A stretch of DNA of 46,850 nt from a virus: positions 1 to 46,850 of the IMG/VR virus record IMGVR_UViG_3300046170_000045; one strand, given 5' to 3'. Made by a program: the position numbers and the translations under genes. The notes beneath the pieces are model-generated. The model ran no database searches. It saw only the letters and a list, made by a program, of their open reading frames with translations, and had not been told where the DNA came from. Positions 1 to 46,850 of this stretch are shown here, in pieces. How positions within the stretch are numbered: the stretch's first letter is position 1; the number at the start of each line of letters is the position of its first letter.

Positions 1-108
1 GCCGCAATATGTGAAGGTTTGACAACTTGAAAAGCTTTCAAAATGTATTTGATTTAGTATATATATACCCCACCCCCCATGGCATCCTGCCCCGCCCTGA
101 CAAGCCTC

Positions 109-189
109 ACAAGCCTTGCAAGATTCATGCCACATTAAAAGCCTTGCAAGATCCGTGCCAGCTTCACAAGCCTTGCAAAGACTGTGCCA
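109..189 (+). repeat. Three-copy imperfect tandem repeat, 28-29 nt period
   Basis: AAGCCTTGCA starts at 111, 139 and 168. In each copy it is followed by AGATTCATGCCA, AGATCCGTGCCA or AAGACTGTGCCA. The regular spacing of just under three helical turns puts copies on nearly the same DNA face, as in iterons or a cluster of protein sites. A 64-codon open frame across it (27-221) simply translates the repeat. Confidence 0.7.
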
Positions 190-195
190 GAAAAA

Positions 196-210
196 CTAAC
201 AAAATGTTAG
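196..210. promoter_or_regulatory. Palindromic operator-like site (copy 1)
   Basis: CTAACAAAATGTTAG has arms CTAACA and TGTTAG with an AAA spacer. It is a one-base-longer version of the palindrome found before the genes at 1486, 2424 and 2616. This copy is not next to a start codon, which favours DNA binding by a dimeric regulator over an RNA hairpin. Confidence 0.55.
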
Positions 211-332
211 ATATTCCTTAAAGTACTCAAAAGCTTTCCAAGTATTCCAAAGGTTTGACAATCTTGCAGCGCGTTTAAAAAGCTTGTAAAGGTTAGTACT
301 TATAACCAAAACTTATAAAGCTTTTCAAAGAC

Positions 333-350
333 TTGGCACGTTTATTGCAT
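333..350 (+). promoter_or_regulatory. Sigma-54-like -24/-12 promoter P1
   Basis: TTGGCACGTTTATTGCAT matches the sigma-54 consensus TGGCACG-N4-TTGCA at every fixed base. GG (335-336) and GC (347-348) are exactly ten bases apart, as sigma-54 needs. It is the first of three such elements in one direction, all preceded by AC. An AAGCTT palindrome at 318-323 lies just upstream. Sigma-54 requires an ATPase activator, which was not found in the window. Confidence 0.6.
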
Positions 351-418
351 ACTCGCAAGCTTCACAATCCCACCACAAAAAAAAATAAAATTTGCGTATA
401 AAGGAAGCACCTAAAAAC

Positions 419-436
419 TTGGCATGGCCTTTGCAT
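419..436 (+). promoter_or_regulatory. Sigma-54-like -24/-12 promoter P2
   Basis: TTGGCATGGCCTTTGCAT has GG (421-422) and GC (433-434) separated by ten bases. It agrees with the consensus apart from T for C at the sixth base of TGGCAC. It shares the outer pattern ACTTGGCA-N7-TGCAT with the elements at 333 and 701. Confidence 0.55.
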
Positions 437-700
437 GCTTCACAAGCTTTGCACCATTGTGGAGCCTAACAGTTTTAAGGGGCGATCTTCTTAAGTCTTT
501 GATTTTATTAGACCCCACCATTGCACAATCCCTACCATGCAAAATCTATACCAATAATTCCTGGATTTTAACCTGTTGTTTTCATTAGTATTTTTTAATC
601 AATCACTATAACAGTGCATAAATTATTACTTTTGCACTTCGTTGGTGCGTTTATTTATACCCTGAAAACCTAAGTGCTTGTTTTATAAGGCTTTACAAAC

Positions 701-718
701 TTGGCACACTAAATGCAT
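701..718 (+). promoter_or_regulatory. Sigma-54-like -24/-12 promoter P3, nearest to the first gene
   Basis: TTGGCACACTAAATGCAT has GG (703-704) and GC (715-716) ten bases apart. It lies 48 bases before the start codon at 766. A start site about twelve bases past GC would give a leader of roughly 35-40 nt with the Shine-Dalgarno GAGGG near 753. This is the best placed candidate for driving the early operon. Confidence 0.6.
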
Positions 719-765
719 TGTTATTGGCGTGTTCGACAATTAGAAACTTTTGAGGGATCAAAACA

Positions 766-1296
766 ATGTTAGATAAAAAAGAAATCCGCAGCATCGCAAC
801 CGCAAGCGCCACACTAGATAAGAAAAGCGCAACAATAGCATCAAGGCTTTTTGAAGTATTAAAGCCAGCCATCAATAGCAATGACAAGGCAGCGTGGAAG
901 CAGGCCACCAAGGAATTCGCAGAAGCTTTAGGCTTTAAGAGTATGAACGCCTATACAGAAGAAAAGGGCGGCAGTTTGGCCCAGCGTGTTAGCGAGTTCA
1001 CTTGGGCAGTTGAGGGCGTAGAGTATGCGCTAGAATCATATGATGATTACTTGCAGGCCAAAGCAGACATGGCAGAAGCTAAGAAAGCCGCAAAAGATGA
1101 ACCAACGGACGGAGACATTGCAGAAGCTTTAGAGGCGACAATGACACCACAATTGACCCCCAAGCTTTTAGCGGTAGTCAACGCGATTAAAGAAAATGCA
1201 ACACTGTCCGCATATGAACAGGACGTACTAGCGGACAAACTGTCTCCCTTGGTTATTGTTCGCGATGCGGATAAGGTAAGTATTGATTACGCCTAG
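766..1296 (+). CDS. First early gene, 176-aa protein of unknown function
   Basis: I do not recognise this protein. It is mostly helical, rich in Ala, Lys and Glu, has no membrane segment, and ends in a more hydrophobic stretch (LSPLVIVRDADKVSIDYA). The start is supported by GAGGG about ten bases upstream. As the first gene behind the promoter cluster it is a natural candidate for an early takeover or regulatory protein, but that is inferred from position only. Its start codon sits inside ACAATGTTAG, which resembles half of the operator palindrome seen at 1452, 2391 and 2586, so it might be autoregulated. Confidence 0.85.
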   Translation: MLDKKEIRSIATASATLDKKSATIASRLFEVLKPAINSNDKAAWKQATKEFAEALGFKSMNAYTEEKGGSLAQRVSEFTWAVEGVEYALESYDDYLQAKADMAEAKKAAKDEPTDGDIAEALEATMTPQLTPKLLAVVNAIKENATLSAYEQDVLADKLSPLVIVRDADKVSIDYA

Positions 1297-1347
1297 TATC
1301 CCTCACGCCCTAGGCATGGCGCAAAACTGCCTACGCTAGGCGCTACC

Positions 1348-1373
1348 TAGCAGCACTTAATCGAGTGTTGCTA
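1348..1373 (+). other. Stem-loop in the 190-nt gap between the first two genes
   Basis: AGCAGCACT (1349-1357) pairs with AGTGTTGCT (1364-1372) with one G-U pair and a six-base loop, extended by a T-A pair. No T-run follows, so it is not a typical terminator. The rest of 1297-1485 has no gene; it has CTAGGC and AAGTGTTGCCAAG repeats and one operator copy. Confidence 0.5.
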
Positions 1374-1451
1374 AGTGTTGCCAAGGCACACTGCAAGCTT
1401 GCCAAGATAGCGGACGGATACTCTGCTGCCCGGTGTAAGTGTTAGAAAAAA

Positions 1452-1467
1452 CCTAACAAATGTTAGA
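1452..1467. promoter_or_regulatory. Palindromic operator-like site (copy 2)
   Basis: CCTAACAAATGTTAGA is identical to the copies at 2391 and 2586 except for the last base. It ends 18 bases before the start codon at 1486. A half-site GTGTTAGAAAA lies just upstream at 1438-1448. As RNA it could form a six-base-pair stem with an AAAU loop beside the ribosome site; as DNA it is a 14-base palindrome. Confidence 0.7.
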
Positions 1468-1485
1468 AAATTTTGAGGGAAGCAA

Positions 1486-1695
1486 ATGACATTGGCAGAA
1501 AAGTTTTGGGAATGGGATCGCAAGGAGCGCATACGCTGGAAGTATGATGATCACCGCGAATTAGTCCACCAGTTTGATTCGGGTGCTGTGGTAACAATTT
1601 TTACTCGACCGCCTTACGAAGTGTATGACGAGCAGACATACGTGACGTTCAGCGACGGATCGCAAACCAATTTTAATTATAAAGGTGAGGGATAG
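1486..1695 (+). CDS. Small unknown protein (69 aa) behind an operator copy
   Basis: The protein is acidic and aromatic-rich (FWEWDRKERIRWKY near the N-terminus), soluble, and not recognised. GAGGG lies eight bases before the ATG. The gene follows the palindrome at 1452 and ends three bases before the GP88-family gene, so the two are probably translated from one message under shared control. Confidence 0.75.
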   Translation: MTLAEKFWEWDRKERIRWKYDDHRELVHQFDSGAVVTIFTRPPYEVYDEQTYVTFSDGSQTNFNYKGEG

Positions 1696-1698
1696 AAA

Positions 1699-2388
1699 AT
1701 GAAACTACTTGATACAACAGGCGGAAACGCCAAGCTAAAGAAGAGCGACAAGAGCAGCCAAGAATATAGGCTTGCAGGTTTATCACTCATGCCCGACGAT
1801 ATACTCTGTCCCTATCGGAACGTAGCAGGCTGCGCCAAGTCTTGCCTAGAGTCAGCAGGCATGGGCGTATTCTCAAACGTCAAGGCAGGCAGGCAGCGCA
1901 AGTCTGATTGGTGGCATGGTGATCGGGCTGGTTTTCTTGACAAGCTTCGCAAGGAGTTGACCAATTTTGAGAAGCTTTGCAAGCGGCAGGGTGTCAAGGC
2001 GGCAGTACGTCTTAATGTATTGTCTGACATACCGTGGGAGAAACATGGGATACCGCAGGAGTTCCCCGATATTTTCTTTTATGACTACACCAAGAATGCG
2101 TCAAGGCTAGGCAAGACTCCATCTAACTATGAGTTGATGTTCTCTTATAGCAATGAGCCTGCCTATCAGAAGGTGGTGGTCAAGGCTTTGAGGTCTGATG
2201 TACCTATGTCGGTTGTGTTCCGCAATGGTATGCCCAAGTATTACAAGGGGCGCAGGGTGATTGATGGCGATGCGTCAGATCTTGTTAACGTCAAGGCAGG
2301 CAAAGTGATAGTCGGCTTGGTTGCCAAGGGCAAGGCCAAGAAGGACGAGGGTAACTTTGTTGTTGATAATCTAATCGCAGTAGGGTAA
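1699..2388 (+). CDS. GP88-family protein (mycobacteriophage gene product 88 type)
   Basis: The 229-aa protein has the pattern I associate with the phage GP88 family: an N-terminal CPYRNVAGCAKSCLE cysteine cluster (about residues 37-51), RLNVLSDIPWE in the middle, FYDYTK, then VIDGDASDLV and a closing IVGLVAKGKA segment. The Cys-x6-Cys-x3-Cys cluster might hold a metal or iron-sulfur cluster, which is inference. The family function is unknown to me. It begins three bases after the 69-aa gene and is followed at once by another operator copy. Family assignment is fairly firm; activity is open. Confidence 0.75.
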   Translation: MKLLDTTGGNAKLKKSDKSSQEYRLAGLSLMPDDILCPYRNVAGCAKSCLESAGMGVFSNVKAGRQRKSDWWHGDRAGFLDKLRKELTNFEKLCKRQGVKAAVRLNVLSDIPWEKHGIPQEFPDIFFYDYTKNASRLGKTPSNYELMFSYSNEPAYQKVVVKALRSDVPMSVVFRNGMPKYYKGRRVIDGDASDLVNVKAGKVIVGLVAKGKAKKDEGNFVVDNLIAVG

Positions 2389-2390
2389 AA

Positions 2391-2406
2391 CCTAACAAAT
2401 GTTAGG
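2391..2406. promoter_or_regulatory. Palindromic operator-like site (copy 3)
   Basis: CCTAACAAATGTTAGG is a perfect palindrome of two 7-base arms around AA. It starts two bases after the GP88 stop codon and ends 17 bases before the ATG at 2424. The following AACTTGGAG is also shared with the copy at 2586, so the duplicated unit includes the ribosome site. Confidence 0.75.
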
Positions 2407-2423
2407 AACTTGGAGATAAAATA

Positions 2424-2585
2424 ATGGAAGAACAAATCATCTTTACAAAAAAAGAATTGTGGTTGAATCAGGGTCGTTGCTGGAATTTTGAGCTTGACGA
2501 AGACCAATTGCTTTCAAAAGCTTTGCAGGTTGGCTTTGTCACTAAGGTTGGTGATGATGCTTACTTGGTCAATCAGGATTATTAA
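2424..2585 (+). CDS. Small unknown protein (53 aa) behind an operator copy
   Basis: Reads MEEQIIFTKKELWLNQGR and ends YLVNQDY. It is acidic, with no membrane segment or known motif. GGAG lies about ten bases before the ATG. Both sides carry the CCTAACAAATGTTAGG palindrome, which suggests a repeated promoter-operator cassette with exchangeable small genes. Confidence 0.65.
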   Translation: MEEQIIFTKKELWLNQGRCWNFELDEDQLLSKALQVGFVTKVGDDAYLVNQDY

Positions 2586-2601
2586 CCTAACAAATGTTAG
2601 G
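2586..2601. promoter_or_regulatory. Palindromic operator-like site (copy 4)
   Basis: CCTAACAAATGTTAGG begins directly after the stop codon of the 53-aa gene and lies 14 bases before the ATG at 2616. Identity with the copy at 2391 runs on through GAACTTGGAG, 24 bases in all counting from CCTAAC. Confidence 0.75.
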
Positions 2602-2615
2602 AACTTGGAGGATGT

Positions 2616-2789
2616 ATGGAAACTAGATTAGTAATGGTTACGATACGGCGCACTGGTAGAGGTAGCGCATACCGATTGGTGCAGGGTAGAGTTTTACCTA
2701 ACGGTAAGACGATTGTAAAAAGAAGTGTAGTGGCTAGTATGATCGAAGAGCTAGGTATACAACAGGGTGAGGCATACACCCATGCATAG
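2616..2789 (+). CDS. Small basic unknown protein (57 aa)
   Basis: A short basic protein with RRTGRGSAYRLVQGR and KTIVKRSVVASMIEELG. GGAGG at 2607-2611 sets the start at the second of two close ATGs. Two beta strands followed by a helix is plausible, perhaps nucleic-acid binding, but nothing specific is recognised. It overlaps the next start by eight bases. Confidence 0.6.
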   Translation: METRLVMVTIRRTGRGSAYRLVQGRVLPNGKTIVKRSVVASMIEELGIQQGEAYTHA

Positions 2790-2925
2790 GACTGAGAAGG
2801 CACTGGGCAGGAAGGCGGCAGGCTCTTATGGCAGGCCAAGAAATGCCAGCAAACGTCGAGGCTACAACGCCAAACGTGCAGGCAACAAAGCGATAAGGAA
2901 GGCAGGTAAGAAGTATGACATTTAA
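2782..2925 (+). CDS. Very basic 47-aa protein
   Basis: Begins MHRTEKALGRKAAGSYGRPR; about a third of the residues are Lys or Arg. Such a peptide could bind nucleic acid, but this is inference from charge only. It overlaps genes on both sides, as expected for a compact phage operon, and its upstream GGGTGAGG could serve as ribosome site. Confidence 0.5.
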   Translation: MHRTEKALGRKAAGSYGRPRNASKRRGYNAKRAGNKAIRKAGKKYDI

Positions 2926-3076
2926 TTATGTAGTTGAAGTTTACTACCGTGACGGTACAATGAAGTCCAAGTTGTTCACAGGCCCATCAGCCTTTGACAA
3001 GGCGAACAAGTACCATGAGGCAAACCGCTCTAGCTGGGGTGGCTTGGTGAAGCAAGTTATAAGTAAGAGGATCTGA
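2915..3076 (+). CDS. Small unknown protein (53 aa)
   Basis: Begins MTFNYVVEVYYRDGTMKSK and ends VKQVISKRI. A beta-strand start followed by a helical, basic end, soluble. It overlaps the preceding basic gene by 11 bases and ends one base before the ATG at 3078. AAGGCAGGTAAG upstream offers a weak ribosome site. Not recognised. Confidence 0.6.
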   Translation: MTFNYVVEVYYRDGTMKSKLFTGPSAFDKANKYHEANRSSWGGLVKQVISKRI

Positions 3077-3077
3077 G

Positions 3078-3377
3078 ATGATTAAGATAGATGGTATGCA
3101 GATAGATTTTAAGCCTGAGAACTACAAGACTGCTGCGGGTGCAGCCAAGGCTCTGTATTCGGAGCTAGTAAAGCTTGCAGTTGATCTAGGGCAGCGTGAG
3201 TCTGAGGTTATGCTAATGAACCCTGAGAGGACAGAGCAGTACTCAGGCAGCAAGCAATGGGCAGTAGTGTGGGAGGCTGGGCCGTATCAGTGGGCTATAC
3301 CTGCATCTATGGAGATTGGTGGGCCTTTTGGCTACACTGAGCCGTACTACTCTTTTGATTTGCACTTTGTTAATTAG
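3078..3377 (+). CDS. Unknown 99-aa protein
   Basis: Residues 1-45 are mainly helical (TAAGAAKALYSELVKLAVDL); the second half is aromatic-rich with WAVVWEAGPYQWAIP and ends YSFDLHFVN, which looks like beta structure. No membrane segment, no known motif. AAGAGG lies eight bases before the start. The size and fold pattern resemble small accessory phage proteins of unknown role. Confidence 0.75.
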   Translation: MIKIDGMQIDFKPENYKTAAGAAKALYSELVKLAVDLGQRESEVMLMNPERTEQYSGSKQWAVVWEAGPYQWAIPASMEIGGPFGYTEPYYSFDLHFVN

Positions 3378-3390
3378 GAGGTAGAGGACT

Positions 3391-3540
3391 ATGGACTTAT
3401 ACGATGATAGGTTTTGGGAGTGGATAGCGCAGTGTCCAGTGGAGCATACCGCTAATCCAGACAACGTAGATATGTACGGTCAGCGGTTAGCAGGTGTTAA
3501 CTTTTTTATAGAGTTGGAGGATGAAGATGGAGATTTATAA
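3391..3540 (+). CDS. Small acidic unknown protein (49 aa)
   Basis: Starts MDLYDDRFWEWIAQCP and ends FIELEDEDGDL. Strong GGAGGTAGAGG site upstream (3377-3387). The last codons include the ribosome site of the next gene, so translation of the two is coupled. The sequence is not recognised. Confidence 0.65.
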   Translation: MDLYDDRFWEWIAQCPVEHTANPDNVDMYGQRLAGVNFFIELEDEDGDL

Positions 3541-3817
3541 AAGCTTTGGGCTTACTAAGGACGAGTTTAAGAAGCATAAGCATGCGCTCAATACTTCTCA
3601 TACTATTATTGTCGAGGAGCCACATCAGTGCCGTATCCTTTACTTTGATGGAGACGATGGGGTTGCAGTCTTTAACAAGCCTTCTGAGATATTTGATAAA
3701 CAAGGGTTCAGTATGCGGTTACACGGGTGTGGTTACTGTGATGTGTCTATCGTGGACATGCTTGAGATAGTGCATATCTTAGATGCTTTTGAAGTGGAGG
3801 ATGAAGATGAGAGTTAA
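3527..3817 (+). CDS. Unknown 96-aa protein
   Basis: An ATG also exists at 3521, but it touches GGAGG (3516-3520); the ATG at 3527 has the proper six-base spacing, so I chose that. The protein contains HTIIVEEPHQCRILYFDGDDG and CGYCDVSIVDMLEIVH, a mixed alpha/beta pattern with a CGYC pair. It is acidic at the end (AFEVEDEDES). The ribosome site context TGGAGGATGAAGATG recurs exactly at the next gene start. Confidence 0.7.
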   Translation: MEIYKSFGLTKDEFKKHKHALNTSHTIIVEEPHQCRILYFDGDDGVAVFNKPSEIFDKQGFSMRLHGCGYCDVSIVDMLEIVHILDAFEVEDEDES

Positions 3818-4010
3818 GGTGTCACGTACAGCAAAGCATAATGGTAAGCCTGTTGCTTATGTCGTAAAGGTTAGAGGAATAAAGTTTCCTAGAGGTGTTG
3901 GGGATTGGTATTTTCCTAGTGATTACAAGCCTGAGACTGCCTTGAAGATGGCCCTTAATGATTATGAAAACTATTTGGTTGATGCTAAAGGAGAAAGCTA
4001 TGAGCAATAG
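3807..4010 (+). CDS. Small basic unknown protein (67 aa)
   Basis: Begins MRVKVSRTAKHNGKPVAYVV and continues with beta-like segments and GDWYFPSDYKPE, then a helix. The start at 3807 is six bases after GGAGG (3796-3800); earlier ATGs lie within or before that site. It overlaps the previous gene by 11 bases and contains the AAAGGAG site of the next. Confidence 0.7.
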   Translation: MRVKVSRTAKHNGKPVAYVVKVRGIKFPRGVGDWYFPSDYKPETALKMALNDYENYLVDAKGESYEQ

Positions 4011-4272
4011 AACTAAGTTCGGTAAGACTGTGAAGGTGGATCAGCCATACGCTATATTCACCAATGCACAAGGCTGGGAGTGGCGTGTACTGAAGACGTA
4101 CCAAACTGCAAAGAAGGAGAAAGATAATCCTTATGCACGATGGTTTGTTGCAGTCAGATCACCTTTAACGTATGGTAGCTGGGAGTATGGCGACACATAC
4201 AGCCGTGAGATAAAAGAATACGGAACATTAGATTCCGCAAAACAAGAATGGTTAATGGAGTACGGAATATGA
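4000..4272 (+). CDS. Unknown 90-aa protein
   Basis: Reads MSNRTKFGKTVKVDQPYAIF with GWEWRVLKTYQ and a C-terminal WLMEYGI. AAAGGAG lies six bases upstream, fixing this start rather than ATG codons further up. Alternating hydrophobic and aromatic residues suggest a small beta-rich fold. It overlaps the next start as ATGA. No known family recognised. Confidence 0.75.
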   Translation: MSNRTKFGKTVKVDQPYAIFTNAQGWEWRVLKTYQTAKKEKDNPYARWFVAVRSPLTYGSWEYGDTYSREIKEYGTLDSAKQEWLMEYGI

Positions 4273-4529
4273 ATTTTCATAATGTAAAGAGCATCAATGT
4301 TGAGCGCGACTTAGAAAATGGCTGGACTACTATCAGGGTCACTAGGCATGAGCGTCTTGACTTGGACTTGGAGGATGAGAGAAAAATTGCCTCTGAGTTT
4401 GGTATTAATAAATGGGATATGCCTACTGTGCGTAGGCGACTTAACGAGTTGGGTACAGTGACAGACGAGATTACTTTCTTCCATGTTGCTGAGAAGGACA
4501 TTGGTATAACTGTGGAGACTAAAGGATGA
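4269..4529 (+). CDS. Unknown 86-aa acidic protein
   Basis: Starts MNFHNVKSINVERDLENGW at the ATGA overlap with the previous stop; an in-frame GTG-type start further up is less likely. Contains WTTIRVTRHERLDLDLEDER and ends EKDIGITVETKG. Soluble, mixed alpha/beta, not recognised. Coupled by overlap on both sides. Confidence 0.7.
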   Translation: MNFHNVKSINVERDLENGWTTIRVTRHERLDLDLEDERKIASEFGINKWDMPTVRRRLNELGTVTDEITFFHVAEKDIGITVETKG

Positions 4530-4744
4530 GTGAAGATATATGCTGGGTACATGCACATCGGTCGCACCCTGACGCGCCTTGGAATCAACCTGATGATGAT
4601 GATCTGACCTTTGAGTTTGAGGTCAACATGAGCTTTACTGTATGGGCTAGGGACAAGGACGATGCACAGTGGTTGGTAGAGACTTTGATAAAGCCCTCAC
4701 CAGACTTGATTGATACAGAGATAACAGGAATAATGGAGATCTAA
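4526..4744 (+). CDS. Unknown 72-aa acidic protein
   Basis: Starts MSEDICWVHAHRSHPDAPW at an ATGA overlap with the previous gene. It has a DDDDLTFEFEVNMSFTVWAR stretch and a likely helix (DKDDAQWLVETLI). AAAGGATG precedes the start. No family recognised; a small soluble accessory protein. Confidence 0.7.
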   Translation: MSEDICWVHAHRSHPDAPWNQPDDDDLTFEFEVNMSFTVWARDKDDAQWLVETLIKPSPDLIDTEITGIMEI

Positions 4745-4745
4745 A

Positions 4746-4916
4746 ATGATTTATAGAGTAAGAAAATTCAAGACGCGCTATGGCTTTAATGAAGGTCGAT
4801 GCTACACAGGCATTCACTTTGGCAAAAGGTCATGGTACTTTCCTCACCATGAACGTGGAGGCTTCTTCTTTATCACAGATAAGAAGGGCCGCACCAATGT
4901 GAGAAGTGCTGCATAG
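4746..4916 (+). CDS. Small basic unknown protein (56 aa)
   Basis: Begins MIYRVRKFKTRYGFNEGRCY and has HFGKRSWYFPHHERGGFFF. Basic and aromatic, likely beta-rich, one base after the previous stop. The FGKRSWYFP and GDWYFP (gene at 3807) patterns are alike, so the two may share a small fold. Not recognised. Confidence 0.65.
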   Translation: MIYRVRKFKTRYGFNEGRCYTGIHFGKRSWYFPHHERGGFFFITDKKGRTNVRSAA

Positions 4917-4987
4917 GAACTCTCCTGCCACCTGAGTATGTGGATAAACTGCTCCTTCCAAAACCAGTACAGATAAGGAATGTACAA

Positions 4988-5167
4988 ATGAATACTAAAA
5001 AAATTCTTGTCGAAGTAGCTCTTACAGTTGAAGAAAATGTTGACTCTGAAGATGTAGTTTGTTGCTGTGACTACTCATTTACAGATGATGACAACAGGAT
5101 AATCTCTACTGAAATTAGAGGCTATACTGAAGTTTTTCCTAATGGTCAGATTACTGAGGATGTTTAA
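4988..5167 (+). CDS. Unknown 59-aa acidic protein
   Basis: Starts MNTKKILVEVALTVEENV, with a VVCCCDYSF cysteine run, and ends GQITEDV. AAGGAA seven bases upstream supports this start; an in-frame ATG at 4940 has no ribosome site. The 70 bases before it (4917-4987) hold no gene. Function unknown. Confidence 0.65.
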   Translation: MNTKKILVEVALTVEENVDSEDVVCCCDYSFTDDDNRIISTEIRGYTEVFPNGQITEDV

Positions 5168-5454
5168 TGATGGATAATATAGATATATTTGTGGATCATT
5201 TTGTGATTCATTCTGAGAGTCGGCAGGCTCTGATACTCAATGCCCGTAGTGCAGAAGAGTTTAAGAAGCAACTGCGTACTCTTGTACACAGAGAGATACG
5301 TCAGACTCTTTCAAAAGAAATCAGTTCTTTTGAGGAGGAGATCGTGAAGTCTAATGGTGTAAAACGTGAACGCCTTATTGATGGATCTAACGCCCTGAGG
5401 GATCTTAGAAGTGATCTCTCATGGGCTAAGGTTGAGAGAGGCATGGCTGTATGA
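5167..5454 (+). CDS. Unknown 95-aa helical protein
   Basis: Starts MMDNIDIFVDHFVIH at a TAATG overlap. The rest is helical and highly charged (EEFKKQLRTLVHREIRQTL; SKEISSFEEEIVKSNGVKRE), typical of a coiled coil or small oligomer. No membrane part. It shares an ATGA overlap with the helix-turn-helix gene that follows, so the pair may act together. Confidence 0.75.
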   Translation: MMDNIDIFVDHFVIHSESRQALILNARSAEEFKKQLRTLVHREIRQTLSKEISSFEEEIVKSNGVKRERLIDGSNALRDLRSDLSWAKVERGMAV

Positions 5455-5663
5455 GTGACACATTCTATAGGGCTGTCAAGGCTCAAGAAAAGCTTGATGA
5501 TATTTTTATCAACAAGTACTGGCCTACTGGTGCTACTGAGCCGCCACCTAAAAGGGTATCTGATGCTATCTATTGGAGGGCGCAGGGGCTTACCTACGCT
5601 GAGATAGCTGAAGAGATGGACACTACTCTGCCTATTGTAGTGGGTATATTGAGGCGTGTATGA
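5451..5663 (+). CDS. Small helix-turn-helix protein (70 aa), possible regulator
   Basis: Residues about 38-68 read as a helix-turn-helix: SDAIYWRAQGLTYAEIAEEM followed by DTTLPIVVGILRR. The GLTYAEIAEEMDT core matches the sigma-70 region 4 / resolvase-type HTH pattern (hydrophobic spacing, Ala-Glu-Ile-Ala). It is the only clear DNA-binding motif among the small early genes, so it could bind the repeated operators at 1452-2601, though this is inference. Coupled to both neighbours by four-base overlaps. Confidence 0.75.
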   Translation: MSDTFYRAVKAQEKLDDIFINKYWPTGATEPPPKRVSDAIYWRAQGLTYAEIAEEMDTTLPIVVGILRRV

Positions 5664-5854
5664 TGCGTGACATAATTGATTTATGTAATCACATTCTCCT
5701 GTATACGGATGTGTACTATGAGGGTGAAGATGTAACAGATGATGTCAGAGAAGATGCACTAAATCTGTGCATGAAGTATGGTGATGACTTTTGCATAGGT
5801 TTTATTGAGAACTACTTAGAAGTGTCGAAGGAGGAGTACAGTGATAGTTTATAA
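5660..5854 (+). CDS. Unknown 64-aa acidic protein
   Basis: Starts MMRDIIDLCNHILLYTDVYY; acidic (DVTDDVREDAL), helical, with a CIGFIENYL hydrophobic stretch that is too short for a membrane span. Starts at an ATGATG overlap with the HTH gene. Not recognised. Confidence 0.65.
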   Translation: MMRDIIDLCNHILLYTDVYYEGEDVTDDVREDALNLCMKYGDDFCIGFIENYLEVSKEEYSDSL

Positions 5855-5867
5855 AACGGAGGATAAC

Positions 5868-6014
5868 ATGGAACCAGAAGAAGAATACTACTACTACACC
5901 GGGGAGCTTGAGGATTTTGAGGAAGGCATTAGAGAAGAAAGAAGGCAGAGGGATATGTCTGAACTTTTTTCATCGGGAGATGATTCTTTTTCCGACATGC
6001 TTGAAAATTTGTGA
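5868..6014 (+). CDS. Small, very acidic protein (48 aa)
   Basis: Starts MEPEEEYYYYTGELEDFEEG, with four tyrosines in a row and over a third acidic residues, ending SFSDMLENL. A strong CGGAGG site precedes the ATG. Small, highly acidic early phage proteins often mimic DNA to block host nucleases or transcription factors; here that is only a suggestion from composition. Confidence 0.6.
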   Translation: MEPEEEYYYYTGELEDFEEGIREERRQRDMSELFSSGDDSFSDMLENL

Positions 6015-6051
6015 TAAAATATTTTTAAGTTTTGAAAGGAGATAATTTAAA

Positions 6052-6276
6052 ATGAGTGCTGTAGACACTAGAATGGAGTTCTGTAGTGAGGTTGATGATT
6101 GGTGGTGTCAGTTGTTTGCTCTGCGTATAGGAGCAAGCCCACCTTCAGGTAGGTTAAAGATTAAGTTTATATCTTTTGTTGAAGATCGTTGCTCTGAGGT
6201 AGGTTCTTGGAGGATACGTGACGATGATCTTACTGCATTGTTTGTTGAGTTTGTTGATAAGCTTGGAGATGGCTGA
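6052..6276 (+). CDS. Unknown 74-aa acidic protein
   Basis: Starts MSAVDTRMEFCSEVDDWWCQ; strongly acidic with two tryptophans and cysteines. AAAGGAG lies about 12 bases upstream. It shares a TGATG stop/start with the next gene. Not recognised. Confidence 0.7.
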   Translation: MSAVDTRMEFCSEVDDWWCQLFALRIGASPPSGRLKIKFISFVEDRCSEVGSWRIRDDDLTALFVEFVDKLGDG

Positions 6277-6485
6277 TGTTATTTGAAGTAACCTCAGAAG
6301 ATTTTGAGGCATTTAAGAGGTCGAATATTATTGGGATGTTGTACACTAACAAGTCCACATATGATCTGAAGCTTGACTATTATGGCAAAGGCCGACATTG
6401 CTTGGAGGTAGACGATGGTATAGATGCTGACCTTGAATGTGTTGTAGCTGAATTTTTTCTTGACCAAGCACCTCATCCGTGCTAG
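6276..6485 (+). CDS. Unknown 69-aa acidic protein
   Basis: Starts MLFEVTSEDFEAFKRSNIIG and ends LDQAPHPC. Mixed alpha/beta with a net acidic charge. Start overlaps the previous stop; GGAG lies nine bases upstream inside the previous gene. Last of the tiny-gene run before the replication genes. Not recognised. Confidence 0.7.
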   Translation: MLFEVTSEDFEAFKRSNIIGMLYTNKSTYDLKLDYYGKGRHCLEVDDGIDADLECVVAEFFLDQAPHPC

Positions 6486-6517
6486 TCTTTTACACACGCT
6501 AACAAAGGAGAAACTTT

Positions 6518-6973
6518 ATGCGTATGATTGATGGTATCCCACAGGTGTTAACTGGAGAAGCATTTTATCCCCATGTAAAAGTACCTGTCCCTAACTTCAG
6601 CGGTGATCGCAATGGGTATGAGATTAACCTAGCGGTATCGGATGAAGTCTATGAGCAGTTTATTGCTGCTGGCTTTAACGTCGGTATCAAGGCTGCTGGG
6701 CGTTCCAAGTACACTGAAGATCCAGTGATTCATTTCTATCAGTGGGAAGTAAACGGTAAGGGTGAGAAGAACCCTGTGCCTAAGCTTGTTGACACTGACA
6801 AGAATGAGATTGATGTGCAGATTGGTAACGGCTCAAAGGTTGCAGTGCAGTGGCGTTCAGCCGTGTACGGCCCTAACAAGCAGTACAAACGTGCAATCCT
6901 TGAGAACGTACAGATCTTGGATCTTGTTGAGTATGGTCAGGGTGCTGCTGGCGAAGCTGCACTAGCATTTTAG
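6518..6973 (+). CDS. Probable phage single-stranded DNA-binding protein
   Basis: The 151-aa protein looks like the phage ssDNA-binding proteins of the T7 gp2.5 / DUF2815 kind: FYPHVKVPVPNFSGDRNGYE, a beta-rich core, GNGSKVAVQWRSAVYGPNK, and an end in Phe (AALAF), a place where an aromatic residue is typical. It would coat single strands and work with the polymerase and helicase encoded from 7278 on. AAAGGAG at 6505-6511 supports the first of two close ATGs. The C-terminal tail is less acidic than that of T7 gp2.5. It is the first of the replication set but precedes the terminator at 7242. Confidence 0.7.
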   Translation: MRMIDGIPQVLTGEAFYPHVKVPVPNFSGDRNGYEINLAVSDEVYEQFIAAGFNVGIKAAGRSKYTEDPVIHFYQWEVNGKGEKNPVPKLVDTDKNEIDVQIGNGSKVAVQWRSAVYGPNKQYKRAILENVQILDLVEYGQGAAGEAALAF

Positions 6974-6983
6974 AGGGTCTATT

Positions 6984-7235
6984 ATGAGTGAAGAAGCTAA
7001 GGGCTGGACTTTTACAGCCGACGATGGAACCTATGCCGTAGAGAAATTTACGGATGAGGGTAAGCTTGCATTCAATCTTTTGCTGGAGACAGACAAAGAG
7101 TTGAGAGCGGCACAAAAGACTGTGGCTAAACTTGACATGGCTCTCAAGGGGTTTAATAGTCTTGTAGTATCGCAGTTAACTGAAGAGATGCTAGTGGTGG
7201 AGGAGAAGCCAGAGCCATTGGACTCAATGGACTAA
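6984..7235 (+). CDS. Small helical protein (83 aa), DUF6447-like
   Basis: Reads GWTFTADDGTYAVEKFTDEG then a long helix (ELRAAQKTVAKLDMALKGFN). The order W-beta-beta, then a helix with regular hydrophobic spacing, resembles the DUF6447 family of small marine and phage proteins; I am not certain of the number. Function unknown. It follows the SSB gene by ten bases and is the last gene before a strong terminator. Confidence 0.65.
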   Translation: MSEEAKGWTFTADDGTYAVEKFTDEGKLAFNLLLETDKELRAAQKTVAKLDMALKGFNSLVVSQLTEEMLVVEEKPEPLDSMD

Positions 7236-7241
7236 ACTGAG

Positions 7242-7265
7242 GGGGCTGCAAGGCCCCTTTCTTTT
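7242..7265 (+). terminator. Rho-independent terminator
   Basis: GGGGC (7242-7246) and GCCCC (7253-7257) form a stem around TGCAAG, followed by TTTCTTTT. It ends the small-gene/SSB transcript just before the primase gene. The late-strand terminator at 40592-40619 is built the same way (GGGGC/GCCCC and TTTCCTTT). Confidence 0.8.
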
Positions 7266-7277
7266 ATGGAAACTTAG

Positions 7278-8933
7278 ATGTCTTTTATAGAAACTCACAA
7301 GCCCTGTTCAGTATGCAATAGCAGTGACGGGGCAAGCATCAATGAGGACGGCACTGCCAAGTGCTTTTCTTGTGGAACATTTTATACTTACGAAGGGGGA
7401 GAAATGATACAAGCCCCAAAACTTGTAAAAGATAATGTCGCAATAACTGAAGGAGACTTTAATGCTTTGCATGACAGAGGAATATCGCTGACAACTGCAA
7501 AGAAATATGGTGTTAGATCAGTAGTAAATTCAAAAAATGAAGTATCCCGACACTTCTACCCCTACTACAACGGATCTGAAGAGGTTGCATACAAGACTAG
7601 GTTTGTTAGTGACAAAGGCTTCACAGCCTCTGGCCCTATCTCAGAGTGTGGCTTGTTCGGACAACACACTGTCGGTGATAAGGGTGGTAAGTACATCACC
7701 ATTACTGAGGGTGAGTGCGATGCTATGGCAGCTTACGAGTTGCTGGGTTCTAAGTGGCCTGTGGTATCTGTTAAGAATGGAGCGCAGGGTGCAGAGAAGG
7801 ATGTGAAATCTCAGATAGAATTCCTTGAGAAGTTTGACAACATCGTGATCTGCTTTGATGCCGACAAGCCCGGACAGGAAGCAGCAAAGAAGGTTGCGCG
7901 TCTGCTCAAGCCTAACAAGGCTAAGATTATGGTCATGCCTGATGGTCATAAAGATGCCAATGATATGTTGCGTAAGAATCAGCATGGGTCTTATGTTAAT
8001 TCTTGGTGGAACGCTAAGACTTACACGCCTAGTGGTGTGATGAATGTCAGTGAGAATAAGGACAAGTATCACAATCGTGTAAAGAAGAAAGCTATTCCTT
8101 ATCCTTGGGAAGGGCTTAACAAAAAGCTTGAGGGCTTACGCACAGGTGAGTTGGTTCTTGTTGCAGGAGGCACAGGCTTAGGTAAGACTGCTGTTACACG
8201 CGAACTAGAACACTGGCTTATAAAGCAGACAGAAGACAACATAGGCATCGTCGCCTTGGAGGAAGATTGGACTCGTACAGTGGATGGTATACTATCTATT
8301 GAGGCCAACGCTAAACTACACATTGATCGAATCAGGGAAGAACACTCAAGAGAAGAGCTAGACATTCTTTTTGATGATCTCTTTATAGACAATGAGAATA
8401 ACGACAGGGTTTGGATACACGCACACTTTGGCTCCAATGATATTGATGGCATCTTTTCTAAGCTGCGCTATATGATTGTGGGCTGCGAGTGTAAGTGGGT
8501 TGTTATAGATCACCTACACATGATGGTGTCTGCCACCTTGGAAGGCGATGAACGTCGCTCTATTGACTCCATTATGACTAGGCTGCGAAGCCTCGCAGAG
8601 GAGACAGGAGCAGGGCTTATACTGGTTTCTCACCTAAGACGTATAGATGGCAACAAGGGCCATGAAAAGGGCGCAGAGACAGATCTGAGCCATCTCAGGG
8701 GTAGTCAATCTATCGCACAGCTATCTGACTGTGTTATAACCTTAGAAAGAAACCAGCAAGCTGATGATCCTGTGGTAGCATCCACTACCCGTGTGCGTAT
8801 CTTGAAGTCTAGATACACAGGGGATGTCGGGATCGCTACCTATCTACAGTATGACAAGGATACTGGCAGACTCAACGAGGTTGATGATACTGACATAACC
8901 TTTGAAGAAGAGACAGGGTTAGCCTTTGAATGA
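7278..8933 (+). CDS. T7 gp4-like primase-helicase
   Basis: The 551-aa protein joins a primase and a ring helicase. Zinc finger Cys10, Cys13, Cys29, Cys32; TOPRIM acidic residues Glu144 (ITEGECDA) and Asp194/Asp196 (CFDADKPG); Walker A GGTGLGKT at 297-304; a Walker B-like VVIDHLH near 405-412; RGSQSIAQLSD near 476 in the last third. It primes and unwinds DNA at the fork with the adjoining polymerase. Length is close to T7 gp4 (566 aa). ATGA overlap with the polymerase gene. The ribosome site is weak, so level may depend on coupling or on message from the region before the terminator. Confidence 0.95.
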   Translation: MSFIETHKPCSVCNSSDGASINEDGTAKCFSCGTFYTYEGGEMIQAPKLVKDNVAITEGDFNALHDRGISLTTAKKYGVRSVVNSKNEVSRHFYPYYNGSEEVAYKTRFVSDKGFTASGPISECGLFGQHTVGDKGGKYITITEGECDAMAAYELLGSKWPVVSVKNGAQGAEKDVKSQIEFLEKFDNIVICFDADKPGQEAAKKVARLLKPNKAKIMVMPDGHKDANDMLRKNQHGSYVNSWWNAKTYTPSGVMNVSENKDKYHNRVKKKAIPYPWEGLNKKLEGLRTGELVLVAGGTGLGKTAVTRELEHWLIKQTEDNIGIVALEEDWTRTVDGILSIEANAKLHIDRIREEHSREELDILFDDLFIDNENNDRVWIHAHFGSNDIDGIFSKLRYMIVGCECKWVVIDHLHMMVSATLEGDERRSIDSIMTRLRSLAEETGAGLILVSHLRRIDGNKGHEKGAETDLSHLRGSQSIAQLSDCVITLERNQQADDPVVASTTRVRILKSRYTGDVGIATYLQYDKDTGRLNEVDDTDITFEEETGLAFE

Positions 8934-10687
8934 AGATACTATTTGACATAGAAACTGATGGCTTAGATGCCACAAAGATATGGTGTCTAGTAGCACAAGA
9001 GGTAGATACAGGAGAGGTCTGGGCGTTTGGGCCTGATGATATTGAACAGGGAGTAGAGCTTCTTAACAAAGCCTCACAACTCTCAGGGCATAACATCATT
9101 GGCTTTGACATACCAGTGCTTGAAGATCTGACCTCATTTAAGCTAGGCGAACAGAAACTAATAGATACGCTGGTACTTTCCCGGCTCTTTAACCCAGTAC
9201 GCGAAGGCGGTCACAGCCTAGCAGTGTGGGGGCAGAAGCTAGGACTTGGTAAGATAGACTTCAAGGAGTTTGATTGTTACAGCCCTGAGATGATGACCTA
9301 CTGTAAGCGTGATGTTGCCTTGAACGTGAAGGTCTACAAAGACTTGCAACGCGAAGGCGTAGGCTTTGATCCTAGATCTATGGCCTTAGAAACTGAGGTG
9401 GCTAGTATCCTCAAAGATCAAGAGCGCACAGGCTTTCACTTTGATGAATACGCAGCGACAATGTTACTCGCCCTAATGCGTGAGAACATGGCTGACAAAG
9501 AATCAGAGGTTGCTAAGGTTTTTAAACCTAAGATGGATGAGCGTATCATCTACCGTAGGGAGAAGAAGTCTGGCGGCTTATCAAAGACAGGTAGCTGGGA
9601 TACCTTCAATGGGCCGGGAGTCAGGCTTAGAGATGAGGAGTATGAGGAGCTATCTAAACCAGCAGCATTCACAACGACTAGGATAACTCAGGTTGACTTC
9701 AACATAGGCTCACGTAAGCAGGTAGGAGAGTACCTGATTGAGTTTGGTTGGAAGCCTACGGAGTTTACTGTTAACGGTAGACCTATTGTGAATGAGAAAA
9801 CTTTGTCGCTTATAAACGACATACCACAGGCAGAGCTTATAAAAGACTACCTGATGTATCAAAAGCGTGAGGCACAGATTAAGTCTTGGATCAACGCTGT
9901 GAAAGAAGATGGTAGAGTACATGGCTATGTAATACCTAACGGTACTATCACAGGCCGCATGACCCACCGTGAACCTAACATGGCACAAGTACCTAGCTCT
10001 AACTCGCCCTACGGTAAAGAGTGCAGAGCAGTATGGACTGTACCCAAGGGTTACAAGCTGGTAGGTATAGACGCTAGTGGTCTTGAGTTACGAATGCTTG
10101 CACACTATATGGAAGATGAGGACTATACAAATGAAATCATTAACGGTGATGTCCACACAGCTAATCAAAGACTTGCGGGACTTGAATCAAGAAATCAGGC
10201 TAAGACATTCATCTATGCCCTCCTATACGGAGCAGGAGATGAAAAGCTTGGCAGTGTGGCAGGGGGAGGTAGAGACACTGGTGCAGGACTTAGACAATCT
10301 TTCTTCGATAATCTACCATCATTCACTGCTCTTAAAAACAAAGTTGCAAGAGCGTCAACAAGAGGCTACCTCAAGGGGTTAGATGGTCGCAAGCTGTTTG
10401 TACGTTCAGAACACTCAGCACTTAACACGCTGCTACAGGGTGCAGGTGCTATTGTTATGAAGCAAGCCTTGGTAATGTTTGACAAGGCTTTATCAGACAA
10501 TAAGCTAGATGCTAAGTTTGTTTGTAATGTACACGATGAATGGCAGGTAGAGGCTTTGGAAGCACACGCAGAGCAGGTAGGTATGCTGGGTGTTGATGCT
10601 ATCATAGCCGCAGGTAAACACTTATCACTCAACTGTCCACTAGACGGGGAATACAATGTCGGAAGAAACTGGTCAGAAACTCACTGA
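8930..10687 (+). CDS. T7-like family A DNA polymerase with 3'-5' exonuclease
   Basis: 585 aa. Exonuclease motifs: Asp6 and Glu8 (DIETDG), Asp60 (GHNIIGFD), Tyr124/Asp128 (YCKRD). Polymerase motifs: A with Asp381 (DASGLELRMLAHY), B with Lys425-T-F-I-Tyr429 (KTFIYALLYGAG), C with His535-Asp536-Glu537. All catalytic residues are present. Tyr429 is at the position called 762 in E. coli Pol I, the same residue as in T7. The enzyme is over 100 residues shorter than T7 gp5, so it probably lacks the thioredoxin-binding insertion. Starts at an ATGA overlap with the helicase gene; its 3' end overlaps the GIY-YIG gene by 32 bases. Confidence 0.95.
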   Translation: MKILFDIETDGLDATKIWCLVAQEVDTGEVWAFGPDDIEQGVELLNKASQLSGHNIIGFDIPVLEDLTSFKLGEQKLIDTLVLSRLFNPVREGGHSLAVWGQKLGLGKIDFKEFDCYSPEMMTYCKRDVALNVKVYKDLQREGVGFDPRSMALETEVASILKDQERTGFHFDEYAATMLLALMRENMADKESEVAKVFKPKMDERIIYRREKKSGGLSKTGSWDTFNGPGVRLRDEEYEELSKPAAFTTTRITQVDFNIGSRKQVGEYLIEFGWKPTEFTVNGRPIVNEKTLSLINDIPQAELIKDYLMYQKREAQIKSWINAVKEDGRVHGYVIPNGTITGRMTHREPNMAQVPSSNSPYGKECRAVWTVPKGYKLVGIDASGLELRMLAHYMEDEDYTNEIINGDVHTANQRLAGLESRNQAKTFIYALLYGAGDEKLGSVAGGGRDTGAGLRQSFFDNLPSFTALKNKVARASTRGYLKGLDGRKLFVRSEHSALNTLLQGAGAIVMKQALVMFDKALSDNKLDAKFVCNVHDEWQVEALEAHAEQVGMLGVDAIIAAGKHLSLNCPLDGEYNVGRNWSETH

Positions 10688-11282
10688 GGAATGGAGTAAA
10701 AATATGATGATAGAATTTCCGTTCACTTCACTAGCAGACAAAGAACGCTACAAACTTATTGATGGTAAGTGGTGGTACTACTACCCTGAAGATGGCGTAA
10801 CAGGCGGCAAAAAGAGAGAGAGTGCCGATTCCCTAAATAATAAATATTTGAGGAAAAAGAAAAAGCTTTTAACCCAAATGTATGTGGGTGGTAAGAGAGT
10901 AGATGAGTCTCACCCTCTGTTTAAGCCGGGGAAGTATCCGGGTTTTACTGAAGCTGCTTTTAATTCTTTAGATAATTACAAAGTAAATAGCAAGGGACAG
11001 TTATACGTTATGCATAGTCCTTCTTTTCCTAGCTGGTGTAAGGTTGGGATGGCTGTTGATGCTGAAGATAGAGTAAAGCATTTTCAAACGTCCTCTCCCT
11101 ACAGAGACTATGAGCTTATAAAGTTTTACAATGTACAAGACCGTAGAAAAGCTGAGAAAAAAGCACACAAAATTCTTCAAGATAAATATGAGAATAGAAA
11201 TGAATGGTTTGTGACCAGTGCAGCACAGGTTATATCTATTCTAGATGATCACTTTGGAGTAGAACAGTTTGAACTCTTCTAA
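10656..11282 (+). CDS. GIY-YIG-like (T5orf172-type) nuclease domain protein
   Basis: 208 aa. Residues about 112-195 match the T5orf172 branch of the GIY-YIG superfamily: GQLYVMHSPS, WCKVGMAVDAEDRVKHFQT, KAEKKAHKILQDKY, EWF. The first 100 residues are Lys/Tyr-rich and unlike anything I know; they may bind DNA or the polymerase. The gene overlaps the polymerase end by 32 bases and the exonuclease start by 14. It could be a repair or recombination nuclease, or a homing-type endonuclease that settled between replication genes; catalytic residues were not proven. Confidence 0.75.
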   Translation: MSEETGQKLTEEWSKNMMIEFPFTSLADKERYKLIDGKWWYYYPEDGVTGGKKRESADSLNNKYLRKKKKLLTQMYVGGKRVDESHPLFKPGKYPGFTEAAFNSLDNYKVNSKGQLYVMHSPSFPSWCKVGMAVDAEDRVKHFQTSSPYRDYELIKFYNVQDRRKAEKKAHKILQDKYENRNEWFVTSAAQVISILDDHFGVEQFELF

Positions 11283-12132
11283 AGATCTAGACAATCTAGT
11301 ACCTGACATCTACGCAAAGCTGAATGCTCTTTCACAGGGTCTACCTCTAGAGTTCTCTGATGATCTCATAGAAGACTTTGGAGAGCGTATGAAGGCTGCG
11401 CTAGTCCACTGGGCAGAGCCGCACAAGCAGTCCAAGGGCTTGCGTATGAGCAACATAGGTAAGCCTGCGCGACAGTTGTGGTATGAGTCACGCAGAGACT
11501 TAGATGAACCCTCTACTATGCACCCACACATGCACATTAAGTTCCTGTACGGTCATCTGCTTGAAGAGGTGTTGCTTCTTCTAGTAAAGATGGCTGGGCA
11601 TGACGTAACAGATGAGCAGAAAGAAGTAGAAGTTGATGGTATCAAGGGACACATGGACTGTAAGATTGATGGTGAAGTTGTTGATGTAAAGACTGCATCC
11701 AACTACGCCTTCAGAAAGTTCTCTGAGGGAACGCTTGCAGTAGATGATCCCTTTGGGTACATGGCTCAGTTAGCAGGCTATGAGGCGGCAGAGGGAACGT
11801 CTGAGGGTGGTTTCTTAGCCATCAACAAGGAGTCAGGTGAGCTTGCACTACTAAGACCGGGGGATCTGTCTAAGCCTAACATTAGTACAAGAATAAAAAC
11901 ACTAAAAGACATGCTCACTGTTGACAAACCTCCTTCCCGCTGCTATACTGATGTACCTGACGGTAAAAAAGGTAACATGCGTATAGCCACAGGCTGTAAT
12001 TATTGTGCCTTCAAGAATGATTGTTGGTCAGATGCTAATGATGGTGTGGGTCTTAGAGCTTTTAAGTACTCAAATGGTTTAAAGTACTTCACTAAAGTTG
12101 TATCTGAACCTAGAGTAGAGGAGTTAACATGA
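11269..12132 (+). CDS. RecB/Cas4-like PD-(D/E)XK exonuclease
   Basis: 287 aa with a TTG start (GGAG 10 bases upstream; the next in-frame ATG would drop 40 residues). Nuclease core: GHMDCKIDGEVVDVKTAS gives Asp130, Asp139, Lys141, and AQLAGYE gives the Gln of the RecB-type motif. A C-terminal Cys group (CYTDVP, GCNYCAF, CW) resembles the cysteines that hold an iron-sulfur cluster in Cas4/AddB. It likely degrades DNA ends, supplying nucleotides from host DNA or processing replication intermediates, as T7 gp6 does. Lies in one operon with polymerase and endonuclease I. Confidence 0.85.
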   Translation: MNSSKDLDNLVPDIYAKLNALSQGLPLEFSDDLIEDFGERMKAALVHWAEPHKQSKGLRMSNIGKPARQLWYESRRDLDEPSTMHPHMHIKFLYGHLLEEVLLLLVKMAGHDVTDEQKEVEVDGIKGHMDCKIDGEVVDVKTASNYAFRKFSEGTLAVDDPFGYMAQLAGYEAAEGTSEGGFLAINKESGELALLRPGDLSKPNISTRIKTLKDMLTVDKPPSRCYTDVPDGKKGNMRIATGCNYCAFKNDCWSDANDGVGLRAFKYSNGLKYFTKVVSEPRVEELT

Positions 12133-12413
12133 GTCCTAAGATTTGTAAACGTATTAGCAGACAGACTGATAAAGTTCTAGTCGAGTGGTTGAAGACTTTG
12201 ATCCCTGAAGAAGATCACAGTAAGTTAGATACCTCTAACATCTATCAGTATCTTCCTCCTTCAGATTATTTCTACACAAATAAAACCCTACGTCTTAGCT
12301 TCTACAGCCCTAAGTGGGTACGTAAGAACATTAAGAAGCTTGTTAAGCTTGGTCATGCTGTAGAAGATATTAATATGAATCTACTAGAGCGAGTAGCAAA
12401 GCATCAGTACTAA
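12129..12413 (+). CDS. Unknown 94-aa basic protein
   Basis: Starts at an ATGA overlap with the exonuclease. Basic, soluble, with RQTDKVLVEWLKTLIPEEDH and KWVRKNIKKLVKLGH, probably helical. Its place between exonuclease and endonuclease I suggests a role in DNA metabolism, but no family is recognised. Its stop at 12411-12413 lies within the possible 5' extension of the next frame. Confidence 0.75.
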   Translation: MSPKICKRISRQTDKVLVEWLKTLIPEEDHSKLDTSNIYQYLPPSDYFYTNKTLRLSFYSPKWVRKNIKKLVKLGHAVEDINMNLLERVAKHQY

Positions 12414-12462
12414 AAAGAAAACTGGATGGCGCAAGCCTAGAGTACCTAGACCTAAGAAATAC

Positions 12463-12918
12463 TTGAAGCCTGATGGCAGTAAGTATGATTCTATATGGGA
12501 AGCTGTGCTGCATGAATCAATCCTTAAAGATTGGGAGCATCATACAGACTATGTTTCATATGTTATTGAGCATAAGTATGAGCCTGACTTTGTTAGAAAG
12601 ATCGGCAGGAAGAAGATCCTTCTTGAATCTAAGGGTAGGTTCTGGGACTTTGCAGAGTACAACAAGTATGTGTGGGTAAAAAAGATCTTACCTAAGAACA
12701 CTGAACTGGTATTCTTGTTTGCTAATCCATCAGCCCCTATGCCCGGAGCCAAGCGCCGTAAGGATGGTACTAAAAGATCACACGGTGAGTGGGCTACAGC
12801 TAACGGGTTCAGGTGGTTTAGTGAGGATAGTATCCCTGACAGTTGGATTGATAAGGCTGCAAGGAATACTGAAGAGTTTAGAAGACGCAATGATAAGATT
12901 AACTTGGAGATGCAATGA
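12463..12918 (+). CDS. T7 endonuclease I-like Holliday junction resolvase
   Basis: Clear relative of T7 gp3: a helix with WEAVLHESIL, YEPDFV (Asp42), LLESKGRF (Glu55, Lys57), then HGEWATANGFRWF and IPDSWID, which parallels YGEFCEKHGIKF and IPAEWI in T7. It cuts branched DNA during replication and packaging. No ATG starts this frame. TTG at 12463 is listed, but the open frame runs back to 12397 with a basic stretch (KKKTGWRKPRVPRPKKY) that looks like the N-terminus expected for this family. The true start is therefore uncertain. Ends at an ATGA overlap. Confidence 0.85.
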   Translation: MKPDGSKYDSIWEAVLHESILKDWEHHTDYVSYVIEHKYEPDFVRKIGRKKILLESKGRFWDFAEYNKYVWVKKILPKNTELVFLFANPSAPMPGAKRRKDGTKRSHGEWATANGFRWFSEDSIPDSWIDKAARNTEEFRRRNDKINLEMQ

Positions 12919-13310
12919 AAAGTATTGATGATGCAACGCCAGAAGAATGGAATGCACTTAGAAAAAAACCTGCTACACCCGTAGCTGATACGTGGAATAA
13001 TATTTATAATGATGACAATGAACCTAATGATCATCCAGTGTTTGGTGAAAACATACCTGATAACAGCACTAAGTTTGACTCAGTTAGTAAGCCAGAACAT
13101 TACAACAGCGGCGGTATAGAGTGTATTGATGCTATAGAGGGTATGCTTAATCACGATGAATACATTGGTTATCTACGTGGCAACTCTCTAAAGTATCGCT
13201 GGCGCTATCGCTACAAGGGTAAGCCCATAGAAGACTTGCGTAAAGCAGAGTGGTATGAAGAGCGTTTGATGAACTATTTGTTGAGGCATCCCAGTGAGCA
13301 GCTACGATAG
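12915..13310 (+). CDS. DUF3310-family protein (T7 gp1.7-like C-terminal domain)
   Basis: 131 aa. Residues about 55-125 match DUF3310: DSVSKPEHYNSGGIECIDAI, YLRGNSLKYRWRYRYKGKPI, EDLRKAEWYEERLM. T7 gp1.7, a nucleotide kinase, carries this domain, so a role in deoxynucleotide supply is possible. The first 50 residues are acidic and disordered-looking. It sits directly before the ribonucleotide reductase gene, which fits. Confidence 0.85.
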   Translation: MKSIDDATPEEWNALRKKPATPVADTWNNIYNDDNEPNDHPVFGENIPDNSTKFDSVSKPEHYNSGGIECIDAIEGMLNHDEYIGYLRGNSLKYRWRYRYKGKPIEDLRKAEWYEERLMNYLLRHPSEQLR

Positions 13311-13473
13311 AAAAGCAGAGCGTATAGAAAGGTTCCATAAAAAGAACAAAGCTAAAGATAAGAAACAAAACAAAGCACGTACACGTAGCTACAGGCAGTC
13401 TCAACTAAAAGAAAAGGATGACTTAGATGACATTAAAGATTGGCAAGCAGGATTATTTAGGGATACAGATTGA
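13294..13473 (+). CDS. Possible 59-aa Lys-rich protein, GTG start, overlapping nrdA
   Basis: A GTG at 13294, seven bases after TTGAGG, opens a frame reading SSYDRKAERIERFHKKNKAK and ending WQAGLFRDTD. It overlaps the previous gene by 17 bases and the first 47 bases of nrdA. It fills an otherwise empty 116-base gap. The composition (over one third Lys/Arg) may simply reflect AT-rich DNA, so this remains a candidate. Confidence 0.4.
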   Translation: MSSYDRKAERIERFHKKNKAKDKKQNKARTRSYRQSQLKEKDDLDDIKDWQAGLFRDTD

Positions 13474-15307
13474 CTATGATAGAGAAGAACTGCTTGATAC
13501 TTTTTCTTTAGAGACACTCAAAGACCGCTACTTTTGGGGAGAGGAGACACATGCACAAGAAGCCTTCGCAAGAGCGTCCGTCTATGGTGCAACGTATCAA
13601 GGACATACTGACTACAATCTTGCACAGCGACTTTACGGTTACGCAAGCAAGGGCTGGTTCGGTTTTAGCACTCCTATACTTAGCAACGGGGGAACCTCAC
13701 GTGGCCTCCCTATTAGCTGTTTTCTCAATTATGTTCCTGATTCAAGGCGTGGCCTCTCTGATCACTATGATGAGAACATATGGTTGGCAAGTGGAGGTGG
13801 CGGCTTGGGTGGATATTGGGGTGATGTTAGAAGTAATGGCGTTTCAACTTCTAACGGCAGTCAGTCTACTGGCAGCATCCCTTTCATGCACGTAGTTGAC
13901 AGTCAGATGCTTGCCTTCAATCAAGGCGTAACAAGGAGAGGTTCTTATGCGGCATACATGGACATCACTCACCCAGAGGTTGAAGAGTTCATCGCTATGC
14001 GTAAGACTACTGGCGGTGATCTTAATCGTAAGTGTCTTAACCTACACAACGGAATTACAATAACGGATGACTTCTTAGAAGCCGTTAAGAATGATGAGCA
14101 GTGGAGGTTAATAGATCCTAAATCAAAGCAAGCGATAAAGACTTTACCAGCGCGTGATTTATGGTGGCAGTTAGTACACACTAGAGCAGAGACAGGAGAA
14201 CCATACGTTGTTAACTTAGACCGCTGCAACGAGGCTCTGCCAGAACAGCAGAAAGATTTAGGACTTAAAGTACGTCAGAGTAACTTATGTTCTGAAATCA
14301 CACTGCCCACCAGTGAAGAGCGTACAGCGGTGTGCTGCTTGTCTAGTGTTAACCTAGAGTATTTTGATGAATGGAAAGAAGACGATGTATTCATCAGTGA
14401 TCTCATTGCGATGCTTGACAATGTTATAGAACACTTTGTTGATAACGCTACACAAGGAGAACATGCGTGGCGCTTTTATGATACCTTTGAGGAGTTTAAT
14501 AAAGATGTTAAACAAGATAAAACAGGCTTTGCAAAAGCCGCTTATAGTGCATATAGAGAACGGGCGATTGGTCTTGGAGCGATGGGTTTTCATAGTTACC
14601 TTCAACGTAATGGAATCCCTTTTGAAGGAATGTACGCCGCCAGCTTCAACAATAGAGCGTTTAAACTCATCAAAGAAAGATCTCAGACAGCTTCCCGGAT
14701 TCTGGCTAGAAACCGTGGGGAGGCTCCTGACATGGCTGATAGTGGCCTGCGTAATTCCCATCTCCTTGCTATTGCCCCTAATGCTAGTAGTAGTATTATA
14801 TGTGGTGGAACAAGCCCTTCTATTGAGCCTACAAGGGCTAACGTATTTACGCACAAAACTCTCACGGGATCGTACAAAGTAAAGAATAAGTATCTGGAGG
14901 AACTGCTTGAAGACAGAGGAATTAACAACGAACAAACGTGGAAAGATATTGCTGCTGCTGAAGGCTCTGTTAAAGACTTACAGGAACTCACGGAAGAAGA
15001 AAAGGAAGTATTTAAAACAGCGCCTGAACTTAACCAAATTTGGGTCATCGAACACGCCTACCAGCGACAGAAGTACGTATGCCAAGCGCAGTCAGTAAAC
15101 CTGTTCTTTGAACCACCACCAGCTACTGCACCACAGGAGGTACATGATGAGTATTTGGAATATGTTAATCATGTTCATTGGACAGGAGCTAACAAACTCA
15201 AATCTATGTATTACCTGCGAACTACAGCGGCTAGAAATACAGAGAATGTTAATATTAAGATCCCAAGAATTAACTTAGAGGAGGAGTGTCTAAGTTGTGA
15301 GGGATAA
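13427..15307 (+). CDS. nrdA: Class I ribonucleotide reductase, alpha (catalytic) subunit
   Basis: 626 aa. Reduces ribonucleoside diphosphates to deoxy forms for DNA synthesis. Thiyl-radical cysteine in NLCSE (Cys288, with Asn286 and Glu290); redox pair Cys98 (GLPISCFLNY) and a Cys at 303/304 (AVCCLSS); adjacent Tyr595-Tyr596 for the class I radical path; C-terminal CLSC (621-624) for re-reduction by thioredoxin or glutaredoxin. The protein starts directly in the ten-helix region with no ATP-cone, so dATP feedback at that site is absent, as often in phage enzymes. Its partner nrdB lies 2.9 kb downstream. ATG at 13427 follows AAAAGG. Confidence 0.95.
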   Translation: MTLKIGKQDYLGIQIDYDREELLDTFSLETLKDRYFWGEETHAQEAFARASVYGATYQGHTDYNLAQRLYGYASKGWFGFSTPILSNGGTSRGLPISCFLNYVPDSRRGLSDHYDENIWLASGGGGLGGYWGDVRSNGVSTSNGSQSTGSIPFMHVVDSQMLAFNQGVTRRGSYAAYMDITHPEVEEFIAMRKTTGGDLNRKCLNLHNGITITDDFLEAVKNDEQWRLIDPKSKQAIKTLPARDLWWQLVHTRAETGEPYVVNLDRCNEALPEQQKDLGLKVRQSNLCSEITLPTSEERTAVCCLSSVNLEYFDEWKEDDVFISDLIAMLDNVIEHFVDNATQGEHAWRFYDTFEEFNKDVKQDKTGFAKAAYSAYRERAIGLGAMGFHSYLQRNGIPFEGMYAASFNNRAFKLIKERSQTASRILARNRGEAPDMADSGLRNSHLLAIAPNASSSIICGGTSPSIEPTRANVFTHKTLTGSYKVKNKYLEELLEDRGINNEQTWKDIAAAEGSVKDLQELTEEEKEVFKTAPELNQIWVIEHAYQRQKYVCQAQSVNLFFEPPPATAPQEVHDEYLEYVNHVHWTGANKLKSMYYLRTTAARNTENVNIKIPRINLEEECLSCEG

Positions 15308-15485
15308 AATAAAAAAAATTAAAGATATGATAGACTACTACGATCTAGCTGAAGATGAACGTAGATTAGAATTAAGAATATATAAAGTAAGATGGATATG
15401 GTATCACACTATACTTGCCATAGGGCTGGGCTTTGTGATTTGGTTACTATACGATATTAATAACAAACTTGGATTTTTAGTATGA
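15297..15485 (+). CDS. Small single-pass membrane protein (62 aa)
   Basis: GTG start overlapping the nrdA end; GAGGAG about ten bases upstream. A charged N-terminal half (MRDKIKKIKDMIDYYDLAED) is followed by one membrane span, about residues 35-53 (WYHTILAIGLGFVIWLLYD). It begins a small group of envelope-directed genes set inside the nucleotide section. It could be a holin-like or superinfection-related protein, but it is far from the lysis genes at 21 kb. Confidence 0.7.
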   Translation: MRDKIKKIKDMIDYYDLAEDERRLELRIYKVRWIWYHTILAIGLGFVIWLLYDINNKLGFLV

Positions 15486-15850
15486 AGTTTAAAGCAGCAA
15501 TGATGTGGTTCTATTACACATGGGAATCTTTTATGAGCTTAAAATACAATCCGTTTAGGTTCATTGGGGATGTAAGTATGCAAATGTACCTTATGGTTGC
15601 GTTATCTATGGTGTGGACTGCTTGCTTCTGTAGCCTTATAGCAGGTTGGTCAGGAGTTATACCCCTTATATACGGACACGTATTGACAATATTCGCATTG
15701 TTTATGACTTATGCTACATTTAAAGATGCAGAAAAGAACAATGCAGCATGGATAACTAGGTGGAAAGAAGACTACAATCTACTTTCTGTACTTAAACGCC
15801 GGGGCAAGAATAAAAACATTTGCCGATGGGACTTGGAGAAAGAAGCATGA
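15482..15850 (+). CDS. Membrane protein, two spans (122 aa)
   Basis: Two hydrophobic spans: about 33-54 (MQMYLMVALSMVWTACFCSL) and 62-80 (LIYGHVLTIFALFMTYATF), then a charged tail. Starts at an ATGA-type overlap with the previous membrane gene and ends in one with the lipoprotein gene. The three probably act together at the host envelope, for example in exclusion of other phages; no family recognised. Confidence 0.75.
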   Translation: MKFKAAMMWFYYTWESFMSLKYNPFRFIGDVSMQMYLMVALSMVWTACFCSLIAGWSGVIPLIYGHVLTIFALFMTYATFKDAEKNNAAWITRWKEDYNLLSVLKRRGKNKNICRWDLEKEA

Positions 15851-16017
15851 AAAAAGTATTTATAGCGTGTTTGTTATTTGTTTCAGGATGCAGCATGACA
15901 GGCGACGGCAACAAGTGGAAAAACTTAGGGCCTGATCAAGTCCATTGTGAAAGCCATGAGTTTAAGATGTGTAGCTACTACGGCGCACTTTACATTTGTG
16001 AATGCAAACTGGCATGA
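15847..16017 (+). CDS. Small phage lipoprotein (56 aa)
   Basis: MKKVFIACLLFVSGCSMTGD is a typical lipoprotein signal with lipobox VSGC, giving a mature 43-residue lipid-anchored protein with Cys at about 32, 41, 51 and 53 (HCESHEFKMC, ICEC). GGAG precedes the ATG; a longer in-frame start is less likely. Such phage lipoproteins can act as Rz1-like spanin parts or as receptor-blocking exclusion factors. Its early-strand position away from the lysis genes favours exclusion, by inference. Confidence 0.75.
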   Translation: MKKVFIACLLFVSGCSMTGDGNKWKNLGPDQVHCESHEFKMCSYYGALYICECKLA

Positions 16018-16271
16018 CGCAGCACCCCGTATACAGAGCACAGTTCTACATACAGGAACTAAAAAAATATACGACTTGGCCTGAGTACCTGTTATACTAT
16101 AGAGAGCAAGATGACAAGATAATGCAGTTCAGTCACTACTGTATGCAGATGTGGTCGAGCTACATGAATGACAAGATCAAGCAGAAAGAAGCACCGCTTA
16201 GTTACAAGCAGTACCTAAACAAGTACAAAGATTTATTGGAGGAGGGCTACAATGATAGACCCAAAGATTAG
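16014..16271 (+). CDS. Unknown 85-aa protein
   Basis: ATGA overlap with the lipoprotein stop chooses this start over the ATG at 16002. Rich in Tyr, Gln and Lys (PVYRAQFYIQELKKYTTWPE; SYKQYLNKYKDLLEEGYND), helical and soluble. Contains the GGAGGAGG site of the next gene. Not recognised. Confidence 0.7.
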   Translation: MTQHPVYRAQFYIQELKKYTTWPEYLLYYREQDDKIMQFSHYCMQMWSSYMNDKIKQKEAPLSYKQYLNKYKDLLEEGYNDRPKD

Positions 16272-16455
16272 AGCCATGAAACGCCTGTACAACGCTGAGA
16301 TAGACGTATACAAAGCAGAGGTTCAGAACTACCTAGATAATCCTGTGGCTGTAGGTGAGCATGGTAACTTGATTGAGACTATGGACAAGCTTGTAGGTAA
16401 GATAGCTGAAGCTGAAGACAAGCTTATTGTGTTGGAGACACACTTCGATGAGTAA
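16252..16455 (+). CDS. Unknown 67-aa helical protein
   Basis: Starts MIDPKIRAMKRLYNAEIDVY; nearly all helix with a coiled-coil end (METMDKLVGKIAEAEDKLIV-like spacing). A very strong GGAGGAGG precedes it, unusual beside weak sites nearby, so it may be made in quantity. Function unknown. Confidence 0.7.
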   Translation: MIDPKIRAMKRLYNAEIDVYKAEVQNYLDNPVAVGEHGNLIETMDKLVGKIAEAEDKLIVLETHFDE

Positions 16456-16663
16456 TGTAATTAGTTTAATGCCTGAAGAAGCCACGGCTAACGAAGTTTT
16501 AGAGACTTGTAAAGATGAGTTTGAACAGGTACTTATCATTGGTTGGACTAAAGAAGACCTTATGAGTGCTAAGTCTACGGCTAGTTTAGATATAAAAGAT
16601 ATTATATACATGGTTGAAGTATTTAAATCTGTTATCATTACAGCGGGACATGATGTAGAATGA
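16448..16663 (+). CDS. Unknown 71-aa acidic protein
   Basis: Starts MSNVISLMPEEATANEVLET and has FEQVLIIGWTKEDLMSAKST. The pattern of a short beta strand (VLIIGW) after a helix, with acidic surface, occurs in small phage proteins linked to host interaction, but I cannot name a family. Overlaps both neighbours. Confidence 0.65.
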   Translation: MSNVISLMPEEATANEVLETCKDEFEQVLIIGWTKEDLMSAKSTASLDIKDIIYMVEVFKSVIITAGHDVE

Positions 16664-16824
16664 GTGACAACTTACCTCAAATAGTTGCTAAGAAAGTTAT
16701 AGAAAATGAAGATGGTTCTGTTAACGTAGAACTGGACTTAGATCCTGCAGCAGTACAACTATTACTTGACATAGGTTTTAATAGGCTTCTTGAAGAACAC
16801 TTGGAAAACAAAAAAAATGAGTGA
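16660..16824 (+). CDS. Unknown 54-aa acidic protein
   Basis: Starts MSDNLPQIVAKKVIENEDGS at an ATGA overlap and ends EEHLENKKNE, overlapping the oxygenase start by eight bases. A beta hairpin (VIENEDGSVNVEL) then a helix (AAVQLLLDIGFNRLLEE). Not recognised. Confidence 0.65.
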   Translation: MSDNLPQIVAKKVIENEDGSVNVELDLDPAAVQLLLDIGFNRLLEEHLENKKNE

Positions 16825-17515
16825 CATAGAGATTAAAATGCTGCCACTGCCTTCTTTGTTTCTCATGGAAGCAGAGGTTCCTCAAAAGCATGTTGATAAT
16901 CTAAATGTTTATTTAGACAATCTCTTAGAGGATGAAGAGCGTAAGTCAGCAGCAGGTACTCTTGTTGGTCAGATACAGCAGGGTGAGCAGCTAATGATGG
17001 ATCACTTTGACCCTAAGCTAGAAGAGTTCAGGATGTACACGCAGCACATGGCTGTACAGTACGTGAGTAACTTCTTTGGCATGACAGGTCAGCAGCTAGA
17101 CGGTGACAGGCAGATAGAGATTGATGAGCTATGGTCTGTACACAGCTATGAAGGTGACTACAATCCAATACACGATCACGGTACTAAGACGATCATGGGT
17201 ATTAGCTGCACTACGTGGACTAAAGTACCTGAACAGATAGTGAACCAACCAAGCACATCTAACTCTGAGTACAACCTGTATGGGGCTACAGGCGACTGTG
17301 ATGGCTACCTAGCCTTTTGCTACGGGCAAAGCTCTACGTTGGATAGAGAGCGCCTCAAGCCCACTCAGTGTGTTGTTATGAAACCAGAGGTAGGTAAGAT
17401 GTATTTCTTTCCTTCTTGGTTACAACATATGGTGTATCCTTTCAAAGGCGAAGGAGAACGCCGCACAGTGGCTGCTAATTTAAATGCTTTTCCATTGGAG
17501 AAAAATGATGAGTGA
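16817..17515 (+). CDS. 2-oxoglutarate/Fe(II) oxygenase-like protein
   Basis: 232 aa. YNPIHDHG (first metal His), later MYFFPSWLQHMVYPF (second His) and GERRTVAANLN with the Arg that binds 2-oxoglutarate match the phage/marine 2OG-Fe(II) oxygenase pattern, in which the enzyme hydroxylates a protein or small molecule. The target is unknown. Related genes are common in marine phages. Starts at M16817 inside the previous gene end; it lies amid nucleotide genes with MazG and nrdB, so it may support host metabolism during infection. Confidence 0.8.
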   Translation: MSDIEIKMLPLPSLFLMEAEVPQKHVDNLNVYLDNLLEDEERKSAAGTLVGQIQQGEQLMMDHFDPKLEEFRMYTQHMAVQYVSNFFGMTGQQLDGDRQIEIDELWSVHSYEGDYNPIHDHGTKTIMGISCTTWTKVPEQIVNQPSTSNSEYNLYGATGDCDGYLAFCYGQSSTLDRERLKPTQCVVMKPEVGKMYFFPSWLQHMVYPFKGEGERRTVAANLNAFPLEKNDE

Positions 17516-17813
17516 TGAACTAATAAACCTTATAAGCGTTTGGGCTATGCAACGTGGTATAGTTAATAACAGCACACCTCTTGCACAGTTTGCCAAGCTT
17601 GTATCTGAAATAGGAGAGCTAGGAGATAACATAGCCAAGCAGCGTGATATGACTGATGACATTGGAGACTGTTTGGTGGTGTTAAACACACTAGCAATTA
17701 TGAACGACACTACCTTAGAACAATGCCTAAAGGTAGCGTATAATGATATTAAAGATCGTAAAGGACACATGAATACGCATGGTGTCTTTATTAAAGAGGG
17801 AGATGTTGCATGA
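17508..17813 (+). CDS. MazG-like nucleotide pyrophosphohydrolase
   Basis: 101 aa, the size of single-domain MazG-type proteins. Metal-binding residues Glu34 and Glu37 (SEIGELGD) and Asp51/Asp54 (DDIGDCLV) lie on two helices as in all-alpha NTP pyrophosphatases. The usual Glu of the second motif is Asp here. It may remove unwanted nucleotides or alter ppGpp-type signals, a debated role for phage MazG. The second ATG at 17508 has the best spacing from TTGGAG. Overlaps by four bases with the next gene. Confidence 0.8.
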   Translation: MSDELINLISVWAMQRGIVNNSTPLAQFAKLVSEIGELGDNIAKQRDMTDDIGDCLVVLNTLAIMNDTTLEQCLKVAYNDIKDRKGHMNTHGVFIKEGDVA

Positions 17814-18187
17814 GTGATACAAGACTAGATGAAATGCGGAAGCAATACTTAAAATTTGACAAAGAAAATCCAGAAGTTTGGGATATGTTTGCCCGGTTTT
17901 CAAAAGAAATTATATCAAAAGGATATAAAAATTATAGCGTGAAGGCTGTTTTTGAAAGAATAAGATGGGAAAAAGATATAGGTGGTGATGGTATTAACCA
18001 GTTCAAACTAAACAACAACTACACAGCTTTCTACGCAAGAAAGTTTATGGACATGTTCCCAGAACATAAAGGGTTTTTTAGAACTAGAACTCAAACATCA
18101 GAAGATAAAAAAGCAACCAAACAAGAGCCGCTTAGACCAGCATACTTTAACAGCTTTATTTCTAAGCTAAAGGGAGCCACAGCATGA
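17810..18187 (+). CDS. Conserved phage-type protein of unknown function (125 aa)
   Basis: Contains the string WDMFARFSKEIISKGYKNYS, IRWEKDI, NNNYTAFYARKFM, FPEHKGFF, a pattern I recall from many phage and prophage hypothetical proteins. Basic, soluble, mainly helical. ATGA overlaps on both sides tie it to MazG and nrdB. No activity is known to me. Confidence 0.75.
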   Translation: MSDTRLDEMRKQYLKFDKENPEVWDMFARFSKEIISKGYKNYSVKAVFERIRWEKDIGGDGINQFKLNNNYTAFYARKFMDMFPEHKGFFRTRTQTSEDKKATKQEPLRPAYFNSFISKLKGATA

Positions 18188-19155
18188 GCCTACGAGGGAC
18201 TAGAGAATACTACAAACCATTTGACCATCCTTGGATGTTCGACTACTACTCACAACAGAATCAGATGCACTGGTTTCCAGAGGACGTACCTCTGCACAAT
18301 GATGTGAAAGATTGGCAGACGATGACTGCTGAAGAAAAGAATTTATTAACACAGATATTCCGTTTGTTCACACAATCAGATGTAGATGTCAGTAACGGCT
18401 ATGTCGATAGGTACATGCGTATCTTTAGAAAGCCTGAAGCACGTATGATGATGGGTGCGTTTAACAACATGGAGTCTATACACCAACACGCATACAGTCT
18501 ACTACTGGACACCGTAGGGATGCCAGAGGTGGAGTATAAGGCGTTCTCAGAGTACGAGGCTATGGCTGACAAGCATGAGTACATCAACGCTGTGAAGGTC
18601 ACTAAGGGCGACAAGAAGTCCATTGCTAAGGCACTGGCTATCTACTCAGGCTTTACTGAAGGCTTACAACTCTTTAGTAGCTTCATCATCCTGTTGAACT
18701 TCCCAAGGTTTGGTAAGATGAAGGGTATGGGGCAGATCATTACCTACAGCATACGTGATGAGTCCATGCACGTAGAGGCAATGACAAAGCTATTCAGGGA
18801 GTTTATGCAGGAGAACATTGACCTGTGGACTGATGACTTCAAGGCTGAGATCTATCAGGCATGTCGTGAGATGGTTGACCTAGAGGATAGGTTCTTGGAC
18901 TTGGTGTTTGAGCAGGGTGATATACCGGGCCTGACTAAGTCTGAGATGCAAGAGTACATCAGGTACATTGCTGACCGTAGGCTACTACAGCTAGGCTTGA
19001 AACCTAACTATGAAGTAAAAGATAACCCACTGAACTGGCTTGACGATGTACTAGGTGTGGAGCATCAGAACTTCTTTGAAGGCCGTGCAACTACCTACAT
19101 GAAGGCTGGCTTACGTGGTGACGTTGGCAAAGTTTCCTTCAGTAAGGTTGCCTAG
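18184..19155 (+). CDS. nrdB: Class I ribonucleotide reductase, beta (radical) subunit
   Basis: 323 aa ferritin-like radical generator for NrdA. Iron ligands seen: an Asp in TQSDVDVS (66 or 68), Glu97 and His100 (ESIHQHAY), Glu159 (GFTEG), Glu193 and His196 (RDESMH). Tyr104, four residues after His100, is the radical tyrosine in the usual E-x2-H-x3-Y spacing, so it is a normal tyrosyl-radical type rather than a manganese or Phe variant. Separated from nrdA by nine genes, which is unusual. Confidence 0.95.
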   Translation: MSLRGTREYYKPFDHPWMFDYYSQQNQMHWFPEDVPLHNDVKDWQTMTAEEKNLLTQIFRLFTQSDVDVSNGYVDRYMRIFRKPEARMMMGAFNNMESIHQHAYSLLLDTVGMPEVEYKAFSEYEAMADKHEYINAVKVTKGDKKSIAKALAIYSGFTEGLQLFSSFIILLNFPRFGKMKGMGQIITYSIRDESMHVEAMTKLFREFMQENIDLWTDDFKAEIYQACREMVDLEDRFLDLVFEQGDIPGLTKSEMQEYIRYIADRRLLQLGLKPNYEVKDNPLNWLDDVLGVEHQNFFEGRATTYMKAGLRGDVGKVSFSKVA

Positions 19156-19156
19156 A

Positions 19157-19363
19157 ATGGAAGGTAATATTATAAGCTTTAAAGTATTTGTAAACTCTAA
19201 GGGTCAGGTTATGAGTGAATATAGTAAACTGCCAGTTGAAAAGCTAGGCACTATATTTGAAGATGATGATATACCTCTAGTAAAAAAAATATTAAATGAA
19301 GTAGATACTAAAGTAGGATCACTACACAGTCATTTAGAAAAAGAACTAGAAGCTTTAAACTGA
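19157..19363 (+). CDS. Last rightward gene, unknown 68-aa protein
   Basis: Starts MEGNIISFKVFVNSKGQVMS one base after the nrdB stop. A beta strand start and an acidic helical end (KKILNEVDTKVGSLHSHLEK). Its last nine bases overlap the end of the leftward late gene, so this is where the two operons meet. Not recognised. Confidence 0.7.
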   Translation: MEGNIISFKVFVNSKGQVMSEYSKLPVEKLGTIFEDDDIPLVKKILNEVDTKVGSLHSHLEKELEALN

Positions 19364-19564
19364 AATATTTACGGTCTGGGATGATGAAGATACATTGCGT
19401 ACACTTATTGTCCCATGATCGTACTGATAGTACACAGTTCTGAAAACAGTAGTATCAATTCTATTAGTACCCCCAGTAGTATCACTAACCACGTTATGGC
19501 GTGTCTGCGTATCAACGTAGCTGTTTAGTAACATATTTGAGATAGGTGATACAGGGCCTACCAT
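19355..19564 (-). CDS. Last late-strand gene, unknown 69-aa beta-rich protein
   Basis: Ser/Thr/Val-rich (NRIDTTVFRTVYYQYDHGTI, SVRNVSSSSQTVNISV), the look of a beta-structured virion or fiber-tip segment. ATG overlaps the end of the preceding gene (AATGGTAG), so it is probably translated by coupling. It fills the otherwise empty gap between the converging operons and overlaps the last rightward gene by nine bases. An inverted repeat GTACTGATAGTAC lies within it (19421-19433). Confidence 0.5.
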   Translation of the reverse strand: MVGPVSPISNMLLNSYVDTQTRHNVVSDTTGGTNRIDTTVFRTVYYQYDHGTISVRNVSSSSQTVNISV

Positions 19565-19845
19565 TTGACACGGTTCGCCCAGTATGCCGCACTCATCTTA
19601 CCCTTCTTGATGTTCGCACGGTGTCTTGCTTTGAAGCTTGCACGTTTCTTCTTCATCTTATCAGACTCTCCTGCTTTAGGCTTACCTGCTGTACTGGCTC
19701 CCTGCTGCCCAAAGCGTATTGTCTTTATCTTGTCTCCTTCCTTTGCCACAACAATATGAGACTTCTTTGGATGCTTTGGAGTCCTTTTGGGTTTGTTAAA
19801 GCCTGATACACCTGCGCGTTCTAAACGTGGATCTTTCTTACTCAT
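19558..19845 (-). CDS. Basic 95-aa protein of a type common in marine phages
   Basis: Reads KDPRLERAGVSGFNKPKRTP, a beta middle (SHIVVAKEGDKIKTIRFGQQ), and an end with FKARHRANIKKGKMSAAYWA NRVKW. I recall this arrangement from many marine phage genomes as a conserved unknown protein. Very basic; it may bind DNA and be packed in the head, which is inference. Overlaps the previous gene end by four bases. Confidence 0.8.
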   Translation of the reverse strand: MSKKDPRLERAGVSGFNKPKRTPKHPKKSHIVVAKEGDKIKTIRFGQQGASTAGKPKAGESDKMKKKRASFKARHRANIKKGKMSAAYWANRVKW

Positions 19846-20090
19846 GACTTTTTCCTATATTGTCGAGTCTTCTTTGCAATCTTCTTGGGCTGTTTACTAA
19901 ACTGCTTACCCTTAGCTGTATCCTCACGTTTCTTTTTGCTAGTAGCCGCATATTCCTTAGATGACAAAGACTTGATGGCCTTCTCAGGCAGATAACGCTC
20001 TCCAGTTTCACTAGACTTCTTACCTGACTTGGTACGCCACTTCTGTTTTGTCCAAGCTTTAAGACTTCTTTGACTTTTTTTCAGTGCCAC
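19842..20090 (-). CDS. Very basic 82-aa protein (DUF5872-like)
   Basis: GTG start with AGGAGG four bases upstream. Contains SLKAWTKQKWRTKSGKKSSE, TGERYLPEKAIKSLSSKEYA and KQPKKIAKKTRQYRKKS. I associate KW-QKWRTKSGK with GERYLP with the DUF5872 family of phage and giant-virus proteins; the number is from memory. Function unknown. Overlaps the previous gene by 32 bases. Confidence 0.8.
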   Translation of the reverse strand: MALKKSQRSLKAWTKQKWRTKSGKKSSETGERYLPEKAIKSLSSKEYAATSKKKREDTAKGKQFSKQPKKIAKKTRQYRKKS

Positions 20091-20358
20091 GCTTCCTCCT
20101 AATAGATTCTTTAGCCTTTTTAGCTATCTCTGCTTGTTTAGATTTACCAGCTACTTTAGCCCTCTGTTCCATGACAGTCAATATTTGAATCTTTCTAGCA
20201 TATGGTTTTTTAATATTTTTTACTTTACGTGCAGTGTTCCTAGCATCTTGTACTGTAGCAAACTTTATGCTTACAGTATCTTTAGGATTTTCATCTGTAT
20301 AAAGTCTACGTCCAGAGCCTTTTGGTTTTTTGCCAGTGCCCTTTTTTGGATCAGCCAT
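20059..20358 (-). CDS. Very basic 99-aa protein (DUF5824-like)
   Basis: Begins MADPKKGTGKKPKGSGRRLY followed by TDENPKDTVSIKFATVQDAR and KKPYARKIQILTVMEQRAKV. This matches what I recall as DUF5824, found in phages and some giant viruses. Start overlaps the stop of the 44-aa gene (TAATGG). Highly positive at both ends; a DNA-binding or head-internal role is inference. Confidence 0.8.
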   Translation of the reverse strand: MADPKKGTGKKPKGSGRRLYTDENPKDTVSIKFATVQDARNTARKVKNIKKPYARKIQILTVMEQRAKVAGKSKQAEIAKKAKESIRRKRGTEKKSKKS

Positions 20359-20492
20359 TATTGATTATGTCCTTTATCTTTTTGCTGCTCTATCATCTTT
20401 TCAATAGCCTTTCTCTGCTTTTCAATAGCATCTGCTTGATCTTTTATTTTCTTTTCTTCAAAGCGTAGCTGATGTTGTTGTGGCTGGCTCAT
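20358..20492 (-). CDS. Tiny coiled-coil protein (44 aa)
   Basis: Reads MSQPQQHQLRFEEKKIKDQA then ADAIEKQRKAIEKMIEQQKD, almost purely helical and charged. Its ATG overlaps the stop of the preceding gene (TAATGAG) and its TAA overlaps the start of the next, so it exactly fills the space and is very probably real. Function unknown. Confidence 0.7.
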   Translation of the reverse strand: MSQPQQHQLRFEEKKIKDQADAIEKQRKAIEKMIEQQKDKGHNQ

Positions 20493-20695
20493 TACTTGTA
20501 ACCGCCTCCTGCATCTTTATAAGCCTTTGCTAACATCTGGGCTTTACGCGCACTCCACTGTCCCGGCTTACCGCCCTTGCTGCCAGCTTTGATCCTATTG
20601 AACTGACGCTTACGCATCTCAGGCTTGGTATAGTTGCCTGCTTCATTAACTCTAGACTTTGCTTTCTTCTTTGCTGGCTTCTTCTTAGCTGCCAT
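20492..20695 (-). CDS. Very basic 67-aa protein
   Basis: The start at MAAKKKPAKKKAKSRVNEAG lies after GGAGG; an in-frame ATG four codons earlier would sit inside that site. Continues GNYTKPEMRKRQFNRIKAGS, KGGKPGQWSARKAQMLAKAY. The PGQWSARKAQ-LAK-Y end is common in marine phage unknown proteins. Net charge strongly positive. Confidence 0.8.
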   Translation of the reverse strand: MAAKKKPAKKKAKSRVNEAGNYTKPEMRKRQFNRIKAGSKGGKPGQWSARKAQMLAKAYKDAGGGYK

Positions 20696-20696
20696 G

Positions 20697-21164
20697 TCAT
20701 CCTCCAAAAGTTTTAATTATAATACCTACTGTAACAACTGCTATTATAGCACCAATCAAGAATACAAGCCCACCTACTGCTAGTTGGTTCATTAGTATTT
20801 CTCTTTCTTTTTTCTTCTTTGCTATAAGCCGTAGGTGTTGCTGCCTAGCAGTCTCTTGCTCTGCCTTGGCTTTTTTAAACGCTTCCAAAGTGTCGGGATC
20901 TGCCACTAATAATATATCGTGTACGTCCTTCCAGTATCTCTCATAGCTTTTCTTAATCTGGGTGAGCTTCAATATCTCGCTCTGACTTAGAGGCTTGAAG
21001 GTACTAGACTTTCTATCTACTTCAAAGTTTGTTAAGGCTTCACCAAAGTCGCTGATAGTACCCATAAGCTGCTGGATACCAGAGCCAGACTCGTTAGCTG
21101 CCTTTATCAGCCCGTTCAGACTTGACAACACGGCTGAAGCTGCTGCCACCGATTCTATAATCAT
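20697..21164 (-). CDS. Coiled-coil protein with C-terminal membrane anchor (155 aa)
   Basis: Helical, with a central charged coil and one membrane span near the end, about residues 126-150 (LAVGGLVFLIGAIIAVVTVG). It directly follows the holin gene (ATGA overlap) and the endolysin, so it is best placed as a lysis accessory, for example an i-spanin-like or antiholin-like protein, though the anchor at the C-terminus is opposite to a usual i-spanin. Not a recognised family. Confidence 0.75.
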   Translation of the reverse strand: MIIESVAAASAVLSSLNGLIKAANESGSGIQQLMGTISDFGEALTNFEVDRKSSTFKPLSQSEILKLTQIKKSYERYWKDVHDILLVADPDTLEAFKKAKAEQETARQQHLRLIAKKKKEREILMNQLAVGGLVFLIGAIIAVVTVGIIIKTFGG

Positions 21165-21550
21165 TTTCTGGTCTTCTCGAAGCTCCTCATTGCGCCCAGA
21201 CCCAACATGCCCATGAGAACAGGCATCATAGTTTCTAGCGGAACTAGAGGAATAACAATATCCATACCTACTAGGGCTAGTACAAAGTTAGAGAATGGTA
21301 TTGTGATGAAGTTTCCAAACATTCCCAGCCCACATGTCCAACCAATAAAGGGTCTCCACCCGGATACAAACAAATTAGAGTTACTGGCTTCTACTTTATT
21401 GACTTCTATCTGAGACTTCATAAGATCCTGATGATGTTCTTCTGACATCGTTGCAATCTTGTGAGCCAGCATAGCCTTCTGGTCTTTGTCTTCAATGAAC
21501 TTGTCTAGCAAGCCCGTTACAGGCCCTACTAGCTGTGCTACAATACTCAT
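21161..21550 (-). CDS. Holin-like protein (GTA_holin_3TM type)
   Basis: 129 aa from the ATG at 21550 (GGAG eight bases upstream). The pattern SNLFVSGWRPFIGWTCGLGM followed by a second span (IVIPLVPLETMMPVLMGMLG) and AMRSFEKTR is characteristic of the 3-TM holin family found in gene-transfer agents and phages. It would make holes that let the M15 peptidase reach the wall. Sits between endolysin and the coiled-coil membrane gene. Confidence 0.8.
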   Translation of the reverse strand: MSIVAQLVGPVTGLLDKFIEDKDQKAMLAHKIATMSEEHHQDLMKSQIEVNKVEASNSNLFVSGWRPFIGWTCGLGMFGNFITIPFSNFVLALVGMDIVIPLVPLETMMPVLMGMLGLGAMRSFEKTRK

Positions 21551-21551
21551 A

Positions 21552-21920
21552 TTAATAACTCCAGATATGTGGTCTTGGACGGCCTTTAGAGGATTCAAGG
21601 TCATCAATATGTATAAATCTTGTAGGGCCTTTCTGACTTACACCAATCCCAGTAAAGCCTGCCTCTAGAGCGCCCTGTACGAGCTTGTAAGCGGCTTCAC
21701 CACGCAACCCTATGTCTATGGCCCTACCCGATGCATGTGCGCCGGGAGAGGCTTTACGGGCCTCTATGGGGTGGTTAGCACAACGGTACGCAGAGTTAAC
21801 AGGGAAGCTAAATCCAAGCTTTTCACGTAGAGCATCTACTTTCTGCATGAACTCATCATTCATACCAGTTTCATTGCAGTGTCTGCATACTAATTCTTCT
21901 TCTGTGAAGTACTTATACAT
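21552..21920 (-). CDS. Endolysin, M15-type D-Ala-D-Ala peptidase domain
   Basis: 122 aa. Zinc ligands His62 and Asp69 (GAHASGRAIDIG) and His104 (FIHIDDL) match Peptidase M15/VanY-type fold; YRCANHP and RPHIWSY are also typical. Cleaves peptidoglycan cross-bridges. No signal sequence, so it needs the adjoining holin. The ATG at 21920 has GAGG at five-base spacing; a GTG two codons earlier overlaps that site. The first residues overlap the end of the 1609-aa gene by eight bases. Confidence 0.85.
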   Translation of the reverse strand: MYKYFTEEELVCRHCNETGMNDEFMQKVDALREKLGFSFPVNSAYRCANHPIEARKASPGAHASGRAIDIGLRGEAAYKLVQGALEAGFTGIGVSQKGPTRFIHIDDLESSKGRPRPHIWSY

Positions 21921-24900
21921 ATCCACCTCTTACAAACTTCTCACGCTTTGTAACGCCTTCAGGTAGTGAGGGCGTACCGTCTACTTCAATGTAGTCATAG
22001 AGCGGATGAGTCTTACCCTTTCCTGAAGTCTTAATCGTTCCAATTATATTACCCAGTTTAACTTCACCAACTGTTTCAGGCCGCAAGTTAGGACTCTTAA
22101 CTTTACCCTTTGGGTTTTTTGCGGTAAGAACATTCATTCTTACAGGCCCCACAAGCTGATAGTCTAAGGCGTAAAAATGACCGCCCTTAGATTTAGGGGC
22201 TTCTACAGAAACAATAGGATTATCTAAGCGTTTAGAACCTTCATCAGTAATAATCTCAAACTTCTCTGGCTGCAAAAGATTTGTCTGTACTCTAGGAGGA
22301 CTTTTCACGCCTGTATTTTTCTTATAGTTAGCCTTCATTTGAGCAATAGTTAGGTCTGTTCCGTCATATTCGTTGGCTCTAGCCACAGATTTATTGTTTT
22401 GACCAAATGTTGATAGTTTTTCAGAGGGCCTAGACGTTACATAAAGATTCTGAAATGTTTTATTGGAAACATCTTCTAGTTCTCTACCCATCTTTAAGTA
22501 CTTACCAAACTCAAGATCAACTTCAATACCAGCATCTTCGGCTTTCTTAGTAAGACCTTCTTTGTATGAACTCTTTTCAGGATCAAAGAACTTACCGGGA
22601 GCAGGCATAACACTAGAAGCTGTTTCACTGTCCATGGCCCTACCCATTCTAGGGTCTAAAGTTTCTTCAAGCTCCTCAGTCTGTGTCATTACTACAGGCT
22701 TGTCAGGGTCTTGTACGACACGTTTAGAGCCTTCCCTACCTACAGTCTTGGTAGGCGTGAACAACTCACGCAGACCTTTAGCGATAACAGTGCCACCCGG
22801 AACAAACCCAAGACGCTGTAAAGGATCTACCTCTCCACCGCCTGTAAAGCCTAGCCTGCGTAGAGGATCTTCCTCATCTACAAAAGCTGTACCAGCCTGT
22901 TGATCGTAGGGCAGACCTGTCATCTTGTCGATGCGCTGGTCAGGCTCTTTAGAGGCGTTAGGTACGTCAAGTACTTCACCGCCTTTGGCTTTGTTTTGTC
23001 TTTCTTCTTGCTCCTCTAACATTTTAAGGTAGGCATTAGAAGTCTCTACCCTACGACCAGTTTCTTTTTCAAACGATGAATACCTTAAACCTCTATCTAT
23101 AGAAGACTGAAAATCAGGTTTGTATAAAGAAGAACCGTTTCTTTTCTCAACAACCTCTTCTAAAGCTGCTACAAGCCCAGTAGTTCTAGAAACAACCATC
23201 TCTGGGTCTATAACTTTAAAAGCATTAACAGCTTCTGTTCTTATATTTTGTTTAGGACTTCTAGCTTTGTACAGACCCATAAGTAAATATGTTGCGGACT
23301 CGCTGCCCATTCCATTATCAATAAGAATATCTTTAGTATCTTGATAACCATATAAAGTTGCATGAGCATTAGCTATTCTAAATAACTCCTGTTGTCCTTC
23401 GTAAAGCTTGTCTTGTAGACCTTCAAACTCAGCAATATATTCTTCTTCAGAAGTTTCATTATCAAATATTTTCTGACCAACACTTCTTCCGATAGCATTA
23501 TAGTCTCTTAGTGCAAACTCTAAATTTAAATCAGGATCATAAGGATTACGGCGCATACCTGACACATTAGCTAGTAGTTCAGTTTCAGTTTTTCTAAAGT
23601 TATCACCAATTCTAGGCGGTGTTTTATTTATAGCCTCTACAAGCTTTAATCCAGATTTAATTGTGCCGGGAATAAACGTAGAGGCAGTTTCTGTGAATAT
23701 TTCATCTATATCAATAATCCCTCTTCGATATCTGCCTATAGACGTTAAAAGTTGATCAGTAATCATAGAGTCAGATACATAAGGCTCTAACAACTCATAA
23801 GTCATTTCTTGAACAGAATCTACTAAGACATCATTTAATTCTTCTCCTGAAACTTCTGCTGTAGCAAGCCTATCAGCTAGAATCATTGCAGGGCGTTTAA
23901 TGTATTCATAGGTATCTAAAAACTTAGTGTCTATAAAATACATTTCTCCATCATTATCTCTGCCCCAAATTTTATTTGATTTTTTGTAAAATGATCCTTC
24001 CGCTAAAATAGTATGTGCTTGCCTTTCTTCTTCTGTCCAGCCCATAGCATCAGCAGATTGTTTAGACGCTAAAGTAAATCCAGTAGTAGCCGCCATAAAA
24101 CCTGTAAGTCTTGCAAGTCCTCTTGCTCTTAAAACATTATTTCCAGAAGATAACTCATTAGCAGATTCTTTAAGAATGTTAATACTTGTCCTTGTTACTT
24201 CGGCAGGAAAAGAAACAAAGTTGCCAAAAGGCATATCTCTTATACCCTTTATACCCGGAGGAACCTTATCATAGTTTGGAAACGTATCTTTTACTTTACG
24301 CGCAGCGTCTGCTTTTAACAAATCCTCTGATACATCAGGAAATGCTTTTTTAAGAGCTGCTAATTCGTTTAAATAGTTACTTATTTTAAAAAAGTCATCA
24401 CTTGCTTGATAAACATTATTAGCAATCTCTACGCCTTTAGCTACAGAAGAATCCACACCCTCTAACCCCTTTATTGCTGGGTTGTATTTCAGGCTTCGTA
24501 AAGCTTTTAAAACTCTTGTAGGCTCTCTTTCAAAACCTATATCTAATAAAGCTCTAGACTCATTAACTTTAACGCTGGTGTTAATTACACCTAATCGCTG
24601 CATCTCTTGGTAAAAGTCATCTTTAGCTTTATCGCCACCCTTTGATAACTTATTTGCTATTACGCCTAAAGATTTAGTACTGAATGGATTAGCACCATTA
24701 GCTATAGCCATTTGAATACTGCCTAATGCGTTGCGGATATGAGCGCCATGATTAAGAATAGTTGCTGAACTTTGTGATAATCCCTTGAGGCTTGCGTATT
24801 CTTTAATCATAGTAGAACCCCAACCAAGACCTTCAGTCCAAAATGTAAATTCTTCTTGTTTTCTATCTAAAGCCTTTAACATTTCAGGGGTTGTGTATTT

Positions 24901-26742
24901 ACCATCTAATATTGAATTAGTGCCTTTAATCTGAGCAGTATTACGCTGAGATTCTTTAGATGTTAAATACCCTCCAGACTTACCAAGCTCATTAAACTGC
25001 CTGTAAAAGTTATTAACTTCATATACTCTAGAAGCTTTAGCAGTAGATATAATAAGAGCTTCAGGAGCTTCTCTTATTTCACCCATTAAAGCTCTGATAG
25101 GTTCAGGTATGTCTGTTTTCTTTTTAAACTTAGCAACCTTGCGAACCTGAGTAAGATAGTCAATTACTTTATTATCTTCTTTTAAACCCAGAACCTCATT
25201 AACTCTTGTTCTAGCTTGATCAAAAGCCGCATCAATATCTATATCAGGCGTTTGCTCTAGAATATCATCAACTAAATATTGCACAGCATTTTCTTTAACA
25301 ACATTGTCAGGCTCGTAAAGAGGATCTTCGTATAGCCTGTATGACCTACGCATGTAACTACCTACGTTAGAACGTATAGAATTTTTAGCTTCCTGTTTAA
25401 AACCTTTGCTTCCTATAATCTTATAAGATAAATCATCCATAAGCTTTCTAGCTTCAGCTACGTCTCTAGCAATGTTTTCAGGTAAGTTATACTTAGTAGC
25501 AAAAAACTCAAAACGCTCATCCATAGGCATCTCATATACAATAGAGGCATCAGACGTTAAAGCTTCTTGAACACGCTCTGGAATACCTTTAAGTTTATCA
25601 ATGTCTGCTTTTGGAAAAGCTCCTTGTTCTGAAGCTTCTACAATACGCCTCATATTTACCGTAAGCCTGTTAGCTATGTCTTCAGCTTGAGTAATTGTTT
25701 GTCTTTGTGCGTACTGTGAGTCTCTAAAAGCATTGTAAGATTTAGGAGTAAAGTAACCTCTAGAAGTAAGAAATCTTCCGTACACTCTACTTGCAGGAGA
25801 GTACACATACTTTTCAAAAGTTGTTCCTCTGCTGCTTTGTCGCTCTATCTGTTTAATTCCTTCAGGAGTTTCTGTAAGAGCCTCTTTCTTTGTAGGTATT
25901 TCTGGAGTAGCATCACTAGCTACAGCAGCTACTCTTTCACTAGGGGTTAATTGTGGGGCTTCTTTTATACCCATACCTAATCGCCTAGCTTCTTTAGAAG
26001 CGTCACTAAGACTTATATCGTTTCTAATTTCTTTGAAATATCTTAATGCTATCTCTGTTTCTTCGGCTATGTCTAAATCAAATAACTTCTTACCTGATTC
26101 ATTTAGAAATCTTCCTACAGCCTTACTACTAATAATACCTGTCTCAATTAACGCGCCAAAACCTATGTCTTGGATAACCATTTTTAACCTTGCTTCTGCT
26201 TCAGAGTCATCTTTGTCAGCAGCCATAAAATCAACAACAACATTATTAGAAGCTTCAGGAAACTCTTGTTCAATAATATTAAATATGTTTTGATAGGGAT
26301 CAGACAAGGCTTGTTCAGTAGCTATTGTTGCTAGTGTAGTGCGTTTAAAACCTTCTTTCATCCCCAAAGCACCTAAGCCTTTAGCGGCTCCTGCAAAGCC
26401 TGCAACATAAGGAGACATTTCTACTGCAATCTGACCTGCTTGACCGGGAAATGTTTCAGCTTCAAGAAGCTCACCTTCTTCATCGTATATTTCTGCGTCA
26501 GCAAGACCTAAAGCTCCAGAAACACTTTCAGTTACCTGCCTAGTAAGCTTTCTCCTTTCTTCTATATCTTCTTCAGTAGGATCTTCAAGCTCATCAAAAC
26601 CTGAAGCTCTTAGAGGAATGTTTGCCAAGTCTCTTCCTACATCAACAGCTTTAAAAAGAAAAGGACTTACTACTTCCTCATTGTAAGTACCAAGGATTCT
26701 AGCAAGTTCATCTTTGTAAGATGTTTCTTCTTTAACTGTCAT
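21913..26742 (-). CDS. Very large internal virion (ejection) protein, 1609 aa
   Basis: The longest gene here, at the place of T7 gp16, so probably part of the inner core that is ejected and spans the cell envelope. Mostly helical and charged, with a hydrophobic Gly/Ala segment (MSPYVAGFAGAAKGLGALGM) near residue 105-125. Around residues 1245-1320 Gly-rich linkers carry repeats (DPLRRLGFTGGGEV, DPLQRLGFVPGGTV). A separate C-terminal part of about 290 residues follows, ending VRGGYV. I see no transglycosylase motif, unlike T7 gp16. The ATG at 26742 is inside the end of the previous gene. Confidence 0.8.
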   Translation of the reverse strand: MTVKEETSYKDELARILGTYNEEVVSPFLFKAVDVGRDLANIPLRASGFDELEDPTEEDIEERRKLTRQVTESVSGALGLADAEIYDEEGELLEAETFPGQAGQIAVEMSPYVAGFAGAAKGLGALGMKEGFKRTTLATIATEQALSDPYQNIFNIIEQEFPEASNNVVVDFMAADKDDSEAEARLKMVIQDIGFGALIETGIISSKAVGRFLNESGKKLFDLDIAEETEIALRYFKEIRNDISLSDASKEARRLGMGIKEAPQLTPSERVAAVASDATPEIPTKKEALTETPEGIKQIERQSSRGTTFEKYVYSPASRVYGRFLTSRGYFTPKSYNAFRDSQYAQRQTITQAEDIANRLTVNMRRIVEASEQGAFPKADIDKLKGIPERVQEALTSDASIVYEMPMDERFEFFATKYNLPENIARDVAEARKLMDDLSYKIIGSKGFKQEAKNSIRSNVGSYMRRSYRLYEDPLYEPDNVVKENAVQYLVDDILEQTPDIDIDAAFDQARTRVNEVLGLKEDNKVIDYLTQVRKVAKFKKKTDIPEPIRALMGEIREAPEALIISTAKASRVYEVNNFYRQFNELGKSGGYLTSKESQRNTAQIKGTNSILDGKYTTPEMLKALDRKQEEFTFWTEGLGWGSTMIKEYASLKGLSQSSATILNHGAHIRNALGSIQMAIANGANPFSTKSLGVIANKLSKGGDKAKDDFYQEMQRLGVINTSVKVNESRALLDIGFEREPTRVLKALRSLKYNPAIKGLEGVDSSVAKGVEIANNVYQASDDFFKISNYLNELAALKKAFPDVSEDLLKADAARKVKDTFPNYDKVPPGIKGIRDMPFGNFVSFPAEVTRTSINILKESANELSSGNNVLRARGLARLTGFMAATTGFTLASKQSADAMGWTEEERQAHTILAEGSFYKKSNKIWGRDNDGEMYFIDTKFLDTYEYIKRPAMILADRLATAEVSGEELNDVLVDSVQEMTYELLEPYVSDSMITDQLLTSIGRYRRGIIDIDEIFTETASTFIPGTIKSGLKLVEAINKTPPRIGDNFRKTETELLANVSGMRRNPYDPDLNLEFALRDYNAIGRSVGQKIFDNETSEEEYIAEFEGLQDKLYEGQQELFRIANAHATLYGYQDTKDILIDNGMGSESATYLLMGLYKARSPKQNIRTEAVNAFKVIDPEMVVSRTTGLVAALEEVVEKRNGSSLYKPDFQSSIDRGLRYSSFEKETGRRVETSNAYLKMLEEQEERQNKAKGGEVLDVPNASKEPDQRIDKMTGLPYDQQAGTAFVDEEDPLRRLGFTGGGEVDPLQRLGFVPGGTVIAKGLRELFTPTKTVGREGSKRVVQDPDKPVVMTQTEELEETLDPRMGRAMDSETASSVMPAPGKFFDPEKSSYKEGLTKKAEDAGIEVDLEFGKYLKMGRELEDVSNKTFQNLYVTSRPSEKLSTFGQNNKSVARANEYDGTDLTIAQMKANYKKNTGVKSPPRVQTNLLQPEKFEIITDEGSKRLDNPIVSVEAPKSKGGHFYALDYQLVGPVRMNVLTAKNPKGKVKSPNLRPETVGEVKLGNIIGTIKTSGKGKTHPLYDYIEVDGTPSLPEGVTKREKFVRGGYV

Positions 26743-28060
26743 CGTAAGCAGCACCTACTTGGCCTAACTCTGTAACATATTGAACCATAATCTTATTAGC
26801 TTCCTCCTCCTGATCATTATCTATAAGTATATTATACCTATCCAATAATTCTATTGCTTTTTTACTAGATCTCCAAGTAATTTGTCCTGCATTTAATGTG
26901 TCTCTTTCAAGAGGTTGTTTTAAATTATTTGCGTCAGAAACCATTGCTGACCATAAATCAACTGCTGCATTATATTTCTGTATTGAGTCTATAAGTAAAG
27001 GTGCGCGAATAAGAGTTGGATCAGTGCCTTCTGGTGCATTATTCCTGTCTTCATCTGTAACAAATTGATTTCTTAAAGTATCAACAAACTCTGCATATTT
27101 GGTTGCCGTAAGAGAAACACGCGCCTCTCTAAGCGGATTAAAATCATTATTGTATTTTCTTGCAGCAGCCCTATTCAAAGCTTTGGGATCATTAAGTTCA
27201 AGAAGACCTGTTGTACTTACTCCTTCTTGTTTACCAGTTCCTCTATTTATTTTAGACTCAATAGTAACTGCCCTTGTAACGTCATCTGCACCTTTAACAA
27301 GCTTAACATCATATTTAGTTTCAATATCAGGATCTAAAGTCTCCATGTCTTCTAAACTAAAAGCAGCAGAAAGACTACCTAGTTGTTGATAAGATTGCTG
27401 TAACTTAGAAAGTCTAGAGCCTTCCTCTGAGTTTAAAAGTCCACCGATACGGCTTTGTTCTAAAGCTTGTAAAGTTTCTTGTTCAAAGTCTCTTTTTTTA
27501 AATACGCTACCAAAAAAAGCTTCAGCAGCACTTTTAGGATTTTTGTTGTATGTTTTTAAAGCTTCTTCTAAATTTCCTGATACATTATATTCTTGCTGAA
27601 ACTTTAAGCCATCCCTGTAGCTTTGTAATGCTCTATCTCTGTATGTTTGTGCTTTTGTTCTAAAATTAGCGTCGTGTCTTCCTGCTTTTATTTGGGCGAC
27701 CATCTCTTCATCATCCGCAAAATCAATCAAGGCCCTTTCCTTAGCCAAGCGTATACCTTCATCAAGAAAGTAATTACTATCGTTTTTACCTGAAGAAGTA
27801 ATTAAAGATGTATATTGATCAGTACGGGCATTAGCGCTCTTTGCTTTTTGTTCTTGAAGACGCATATCCATAATAGGCTTACTGTTAAAGAAATCTTGCT
27901 GCTTCTTTTGTAAATTACTTCTATACAGCCCAATACCTACAGTACCTGCAAGTCCTAACAGCGCATTACGTTCCTCACGCCTACGAAGCTTTCTAGCTTG
28001 ATCTTCATCACGCTTACGTTTTTCAGATAATAGGGATTCCCCAAGTTGTTCAATAGCCAT
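26732..28060 (-). CDS. Helical internal virion protein (442 aa)
   Basis: Starts MAIEQLGESLLSEKRKRDED with a basic stretch (RKLRRREERN), then one hydrophobic patch (LLGLAGTVGIGLYRS) and long helices. Size and order fit a T7 gp14/gp15-type core protein that forms the DNA ejection channel with its neighbours. No clear enzymatic motif. Ends 11 bases into the 1609-aa gene. Confidence 0.75.
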   Translation of the reverse strand: MAIEQLGESLLSEKRKRDEDQARKLRRREERNALLGLAGTVGIGLYRSNLQKKQQDFFNSKPIMDMRLQEQKAKSANARTDQYTSLITSSGKNDSNYFLDEGIRLAKERALIDFADDEEMVAQIKAGRHDANFRTKAQTYRDRALQSYRDGLKFQQEYNVSGNLEEALKTYNKNPKSAAEAFFGSVFKKRDFEQETLQALEQSRIGGLLNSEEGSRLSKLQQSYQQLGSLSAAFSLEDMETLDPDIETKYDVKLVKGADDVTRAVTIESKINRGTGKQEGVSTTGLLELNDPKALNRAAARKYNNDFNPLREARVSLTATKYAEFVDTLRNQFVTDEDRNNAPEGTDPTLIRAPLLIDSIQKYNAAVDLWSAMVSDANNLKQPLERDTLNAGQITWRSSKKAIELLDRYNILIDNDQEEEANKIMVQYVTELGQVGAAYDDS

Positions 28061-28061
28061 A

Positions 28062-28619
28062 TTATTGCCTCTGCATTAAACTAGGTGGCGGTGCTTCCTG
28101 TGGCGGTGGACGAGCCATTAAAGACTCAGTAGGACGTTCAGGAAGCTCTGCTGCCTCTACACGATCCATAGCCATTTGAGTCTCATCAGAAAGTTCTGAA
28201 GGCTGTGAAAGCTCTGGACGCTGTACAGTTACGCCAAACATATCCTCTTCATCATCCTCCTGTACCACATACTCAATACCTGCACGTTCTGCAAGTCCCA
28301 TGATCATATAGGCTACAGGCTCAACAAGAAGAAGCATCAAGTCAGGATTAAACTGACCTTCATTGAAGCCTGAGAAAAGAATAAGGCGAGTGGCCTCCAT
28401 TATGGTTGTGCCTTCTATAAGACTGTCCATCAAAGGAAGATAATTTTCTTCTGCCGTCATCTGATCAAATATAAAATCTATTGCTTCTTGTGCAACAGTA
28501 AACTCTGTAGCGCCTGTATACGGCTCTTGTACATCAGGATCTAGCGTTAATGACTCACCCGGAATAGGGCGTGTCATCTTTGCAAAGTGTTCCTGTAGTT
28601 CTGGTGTAGTATCATCCAT
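28062..28619 (-). CDS. Acidic virion-region protein (185 aa)
   Basis: Acidic; helical middle (EFTVAQEAIDFIFDQMTAEE; LLLVEPVAYMIMGLAERAGI) and a Pro-rich C-terminus (RPPPQEAPPPSLMQRQ). Lies between internal virion genes and its start overlaps the previous stop by one base. It could be an assembly chaperone or minor head protein; not recognised. Confidence 0.7.
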   Translation of the reverse strand: MDDTTPELQEHFAKMTRPIPGESLTLDPDVQEPYTGATEFTVAQEAIDFIFDQMTAEENYLPLMDSLIEGTTIMEATRLILFSGFNEGQFNPDLMLLLVEPVAYMIMGLAERAGIEYVVQEDDEEDMFGVTVQRPELSQPSELSDETQMAMDRVEAAELPERPTESLMARPPPQEAPPPSLMQRQ

Positions 28620-29677
28620 TATGATATACCTCTAGCCATTTGTGGATTAAAGGGATCAAACATAAACTGCTGACCCCAAGCAGATAAGGGTGCGTTGTAA
28701 GTTGCTGGAGCTTGAAAACCTTGAATAGGTGCTACAGTATTTTGCATAGTGTAAGCTTGGAAAGCTCCGGGATCTTGATATTGTCCTAGATTAATAACTT
28801 CTCCACTCGCAAGAGCAGCTTGTTGTGCTACAAAGTCTTGTTCTTGTTGCACAGAAGAAAATGCACCTATAGCAGCTTTAGTAGCTGTAAAAGGATCTGA
28901 TAAAGCTTCTCTCTTTTCAGTAAGCATCTCACCTGTCCTTGTTTGAATTTCTTCAGCACCACGCTCTAAAAAATTACCTCTTTGCTGATCATAGTATGCT
29001 GAATCAGGAAGAGTTGGATCAGGACTCATAATACTGGTGTCTACAAGTGGATCAGAAGGGCTAGATAATAAATTGCTTTCAGGTTTAACTGTCTCTTGAA
29101 CAACTGTTTCTACAGGGGCTGTTGTATCTATAGTCGGTGCATCAGCAATTTCTCCTGCTACCTTTGCAACAGCTTCATCTGTAAAAGGAGATTTAAAAGC
29201 TTTACCAACTCTACCCGCAGCACTATCAGCACCAAAGAAAAAGTTTTCAGCAGCGCCTTGAGCAAAAGTACTGTTAGGTGCAATCTTACTTAAAGCAGTC
29301 TTGGAAAACTCTGTAAGAGTACTAGTCACTCCCTTAGTAACAGAAGAAAATACCTTTCCGGGCATAGAGGCTACTTTACCTGCGAACTGTAAAACTTTAC
29401 CAGCGCCTTGAAGTAGTGCGCTACTTGATCCTAACAAGCCTGTTCCTGCGGATGTAGCAGTGCCTGCCGCTCCTACTAAGCTTGACATGCCTGTAACGCC
29501 TTGAAGACCCAGCGCACTTCCTAAGCCACTAGCCAAAGCATTGCCTATCCCCGGAAGAATAAACATCATAGCTACTTGACCAAGTATGCCAATCTTGCCC
29601 ATGAATTTACCAAATTTGCTAAAAGCTTTTTTAATGCCCCTACCAATCTTTTTAAATACTTTTCTTAAAAATCCCAT
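28619..29677 (-). CDS. Internal virion protein with amphipathic N-terminus (352 aa)
   Basis: The first 35 residues are extremely basic and amphipathic (MGFLRKVFKKIGRGIKKAFS), followed by a hydrophobic glycine-rich stretch (GQVAMMFILPGIGNALASGL). This is the profile of a membrane-active ejection protein. The rest is Ala/Gly/Ser-rich and low complexity. Sits beside the 1014-aa repeat protein, and both probably belong to the inner core. Confidence 0.75.
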   Translation of the reverse strand: MGFLRKVFKKIGRGIKKAFSKFGKFMGKIGILGQVAMMFILPGIGNALASGLGSALGLQGVTGMSSLVGAAGTATSAGTGLLGSSSALLQGAGKVLQFAGKVASMPGKVFSSVTKGVTSTLTEFSKTALSKIAPNSTFAQGAAENFFFGADSAAGRVGKAFKSPFTDEAVAKVAGEIADAPTIDTTAPVETVVQETVKPESNLLSSPSDPLVDTSIMSPDPTLPDSAYYDQQRGNFLERGAEEIQTRTGEMLTEKREALSDPFTATKAAIGAFSSVQQEQDFVAQQAALASGEVINLGQYQDPGAFQAYTMQNTVAPIQGFQAPATYNAPLSAWGQQFMFDPFNPQMARGIS

Positions 29678-29685
29678 ACTATTTC

Positions 29686-32600
29686 CTATAATCTTTTAAA
29701 GAACGATTCTGCTAGACTCATAAGCGTTGAAGTGTTACTACTACCTTTCTCAGCAGCAGAGTCATTAGCAAGCGCCGTAGCATAAAGTGTAGCCTTACGC
29801 TGCTGATCATTCTCATACGCCTGTCTTACATAGGCAGCTTCATCTCTAAGGTTCTGCCACAAGAAAGACTGCTCTGCTGAATTAAGATTAAAAGCCATCT
29901 GTGCGTTTTGTTGATTAGCCGCATTAATAGCTGCGCTGTTTATCGTATTAGACTTTCTGCGCCATTCTACATTTGATTGCTCTACGGCCTGTTTGTTAGC
30001 AGCATTCCACTGATCACGTTGGAAGTCTATCTGTGCATTAAACTGATTTACTTGATTCTTGATTGTCGCATTAGCTTTGTTAACTTCTAAAATATTATTA
30101 GCATTTATAGCAGAAGCTTTATTCTTTTCTGAAGTATTAAACTGCTTCATAGAGTTTGATTGACTAGCATTAAACTGAGACATCTGTGCGCCAAGACTAG
30201 CCATAAACTGATCTGCTTGGTTTTGTGAAGCAGCATTAAACTGTTTAGCAGCGTTTGTAGCTGATTGATCTGAAAGAATACGCTGCTGCTTTAGCTGCTG
30301 ATCAAGAACTGTGGCTTGTTGTCTGTTGTTAAGATTAGCCATATCCATCTGTAAAAAGCTTTGAGCATTCACAATAGCCACTTTAGTACGTGCATCTGCA
30401 TTAGCCATATCCATAGCCGCCATAGCTGTAGCATTCTGCATAGCTGCCTGTTGATTGGCATTGAAGTCTGCCATTGTCATAGACTGCATAAACTTACTGT
30501 TTGTTAATTCTATTTGTTGTGCAGCGTTAAACTTAGTTAAGTCTACGTTAGCAACCATAGCTGCATTCTGTACTGCACGTTGCTGATCTACATTAAGCTG
30601 TGCAACATTCATCTGTTGGGCAAGGTTGGCTTGCAACAGATTAGTCTGCATACGAGTATTAAGATTAGCTAACTCAGTCTGCTGGGCTGCATTAAGATTA
30701 TCGGCTGCTGCTTGATTCTGAGCAGAAAGATTCGCAAGCCTCATCTGCTGATCATTGCTTAGATTAGCAAGCTCCATCTGTTGTTTAAAACCAGCATTCC
30801 TTGCTAAGAAATCTGCTGCAACATTCATTTCTGCAAGACGTTCTTGATTCTGAGCAGTCATATTTTCACGTTGTGTAGCATCTTCTATTTGAAGATTAGC
30901 AAGCTCCATTTGCTGCTCATTACCTAAGTTTTGAGCATTAGTAGCTTGTTGATTCTGTGCGTTTAATACGGCTGCTTGCTGTCTATTTTGTAAGTTTTGA
31001 GTACGTGTCTGCTGTTGCTGCTGTGCAGTAGTTAGTACAGCCTGCTGACTAAATTGACTTTGCATCGTAGCCATTTGCTGTGCATTAGCAGCGGTCTGTG
31101 AAGCTGCTGTCTGTCTGTTAGATAAGTTAGCCATACGTCGCTGCATGTCTTGTGTAGACTGTGCAAGATTAGCCTGTTGCTCATTGCTTAGGTTCTGTGC
31201 AGCACGTTGCTGTAGAGCCTGTGCGTTGCTCTGAGCCATTGGAAGCGCACTTTGTATGATTGCATTAAACAGTGCGTCACGGCCCACTGTAGAGGCTGAG
31301 AGGCCCCTCTGAGCTAAGTTAGCTTCAATAGCTGCTACTGCTGGTCTAGCCCATGCAGGAGTCTTACCATCCTCCATACCACCTAATAGTGTTTCCATTT
31401 GAGAAGATACAAGAGCCTCTGTAGGCAATGCTGCAATAGCTGCACGTACTTCTACAGGTTGATCATCAATCTGTGCTTCTACAGTTGCAGGATCTTCTAC
31501 AATGGCTGCTGTAATAGTAGGCGGTAAGTCGCCAACCTCTGCAATCATAGAGGCTGCTGCACCTTTTGCAGCTTCACCTTTTACTTTACGTCTTTGTGCA
31601 GCTTCATAACCTACAGTGCCTATAATCTGTGCAGCATTTCCATCATCTGCTTTAACTCCAGTAATAGCTTCACGTTGCTTAGCCTCTGCTTCGCGTGTAG
31701 GAGCAACATCTGTAGTCTGACCAGTAACTTTATTTACATAAGCACCATCAGAAATATCAAAGTCTTGCTCTTCTGCCATTGCTGCTGCTTCTTGTGCAGT
31801 GTCACGTTGAGCCGCTGTAGCCCTTTCAGTAAGTGTGGCTTGTGCTGCTTCTGCCTGCGCTTCAGGGCTTAATGTGCCTTGTGCAGCTTTTGTAGGATCT
31901 AGATCTTCTGTTTTAACAGCAGTATAAGTATCAGCTTTTGCTGCTCTTTTTGCAGCGCCCGTAGGTACTTTTGCTTTAGTTGTTTTAGCAGTTTGCGCTT
32001 TAACTTTAGGAGCTTTACCAACTGTTGAAGCTTTTACATCTTTTTGAGCACGTATCTGCTCTGCATCCCCCAGTGCAGTACCCTCTAGATCTACATCTTC
32101 TGTTTCTACTTCATCAATCTCAAAAAGATCTGGAGGTGTTATTTCTACCTGTGGAGGCCCATCAGTACTCATATTGTTTCCTCCACCTGTATTACTTCCG
32201 CTGCCTGCACCTGTATTAGCTCCATCACTACCACCATCAGTATTTGCTGCTCCACCTGTTCTTTCTCTTGCAGCCTGTCTAGCCTCCCAATCTTTTAATG
32301 CTTTTTCATAGGCTTGTTTTTCAGAACGTGCCTTACCACCACCCGTAGCAGTTCCAAAATCACTTCTTACAGGCTTCGGATCAAAGTCTTCTGCTGTTTG
32401 AGTTGGAGCAGTTGTTGTAGCTGGAGTAGGTGTAACATCAATACTTCCTGTGTCTCTTGTAGGAGCAGCTTCTACGCTTTGTGGAGGAGCTTGTCCTACC
32501 GTGACAGAACCCCCGCCTTCTCCTGAAGGTTGCGTTGTTGTAGGTTGAGAAGGTGCTTGTTGGCTGGCGGCAGCTTGTGCCTCTACCATGCGTTTAACTT

Positions 32601-32730
32601 CTTCATCAGTCATATCAAATCTAATATTACTCAAGCCATCATAAGCTTTTAAACGCCCACCATTAGCTCTCTTCTGTCGAAGTGCTTTCAAGACTTTCTT
32701 ATTGTTCCTATTTTTTCTTTTATTACTCAT
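29686..32730 (-). CDS. Giant 11-residue-repeat coiled-coil virion protein (1014 aa)
   Basis: Start chosen at the ATG at 32730 after AGGA; earlier in-frame codons translate a Cys-rich nonsense stretch. Order: basic head with RANGGRLKAYDGLS, a long low-complexity Pro/Thr/Ala part (to about residue 330), a helical domain, then residues 502-952 made of 41 consecutive 11-residue repeats, mostly with Asn first and Gln-Gln near position 6-7 (for example NLSNDQQMRLA, NLNAAQQTELA, NAQIDFQRDQW). No break in register was found. The C-terminal 62 residues are ordinary helix. By position it is an internal virion or tail-core protein; the repeat predicts a very long right-handed coil or tube. Confidence 0.85.
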   Translation of the reverse strand: MSNKRKNRNNKKVLKALRQKRANGGRLKAYDGLSNIRFDMTDEEVKRMVEAQAAASQQAPSQPTTTQPSGEGGGSVTVGQAPPQSVEAAPTRDTGSIDVTPTPATTTAPTQTAEDFDPKPVRSDFGTATGGGKARSEKQAYEKALKDWEARQAARERTGGAANTDGGSDGANTGAGSGSNTGGGNNMSTDGPPQVEITPPDLFEIDEVETEDVDLEGTALGDAEQIRAQKDVKASTVGKAPKVKAQTAKTTKAKVPTGAAKRAAKADTYTAVKTEDLDPTKAAQGTLSPEAQAEAAQATLTERATAAQRDTAQEAAAMAEEQDFDISDGAYVNKVTGQTTDVAPTREAEAKQREAITGVKADDGNAAQIIGTVGYEAAQRRKVKGEAAKGAAASMIAEVGDLPPTITAAIVEDPATVEAQIDDQPVEVRAAIAALPTEALVSSQMETLLGGMEDGKTPAWARPAVAAIEANLAQRGLSASTVGRDALFNAIIQSALPMAQSNAQALQQRAAQNLSNEQQANLAQSTQDMQRRMANLSNRQTAASQTAANAQQMATMQSQFSQQAVLTTAQQQQQTRTQNLQNRQQAAVLNAQNQQATNAQNLGNEQQMELANLQIEDATQRENMTAQNQERLAEMNVAADFLARNAGFKQQMELANLSNDQQMRLANLSAQNQAAADNLNAAQQTELANLNTRMQTNLLQANLAQQMNVAQLNVDQQRAVQNAAMVANVDLTKFNAAQQIELTNSKFMQSMTMADFNANQQAAMQNATAMAAMDMANADARTKVAIVNAQSFLQMDMANLNNRQQATVLDQQLKQQRILSDQSATNAAKQFNAASQNQADQFMASLGAQMSQFNASQSNSMKQFNTSEKNKASAINANNILEVNKANATIKNQVNQFNAQIDFQRDQWNAANKQAVEQSNVEWRRKSNTINSAAINAANQQNAQMAFNLNSAEQSFLWQNLRDEAAYVRQAYENDQQRKATLYATALANDSAAEKGSSNTSTLMSLAESFFKRL
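29875..31227 (-). repeat. 41 tandem 33-bp (11-codon) degenerate repeats
   Basis: Each unit is 11 codons; the first is NAQALQQRAAQ and the last NAQMAFNLNSA. Asn opens 28 of 41 units, with Gln, Asp, Thr, Lys, Met or Glu in the rest. DNA identity between units is low, so the repeat is old and held by selection on protein structure, not by recent duplication. Confidence 0.85.
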
Positions 32731-32732
32731 AT

Positions 32733-32954
32733 TTATCCTAAAATTGAAACAATAACAGTTGCTGCTGTAGTAACAACAACAGTCACAACTAACCAAGCAA
32801 GCTTCTCCCAACGTGCAGCATGATTGTCCGTAGCCTTACGAAGCTCTCGCAACTCTACAGTACACTCAGCCCAACGCTCTCCGCACTCTCTCTCATGCTC
32901 TGCAATGCGCTCTAAGGCTTCTAAAGCTATATCCATTTCTGTTTTAGTAGCCAT
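32733..32954 (-). CDS. Small membrane protein (73 aa), coiled coil plus C-terminal span
   Basis: MATKTEMDIALEALERIAEH starts a charged coiled coil with two cysteines; residues about 51-72 are one membrane span (LAWLVVTVVVTTAATVIVSI). An in-frame TTG four codons earlier is possible. It resembles small phage membrane proteins used in lysis control, or in envelope passage when placed with tail genes. It ends three bases before the 1014-aa gene. Confidence 0.7.
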   Translation of the reverse strand: MATKTEMDIALEALERIAEHERECGERWAECTVELRELRKATDNHAARWEKLAWLVVTVVVTTAATVIVSILG

Positions 32955-32969
32955 ATTCAGTTTCAACTA

Positions 32970-33230
32970 CTATGCGCTAGGATCGTAGGCTTTTGCGGCG
33001 GTAACAGCAGAGTCAATGGCAGAGAAGTCTTCTGACCCCCAATCGCCAAGAGCTTTGCCGTACTCTAGGTATCCAGAGCTACGCAAAATCTTTTCCTGCT
33101 TTTCAACATTGGTCAGATCGTTGCCATACTCATTACTGCTATCCAGCACACTGGTGATGACATTCGCGCCATCTAGCATGGCTTGATACATCTTTGCTTT
33201 TTCTTCGTCGGTACGGGATTCTTCAGACAT
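32970..33230 (-). CDS. Acidic 86-aa protein downstream of the fiber gene
   Basis: Starts MSEESRTDEEKAKMYQAMLD after AGGAGG. Acidic, helical, no membrane part. Follows the fiber gene by nine bases. A fiber assembly helper is a natural guess from place, but nothing in the sequence shows it. Confidence 0.7.
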   Translation of the reverse strand: MSEESRTDEEKAKMYQAMLDGANVITSVLDSSNEYGNDLTNVEKQEKILRSSGYLEYGKALGDWGSEDFSAIDSAVTAAKAYDPSA

Positions 33231-33239
33231 GATGTCCTC

Positions 33240-36200
33240 CTATGATTCTAGTCGGACTCTTGTGGTTAGTGCAGTTACTGAGCCGTTAGTTCTTGAACTG
33301 CTTTGACTAGCGGGAATAACGAACATCTCGCGGGATACTTGCTGTACGCCGTATTGATCTTCTTTCCACCCACCAAAATCTGATACGCCAGCAGCGTCTA
33401 ATGCAGCTTTTACCTCTTGTGCGATAAAGTTGTGCATAGTGACTTCGGTATCCATCTGATTAATGATGTCGCCGTTTTCATCTTCTTCACGGAGATGTGC
33501 TAGTTGGGCATCTGATGAATCAAGCTCACCATTCGCTTTCCAGTTGTATTTAACTGTTCTCAAGTCATTAATAAACGATAGCCCAAGCGTTTGATCCGCT
33601 ACGTTTTTCTTTAGTCGCAGATCTGATGAACGTGACCAGTTAGCATCTGCATTAAAATCATTAGTGACAACATTGCTAGCTTTACCAAAAGAAAAATCGT
33701 TGGAATTTACCGTAAATCCCGCTCCAATCGCGATTCCGTTTGTAACTGATTCGCTACTTGGATCAACAGATTGACCAATAATTACGTTGTTGTTTCCGCT
33801 GATTAGCGCATCTCCTGCGGCATATCCAATCATGGTATTTTCATAACCTGTGGTAATGGAACTACCTGTTAGACCGCCCACGATGGTGTTACGGGATCCC
33901 GTGGTGACTGCCGCCGCTGCGGAGTAACCGACGGCTACGTTGTAGTTGTCTGTGGTGGTTGTGAAGTTTTGTGCGTTTAGGGCGTAATTACCAATTGCAA
34001 CAGCACGATCACCTTTTGTATCTGCACCTAAAGCACTTCTACCTAGCGCAACATTATTGTTGCCTACTGTCAAAGCATCACCTGCAAGTCCTCCAATGAG
34101 GGTATTGTCTACTCCCGTGGTGACTAATGCGCCTGCATCATATCCAACAGCCACATTGTAGGAAGTAGTCGCAGTAGTGAAGTTTTGGACTCGTAAAGCC
34201 CTAAAACCAACTGCAGTAGATCCACTACCTAACGTGTCACCACCCAGAGCGTTTTTGCCAATTGCCACATTTTCATCAGCATCTGTAAGAGCATCACCTG
34301 CTAGGCCACCAATAAGAGTGTTGTTAACTCCCGTGGTGATTGCATTCCCTGCACCATGACCTACAGCGACGTTGTAAACATCGGTGCTTGTAGTGAAGTT
34401 TTGTGTGGATAAAGACGCTGAACCAATCGCTACGTTCCGGTCACCTTTAGTATCAGTGGTAAGTGCGTTGTAACCCACTGCTACATTATTGTTGCCCTCG
34501 GTTAGGGCATCGCCAGCAAGACCGCCGAGAAGCGTGTTAACTGTGCCAAAGGTGACTGCTACACCAGCTTGAAACCCAACTGCCGTGTTAAAAGTATCTG
34601 TAGCAGTAGTAAAGTTTTGTGATCCTAAAGCGTTGTAACCAACTGCGACAGTTTTACTGCCAAGCGTGTCATCAGTTAAGGCTGATCTACCTAGCGCAAC
34701 ATTGAAATCTGCGTCTGTTAAAGCATCACCAGCAAGACCGCCAAGTATGGTGTTGCTCACTCCCGTGGTGACTGCTGTGCCTGCCTGATAACCAACCGCC
34801 GTATTGTGAGAATCAGTGGCGGTAGTAAAGTTTTGAGTTCCTAATGCACGTTGACCTAAAGCGGTCGATTTACTGCCTTGCGTATCTGTTGATAGAGCTA
34901 AATATCCCAGTGCCACATTGTCATCTGCGTCAGTCAGGGCATCACCTGCTAACGCTCCCACTAAGGTATTCTGAAGTCCCGTGGTGACTGCGGCTCCTGC
35001 ACTCCTTCCGACTGCTACGTTGTATGAGTTTGTGGCTGTGGTGAAATTTTGAGCAGTAAGTGCTTGATAACCTACTGCTACGCTATTTTGTCCAGCAACA
35101 TCTGTGCTTAATGCTTCATAACCTATTGCTACATCATTGTTTCCTGTAGTTTTGGCATCACCCGCTAATGCCCCAATCAGCGTGTTGCCAATGCCAGTCG
35201 TGACTGAGGTTCCAGCCTGAATTCCAACCGCTACGTTGAGTCCATTGGCACCAGCATCAAGGGTTTTAAGTGCCCTATATCCGATTGCTACGTTTTGACC
35301 GTGACCGTCTTCTGTTTGCAGTGCCTGATAGCCCACAGCAACATTTGAATCACCAGTGCTGATAGCAGCGCCAGCAGAGTCACCGACCAGTGTGTTTGTA
35401 TTACCACCAGAGGCGATAGATGCGCCTGCGCCATCTCCAATACGGACGTTGGATGTGCCTGCGGATGCGGTTATTAGATCTGCGCCTGTGCCAATCTGCA
35501 CTTGATCGTTTCCAGCATCGACCTTTAGAGCATCTGTCACTCCGTTACTTTCAACACGAAAGTCTAAGTCTTTACTTCCTTCGTTAACGACAGTTTCGGT
35601 AGCATTCATTTCAAGACGAGAATTAACTTGTCCATTCTTAGCTGCTGCTATTTGAAAAAGACCGTCCTCTGAACCATCACTAGTGTTTACTATTTGTGCT
35701 TGAATTCTTCCGTAGGTAACGTCTTCACCAGCATCATTTTCTCCTTGAAAAAGCAAGCGACCAAGTATGTCACTGGCTGCTGGCGAACTAGAGTCACGAT
35801 CAAAAAGAATTATAGGCCCAACATTTTCATCCGCATCTGTAGAACGGACAGTAAGCGCAGTTGAGTTATCAGTAACCGTTATCGTAGCACCAGCAGAAGA
35901 TGTAATAGCACCATCTACTTGCAGCGTAGAAGCCATATCCACAGCACCATCAATATCCACGACATCAAGGTTAGTAGTGCCGTCAACGTCAATATCACCT
36001 GAAATGTCCAGCGTAGCTGCATCTAATTCACCAGTAATCGTAAAGTTACGAATGCCTGTGTAGTCTTTGTTAGAATCAAGTATAACGGCTTTAGAAGCTA
36101 CAGCAGTACCTACAGCAGTGCTTCCTAAGTCTAAGGCATTTAGTTCACCCAGTACGGCTGTAATACCATCTAAGGTATTAATCTCAGCCGCTGTGACTGT

Positions 36201-37553
36201 TACGCCATCAAGGATGTTAAGCTCTGCTGCTGTTGAAGTTACAGCCGTTCCATTTATAGATAGTGCATCAGTTTCAAGAGTTCCGTCTATATCTACATCA
36301 CCTGAAATATCTAAAGTAGCTGCATCTAGTTCGCCTGTGATTGTCAGGTTGCGAATGCCAGTATAGTCTTTGTTTGCATCTAGGATTACAGCTTTAGAAG
36401 CAATAGCAGTACCTACTGCGGTGCTACCAAGGTCTAGTGCATTAAGTTCTCCTACAACTGCTGTAATGCCATCTAGAGCGTTTAACTCAGCAGCCGTACT
36501 AGTTACACCGTCTAAGATGTTAAGCTCTGCTGCGGTGCTTGTAACACCATCTAAGATATTTAGTTCTGCTGCTGTAGAAGTAACCGTTGTGCCGTTAATA
36601 GATAGTGCATCAGTCTCCAACGTACCGTCAATGTCGGCATTGCCTGATATGTCCAGTGAACCTGCATCTAACTCTCCAGTAAGTGTAATGTTTCTAAAGC
36701 TTGCTACGTCTTTGTTAGAGTCTACTGTTACAACTTTATCAGCTACTACAGTTCCTGTGGACTGTCCAGTATCACTATAATTAAGTTCTGTTGCTGTTGC
36801 TGTGACACCATCTAAGATGTTAAGCTCTGCTGCTGTACTGGTTACGGCTGTACCATTGATAGATAGAGCATCTGTCTCTAACGTACCATCAATATCAGCA
36901 TCTCCAGAAATGTCAAGAGATCCTGCATCTAGTTCCCCGGTTAGGGTAATGTTACGGAAGCTGGCTACATCTTTATTAGCATCTGCTGTAACTACTTTAC
37001 TAGCTACTACTACACCTACAGCAGCGCCAGTGTCGGTGTAATTAAGTTCTGTTGTAGTGGCTGTAACACCATCAAGAAGATTAATTTCTGCTGCGGTAGA
37101 CGTTACACCGTCCATAATATTTAGTTCAGCAGCCGTAGCTGTGATAGCAGTGCCGTTAAAGTTTATAGCATCTGCGTGAACTGTGCCATCAAAATAACCG
37201 TCTTTAAATTCTAGTGAAGACGTACCTAGGTCTATGTCATTATCTGTGACAGGAACAATAGCACCGTCCTGTACACGTACTTGCTCAACCGCACTACTAG
37301 ATACTTCTACAAAGAAACCTACTCTATTGTTTGTGCCATCTACTACAACCTTGTTAAGAAAGTCTAAGTCACCAATCTGAGGCACGTTACCGCCTTGTCC
37401 AGCAGTTCCATCATGCCTGTGACCTGTGCTAGAAGCACTAGATGAAGAGTATGCAAAAGCATTTACTAGTTGGTTATATTCGTTATTAAATAAAGCTGCT
37501 GTAACAGTATCACCATCTGCAAAAGAACTTTGTCTTGTATAATTCTGAGCCAT
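33240..37553 (-). CDS. Tail fiber/spike (1437 aa) with YadA-like repeats and S74 chaperone
   Basis: N-terminus MAQNYTRQSSFADGDTVTAA is a typical phage fiber attachment segment. Residues about 130-520 hold repeats of GELDA-LDISG-D-DIDGT and STAAELNILDGV. Residues about 730-1265 hold NVAVGYQAL-type repeats like the YadA head beta-roll, six of them in 72-residue units. The C-terminus is a Peptidase S74 intramolecular chaperone with Ser1310 and Lys1315 (SDLRLKKNV), which cuts itself off after trimer folding. It should bind the host surface. Downstream of tail tube genes; GGAG before the ATG. Confidence 0.9.
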   Translation of the reverse strand: MAQNYTRQSSFADGDTVTAALFNNEYNQLVNAFAYSSSSASSTGHRHDGTAGQGGNVPQIGDLDFLNKVVVDGTNNRVGFFVEVSSSAVEQVRVQDGAIVPVTDNDIDLGTSSLEFKDGYFDGTVHADAINFNGTAITATAAELNIMDGVTSTAAEINLLDGVTATTTELNYTDTGAAVGVVVASKVVTADANKDVASFRNITLTGELDAGSLDISGDADIDGTLETDALSINGTAVTSTAAELNILDGVTATATELNYSDTGQSTGTVVADKVVTVDSNKDVASFRNITLTGELDAGSLDISGNADIDGTLETDALSINGTTVTSTAAELNILDGVTSTAAELNILDGVTSTAAELNALDGITAVVGELNALDLGSTAVGTAIASKAVILDANKDYTGIRNLTITGELDAATLDISGDVDIDGTLETDALSINGTAVTSTAAELNILDGVTVTAAEINTLDGITAVLGELNALDLGSTAVGTAVASKAVILDSNKDYTGIRNFTITGELDAATLDISGDIDVDGTTNLDVVDIDGAVDMASTLQVDGAITSSAGATITVTDNSTALTVRSTDADENVGPIILFDRDSSSPAASDILGRLLFQGENDAGEDVTYGRIQAQIVNTSDGSEDGLFQIAAAKNGQVNSRLEMNATETVVNEGSKDLDFRVESNGVTDALKVDAGNDQVQIGTGADLITASAGTSNVRIGDGAGASIASGGNTNTLVGDSAGAAISTGDSNVAVGYQALQTEDGHGQNVAIGYRALKTLDAGANGLNVAVGIQAGTSVTTGIGNTLIGALAGDAKTTGNNDVAIGYEALSTDVAGQNSVAVGYQALTAQNFTTATNSYNVAVGRSAGAAVTTGLQNTLVGALAGDALTDADDNVALGYLALSTDTQGSKSTALGQRALGTQNFTTATDSHNTAVGYQAGTAVTTGVSNTILGGLAGDALTDADFNVALGRSALTDDTLGSKTVAVGYNALGSQNFTTATDTFNTAVGFQAGVAVTFGTVNTLLGGLAGDALTEGNNNVAVGYNALTTDTKGDRNVAIGSASLSTQNFTTSTDVYNVAVGHGAGNAITTGVNNTLIGGLAGDALTDADENVAIGKNALGGDTLGSGSTAVGFRALRVQNFTTATTSYNVAVGYDAGALVTTGVDNTLIGGLAGDALTVGNNNVALGRSALGADTKGDRAVAIGNYALNAQNFTTTTDNYNVAVGYSAAAAVTTGSRNTIVGGLTGSSITTGYENTMIGYAAGDALISGNNNVIIGQSVDPSSESVTNGIAIGAGFTVNSNDFSFGKASNVVTNDFNADANWSRSSDLRLKKNVADQTLGLSFINDLRTVKYNWKANGELDSSDAQLAHLREEDENGDIINQMDTEVTMHNFIAQEVKAALDAAGVSDFGGWKEDQYGVQQVSREMFVIPASQSSSRTNGSVTALTTRVRLES
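33964..35259 (-). repeat. Six 216-bp repeats in the fiber gene (72 residues each)
   Basis: The AAGTTTTG word (QNFTT on the protein) recurs at 33964, 34180, 34396, 34612, 34828 and 35044 (as AAATTTTG in the last), exactly 216 bases apart. Units contain QNFTTATD, NVAVGYQAG, AVTTG, LAGDALTDAD and NVALGRSAL. Repeat number could change by recombination and so alter fiber length. Confidence 0.85.
36000..37130 (-). repeat. Long repeats in the N-terminal half of the fiber gene
   Basis: The GELDA segment occurs four times (near 36021, 36323, 36663 and 36923 on the plus strand). Each copy is followed by LDISG-D-D-DGT, and three also have LETDALSINGT and several STAAELNILDGV blocks. The spacing varies (about 300, 340, 260 bases) because AAELN blocks are present in differing numbers, which points to past unequal recombination. 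Confidence 0.8.
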
Positions 37554-37556
37554 TTA

Positions 37557-39152
37557 CTATCTCCTACCTGATGGCATGTAATCTATATAAATACCGTTAA
37601 CAGCGTATGCTGCTTTTTGATCGTCGCTAGACACTCTAAAGCTACAAGTATTTCCAGAGCCTTCTAAAGTTATCCTTTCCATTGGATCAGATGTTGCACC
37701 AAATGTCATTGTGCCAAATACGCCTGAGTTAAATATTGCCGGTAACTGAATCGTAGTAATAGCAAAAGGTTCTGGTTGAGGTATTAAATTATCTTCATAG
37801 TCAAACCTAACTCTAAAGCTTGGCTCAACTGCACCTTCTGGACTAAAAGAAACTCTTGCATATTTAAGAGTTTTACGTGTACCTACATCACCAAAGTCAA
37901 AGTCAGGTGTTTGGTATATAGCATCTATGTTCGTTGCTGAACCTGCCTCAATAAATGAAGTACCAGTGTCATGGTTATAAATAAAACCATCTTTATCACC
38001 GTGAAATATTTTTTCTATACCGTCTTTGTTTACATCAGAGACAAAGCCTAGTGCTTGAATGCCTAGTGTTTCTGACCACGCAAAACCTTGAGAAGTAAAA
38101 GTACCTATAATACCTTTAGCAGTAGAAGGGCTTTCCCCTACTTTACTATAAAATAATCTGTACTGTGACTTACTTCGTAATACACCACTTGTTACAATAA
38201 ACTCTGAATCTGCTGCAATAGTAGAAACAATCTTTTGAATTTGTCTACTAACTGAACTTAATTCTACGTCACCAATACGTGCTGTACCTGCAATAGTACG
38301 AACACCATCAGGTGCAAGAAATAAAATATCACCACCTACTTCTTGTATACTGCCACCATTAACACAGCCTACGTTAGTTGTTATAGGCACAACAGCTACA
38401 GTAGAAGAGTTATTAATATTTACAAGTTTATGTATGCTGTTCTTACAAAATATAATAAGGTCACTACGGAAACTAGCAAGACCTACAACAGCATCTTGAA
38501 TTACTACACTGCCTGATCCAGTACTACTAAAACTATCAATGTCATTAGTTCCACTATAAAAGATAGTATTTTTTGCTGTAGAAGCTCCTGCTACTACTAA
38601 GTGCTTGTCGTGTATTACACCAAAAGCTGGGCCTGTAGTACCACTAACTGTAATTTCTTTTGCAAAGAATGTACGATCAGTTAATACACCTGTTCCTGTC
38701 ATTTGAAATAGGAAGGGTTCATTTACTCCATCACATATTACAAGCTCACCGTAATCAGAAGTACCTTCGTACAAAGCAAAAGTACAACGTCCTTGAGAAG
38801 TTCTTGCAGCTACTGAACGGCCTGTAAAGGTTGAGTAGTTATCTCCAGACGCATCTACACTAGCTCTATTGATCTGAAGCCAAGTTTCTTCACCGTCTAC
38901 ACTAAAAAATATACCTGTACCTGAACAAACAATAACACCATCTGCGTATACTGCCATACCTAACACAGCTTCACTAGAGTTAGGTTGAGTATCACCAAAG
39001 GCTGTGAAGCCGTTTATGCGTCTGTAACCACCATCAGGATCTACCTCAAAGTTTCTTAGGCGTGTAGCAAACCCCGGCTGAGAAAGCATTTCTAGTTGGT
39101 TGAGGTTGACGTTTAAGCCACCTTTGCATGAGTAGCCCCAAGGTTGAGACAC
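37557..39152 (-). CDS. Tail tubular protein B (nozzle)-like, T7 gp12 type
   Basis: 531 aa, GTG start at a TAGTG overlap with the previous stop; GAGG nine bases upstream. MSQPWGYSCKGGLNVNLNQL and RLRNFEVDPDGGYRRINGF are the typical opening of gp12-like beta-propeller nozzle proteins (Gly-Gly-Leu-Asn, then RxxNxxxDxxGGxxR). Beta-rich throughout. It would close the tail tube below the adaptor made by the next gene. Shorter than T7 gp12 (794 aa). Confidence 0.8.
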   Translation of the reverse strand: MSQPWGYSCKGGLNVNLNQLEMLSQPGFATRLRNFEVDPDGGYRRINGFTAFGDTQPNSSEAVLGMAVYADGVIVCSGTGIFFSVDGEETWLQINRASVDASGDNYSTFTGRSVAARTSQGRCTFALYEGTSDYGELVICDGVNEPFLFQMTGTGVLTDRTFFAKEITVSGTTGPAFGVIHDKHLVVAGASTAKNTIFYSGTNDIDSFSSTGSGSVVIQDAVVGLASFRSDLIIFCKNSIHKLVNINNSSTVAVVPITTNVGCVNGGSIQEVGGDILFLAPDGVRTIAGTARIGDVELSSVSRQIQKIVSTIAADSEFIVTSGVLRSKSQYRLFYSKVGESPSTAKGIIGTFTSQGFAWSETLGIQALGFVSDVNKDGIEKIFHGDKDGFIYNHDTGTSFIEAGSATNIDAIYQTPDFDFGDVGTRKTLKYARVSFSPEGAVEPSFRVRFDYEDNLIPQPEPFAITTIQLPAIFNSGVFGTMTFGATSDPMERITLEGSGNTCSFRVSSDDQKAAYAVNGIYIDYMPSGRR

Positions 39153-39922
39153 TAGATATACCTCACACGATCATCTTTTACATAACCGGGATCAGGAGCC
39201 ATAAGACGCAACTTCATAAGTTTTAAACCACGCTTGTAGTCTTCAAGAGCAAATGCAGCAGCCTGAGAGTTTTCTTTAAATTGATGCATAAAATATCTAG
39301 CTCTTGCAATAAGAACAGTTCTGTACACATCAGGGAATACTATTTCATCACCGTGTAAAGATAGTTCTGTTGGAAGATCGTAAGCAAAGTAAATTACTTT
39401 GTATACTTTATCAGGTATAGGACTCAAGCCAAATGTTCTACCATCTGAGCTTCTAATAATCCGACTAGGCACTCCAAACTTTTGAGTATCTGCATCGTCA
39501 AGATTCTCACTAATGCGGTAGAAGTCTTTCCACTCTTCTATCGTAGTGTATTTAAGATTACGCGCTACAAAAGGAGCAGACTCTCCACTAACACCTACGG
39601 TAGTCAAGTAAAAGTTTTCAAACTCTACTGCGCCATAGTCTGTAGTCAAAGAAGAACTAGCTGGTTTTAATTCATACCAACGTGTGCCTGCCACAGTTTC
39701 TAAAGACACATTACCAAATGTAGGATCAGTAGCGCCACTTTCAGCAGTCGCTAAAAAAGGCCACTTAGCCTCTTCTGTTACAATATCTAAATAAGCTCTA
39801 TTGATAAGATCCTTAGCGTGTTGCTGGACACCAATAGCATTAGCGAAGGTTGAAGAAGTCAAAGCAACCTCATTCAACTCTCGCAATAGCTCATTAGTTA
39901 ACTGTAAAAAAGTAGTAGCCAT
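39152..39922 (-). CDS. Tail tubular protein A (adaptor)-like, T7 gp11 type
   Basis: 256 aa. Helical start (FLQLTNELLRELNEVALTSS) with AKDLINRAYLDIVTEEAKWP, a beta insertion with RWYELKP, then KVIYFAYDLPTEL and FPDVYRTVLIARARYFMHQF; this is the normal order for gp11-like head-tail adaptors. Its ring would join the portal to the nozzle. Ends at an overlap with the nozzle GTG. Confidence 0.8.
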   Translation of the reverse strand: MATTFLQLTNELLRELNEVALTSSTFANAIGVQQHAKDLINRAYLDIVTEEAKWPFLATAESGATDPTFGNVSLETVAGTRWYELKPASSSLTTDYGAVEFENFYLTTVGVSGESAPFVARNLKYTTIEEWKDFYRISENLDDADTQKFGVPSRIIRSSDGRTFGLSPIPDKVYKVIYFAYDLPTELSLHGDEIVFPDVYRTVLIARARYFMHQFKENSQAAAFALEDYKRGLKLMKLRLMAPDPGYVKDDRVRYI

Positions 39923-40068
39923 TATTTATTATGAACCTTCTGTATTTCAAAATTAGCAGATTTACTAGATCCTGTATGTTTTTTATAACCGTCTTTAGGA
40001 TCTTTCATAAGCTTGTAAGACTTACCACTTTTCATCCAGTGATAACCTTTAGGTGCTTGAACTTTCAT
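39922..40068 (-). CDS. Tiny basic protein (48 aa)
   Basis: Starts MKVQAPKGYHWMKSGKSYKL and ends NFEIQKVHNK. GYHWMKSGKSYKLMK looks like a small structured loop. Its ATGA overlaps the previous stop and TAATG joins it to the adaptor gene, so it is very probably expressed. Similar short HWM-x-GKSYKL proteins occur in marine phage genomes, by recollection. Function unknown. Confidence 0.7.
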   Translation of the reverse strand: MKVQAPKGYHWMKSGKSYKLMKDPKDGYKKHTGSSKSANFEIQKVHNK

Positions 40069-40367
40069 CGTCCTTTAGGCAAGCTTTTATTATAGCCAGC
40101 CATTTTGTTACAAGCTGATTCCATTGCATAAATATCTGAACCACCTTTCATTTTACCACCGTGACCTTTCATTGCACGGCCACCATACATCATACCTTCG
40201 CGCTTGCCACCCATCATCATTTGACTACGCATACTACCCATCATGTCTTCATCCATTTTAGACATACCCATAGCAGCTTTTTTACGTTCCATTCCACCAT
40301 ACATCATCATGCTTCTCCCTGTGTACTCATTAGGTACATAACCTTTTTTTCTAGGAACTTTATTCAT
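40065..40367 (-). CDS. Methionine/glycine/lysine-rich 100-aa protein
   Basis: Twenty of 100 residues are Met, with MMMYGGMERK, MMMGGKREGMMYGG and GHGGKMKGG. No hydrophobic core is evident, so it is probably disordered. Met-rich segments can bind metal ions such as copper, or act as flexible glue inside capsids; both are guesses. The ATG at 40367 overlaps the previous stop (TGATG). Lies in the late operon between capsid and tail genes. Confidence 0.75.
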   Translation of the reverse strand: MNKVPRKKGYVPNEYTGRSMMMYGGMERKKAAMGMSKMDEDMMGSMRSQMMMGGKREGMMYGGRAMKGHGGKMKGGSDIYAMESACNKMAGYNKSLPKGR

Positions 40368-40576
40368 CAATCTTGTTCCATAGAAAAAGTTTTACTTTTA
40401 TCTCTAGCTGCCTCAAACTCTGTAGCATACTGCGATGTATCTACATCTTTTCTAAAGATTCGTTCATAGTTATCTTTGTACTGCGAAAGATTCATTCCTT
40501 TGCGGAATCTACTATCTTTACTTACGATAGCTTTACGGAACATCATAGGGTTTTCATTAGAACCAACTTGAGGCAT
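40367..40576 (-). CDS. Unknown 69-aa protein after the capsid terminator
   Basis: Starts MPQVGSNENPMMFRKAIVSK with GGAG nine bases upstream. Contains RFRKGMNLSQYKDNYERIFR and ends KSKTFSMEQD. Basic-acidic mix, helical. The capsid terminator sits just before this gene, so it and all genes downstream depend on readthrough. Not recognised. Confidence 0.7.
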   Translation of the reverse strand: MPQVGSNENPMMFRKAIVSKDSRFRKGMNLSQYKDNYERIFRKDVDTSQYATEFEAARDKSKTFSMEQD

Positions 40577-40591
40577 AGTTAAATCTCCAGT

Positions 40592-40619
40592 AAAGGAAAG
40601 GGGCCACCTAAGCAGCCCC
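40592..40619 (-). terminator. Rho-independent terminator after the capsid gene
   Basis: On the minus strand GGGGCTGC pairs with GTGGCCCC (eight pairs, two G-U) around TTAG and is followed by TTTCCTTT. It lies eight bases after the capsid stop. Partial termination here would make capsid message more abundant than tail message. Confidence 0.75.
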
Positions 40620-40626
40620 ATCCAGT

Positions 40627-41616
40627 TTAGTCGATGCCGTAGAAGGCAGACACAAGAGCTTCAGGGCGAAGTACTTGTGCACCATATACGTGCAGACCAC
40701 GAACAATATCACCAAAGCTATCTGGATCACGGATGACCTCAGTGCTGGTAATAGTTTGTGCAGTAGCCGTAGAAGACATGTGACCAGCCAAGCATTGTCC
40801 AGCAGCGTTAGTCGTTGCAGCAATGTTGTTAGTCTTGTACATATCAAAACCACGAAGCTTACCAGAGCTTACCAATCCATTGCGGATTGAGCCTTGGCCT
40901 GCGTTGTAGTCAACTGACAAGAGCTTAGAAGAACTCTGAACAAGTACTTCGTAGAACTCTGGATTAGCAAGGAACCAACGTCCTTCTTCTGGTACGTTTT
41001 GCTCATCAAGCAAACGAGCCATGTGAGAAAGAACATCAATTGGATCATGCTCACTGCCAGCAAAACCAATGTCCAAGTTACCAGTACCATCAAAGGTGCC
41101 AGCAGCAAGGTCAGTAGCGTTGTCAGAACCAAGGATGTGGTTAGGGCTAGAAGCCGATACACCAGCGATCATCTCAGCAATGACACCTGCGTCAAAAGCA
41201 TCACGCAATGCGTAAGCTGCTGAAGAGGTTGCTACATCACGGAAGTTAACATGAGACATATTCGTTTCAATATCATCAACGATGAATTTGAAAGCGTTAG
41301 CTACGTCTACAACCAAAGTGATTTCTGAGTCGGTCAATGCAGTCTTAGTAATGTCAGCACCACGCTCGTAATTAACAACTGTAATTACAGGCTCTTTGAT
41401 GATGCGTACACTGTCACCGAAGGCATTAATCTCACCAGCGTAATCAGTATTGGTAATTGCTTCTACTACAGAAGACTTACGGAAAAAGTTTAGTACCTGC
41501 TTGGAATAAACTTTAGGTAGGAAAAACGAGTTAGTTTGTCCTGATACGGAATTACCAAAGTTACCATTGGTGTCCGTGGATTGCTCAAAAAATTGATCTG
41601 ATACGTTAAAAGCCAT
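40627..41616 (-). CDS. Major capsid protein, HK97 fold
   Basis: 329 aa. Features of T7-like capsid proteins: NSFFLPKVYSKQVLNFFRKS at the N-terminus, GDSVRIIKEPVITVVNYERG, a spine helix region with AAYALRDAFDAGVIAEMIAG, and RWFLANPEFYEVLVQSS. It follows the scaffold gene and precedes a terminator, the usual T7-like order. The C-terminal RGLHVYGAQVLRPEALVSAF is also typical. Confidence 0.9.
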   Translation of the reverse strand: MAFNVSDQFFEQSTDTNGNFGNSVSGQTNSFFLPKVYSKQVLNFFRKSSVVEAITNTDYAGEINAFGDSVRIIKEPVITVVNYERGADITKTALTDSEITLVVDVANAFKFIVDDIETNMSHVNFRDVATSSAAYALRDAFDAGVIAEMIAGVSASSPNHILGSDNATDLAAGTFDGTGNLDIGFAGSEHDPIDVLSHMARLLDEQNVPEEGRWFLANPEFYEVLVQSSSKLLSVDYNAGQGSIRNGLVSSGKLRGFDMYKTNNIAATTNAAGQCLAGHMSSTATAQTITSTEVIRDPDSFGDIVRGLHVYGAQVLRPEALVSAFYGID

Positions 41617-41639
41617 TTTAATATACTCCTAGTAAAACA

Positions 41640-42395
41640 TTATTTTACTACTCTGCCCTCCATCATAGCTTGTTTGATTTCATCTTCAAATTTGTCAAAC
41701 TGATCAAGGGACATCGCAGCGATTTCCCGTTCAGTCCAGACTTTAGGCTGCTTTGCATCTATGGAGGTTGTTTTTGTTGATACCATATCTGCTGCACTGC
41801 CACGTTGTTGTGGCTGCTGTTGTCTGGGCTGTTGTGTTTGAGACATGCCAGTTTCTAACTTGTACAAGTCAATAGCTTTAGATGCTAACGTCACATTATC
41901 AGGATTATTGTAGATCCAATCTTGTATCTGTTCAGGTTGCTCTTTAGCCCACTCATGGAACTGCTCATCCCCTCTGAGGTCTTCAAAGTCAGGATGCCGT
42001 TGTTTAAGTGTGCTTTCAGCTTCTCTACGCAATACTTCAGACTCACGTTGCCGCATAGACTGTAGTTGTGCTTCAAGATCTGCTACCTGTCGTTGACTCT
42101 GCATATGTGCTACAGATTCAACAGTATTATACAAGTCAGGATACTCCTGCTTAAAACTCTCTAACTCTTCTTCAGACTTAGGGGGTGCATAAGCTGGTTG
42201 TGCTGACTGAGCCATCGCAATAAGTTCTTGTTCCTTTTGCTTAAACTCTGCAAGCTTATCATCATAATGTTTTTTTAAATCATCGTAACGCTTTTTGTAG
42301 TTAGTTCTTTTACGAGGTTGAGCTTCTTCTTCAGGGGCCTCTTCGGGGGTAGCCTGTTGCTGCTCTGCATAAAATAATCCATCTGCATCACCCAT
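41640..42395 (-). CDS. Capsid scaffold (assembly) protein, 5' end uncertain
   Basis: 251 aa counted from MGDADGLFYAEQQQ. Acidic and helical with a coiled-coil middle (QRQVADLEAQLQSMRQRESE), a low-complexity QQPRQQQPQQRG part, and a C-terminal helix pair, as in T7 gp9-type scaffolds. It guides capsid assembly and leaves before DNA entry. There is no ribosome site at this ATG. A 24-codon frame with a strong AAGGAG (42397-42471) ends two bases away in the other frame (TAAAATG), so either reinitiation or a +1 frameshift makes the full protein. Confidence 0.8.
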   Translation of the reverse strand: MGDADGLFYAEQQQATPEEAPEEEAQPRKRTNYKKRYDDLKKHYDDKLAEFKQKEQELIAMAQSAQPAYAPPKSEEELESFKQEYPDLYNTVESVAHMQSQRQVADLEAQLQSMRQRESEVLRREAESTLKQRHPDFEDLRGDEQFHEWAKEQPEQIQDWIYNNPDNVTLASKAIDLYKLETGMSQTQQPRQQQPQQRGSAADMVSTKTTSIDAKQPKVWTEREIAAMSLDQFDKFEDEIKQAMMEGRVVK

Positions 42396-42396
42396 T

Positions 42397-42471
42397 TTAG
42401 GCTTTGTCAGGCGTGTGCCAAGACTTACGTGCATTATAAGGATTACTAACTTCTTCTTGTACTTCTGCCAT
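42397..42471 (-). CDS. Short leader or displaced N-terminus of the scaffold (24 aa)
   Basis: MAEVQEEVSNPYNARKSWHT then PDKA and TAA. AAGGAG lies seven bases before the ATG, the best ribosome site in this stretch. Reading on after a +1 shift at GCC-T gives DKAKMGDADGLFYAEQ, which flows naturally into the scaffold. It could be a true split N-terminus read by frameshift, a leader for coupling, or the mark of a one-base error in the sequence. Confidence 0.55.
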   Translation of the reverse strand: MAEVQEEVSNPYNARKSWHTPDKA

Positions 42472-42487
42472 TCTCATTCTCCTTCAC

Positions 42488-42559
42488 GGGGCTTGTGTCT
42501 TGCAAGGTAGCCATTATTAACTCCGTCGAGTAAATGGGGCTTGTCTTACCAAGGTAGCC
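42488..42559 (-). repeat. Two-copy direct repeat upstream of the scaffold gene
   Basis: GGGGCTTGTGTCTTGCAAGG-TAGCC (42488-42512) and GGGGCTTGTCTTACCAAGG-TAGCC (42536-42559) are 24-25-base repeats, 48 bases apart. They fill the non-coding gap between 42566 and 42471. A 22-codon ORF with GGAG at six bases (42446-42514) begins in one copy. Promoter, antiterminator or RNA-processing signals are all possible. Confidence 0.65.
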
Positions 42560-42565
42560 GTAAAA

Positions 42566-43027
42566 TTATCGAAGGCTGGGCATCCTGTTGGCTCCCATCA
42601 TAAGCTTCTCAATTTCTTCTTTGGTCTTGCTCATTCCGGGATCTTCTTCATCCATCATTCCACCTTCAGCCATCATTACACCGCCATCATAAGCACGTTC
42701 AGCATCATCCATCATTGTTTGAAGCTGATCCGCACCAATCTGGTCGGTCGCTTTTTTGGTAAATACAAACTCACCATCGCTTAAACGCGCAGGTATAGAG
42801 TCTGATACACCAGTTCCGGGGCCGTCTACTTCGCCAGCACCCGAAAATTCTGAAGCAGTTGCAATTACTTTATCTAAGATGTCTGATAAGCGATCATCAT
42901 CTTGTAACGCACCTGCTAAATACATTTGTTCTTCGTCGTTAAGGGATTCATCCATAACGTACTTAATATAATCTTCTTCCATCTCATCGTCTGGAAGTTG
43001 TGAAGGCCAGTGCTTCATCCATTTCAT
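42566..43027 (-). CDS. Late protein, second half of a probable frameshift fusion (153 aa ORF)
   Basis: Contains GEVDGPGTGVSDSIPARLSD and GEFVFTKKATDQIGADQLQT, a motif set I recall in many marine phage virion-region proteins, and an acidic, Met/Gly-rich end (GGVMMAEGGMMDEEDPG). The first ATG at 43027 has no good ribosome site. The first ten residues (MKWMKHWPSQ) are an odd lead-in, whereas a +1 shift from the preceding gene would give DEALASQLPDDEMEEDY. So this is probably the C-terminal part of one protein with 42984-43826. Confidence 0.75.
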   Translation of the reverse strand: MKWMKHWPSQLPDDEMEEDYIKYVMDESLNDEEQMYLAGALQDDDRLSDILDKVIATASEFSGAGEVDGPGTGVSDSIPARLSDGEFVFTKKATDQIGADQLQTMMDDAERAYDGGVMMAEGGMMDEEDPGMSKTKEEIEKLMMGANRMPSLR

Positions 43028-43826
43028 CTTCTGGTATGTTTGAATAGGTATCTACTGGCATACCTTCTGGAGGCATCATCATGGAGCCACCTTCATTAAA
43101 AACTCCACGGCCTTTCAGGACATCTGCCTGAGTAACCTCTCCATCGCCTGTAAGATCTGGAAACTTACCTCCTTCAGCTTTTCCTTCACGGGCCATACGC
43201 TCCTTATCCATTTCTTTTAATGCAGCTATCTTAGTCATCTCACTTACATTGCTAGTGTCTCTAAGAAAGTTTTTCTCAATAGTTTGTCGTTGCTCTTCAG
43301 TTTCTGCTGCTGCTAAACTACGCTCAAACATGTTGTACATATCTTTGTAGCCTTGTACGGCATCAAATTTTCTACCACCGTTTGCACTTTTTTCTCTAGT
43401 ATTATAAGATCTACCTTCATATTCAAAAAAGTCTGCTCCTGCTTTTTTAGCATCTCTTTGAGCTTGTCTAAAAGCTTTTGCAGACTCTGAATCTTTTTTA
43501 TAAACAGGATAATCTTCTGGATTTATTCTTTCATCTACAACTCTAAATGGAACATTAGCCGCCTCTGCTTTTTTCATAAGAGAAGGAACTTCATTTTCAG
43601 AAACATTTGAGTATATTAAATCACCAATACCTAATGTTACTGCGGTAGCGCCAGCAGCTTTTGCTTGTGCTTTAGCAGTTACTGCTTGAGCTTCAGTAGC
43701 TTTTTTTACTTTTTCTTGACCTTCGTTTAAAGGTCTTATAACTTTTGCACCAAACTCAATAATTTTTTTAAGACCACCTGAAACATATTGTTCACGCTCT
43801 GGAGGATTTAACATACTTTTATTCAT
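42984..43826 (-). CDS. Late protein with EF-hand/dockerin-like loop (280 aa ORF)
   Basis: Basic, helical N-terminal 150 residues with a hydrophobic Ala-rich patch; a loop FPDLTGDGEVTQADVLKGRG (loop bases 43122-43157) fits the calcium-binding EF-hand or dockerin pattern D-x-T-G-D-G-x-V-x-x-x-D; then NEGGSMMMPPEGMPVDTYSN. The last five residues (FTTSRR region) come after the likely frameshift point and look out of place. Starts eight bases inside the gene at 43819; GAAAGGAAAG precedes the ATG. Lies after the portal genes, before the scaffold. Confidence 0.8.
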   Translation of the reverse strand: MNKSMLNPPEREQYVSGGLKKIIEFGAKVIRPLNEGQEKVKKATEAQAVTAKAQAKAAGATAVTLGIGDLIYSNVSENEVPSLMKKAEAANVPFRVVDERINPEDYPVYKKDSESAKAFRQAQRDAKKAGADFFEYEGRSYNTREKSANGGRKFDAVQGYKDMYNMFERSLAAAETEEQRQTIEKNFLRDTSNVSEMTKIAALKEMDKERMAREGKAEGGKFPDLTGDGEVTQADVLKGRGVFNEGGSMMMPPEGMPVDTYSNIPEDEMDEALAFTTSRR

Positions 43827-44052
43827 ATTCTTTCCTTTCTAAAGCCTCATCTACTTGAGCGGGTAAAGTTTCTAGCCTAGCCAGAAAATTCATTTTCCCC
43901 TGACTGCGGAACATTTCCTGTTCCGATGTTGCCGCCACCAGTACCTGTAACTCCAAGGTCTTGAGGCTGTTCAGGTACTCCTGCATCGCCTCCCATTGGG
44001 CCTTGTCCTTGGTCAGCGGGGCCAGCTTCCGGGCTAGGTGTTTGTCCAGCAT
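43819..44052 (-). CDS. 77-aa protein overprinted on the portal 3' end
   Basis: Starts MLDKHLARKLAPLTKDKAQW and goes on EYLNSLKTLELQVLVAATSE, QEMFRSQGKMNFLARLETLP. It is helical with natural amphipathic spacing and has AGGA seven bases before the ATG. It overlaps the portal frame by 176 bases in a different frame. In the shared part the portal reads as a Gly/Pro-rich disordered tail, so this reading looks like the more constrained one. Probably a real small late protein of unknown role, of a kind I recall after portal genes. Confidence 0.7.
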   Translation of the reverse strand: MLDKHLARKLAPLTKDKAQWEAMQEYLNSLKTLELQVLVAATSEQEMFRSQGKMNFLARLETLPAQVDEALERKEYE

Positions 44053-46036
44053 TCTGCATTCCTATAATTTGTGCCATCATTGCGGCTTCTTCAGGGTCAT
44101 TCATTAGCTCATCAGGGTCTAGATCAAGGCTGTAGGCCAGTTCACTAATAAGCTTGTTCATCTTAATAAACGGTGCTACAGCAGGATTAGCTGCGGTCTG
44201 AAGGAACATTGTAAGCCTTTGAGAGCGTACTTCTTTCTGCATCAAACTATTAGTGCCTGTAGCTTTAACTTCTAAATCACCCTCTGTGCCTAGCTTAGAC
44301 TCTAGGAATTGCATGTTCCATTGAAAGTATGCCTCCCCTAGAGGCTTCAACAAGAAGTCATCAAGGTTTTTAATTACAGTCTTAATGTTTAGTGAGGCTG
44401 CACCAAGTAACATAGACATACCTGAAGCGGTACGTGTCATGCTCTGCACACCTGTCTGACCGTGACTATAAGAAGGAATACCTGTCTGTTCATCTGCAAG
44501 TTGTCGGAACTTGTCAAACATTTGCATGTTTTCATTAGTTGTGTTAGGAAACTTTAAGCCGTTAATGGCTGTTCCGGGTACACCTGCTTGTCGCCTAAAT
44601 ACCTTGCCGGGATAAATCTCCATGCTTTGACCGCCTACAAGAGCGGTTTCATCTACATCAAAGACTACTGAGCCTGATAGCGCAAGATTGTCAATAGCCA
44701 TACGTGCATGACCATTCATAATCTTTTGCGAGTCATCCATGTTTTCAGCTACGCCTATGCCAAAAAAGCTATAGGGGTTCTTTTCATAGCTAAACGCATG
44801 GTAAGGTATGCGGAAAGGTGTAAAGGGGTTTACAACAGCCCTAAGCATTTTACCACCACACAACCAAGCATTTATCTGTACTTCATCTAGGTCATCAATG
44901 TCTTCATCAATCTCCATGCCTACTTGTCGGCAGTACTCAGCGTCCATAACGCCCCAGTACTCAAGAACCTCAAACTGTTGTGAGCCGTATTCATCATTAC
45001 GGTTATCATCTTTTAGCTCTTGTTCGTAATCTTTCTCAACATAGTTAGGGCCTAGCTGAAGGCACTCACGTATAGCTTCTTTGTCAAAGTAAGGCATCTT
45101 ACCTAGACCACGAAGCTGAGTACGATTCATTCGGTGGCGATGGAATACATATTCTGCTTCATCAATATTTGTTGCGTTGGGGTCTGGGAAAAAGTCCCAG
45201 ATGCTGACAAACTCCAAGCGAGGAACCCTAACATCAACAGGAGAGTAAGTTCTATCATTGCCCTCTCCTTTAGTCCATCTGTGTAGTGTTTTGTTGAAGT
45301 TGAATGGCCCTTTAACGATTCCTGTGCCGAATAAAGCTGATTCAAATAATGAGTTTCTAATTTCACTAGCGCCGTTTGACTCCTCTATCTGATCGTGAAT
45401 TATTTTTTCCATGCGCCTTGCAGCTTTTTGTGCAGGGCTAATTTCAAGAACTTGTGGGTCTGGTGAAGGCCCTTCTTTTAGCATTCCTTTTTCTTCTGCT
45501 AGTTTGTCAAGTTTAATATCTTCAAACTTACCAGTAGCAAAAGTAGCTCCGGGTTTCAAAACACGCCCATCACCTTCATACCCTATATCGTAAGGATTAT
45601 CTACAACCGCATCTTGACCCTCATCTTCTGGCGGTGCAGAAGTTTCAAGTCCCGGTTCGATGTGGGCGTGTTCTGAAGTTCCTTCGGGTACTTTAGTTTC
45701 ACTAATGCCAATAGGAAACTTATTAGCCCCGAATACAACATCTACTAATTGACCAAACGCAGCAAGCACTTTAGTCTTTGTAACTTTTACAAATACTCTA
45801 GACTTTTCTGACTCACGGAACCTAATATTTTTACCGTATAATCCACGATAGTTATGATAGGCTCCAAGCCATCGCTGCTCATCTAAGTCTCTTGCATTTT
45901 CAGCAGAGATAAATCTATCGTTGATTAAACCCGCAAGATTATTCCGTAGGTTTTCCTCAAGAGTTAAATTTATCCCTTGCTCATTCTCTACTTCTTCAAA
46001 GTAAAGAGAATTAGATGTTAAGTTAGTTTCAGCCAT
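43877..46036 (-). CDS. Portal protein (T7/P22-like head-tail connector)
   Basis: 719 aa. Typical stretches: RWLGAYHNYRGLYG, FGTGIVKGPFNF, FVSIWDFFPDPNA, NPYSFFGIGVAENMDDSQKI and SYSHGQTGVQSMTRTASGMS near the clip/stem, followed by a long helix. Twelve copies should form the ring for DNA entry and exit. The last about 55 residues are low complexity (GPADQGQGPMGGDAG) and lie over the 77-aa gene in another frame. Preceded by the 189-aa gene with a two-base gap. Confidence 0.9.
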   Translation of the reverse strand: MAETNLTSNSLYFEEVENEQGINLTLEENLRNNLAGLINDRFISAENARDLDEQRWLGAYHNYRGLYGKNIRFRESEKSRVFVKVTKTKVLAAFGQLVDVVFGANKFPIGISETKVPEGTSEHAHIEPGLETSAPPEDEGQDAVVDNPYDIGYEGDGRVLKPGATFATGKFEDIKLDKLAEEKGMLKEGPSPDPQVLEISPAQKAARRMEKIIHDQIEESNGASEIRNSLFESALFGTGIVKGPFNFNKTLHRWTKGEGNDRTYSPVDVRVPRLEFVSIWDFFPDPNATNIDEAEYVFHRHRMNRTQLRGLGKMPYFDKEAIRECLQLGPNYVEKDYEQELKDDNRNDEYGSQQFEVLEYWGVMDAEYCRQVGMEIDEDIDDLDEVQINAWLCGGKMLRAVVNPFTPFRIPYHAFSYEKNPYSFFGIGVAENMDDSQKIMNGHARMAIDNLALSGSVVFDVDETALVGGQSMEIYPGKVFRRQAGVPGTAINGLKFPNTTNENMQMFDKFRQLADEQTGIPSYSHGQTGVQSMTRTASGMSMLLGAASLNIKTVIKNLDDFLLKPLGEAYFQWNMQFLESKLGTEGDLEVKATGTNSLMQKEVRSQRLTMFLQTAANPAVAPFIKMNKLISELAYSLDLDPDELMNDPEEAAMMAQIIGMQNAGQTPSPEAGPADQGQGPMGGDAGVPEQPQDLGVTGTGGGNIGTGNVPQSGENEFSG

Positions 46037-46038
46037 TG

Positions 46039-46608
46039 TTAGCTAGGGGTCACACCGAGATGTTGGAACTCAATAATAAACGTAGCTGTAGTTGCTGCCG
46101 TTGCCAAGTCATTAGCAAGTGGCTTGAGTCGAATGTGCAAAGTACGTGCAGCAGAGCTATACAATGATGCTGAGAGCGTCATAGCCTCTGACGTAGCTGG
46201 GCCACCACTCATAGTTGAAAAGCCGTTAGCTGCGGCTGGTACACCGTTAGCAATAATGTAAAGAGGCGTATTAGCTGTAATTGTAACAGCAGCACCACCA
46301 TCGTCTGCAATAGCTTTTTCATTAATAATCTGACCACCACCTGCGGCTGTACCCAAATCAAAATCAATATCATCACCTGATGCACCAGCAGTAACCAAGT
46401 TACCATTAGCGATCATAATAAGATTTTTAATTGAAGTGTCAGCAGGTTGAGTAAAGCTAACGTCATAAGTAGCATCAGCAGTTACAGCAATTGTACCTGT
46501 AGTAGTAGATGTAGCTGATGTAATTACATTATCAGCAAGTTCTCGCACATCACCTGTACGTGAAGAGTTACGTCCTGTATCTCTAATTTTTACAACTGGA
46601 TTTGACAT
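46039..46608 (-). CDS. Beta-rich 189-aa protein between terminase and portal
   Basis: Ala/Thr/Gly-rich with many beta-like strands (TGTIAVTADATYDVSFTQPA; ARTLHIRLKPLAND; ATFIIEFQHLGVTPS), the profile of a capsid decoration or head-fiber protein. AAAGGAG precedes the ATG. Not a family I can name. Late strand, made with head proteins. Confidence 0.75.
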   Translation of the reverse strand: MSNPVVKIRDTGRNSSRTGDVRELADNVITSATSTTTGTIAVTADATYDVSFTQPADTSIKNLIMIANGNLVTAGASGDDIDFDLGTAAGGGQIINEKAIADDGGAAVTITANTPLYIIANGVPAAANGFSTMSGGPATSEAMTLSASLYSSAARTLHIRLKPLANDLATAATTATFIIEFQHLGVTPS

Positions 46609-46620
46609 TTATGTTCTCCT

Positions 46621-46850
46621 TTAATATCCAAATTCTGAATCAACTGGTGTATAAGCCTGTTCCATTCGCATGTGTCTAAATTGATTAAATATATCATTAA
46701 CTTTTGGTCTTGACATAATCAGATAACGCAAGGCATCATAAGCATGGTCAGGTGCGTGGGTATCCACATCTTCAGGGTTAGATTTATCTAATGGTATACT
46801 TTGTAGCTCACGTATCAAGTTAGGACAAGTATTAAATATTTGTATCTTTG
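46621..46850 (-). CDS. terL: Large terminase subunit, C-terminal end (truncated by window)
   Basis: Open from the window edge to the stop at 46621: KIQIFNTCPNLIRELQSIPL, then DKSNPEDVDTHAPDHAYDAL, RYLIMSRPK. The PNLIREL-D-PEDVDT-DHAYDALRY string is the well-known end of phage terminase nuclease domains, with the His/Asp of DHAYDALRY helping the metal site. The terminase cuts and pumps DNA into heads. The N-terminal ATPase lies beyond 46850. Confidence 0.85.
   Translation of the reverse strand, partial: KIQIFNTCPNLIRELQSIPLDKSNPEDVDTHAPDHAYDALRYLIMSRPKVNDIFNQFRHMRMEQAYTPVDSEFGY

Follow-up and report, generated by a model that had tools for sequence, protein, structure and literature searches.

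Described systems resembling the array

In phiX174 the DNA pilot protein H (PDB 4JPP) forms a tube with Asn, Gln and Arg facing its lumen, and it contains three Gln-rich 11-residue repeats, or hendecads (QKELTKMQLDN etc.) (PMC7354561). Here we analysed a viral DNA of 46,850 nucleotides (IMG/VR record IMGVR_UViG_3300046170_000045, referred to below as the window) that encodes a protein with an array of 42 hendecads. The likeness to H lies in long, Gln/Asn-rich α-helices with hendecads, predicted in the array, which in H serve genome delivery. H differs in having only three hendecads combined with heptads over about 121 residues (17 nm), as a decamer that handles ssDNA in a tailless virion, whereas the array has no heptads and belongs to a dsDNA podophage. 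When hhalign was forced to align the array with H, the best stretch fell on the H hendecads, with an E value of 0.05 for this single comparison and a probability of 1%, which is not significant. That alignment pairs array positions 7 and 3 with columns 1 and 8 of H, both Gln, and column 1 would be lumen-facing, judging by the inward residues listed for the H heptads. By analogy, the H tube may be regarded as the nearest mechanistic counterpart of the array; homology by sequence is not supported.

Repeats of 11 residues, in numbers that vary, also occur in the tape measure proteins of siphophages and prophages (PMC3271669). These proteins resemble the array in this variable unit count, in their association with the virion and in being probably helical. 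They differ in carrying W/F markers and in fixing the length of a long tail, whereas the array has Asn/Gln markers, comes from a short-tailed phage and exceeds the tail in length. With the ejectosome of T7 and PhiM1 (gp14, gp15 and gp16) the locus shares an arrangement of consecutive late genes for several internal proteins (presumed to be so here), the giant one last (PMC8954989, PMC11440229). Comparison by hhalign of the array protein and its 352-aa, 442-aa and 1613-aa neighbours with T7 gp14, gp15 and gp16 detected no similarity, and the hendecad model described below gives the T7 proteins scores of about 0. A further likeness, to the large polyvalent proteins, for which packaging, and injection along with the DNA, has been predicted (PMC5512222), concerns the 1613-aa neighbour and not the array protein. 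True homologues at the same position of the gene cassette are found in HMO-2011-type phages, which count among the ocean's most abundant viruses (PMC9038755): phage1322_25, HTVC115P gp47, CHOED_013, phiM6_25 and MQM1_018. These are annotated as hypothetical, and their arrays have about 15 to 32 units compared with the 42 of the window.

The array gene and its protein

The gene and the parts of its product that are referred to below are as follows.

29686..32730, minus strand: hendecad-protein gene, 1014 aa, with its ATG at 32730 and its stop ending at 29686
32811, minus strand: alternative upstream TTG start of the same gene, the reading frame also being open
31549..32730, minus strand: N-terminal region, residues 1-394, Pro/Gly/Thr/Gln-rich and poorly conserved
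31240..31548, minus strand: conserved pre-array helical domain, residues 395-497, from alignments and AF2
29875..31227, minus strand: 41-unit hendecad array, residues 502-952, mapped exactly onto the ORF
29854..31239, minus strand: the array as extended by the hendecad model, residues 498-959, 42 units
30337..31227, minus strand: units 1-27, residues 502-798, with a two-sided pattern
29875..30336, minus strand: units 28-41, residues 799-952, with one main hydrophobic face and a QFNA motif
29956..29964, minus strand: WRR motif, residues 923-925, the downstream anchor for the length test

Of the 394 residues in the N-terminal region, 20 are Pro and 38 are Gly, and the region varies strongly in length among relatives. 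The pre-array domain, which AF2 models as short helices with pLDDT of about 60-75, ends in a RGLSAS...SALPMAQ motif that served as our upstream anchor.

Periodicity of the array

An earlier note on this DNA had read 29875-31227 as 41 unbroken 11-residue units, and direct division of the ORF translation gave exactly this: residues 502-952 fall into 41 gap-free 11-mers, a repetition far above chance. The note was also correct that Asn opens most units (29/41 at position 1) and that Gln-Gln is frequent at positions 6-7, with Gln at position 6 in 20/41 units, at position 7 in 25/41 and at both in 16/41. Its placing of Leu/Met/Ala at positions 2, 9 and 10 held for 2 and 10 and failed for 9, which is polar or charged and has one of these residues in 9/41 units; the hydrophobic/Ala positions are 2, 4, 8, 10 and 11. 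An 11-residue peak, which the note had expected of a periodicity analysis, is present. Self-identity of the array is 0.21-0.28 at multiples of 11 compared with roughly 0.07-0.14 at other lags, and over relatives it is about 0.20-0.24 at multiples of 11 (lags 11 to 88), the remaining lags averaging 0.098 with a maximum of 0.132. With a position-specific hendecad model the array scored 296, while 30 shuffles of it reached at most 16 and seven other proteins of the window scored 0. The model extends the array to 42 units and finds no register break.

A weak 22-residue alternation is seen in the first two thirds of the array and is gone from the last third; within residues 502-798 this super-period reflects alternating unit types, NLSNxQQxxLA and NAxxxLxMDMA. 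A 22-residue quantum of length was considered and rejected: odd unit offsets occur (-1, -11, -13, -17, -23, -25, +3).

Eleven residues make three helical turns, hence the faces of such a helix run straight along the rod. The wheel order on an 11/3 helix is 11-4-8, 1-5-9, 2-6-10, 3-7. Units 1-27 have hydrophobic/Ala residues at 2, 10 and 4, 8, Gln at 3, 6 and 7 and Asn at 1, and units 28-41 have Phe/Ile/Leu at position 11. Position 5 is both the most charged and the most variable, followed by position 9, and the most conserved positions are 6, 2, 1 and 7. A Fourier test of the array for a hydrophobic period of 3.67 residues, which the coil of the earlier note should show, was negative: the 3/11 share of hydrophobic harmonic power is 0.00 over the whole array (0.06, 0.03 and 0.21 by thirds), the power being concentrated in the 5/11 and 4/11 harmonics. 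The near-straight coil of the earlier note is thus retained as a straight-faced 11/3 helix and not supported as a conventional coil. Nor is its buried Asn ladder supported, since Asn at position 1 adjoins the charged, variable positions 5 and 9 on the wheel and the 3/11 hydrophobic share is nil. Gln is biased to the side of the wheel opposite the charges (p 0.04) and the hydrophobic residues show a two-face pattern (p about 0.02-0.09), both weak statistics with only 11 positions; these patterns are suggestive, not decisive.

Evidence for a continuous helix

The arrays of 55 non-redundant members, pooled to 23,709 residues, include four Pro and no Cys, and 1.1% of their residues are Gly, as a continuous helix would lead one to expect. 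The composition is rich in A/Q/M/L, and Chou-Fasman propensities place helix above sheet. An AF2 run on residues 395-1014 as a monomer, with 36 sequences from the window and IMG/VR, returned helix throughout and no strand, including helices of 139 and 157 residues. Confidence was modest, with pLDDT of about 80 in the C-terminal 157-residue helix (residues 836-992), which includes most of units 28-41, and about 45 in the middle of the array. Because Pro and Cys are all but absent and AF2 predicts helix only, the array is most likely a continuous α-helix in exact rotational phase. If fully helical it would be about 68 nm long, at 1.65 nm per unit, within the 65-70 nm that had been estimated beforehand. 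A Foldseek search of BFVD with the array model returned its own family and weak helical matches; the length and neighbours of one family entry, W8FPS3, suggest that it is the CHOED protein.

Distribution and length of the array

We identified homologues by TBLASTN in 25-27 annotated phages, where nearly all are labelled hypothetical or are unannotated. They comprise HMO-2011, Pelagibacter phages HTVC103P/104P/115P/033P, Roseobacter CRP phages, Vibrio phage CHOED, Aeromonas phage MQM1, Pseudoalteromonas phage Slicky01, Sinorhizobium phage phiM6 and Rhizobium phages. In MW202701.1 (Caudoviricetes sp., Manatee Spring) the homologous region is labelled 'huntingtin', presumably a misannotation of a Gln-rich sequence. 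With IMG/VR scans included, the homologous ORFs number 231 in all, and a scan of genome contigs, the sole non-viral collection scanned, added four phage-like contigs in metagenome bins. Searches of Pfam, PHROGs and NCBIfam with the window protein and divergent members returned nothing (Pfam DUF5411 fell below the cut-off), and PDB profile and sequence searches gave chance matches only, in keeping with the earlier description of the protein as new-looking.

We counted array length in residues from one anchor, the Pro of the conserved LPxA motif that precedes the array, to another, the Trp of the WRR motif close to where the array ends. In every homologue with both anchors (210/210) this distance is 8 mod 11, as a net distance, from which compensating small indels between the anchors would escape detection. 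The lengths fall into 16 classes spanning 12.7 to 58.7 units between anchors, whereas the N- and C-terminal segments of these homologues have lengths spread over all 11 residue classes. At least 18 length changes are required on a FastTree phylogeny of the pre-array domain. If any length were allowed, the chance of all being multiples of 11 would be about (1/11)^18, a value that overstates the case since unit-wise recombination would favour whole-unit steps. Viterbi paths place register shifts solely near the array end. The lack of net non-multiple indels across such divergence points to selection at work. The largest arrays, with 58.7 units between anchors, occur at two loci from our set, L077 and L078, the latter encoding a protein of 1814 aa; if fully helical, the longest relatives would form a rod of over 97 nm.

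Gene neighbourhood

Upstream of the array gene and in the same direction lie genes that match PHROGs for portal/head-tail adaptor, major head protein, tail protein, amidase and tail spike. The array gene opens a conserved cassette that continues with four further genes.

28619..29677, minus strand: 352-aa neighbour, cationic and amphipathic at its N-terminus (MGFLRKVFKKIGRGIKKAFSKFGKFMGK...)
28062..28619, minus strand: 185-aa acidic neighbour with a PIPGxSLTxDP... motif
26732..28060, minus strand: 442-aa neighbour whose N-terminus is conserved and basic, with a short hydrophobic segment after it (LLGLAGTVGIGLY)
21913..26754, minus strand: 1613-aa giant protein, last in the cassette, characterised by an AF2 model and BFVD matches

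All cassette genes are annotated as hypothetical, and their order is kept in 11 isolates, downstream of the head and tail genes. The first neighbour varies, being absent in HMO-2011, and some Pelagibacter phages have insertions. The 352-aa protein, likely membrane-active by its N-terminal sequence, has 72 related ORFs in the fetched loci and was not found in HMO-2011 or phiM6. The 185-aa protein is the best-conserved cassette member apart from the array, with 76 related ORFs in the fetched loci; though conserved group-wide, it matched no family in the databases. The AF2 model of the 1613-aa protein matched large polyvalent-protein-associated domain proteins in BFVD (E down to 4e-17 for a named match), whereas Foldseek in the PDB gave chance matches only and no Pfam polyvalent domain was found by sequence. 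Because of this gene context and the polyvalent-like giant neighbour, the array gene is considered to lie in a likely ejection cassette, which agrees with the setting among ejection proteins proposed earlier, and we infer that the array protein is present in virions.

A gene labelled toxin-activating lysine acyltransferase or putative acyltransferase adjoins or lies near the array gene in two phages, as HTVC115P gp46 (L081:13537-13986) and CRP-738 gp29 (L089:4421-4876). The enzyme might acylate a cassette protein.

Proposed function of the array protein

We see roughly an even chance that the array protein is an ejection or pilot protein of HMO-2011-type podophages whose copies re-pack as a conduit or bundle. 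The two-sided faces of the first two thirds (11/4/8 and 2/10) would allow several copies to pack side by side, with the charged, variable positions 5 and 9 outward and the Gln-rich positions 3 and 7 on the opposite side. Copies stored in the head would exit via the short tail together with the neighbours of 352, 185, 442 and 1613 aa, and would then re-pack across the envelope into a conduit or bundle of parallel helices that presents an amide-rich face to the DNA inside, much as phiX174 H does. Since 11 residues make three turns and the faces are straight, only a change of length by whole units keeps the two parts of the rod from being rotated against each other. The length rule suggests that the sides of the rod must stay aligned along a long assembly, probably one that aids the push of DNA into the host. 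It is also testable, in that over the 210 homologues it implies that the protein should tolerate an indel of 11 residues but fail with one of a length not divisible by 11.

While the phase-locking is well supported and a continuous helix is strongly indicated, lateral packing, ejection and contact with DNA are more conjectural, as is a tube. A straight rod of this length would be longer than any Gram-negative envelope is wide, and a full-length parallel tube would overshoot it, which argues against a simple tube; bundles or partly folded-back assemblies are possible. We treat as doubtful the more specific proposal of a giant modular Gln/Asn-lined DNA conduit of 13-59 or more units, built in 1.65 nm steps and convergent with the H tube. 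If true, such an amide-lined tube would be a second, independent conduit of the phiX174 type and would provide a natural length series in which the effect of conduit length could be studied.

Copies could instead form an internal core or scaffold-like bundle, on the portal or around the DNA in the head, which would organise the genome and not itself be the transmembrane conduit. The gene context and helical rod would be shared by such a bundle, T7-like ejection proteins also build a core in the head (PMC11440229), and bundles would accommodate rods of 22 to over 97 nm more readily than structures matched to an envelope would. We nevertheless consider a core unlikely: we saw none of the canonical features of a scaffold, the neighbours resemble ejected or injected proteins, and exact phase-locking across hundreds of residues exceeds what a loose core would need.

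A different explanation would attribute the whole-unit changes to unequal recombination between repeats alone, with no structural constraint. Steps of 33 bp are possible in principle, and the DNA repeats within the array are spaced almost all by multiples of 33. These copies are ungapped and 61-90% alike, too diverged for Tandem Repeats Finder, which detected no DNA array at the hendecad coding region, and slippage is for these reasons not an obvious present cause. As zero net non-multiple indels in 210 diverged homologues requires purifying selection whatever the source of mutation, recombination as the whole explanation is improbable.

The earlier note had also raised a ruler, and a tape-measure-like array setting the virion or envelope-spanning length at 1.65 nm per unit would share with siphophage tape measures a variation in 11-residue repeats (PMC3271669), here by whole units. 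Such a role is disfavoured, and we hold it to be very improbable. The tail is short, in MQM1 9.2 nm (PMC10410586) compared with about 34 nm for the array of this phage if helical. Between the same anchors the array varies more than fourfold (12.7-58.7 units), its length is uncorrelated with that of the giant protein in 11 phages (Spearman 0.43, p 0.19), and the W/F marker of tape measures is absent in units 1-27, F being found at position 11 solely in units 28-41.

Dimeric or trimeric coiled coils require a single hydrophobic stripe, and the near-zero 3/11 hydrophobic moment over the whole array is at odds with an external shaft of this kind, that is, a hendecad coiled coil belonging to the upstream tail fibres. 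Tail spike and fibre genes do neighbour the array gene, but no receptor-binding-like domain was found after the array and the cassette continues into putatively membrane-active and giant proteins, so that we give a fibre shaft very little credence. Least credible is a β-solenoid in which each unit forms an 11-residue coil and Asn/Gln make up a ladder on the outside, which would fit the alternating hydrophobics (2, 4 and 8, 10), the 2.2-residue peak and the variation by whole coils known of solenoids, but not the near-zero Pro, 1.1% Gly, A/Q/M/L-rich composition, Chou-Fasman preference for helix or strand-free AF2 model.

Other features of the window

The tail-spike gene (33240-37553) contains a tandem repeat at 36482-37098 with a 39-bp unit and a 261-bp period, at 75-76% matches. 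Between the portal and head protein genes, a 153-aa ORF (42566-43027) shows weak PHROG matches to tape measure proteins and is possibly a coiled-coil scaffold.
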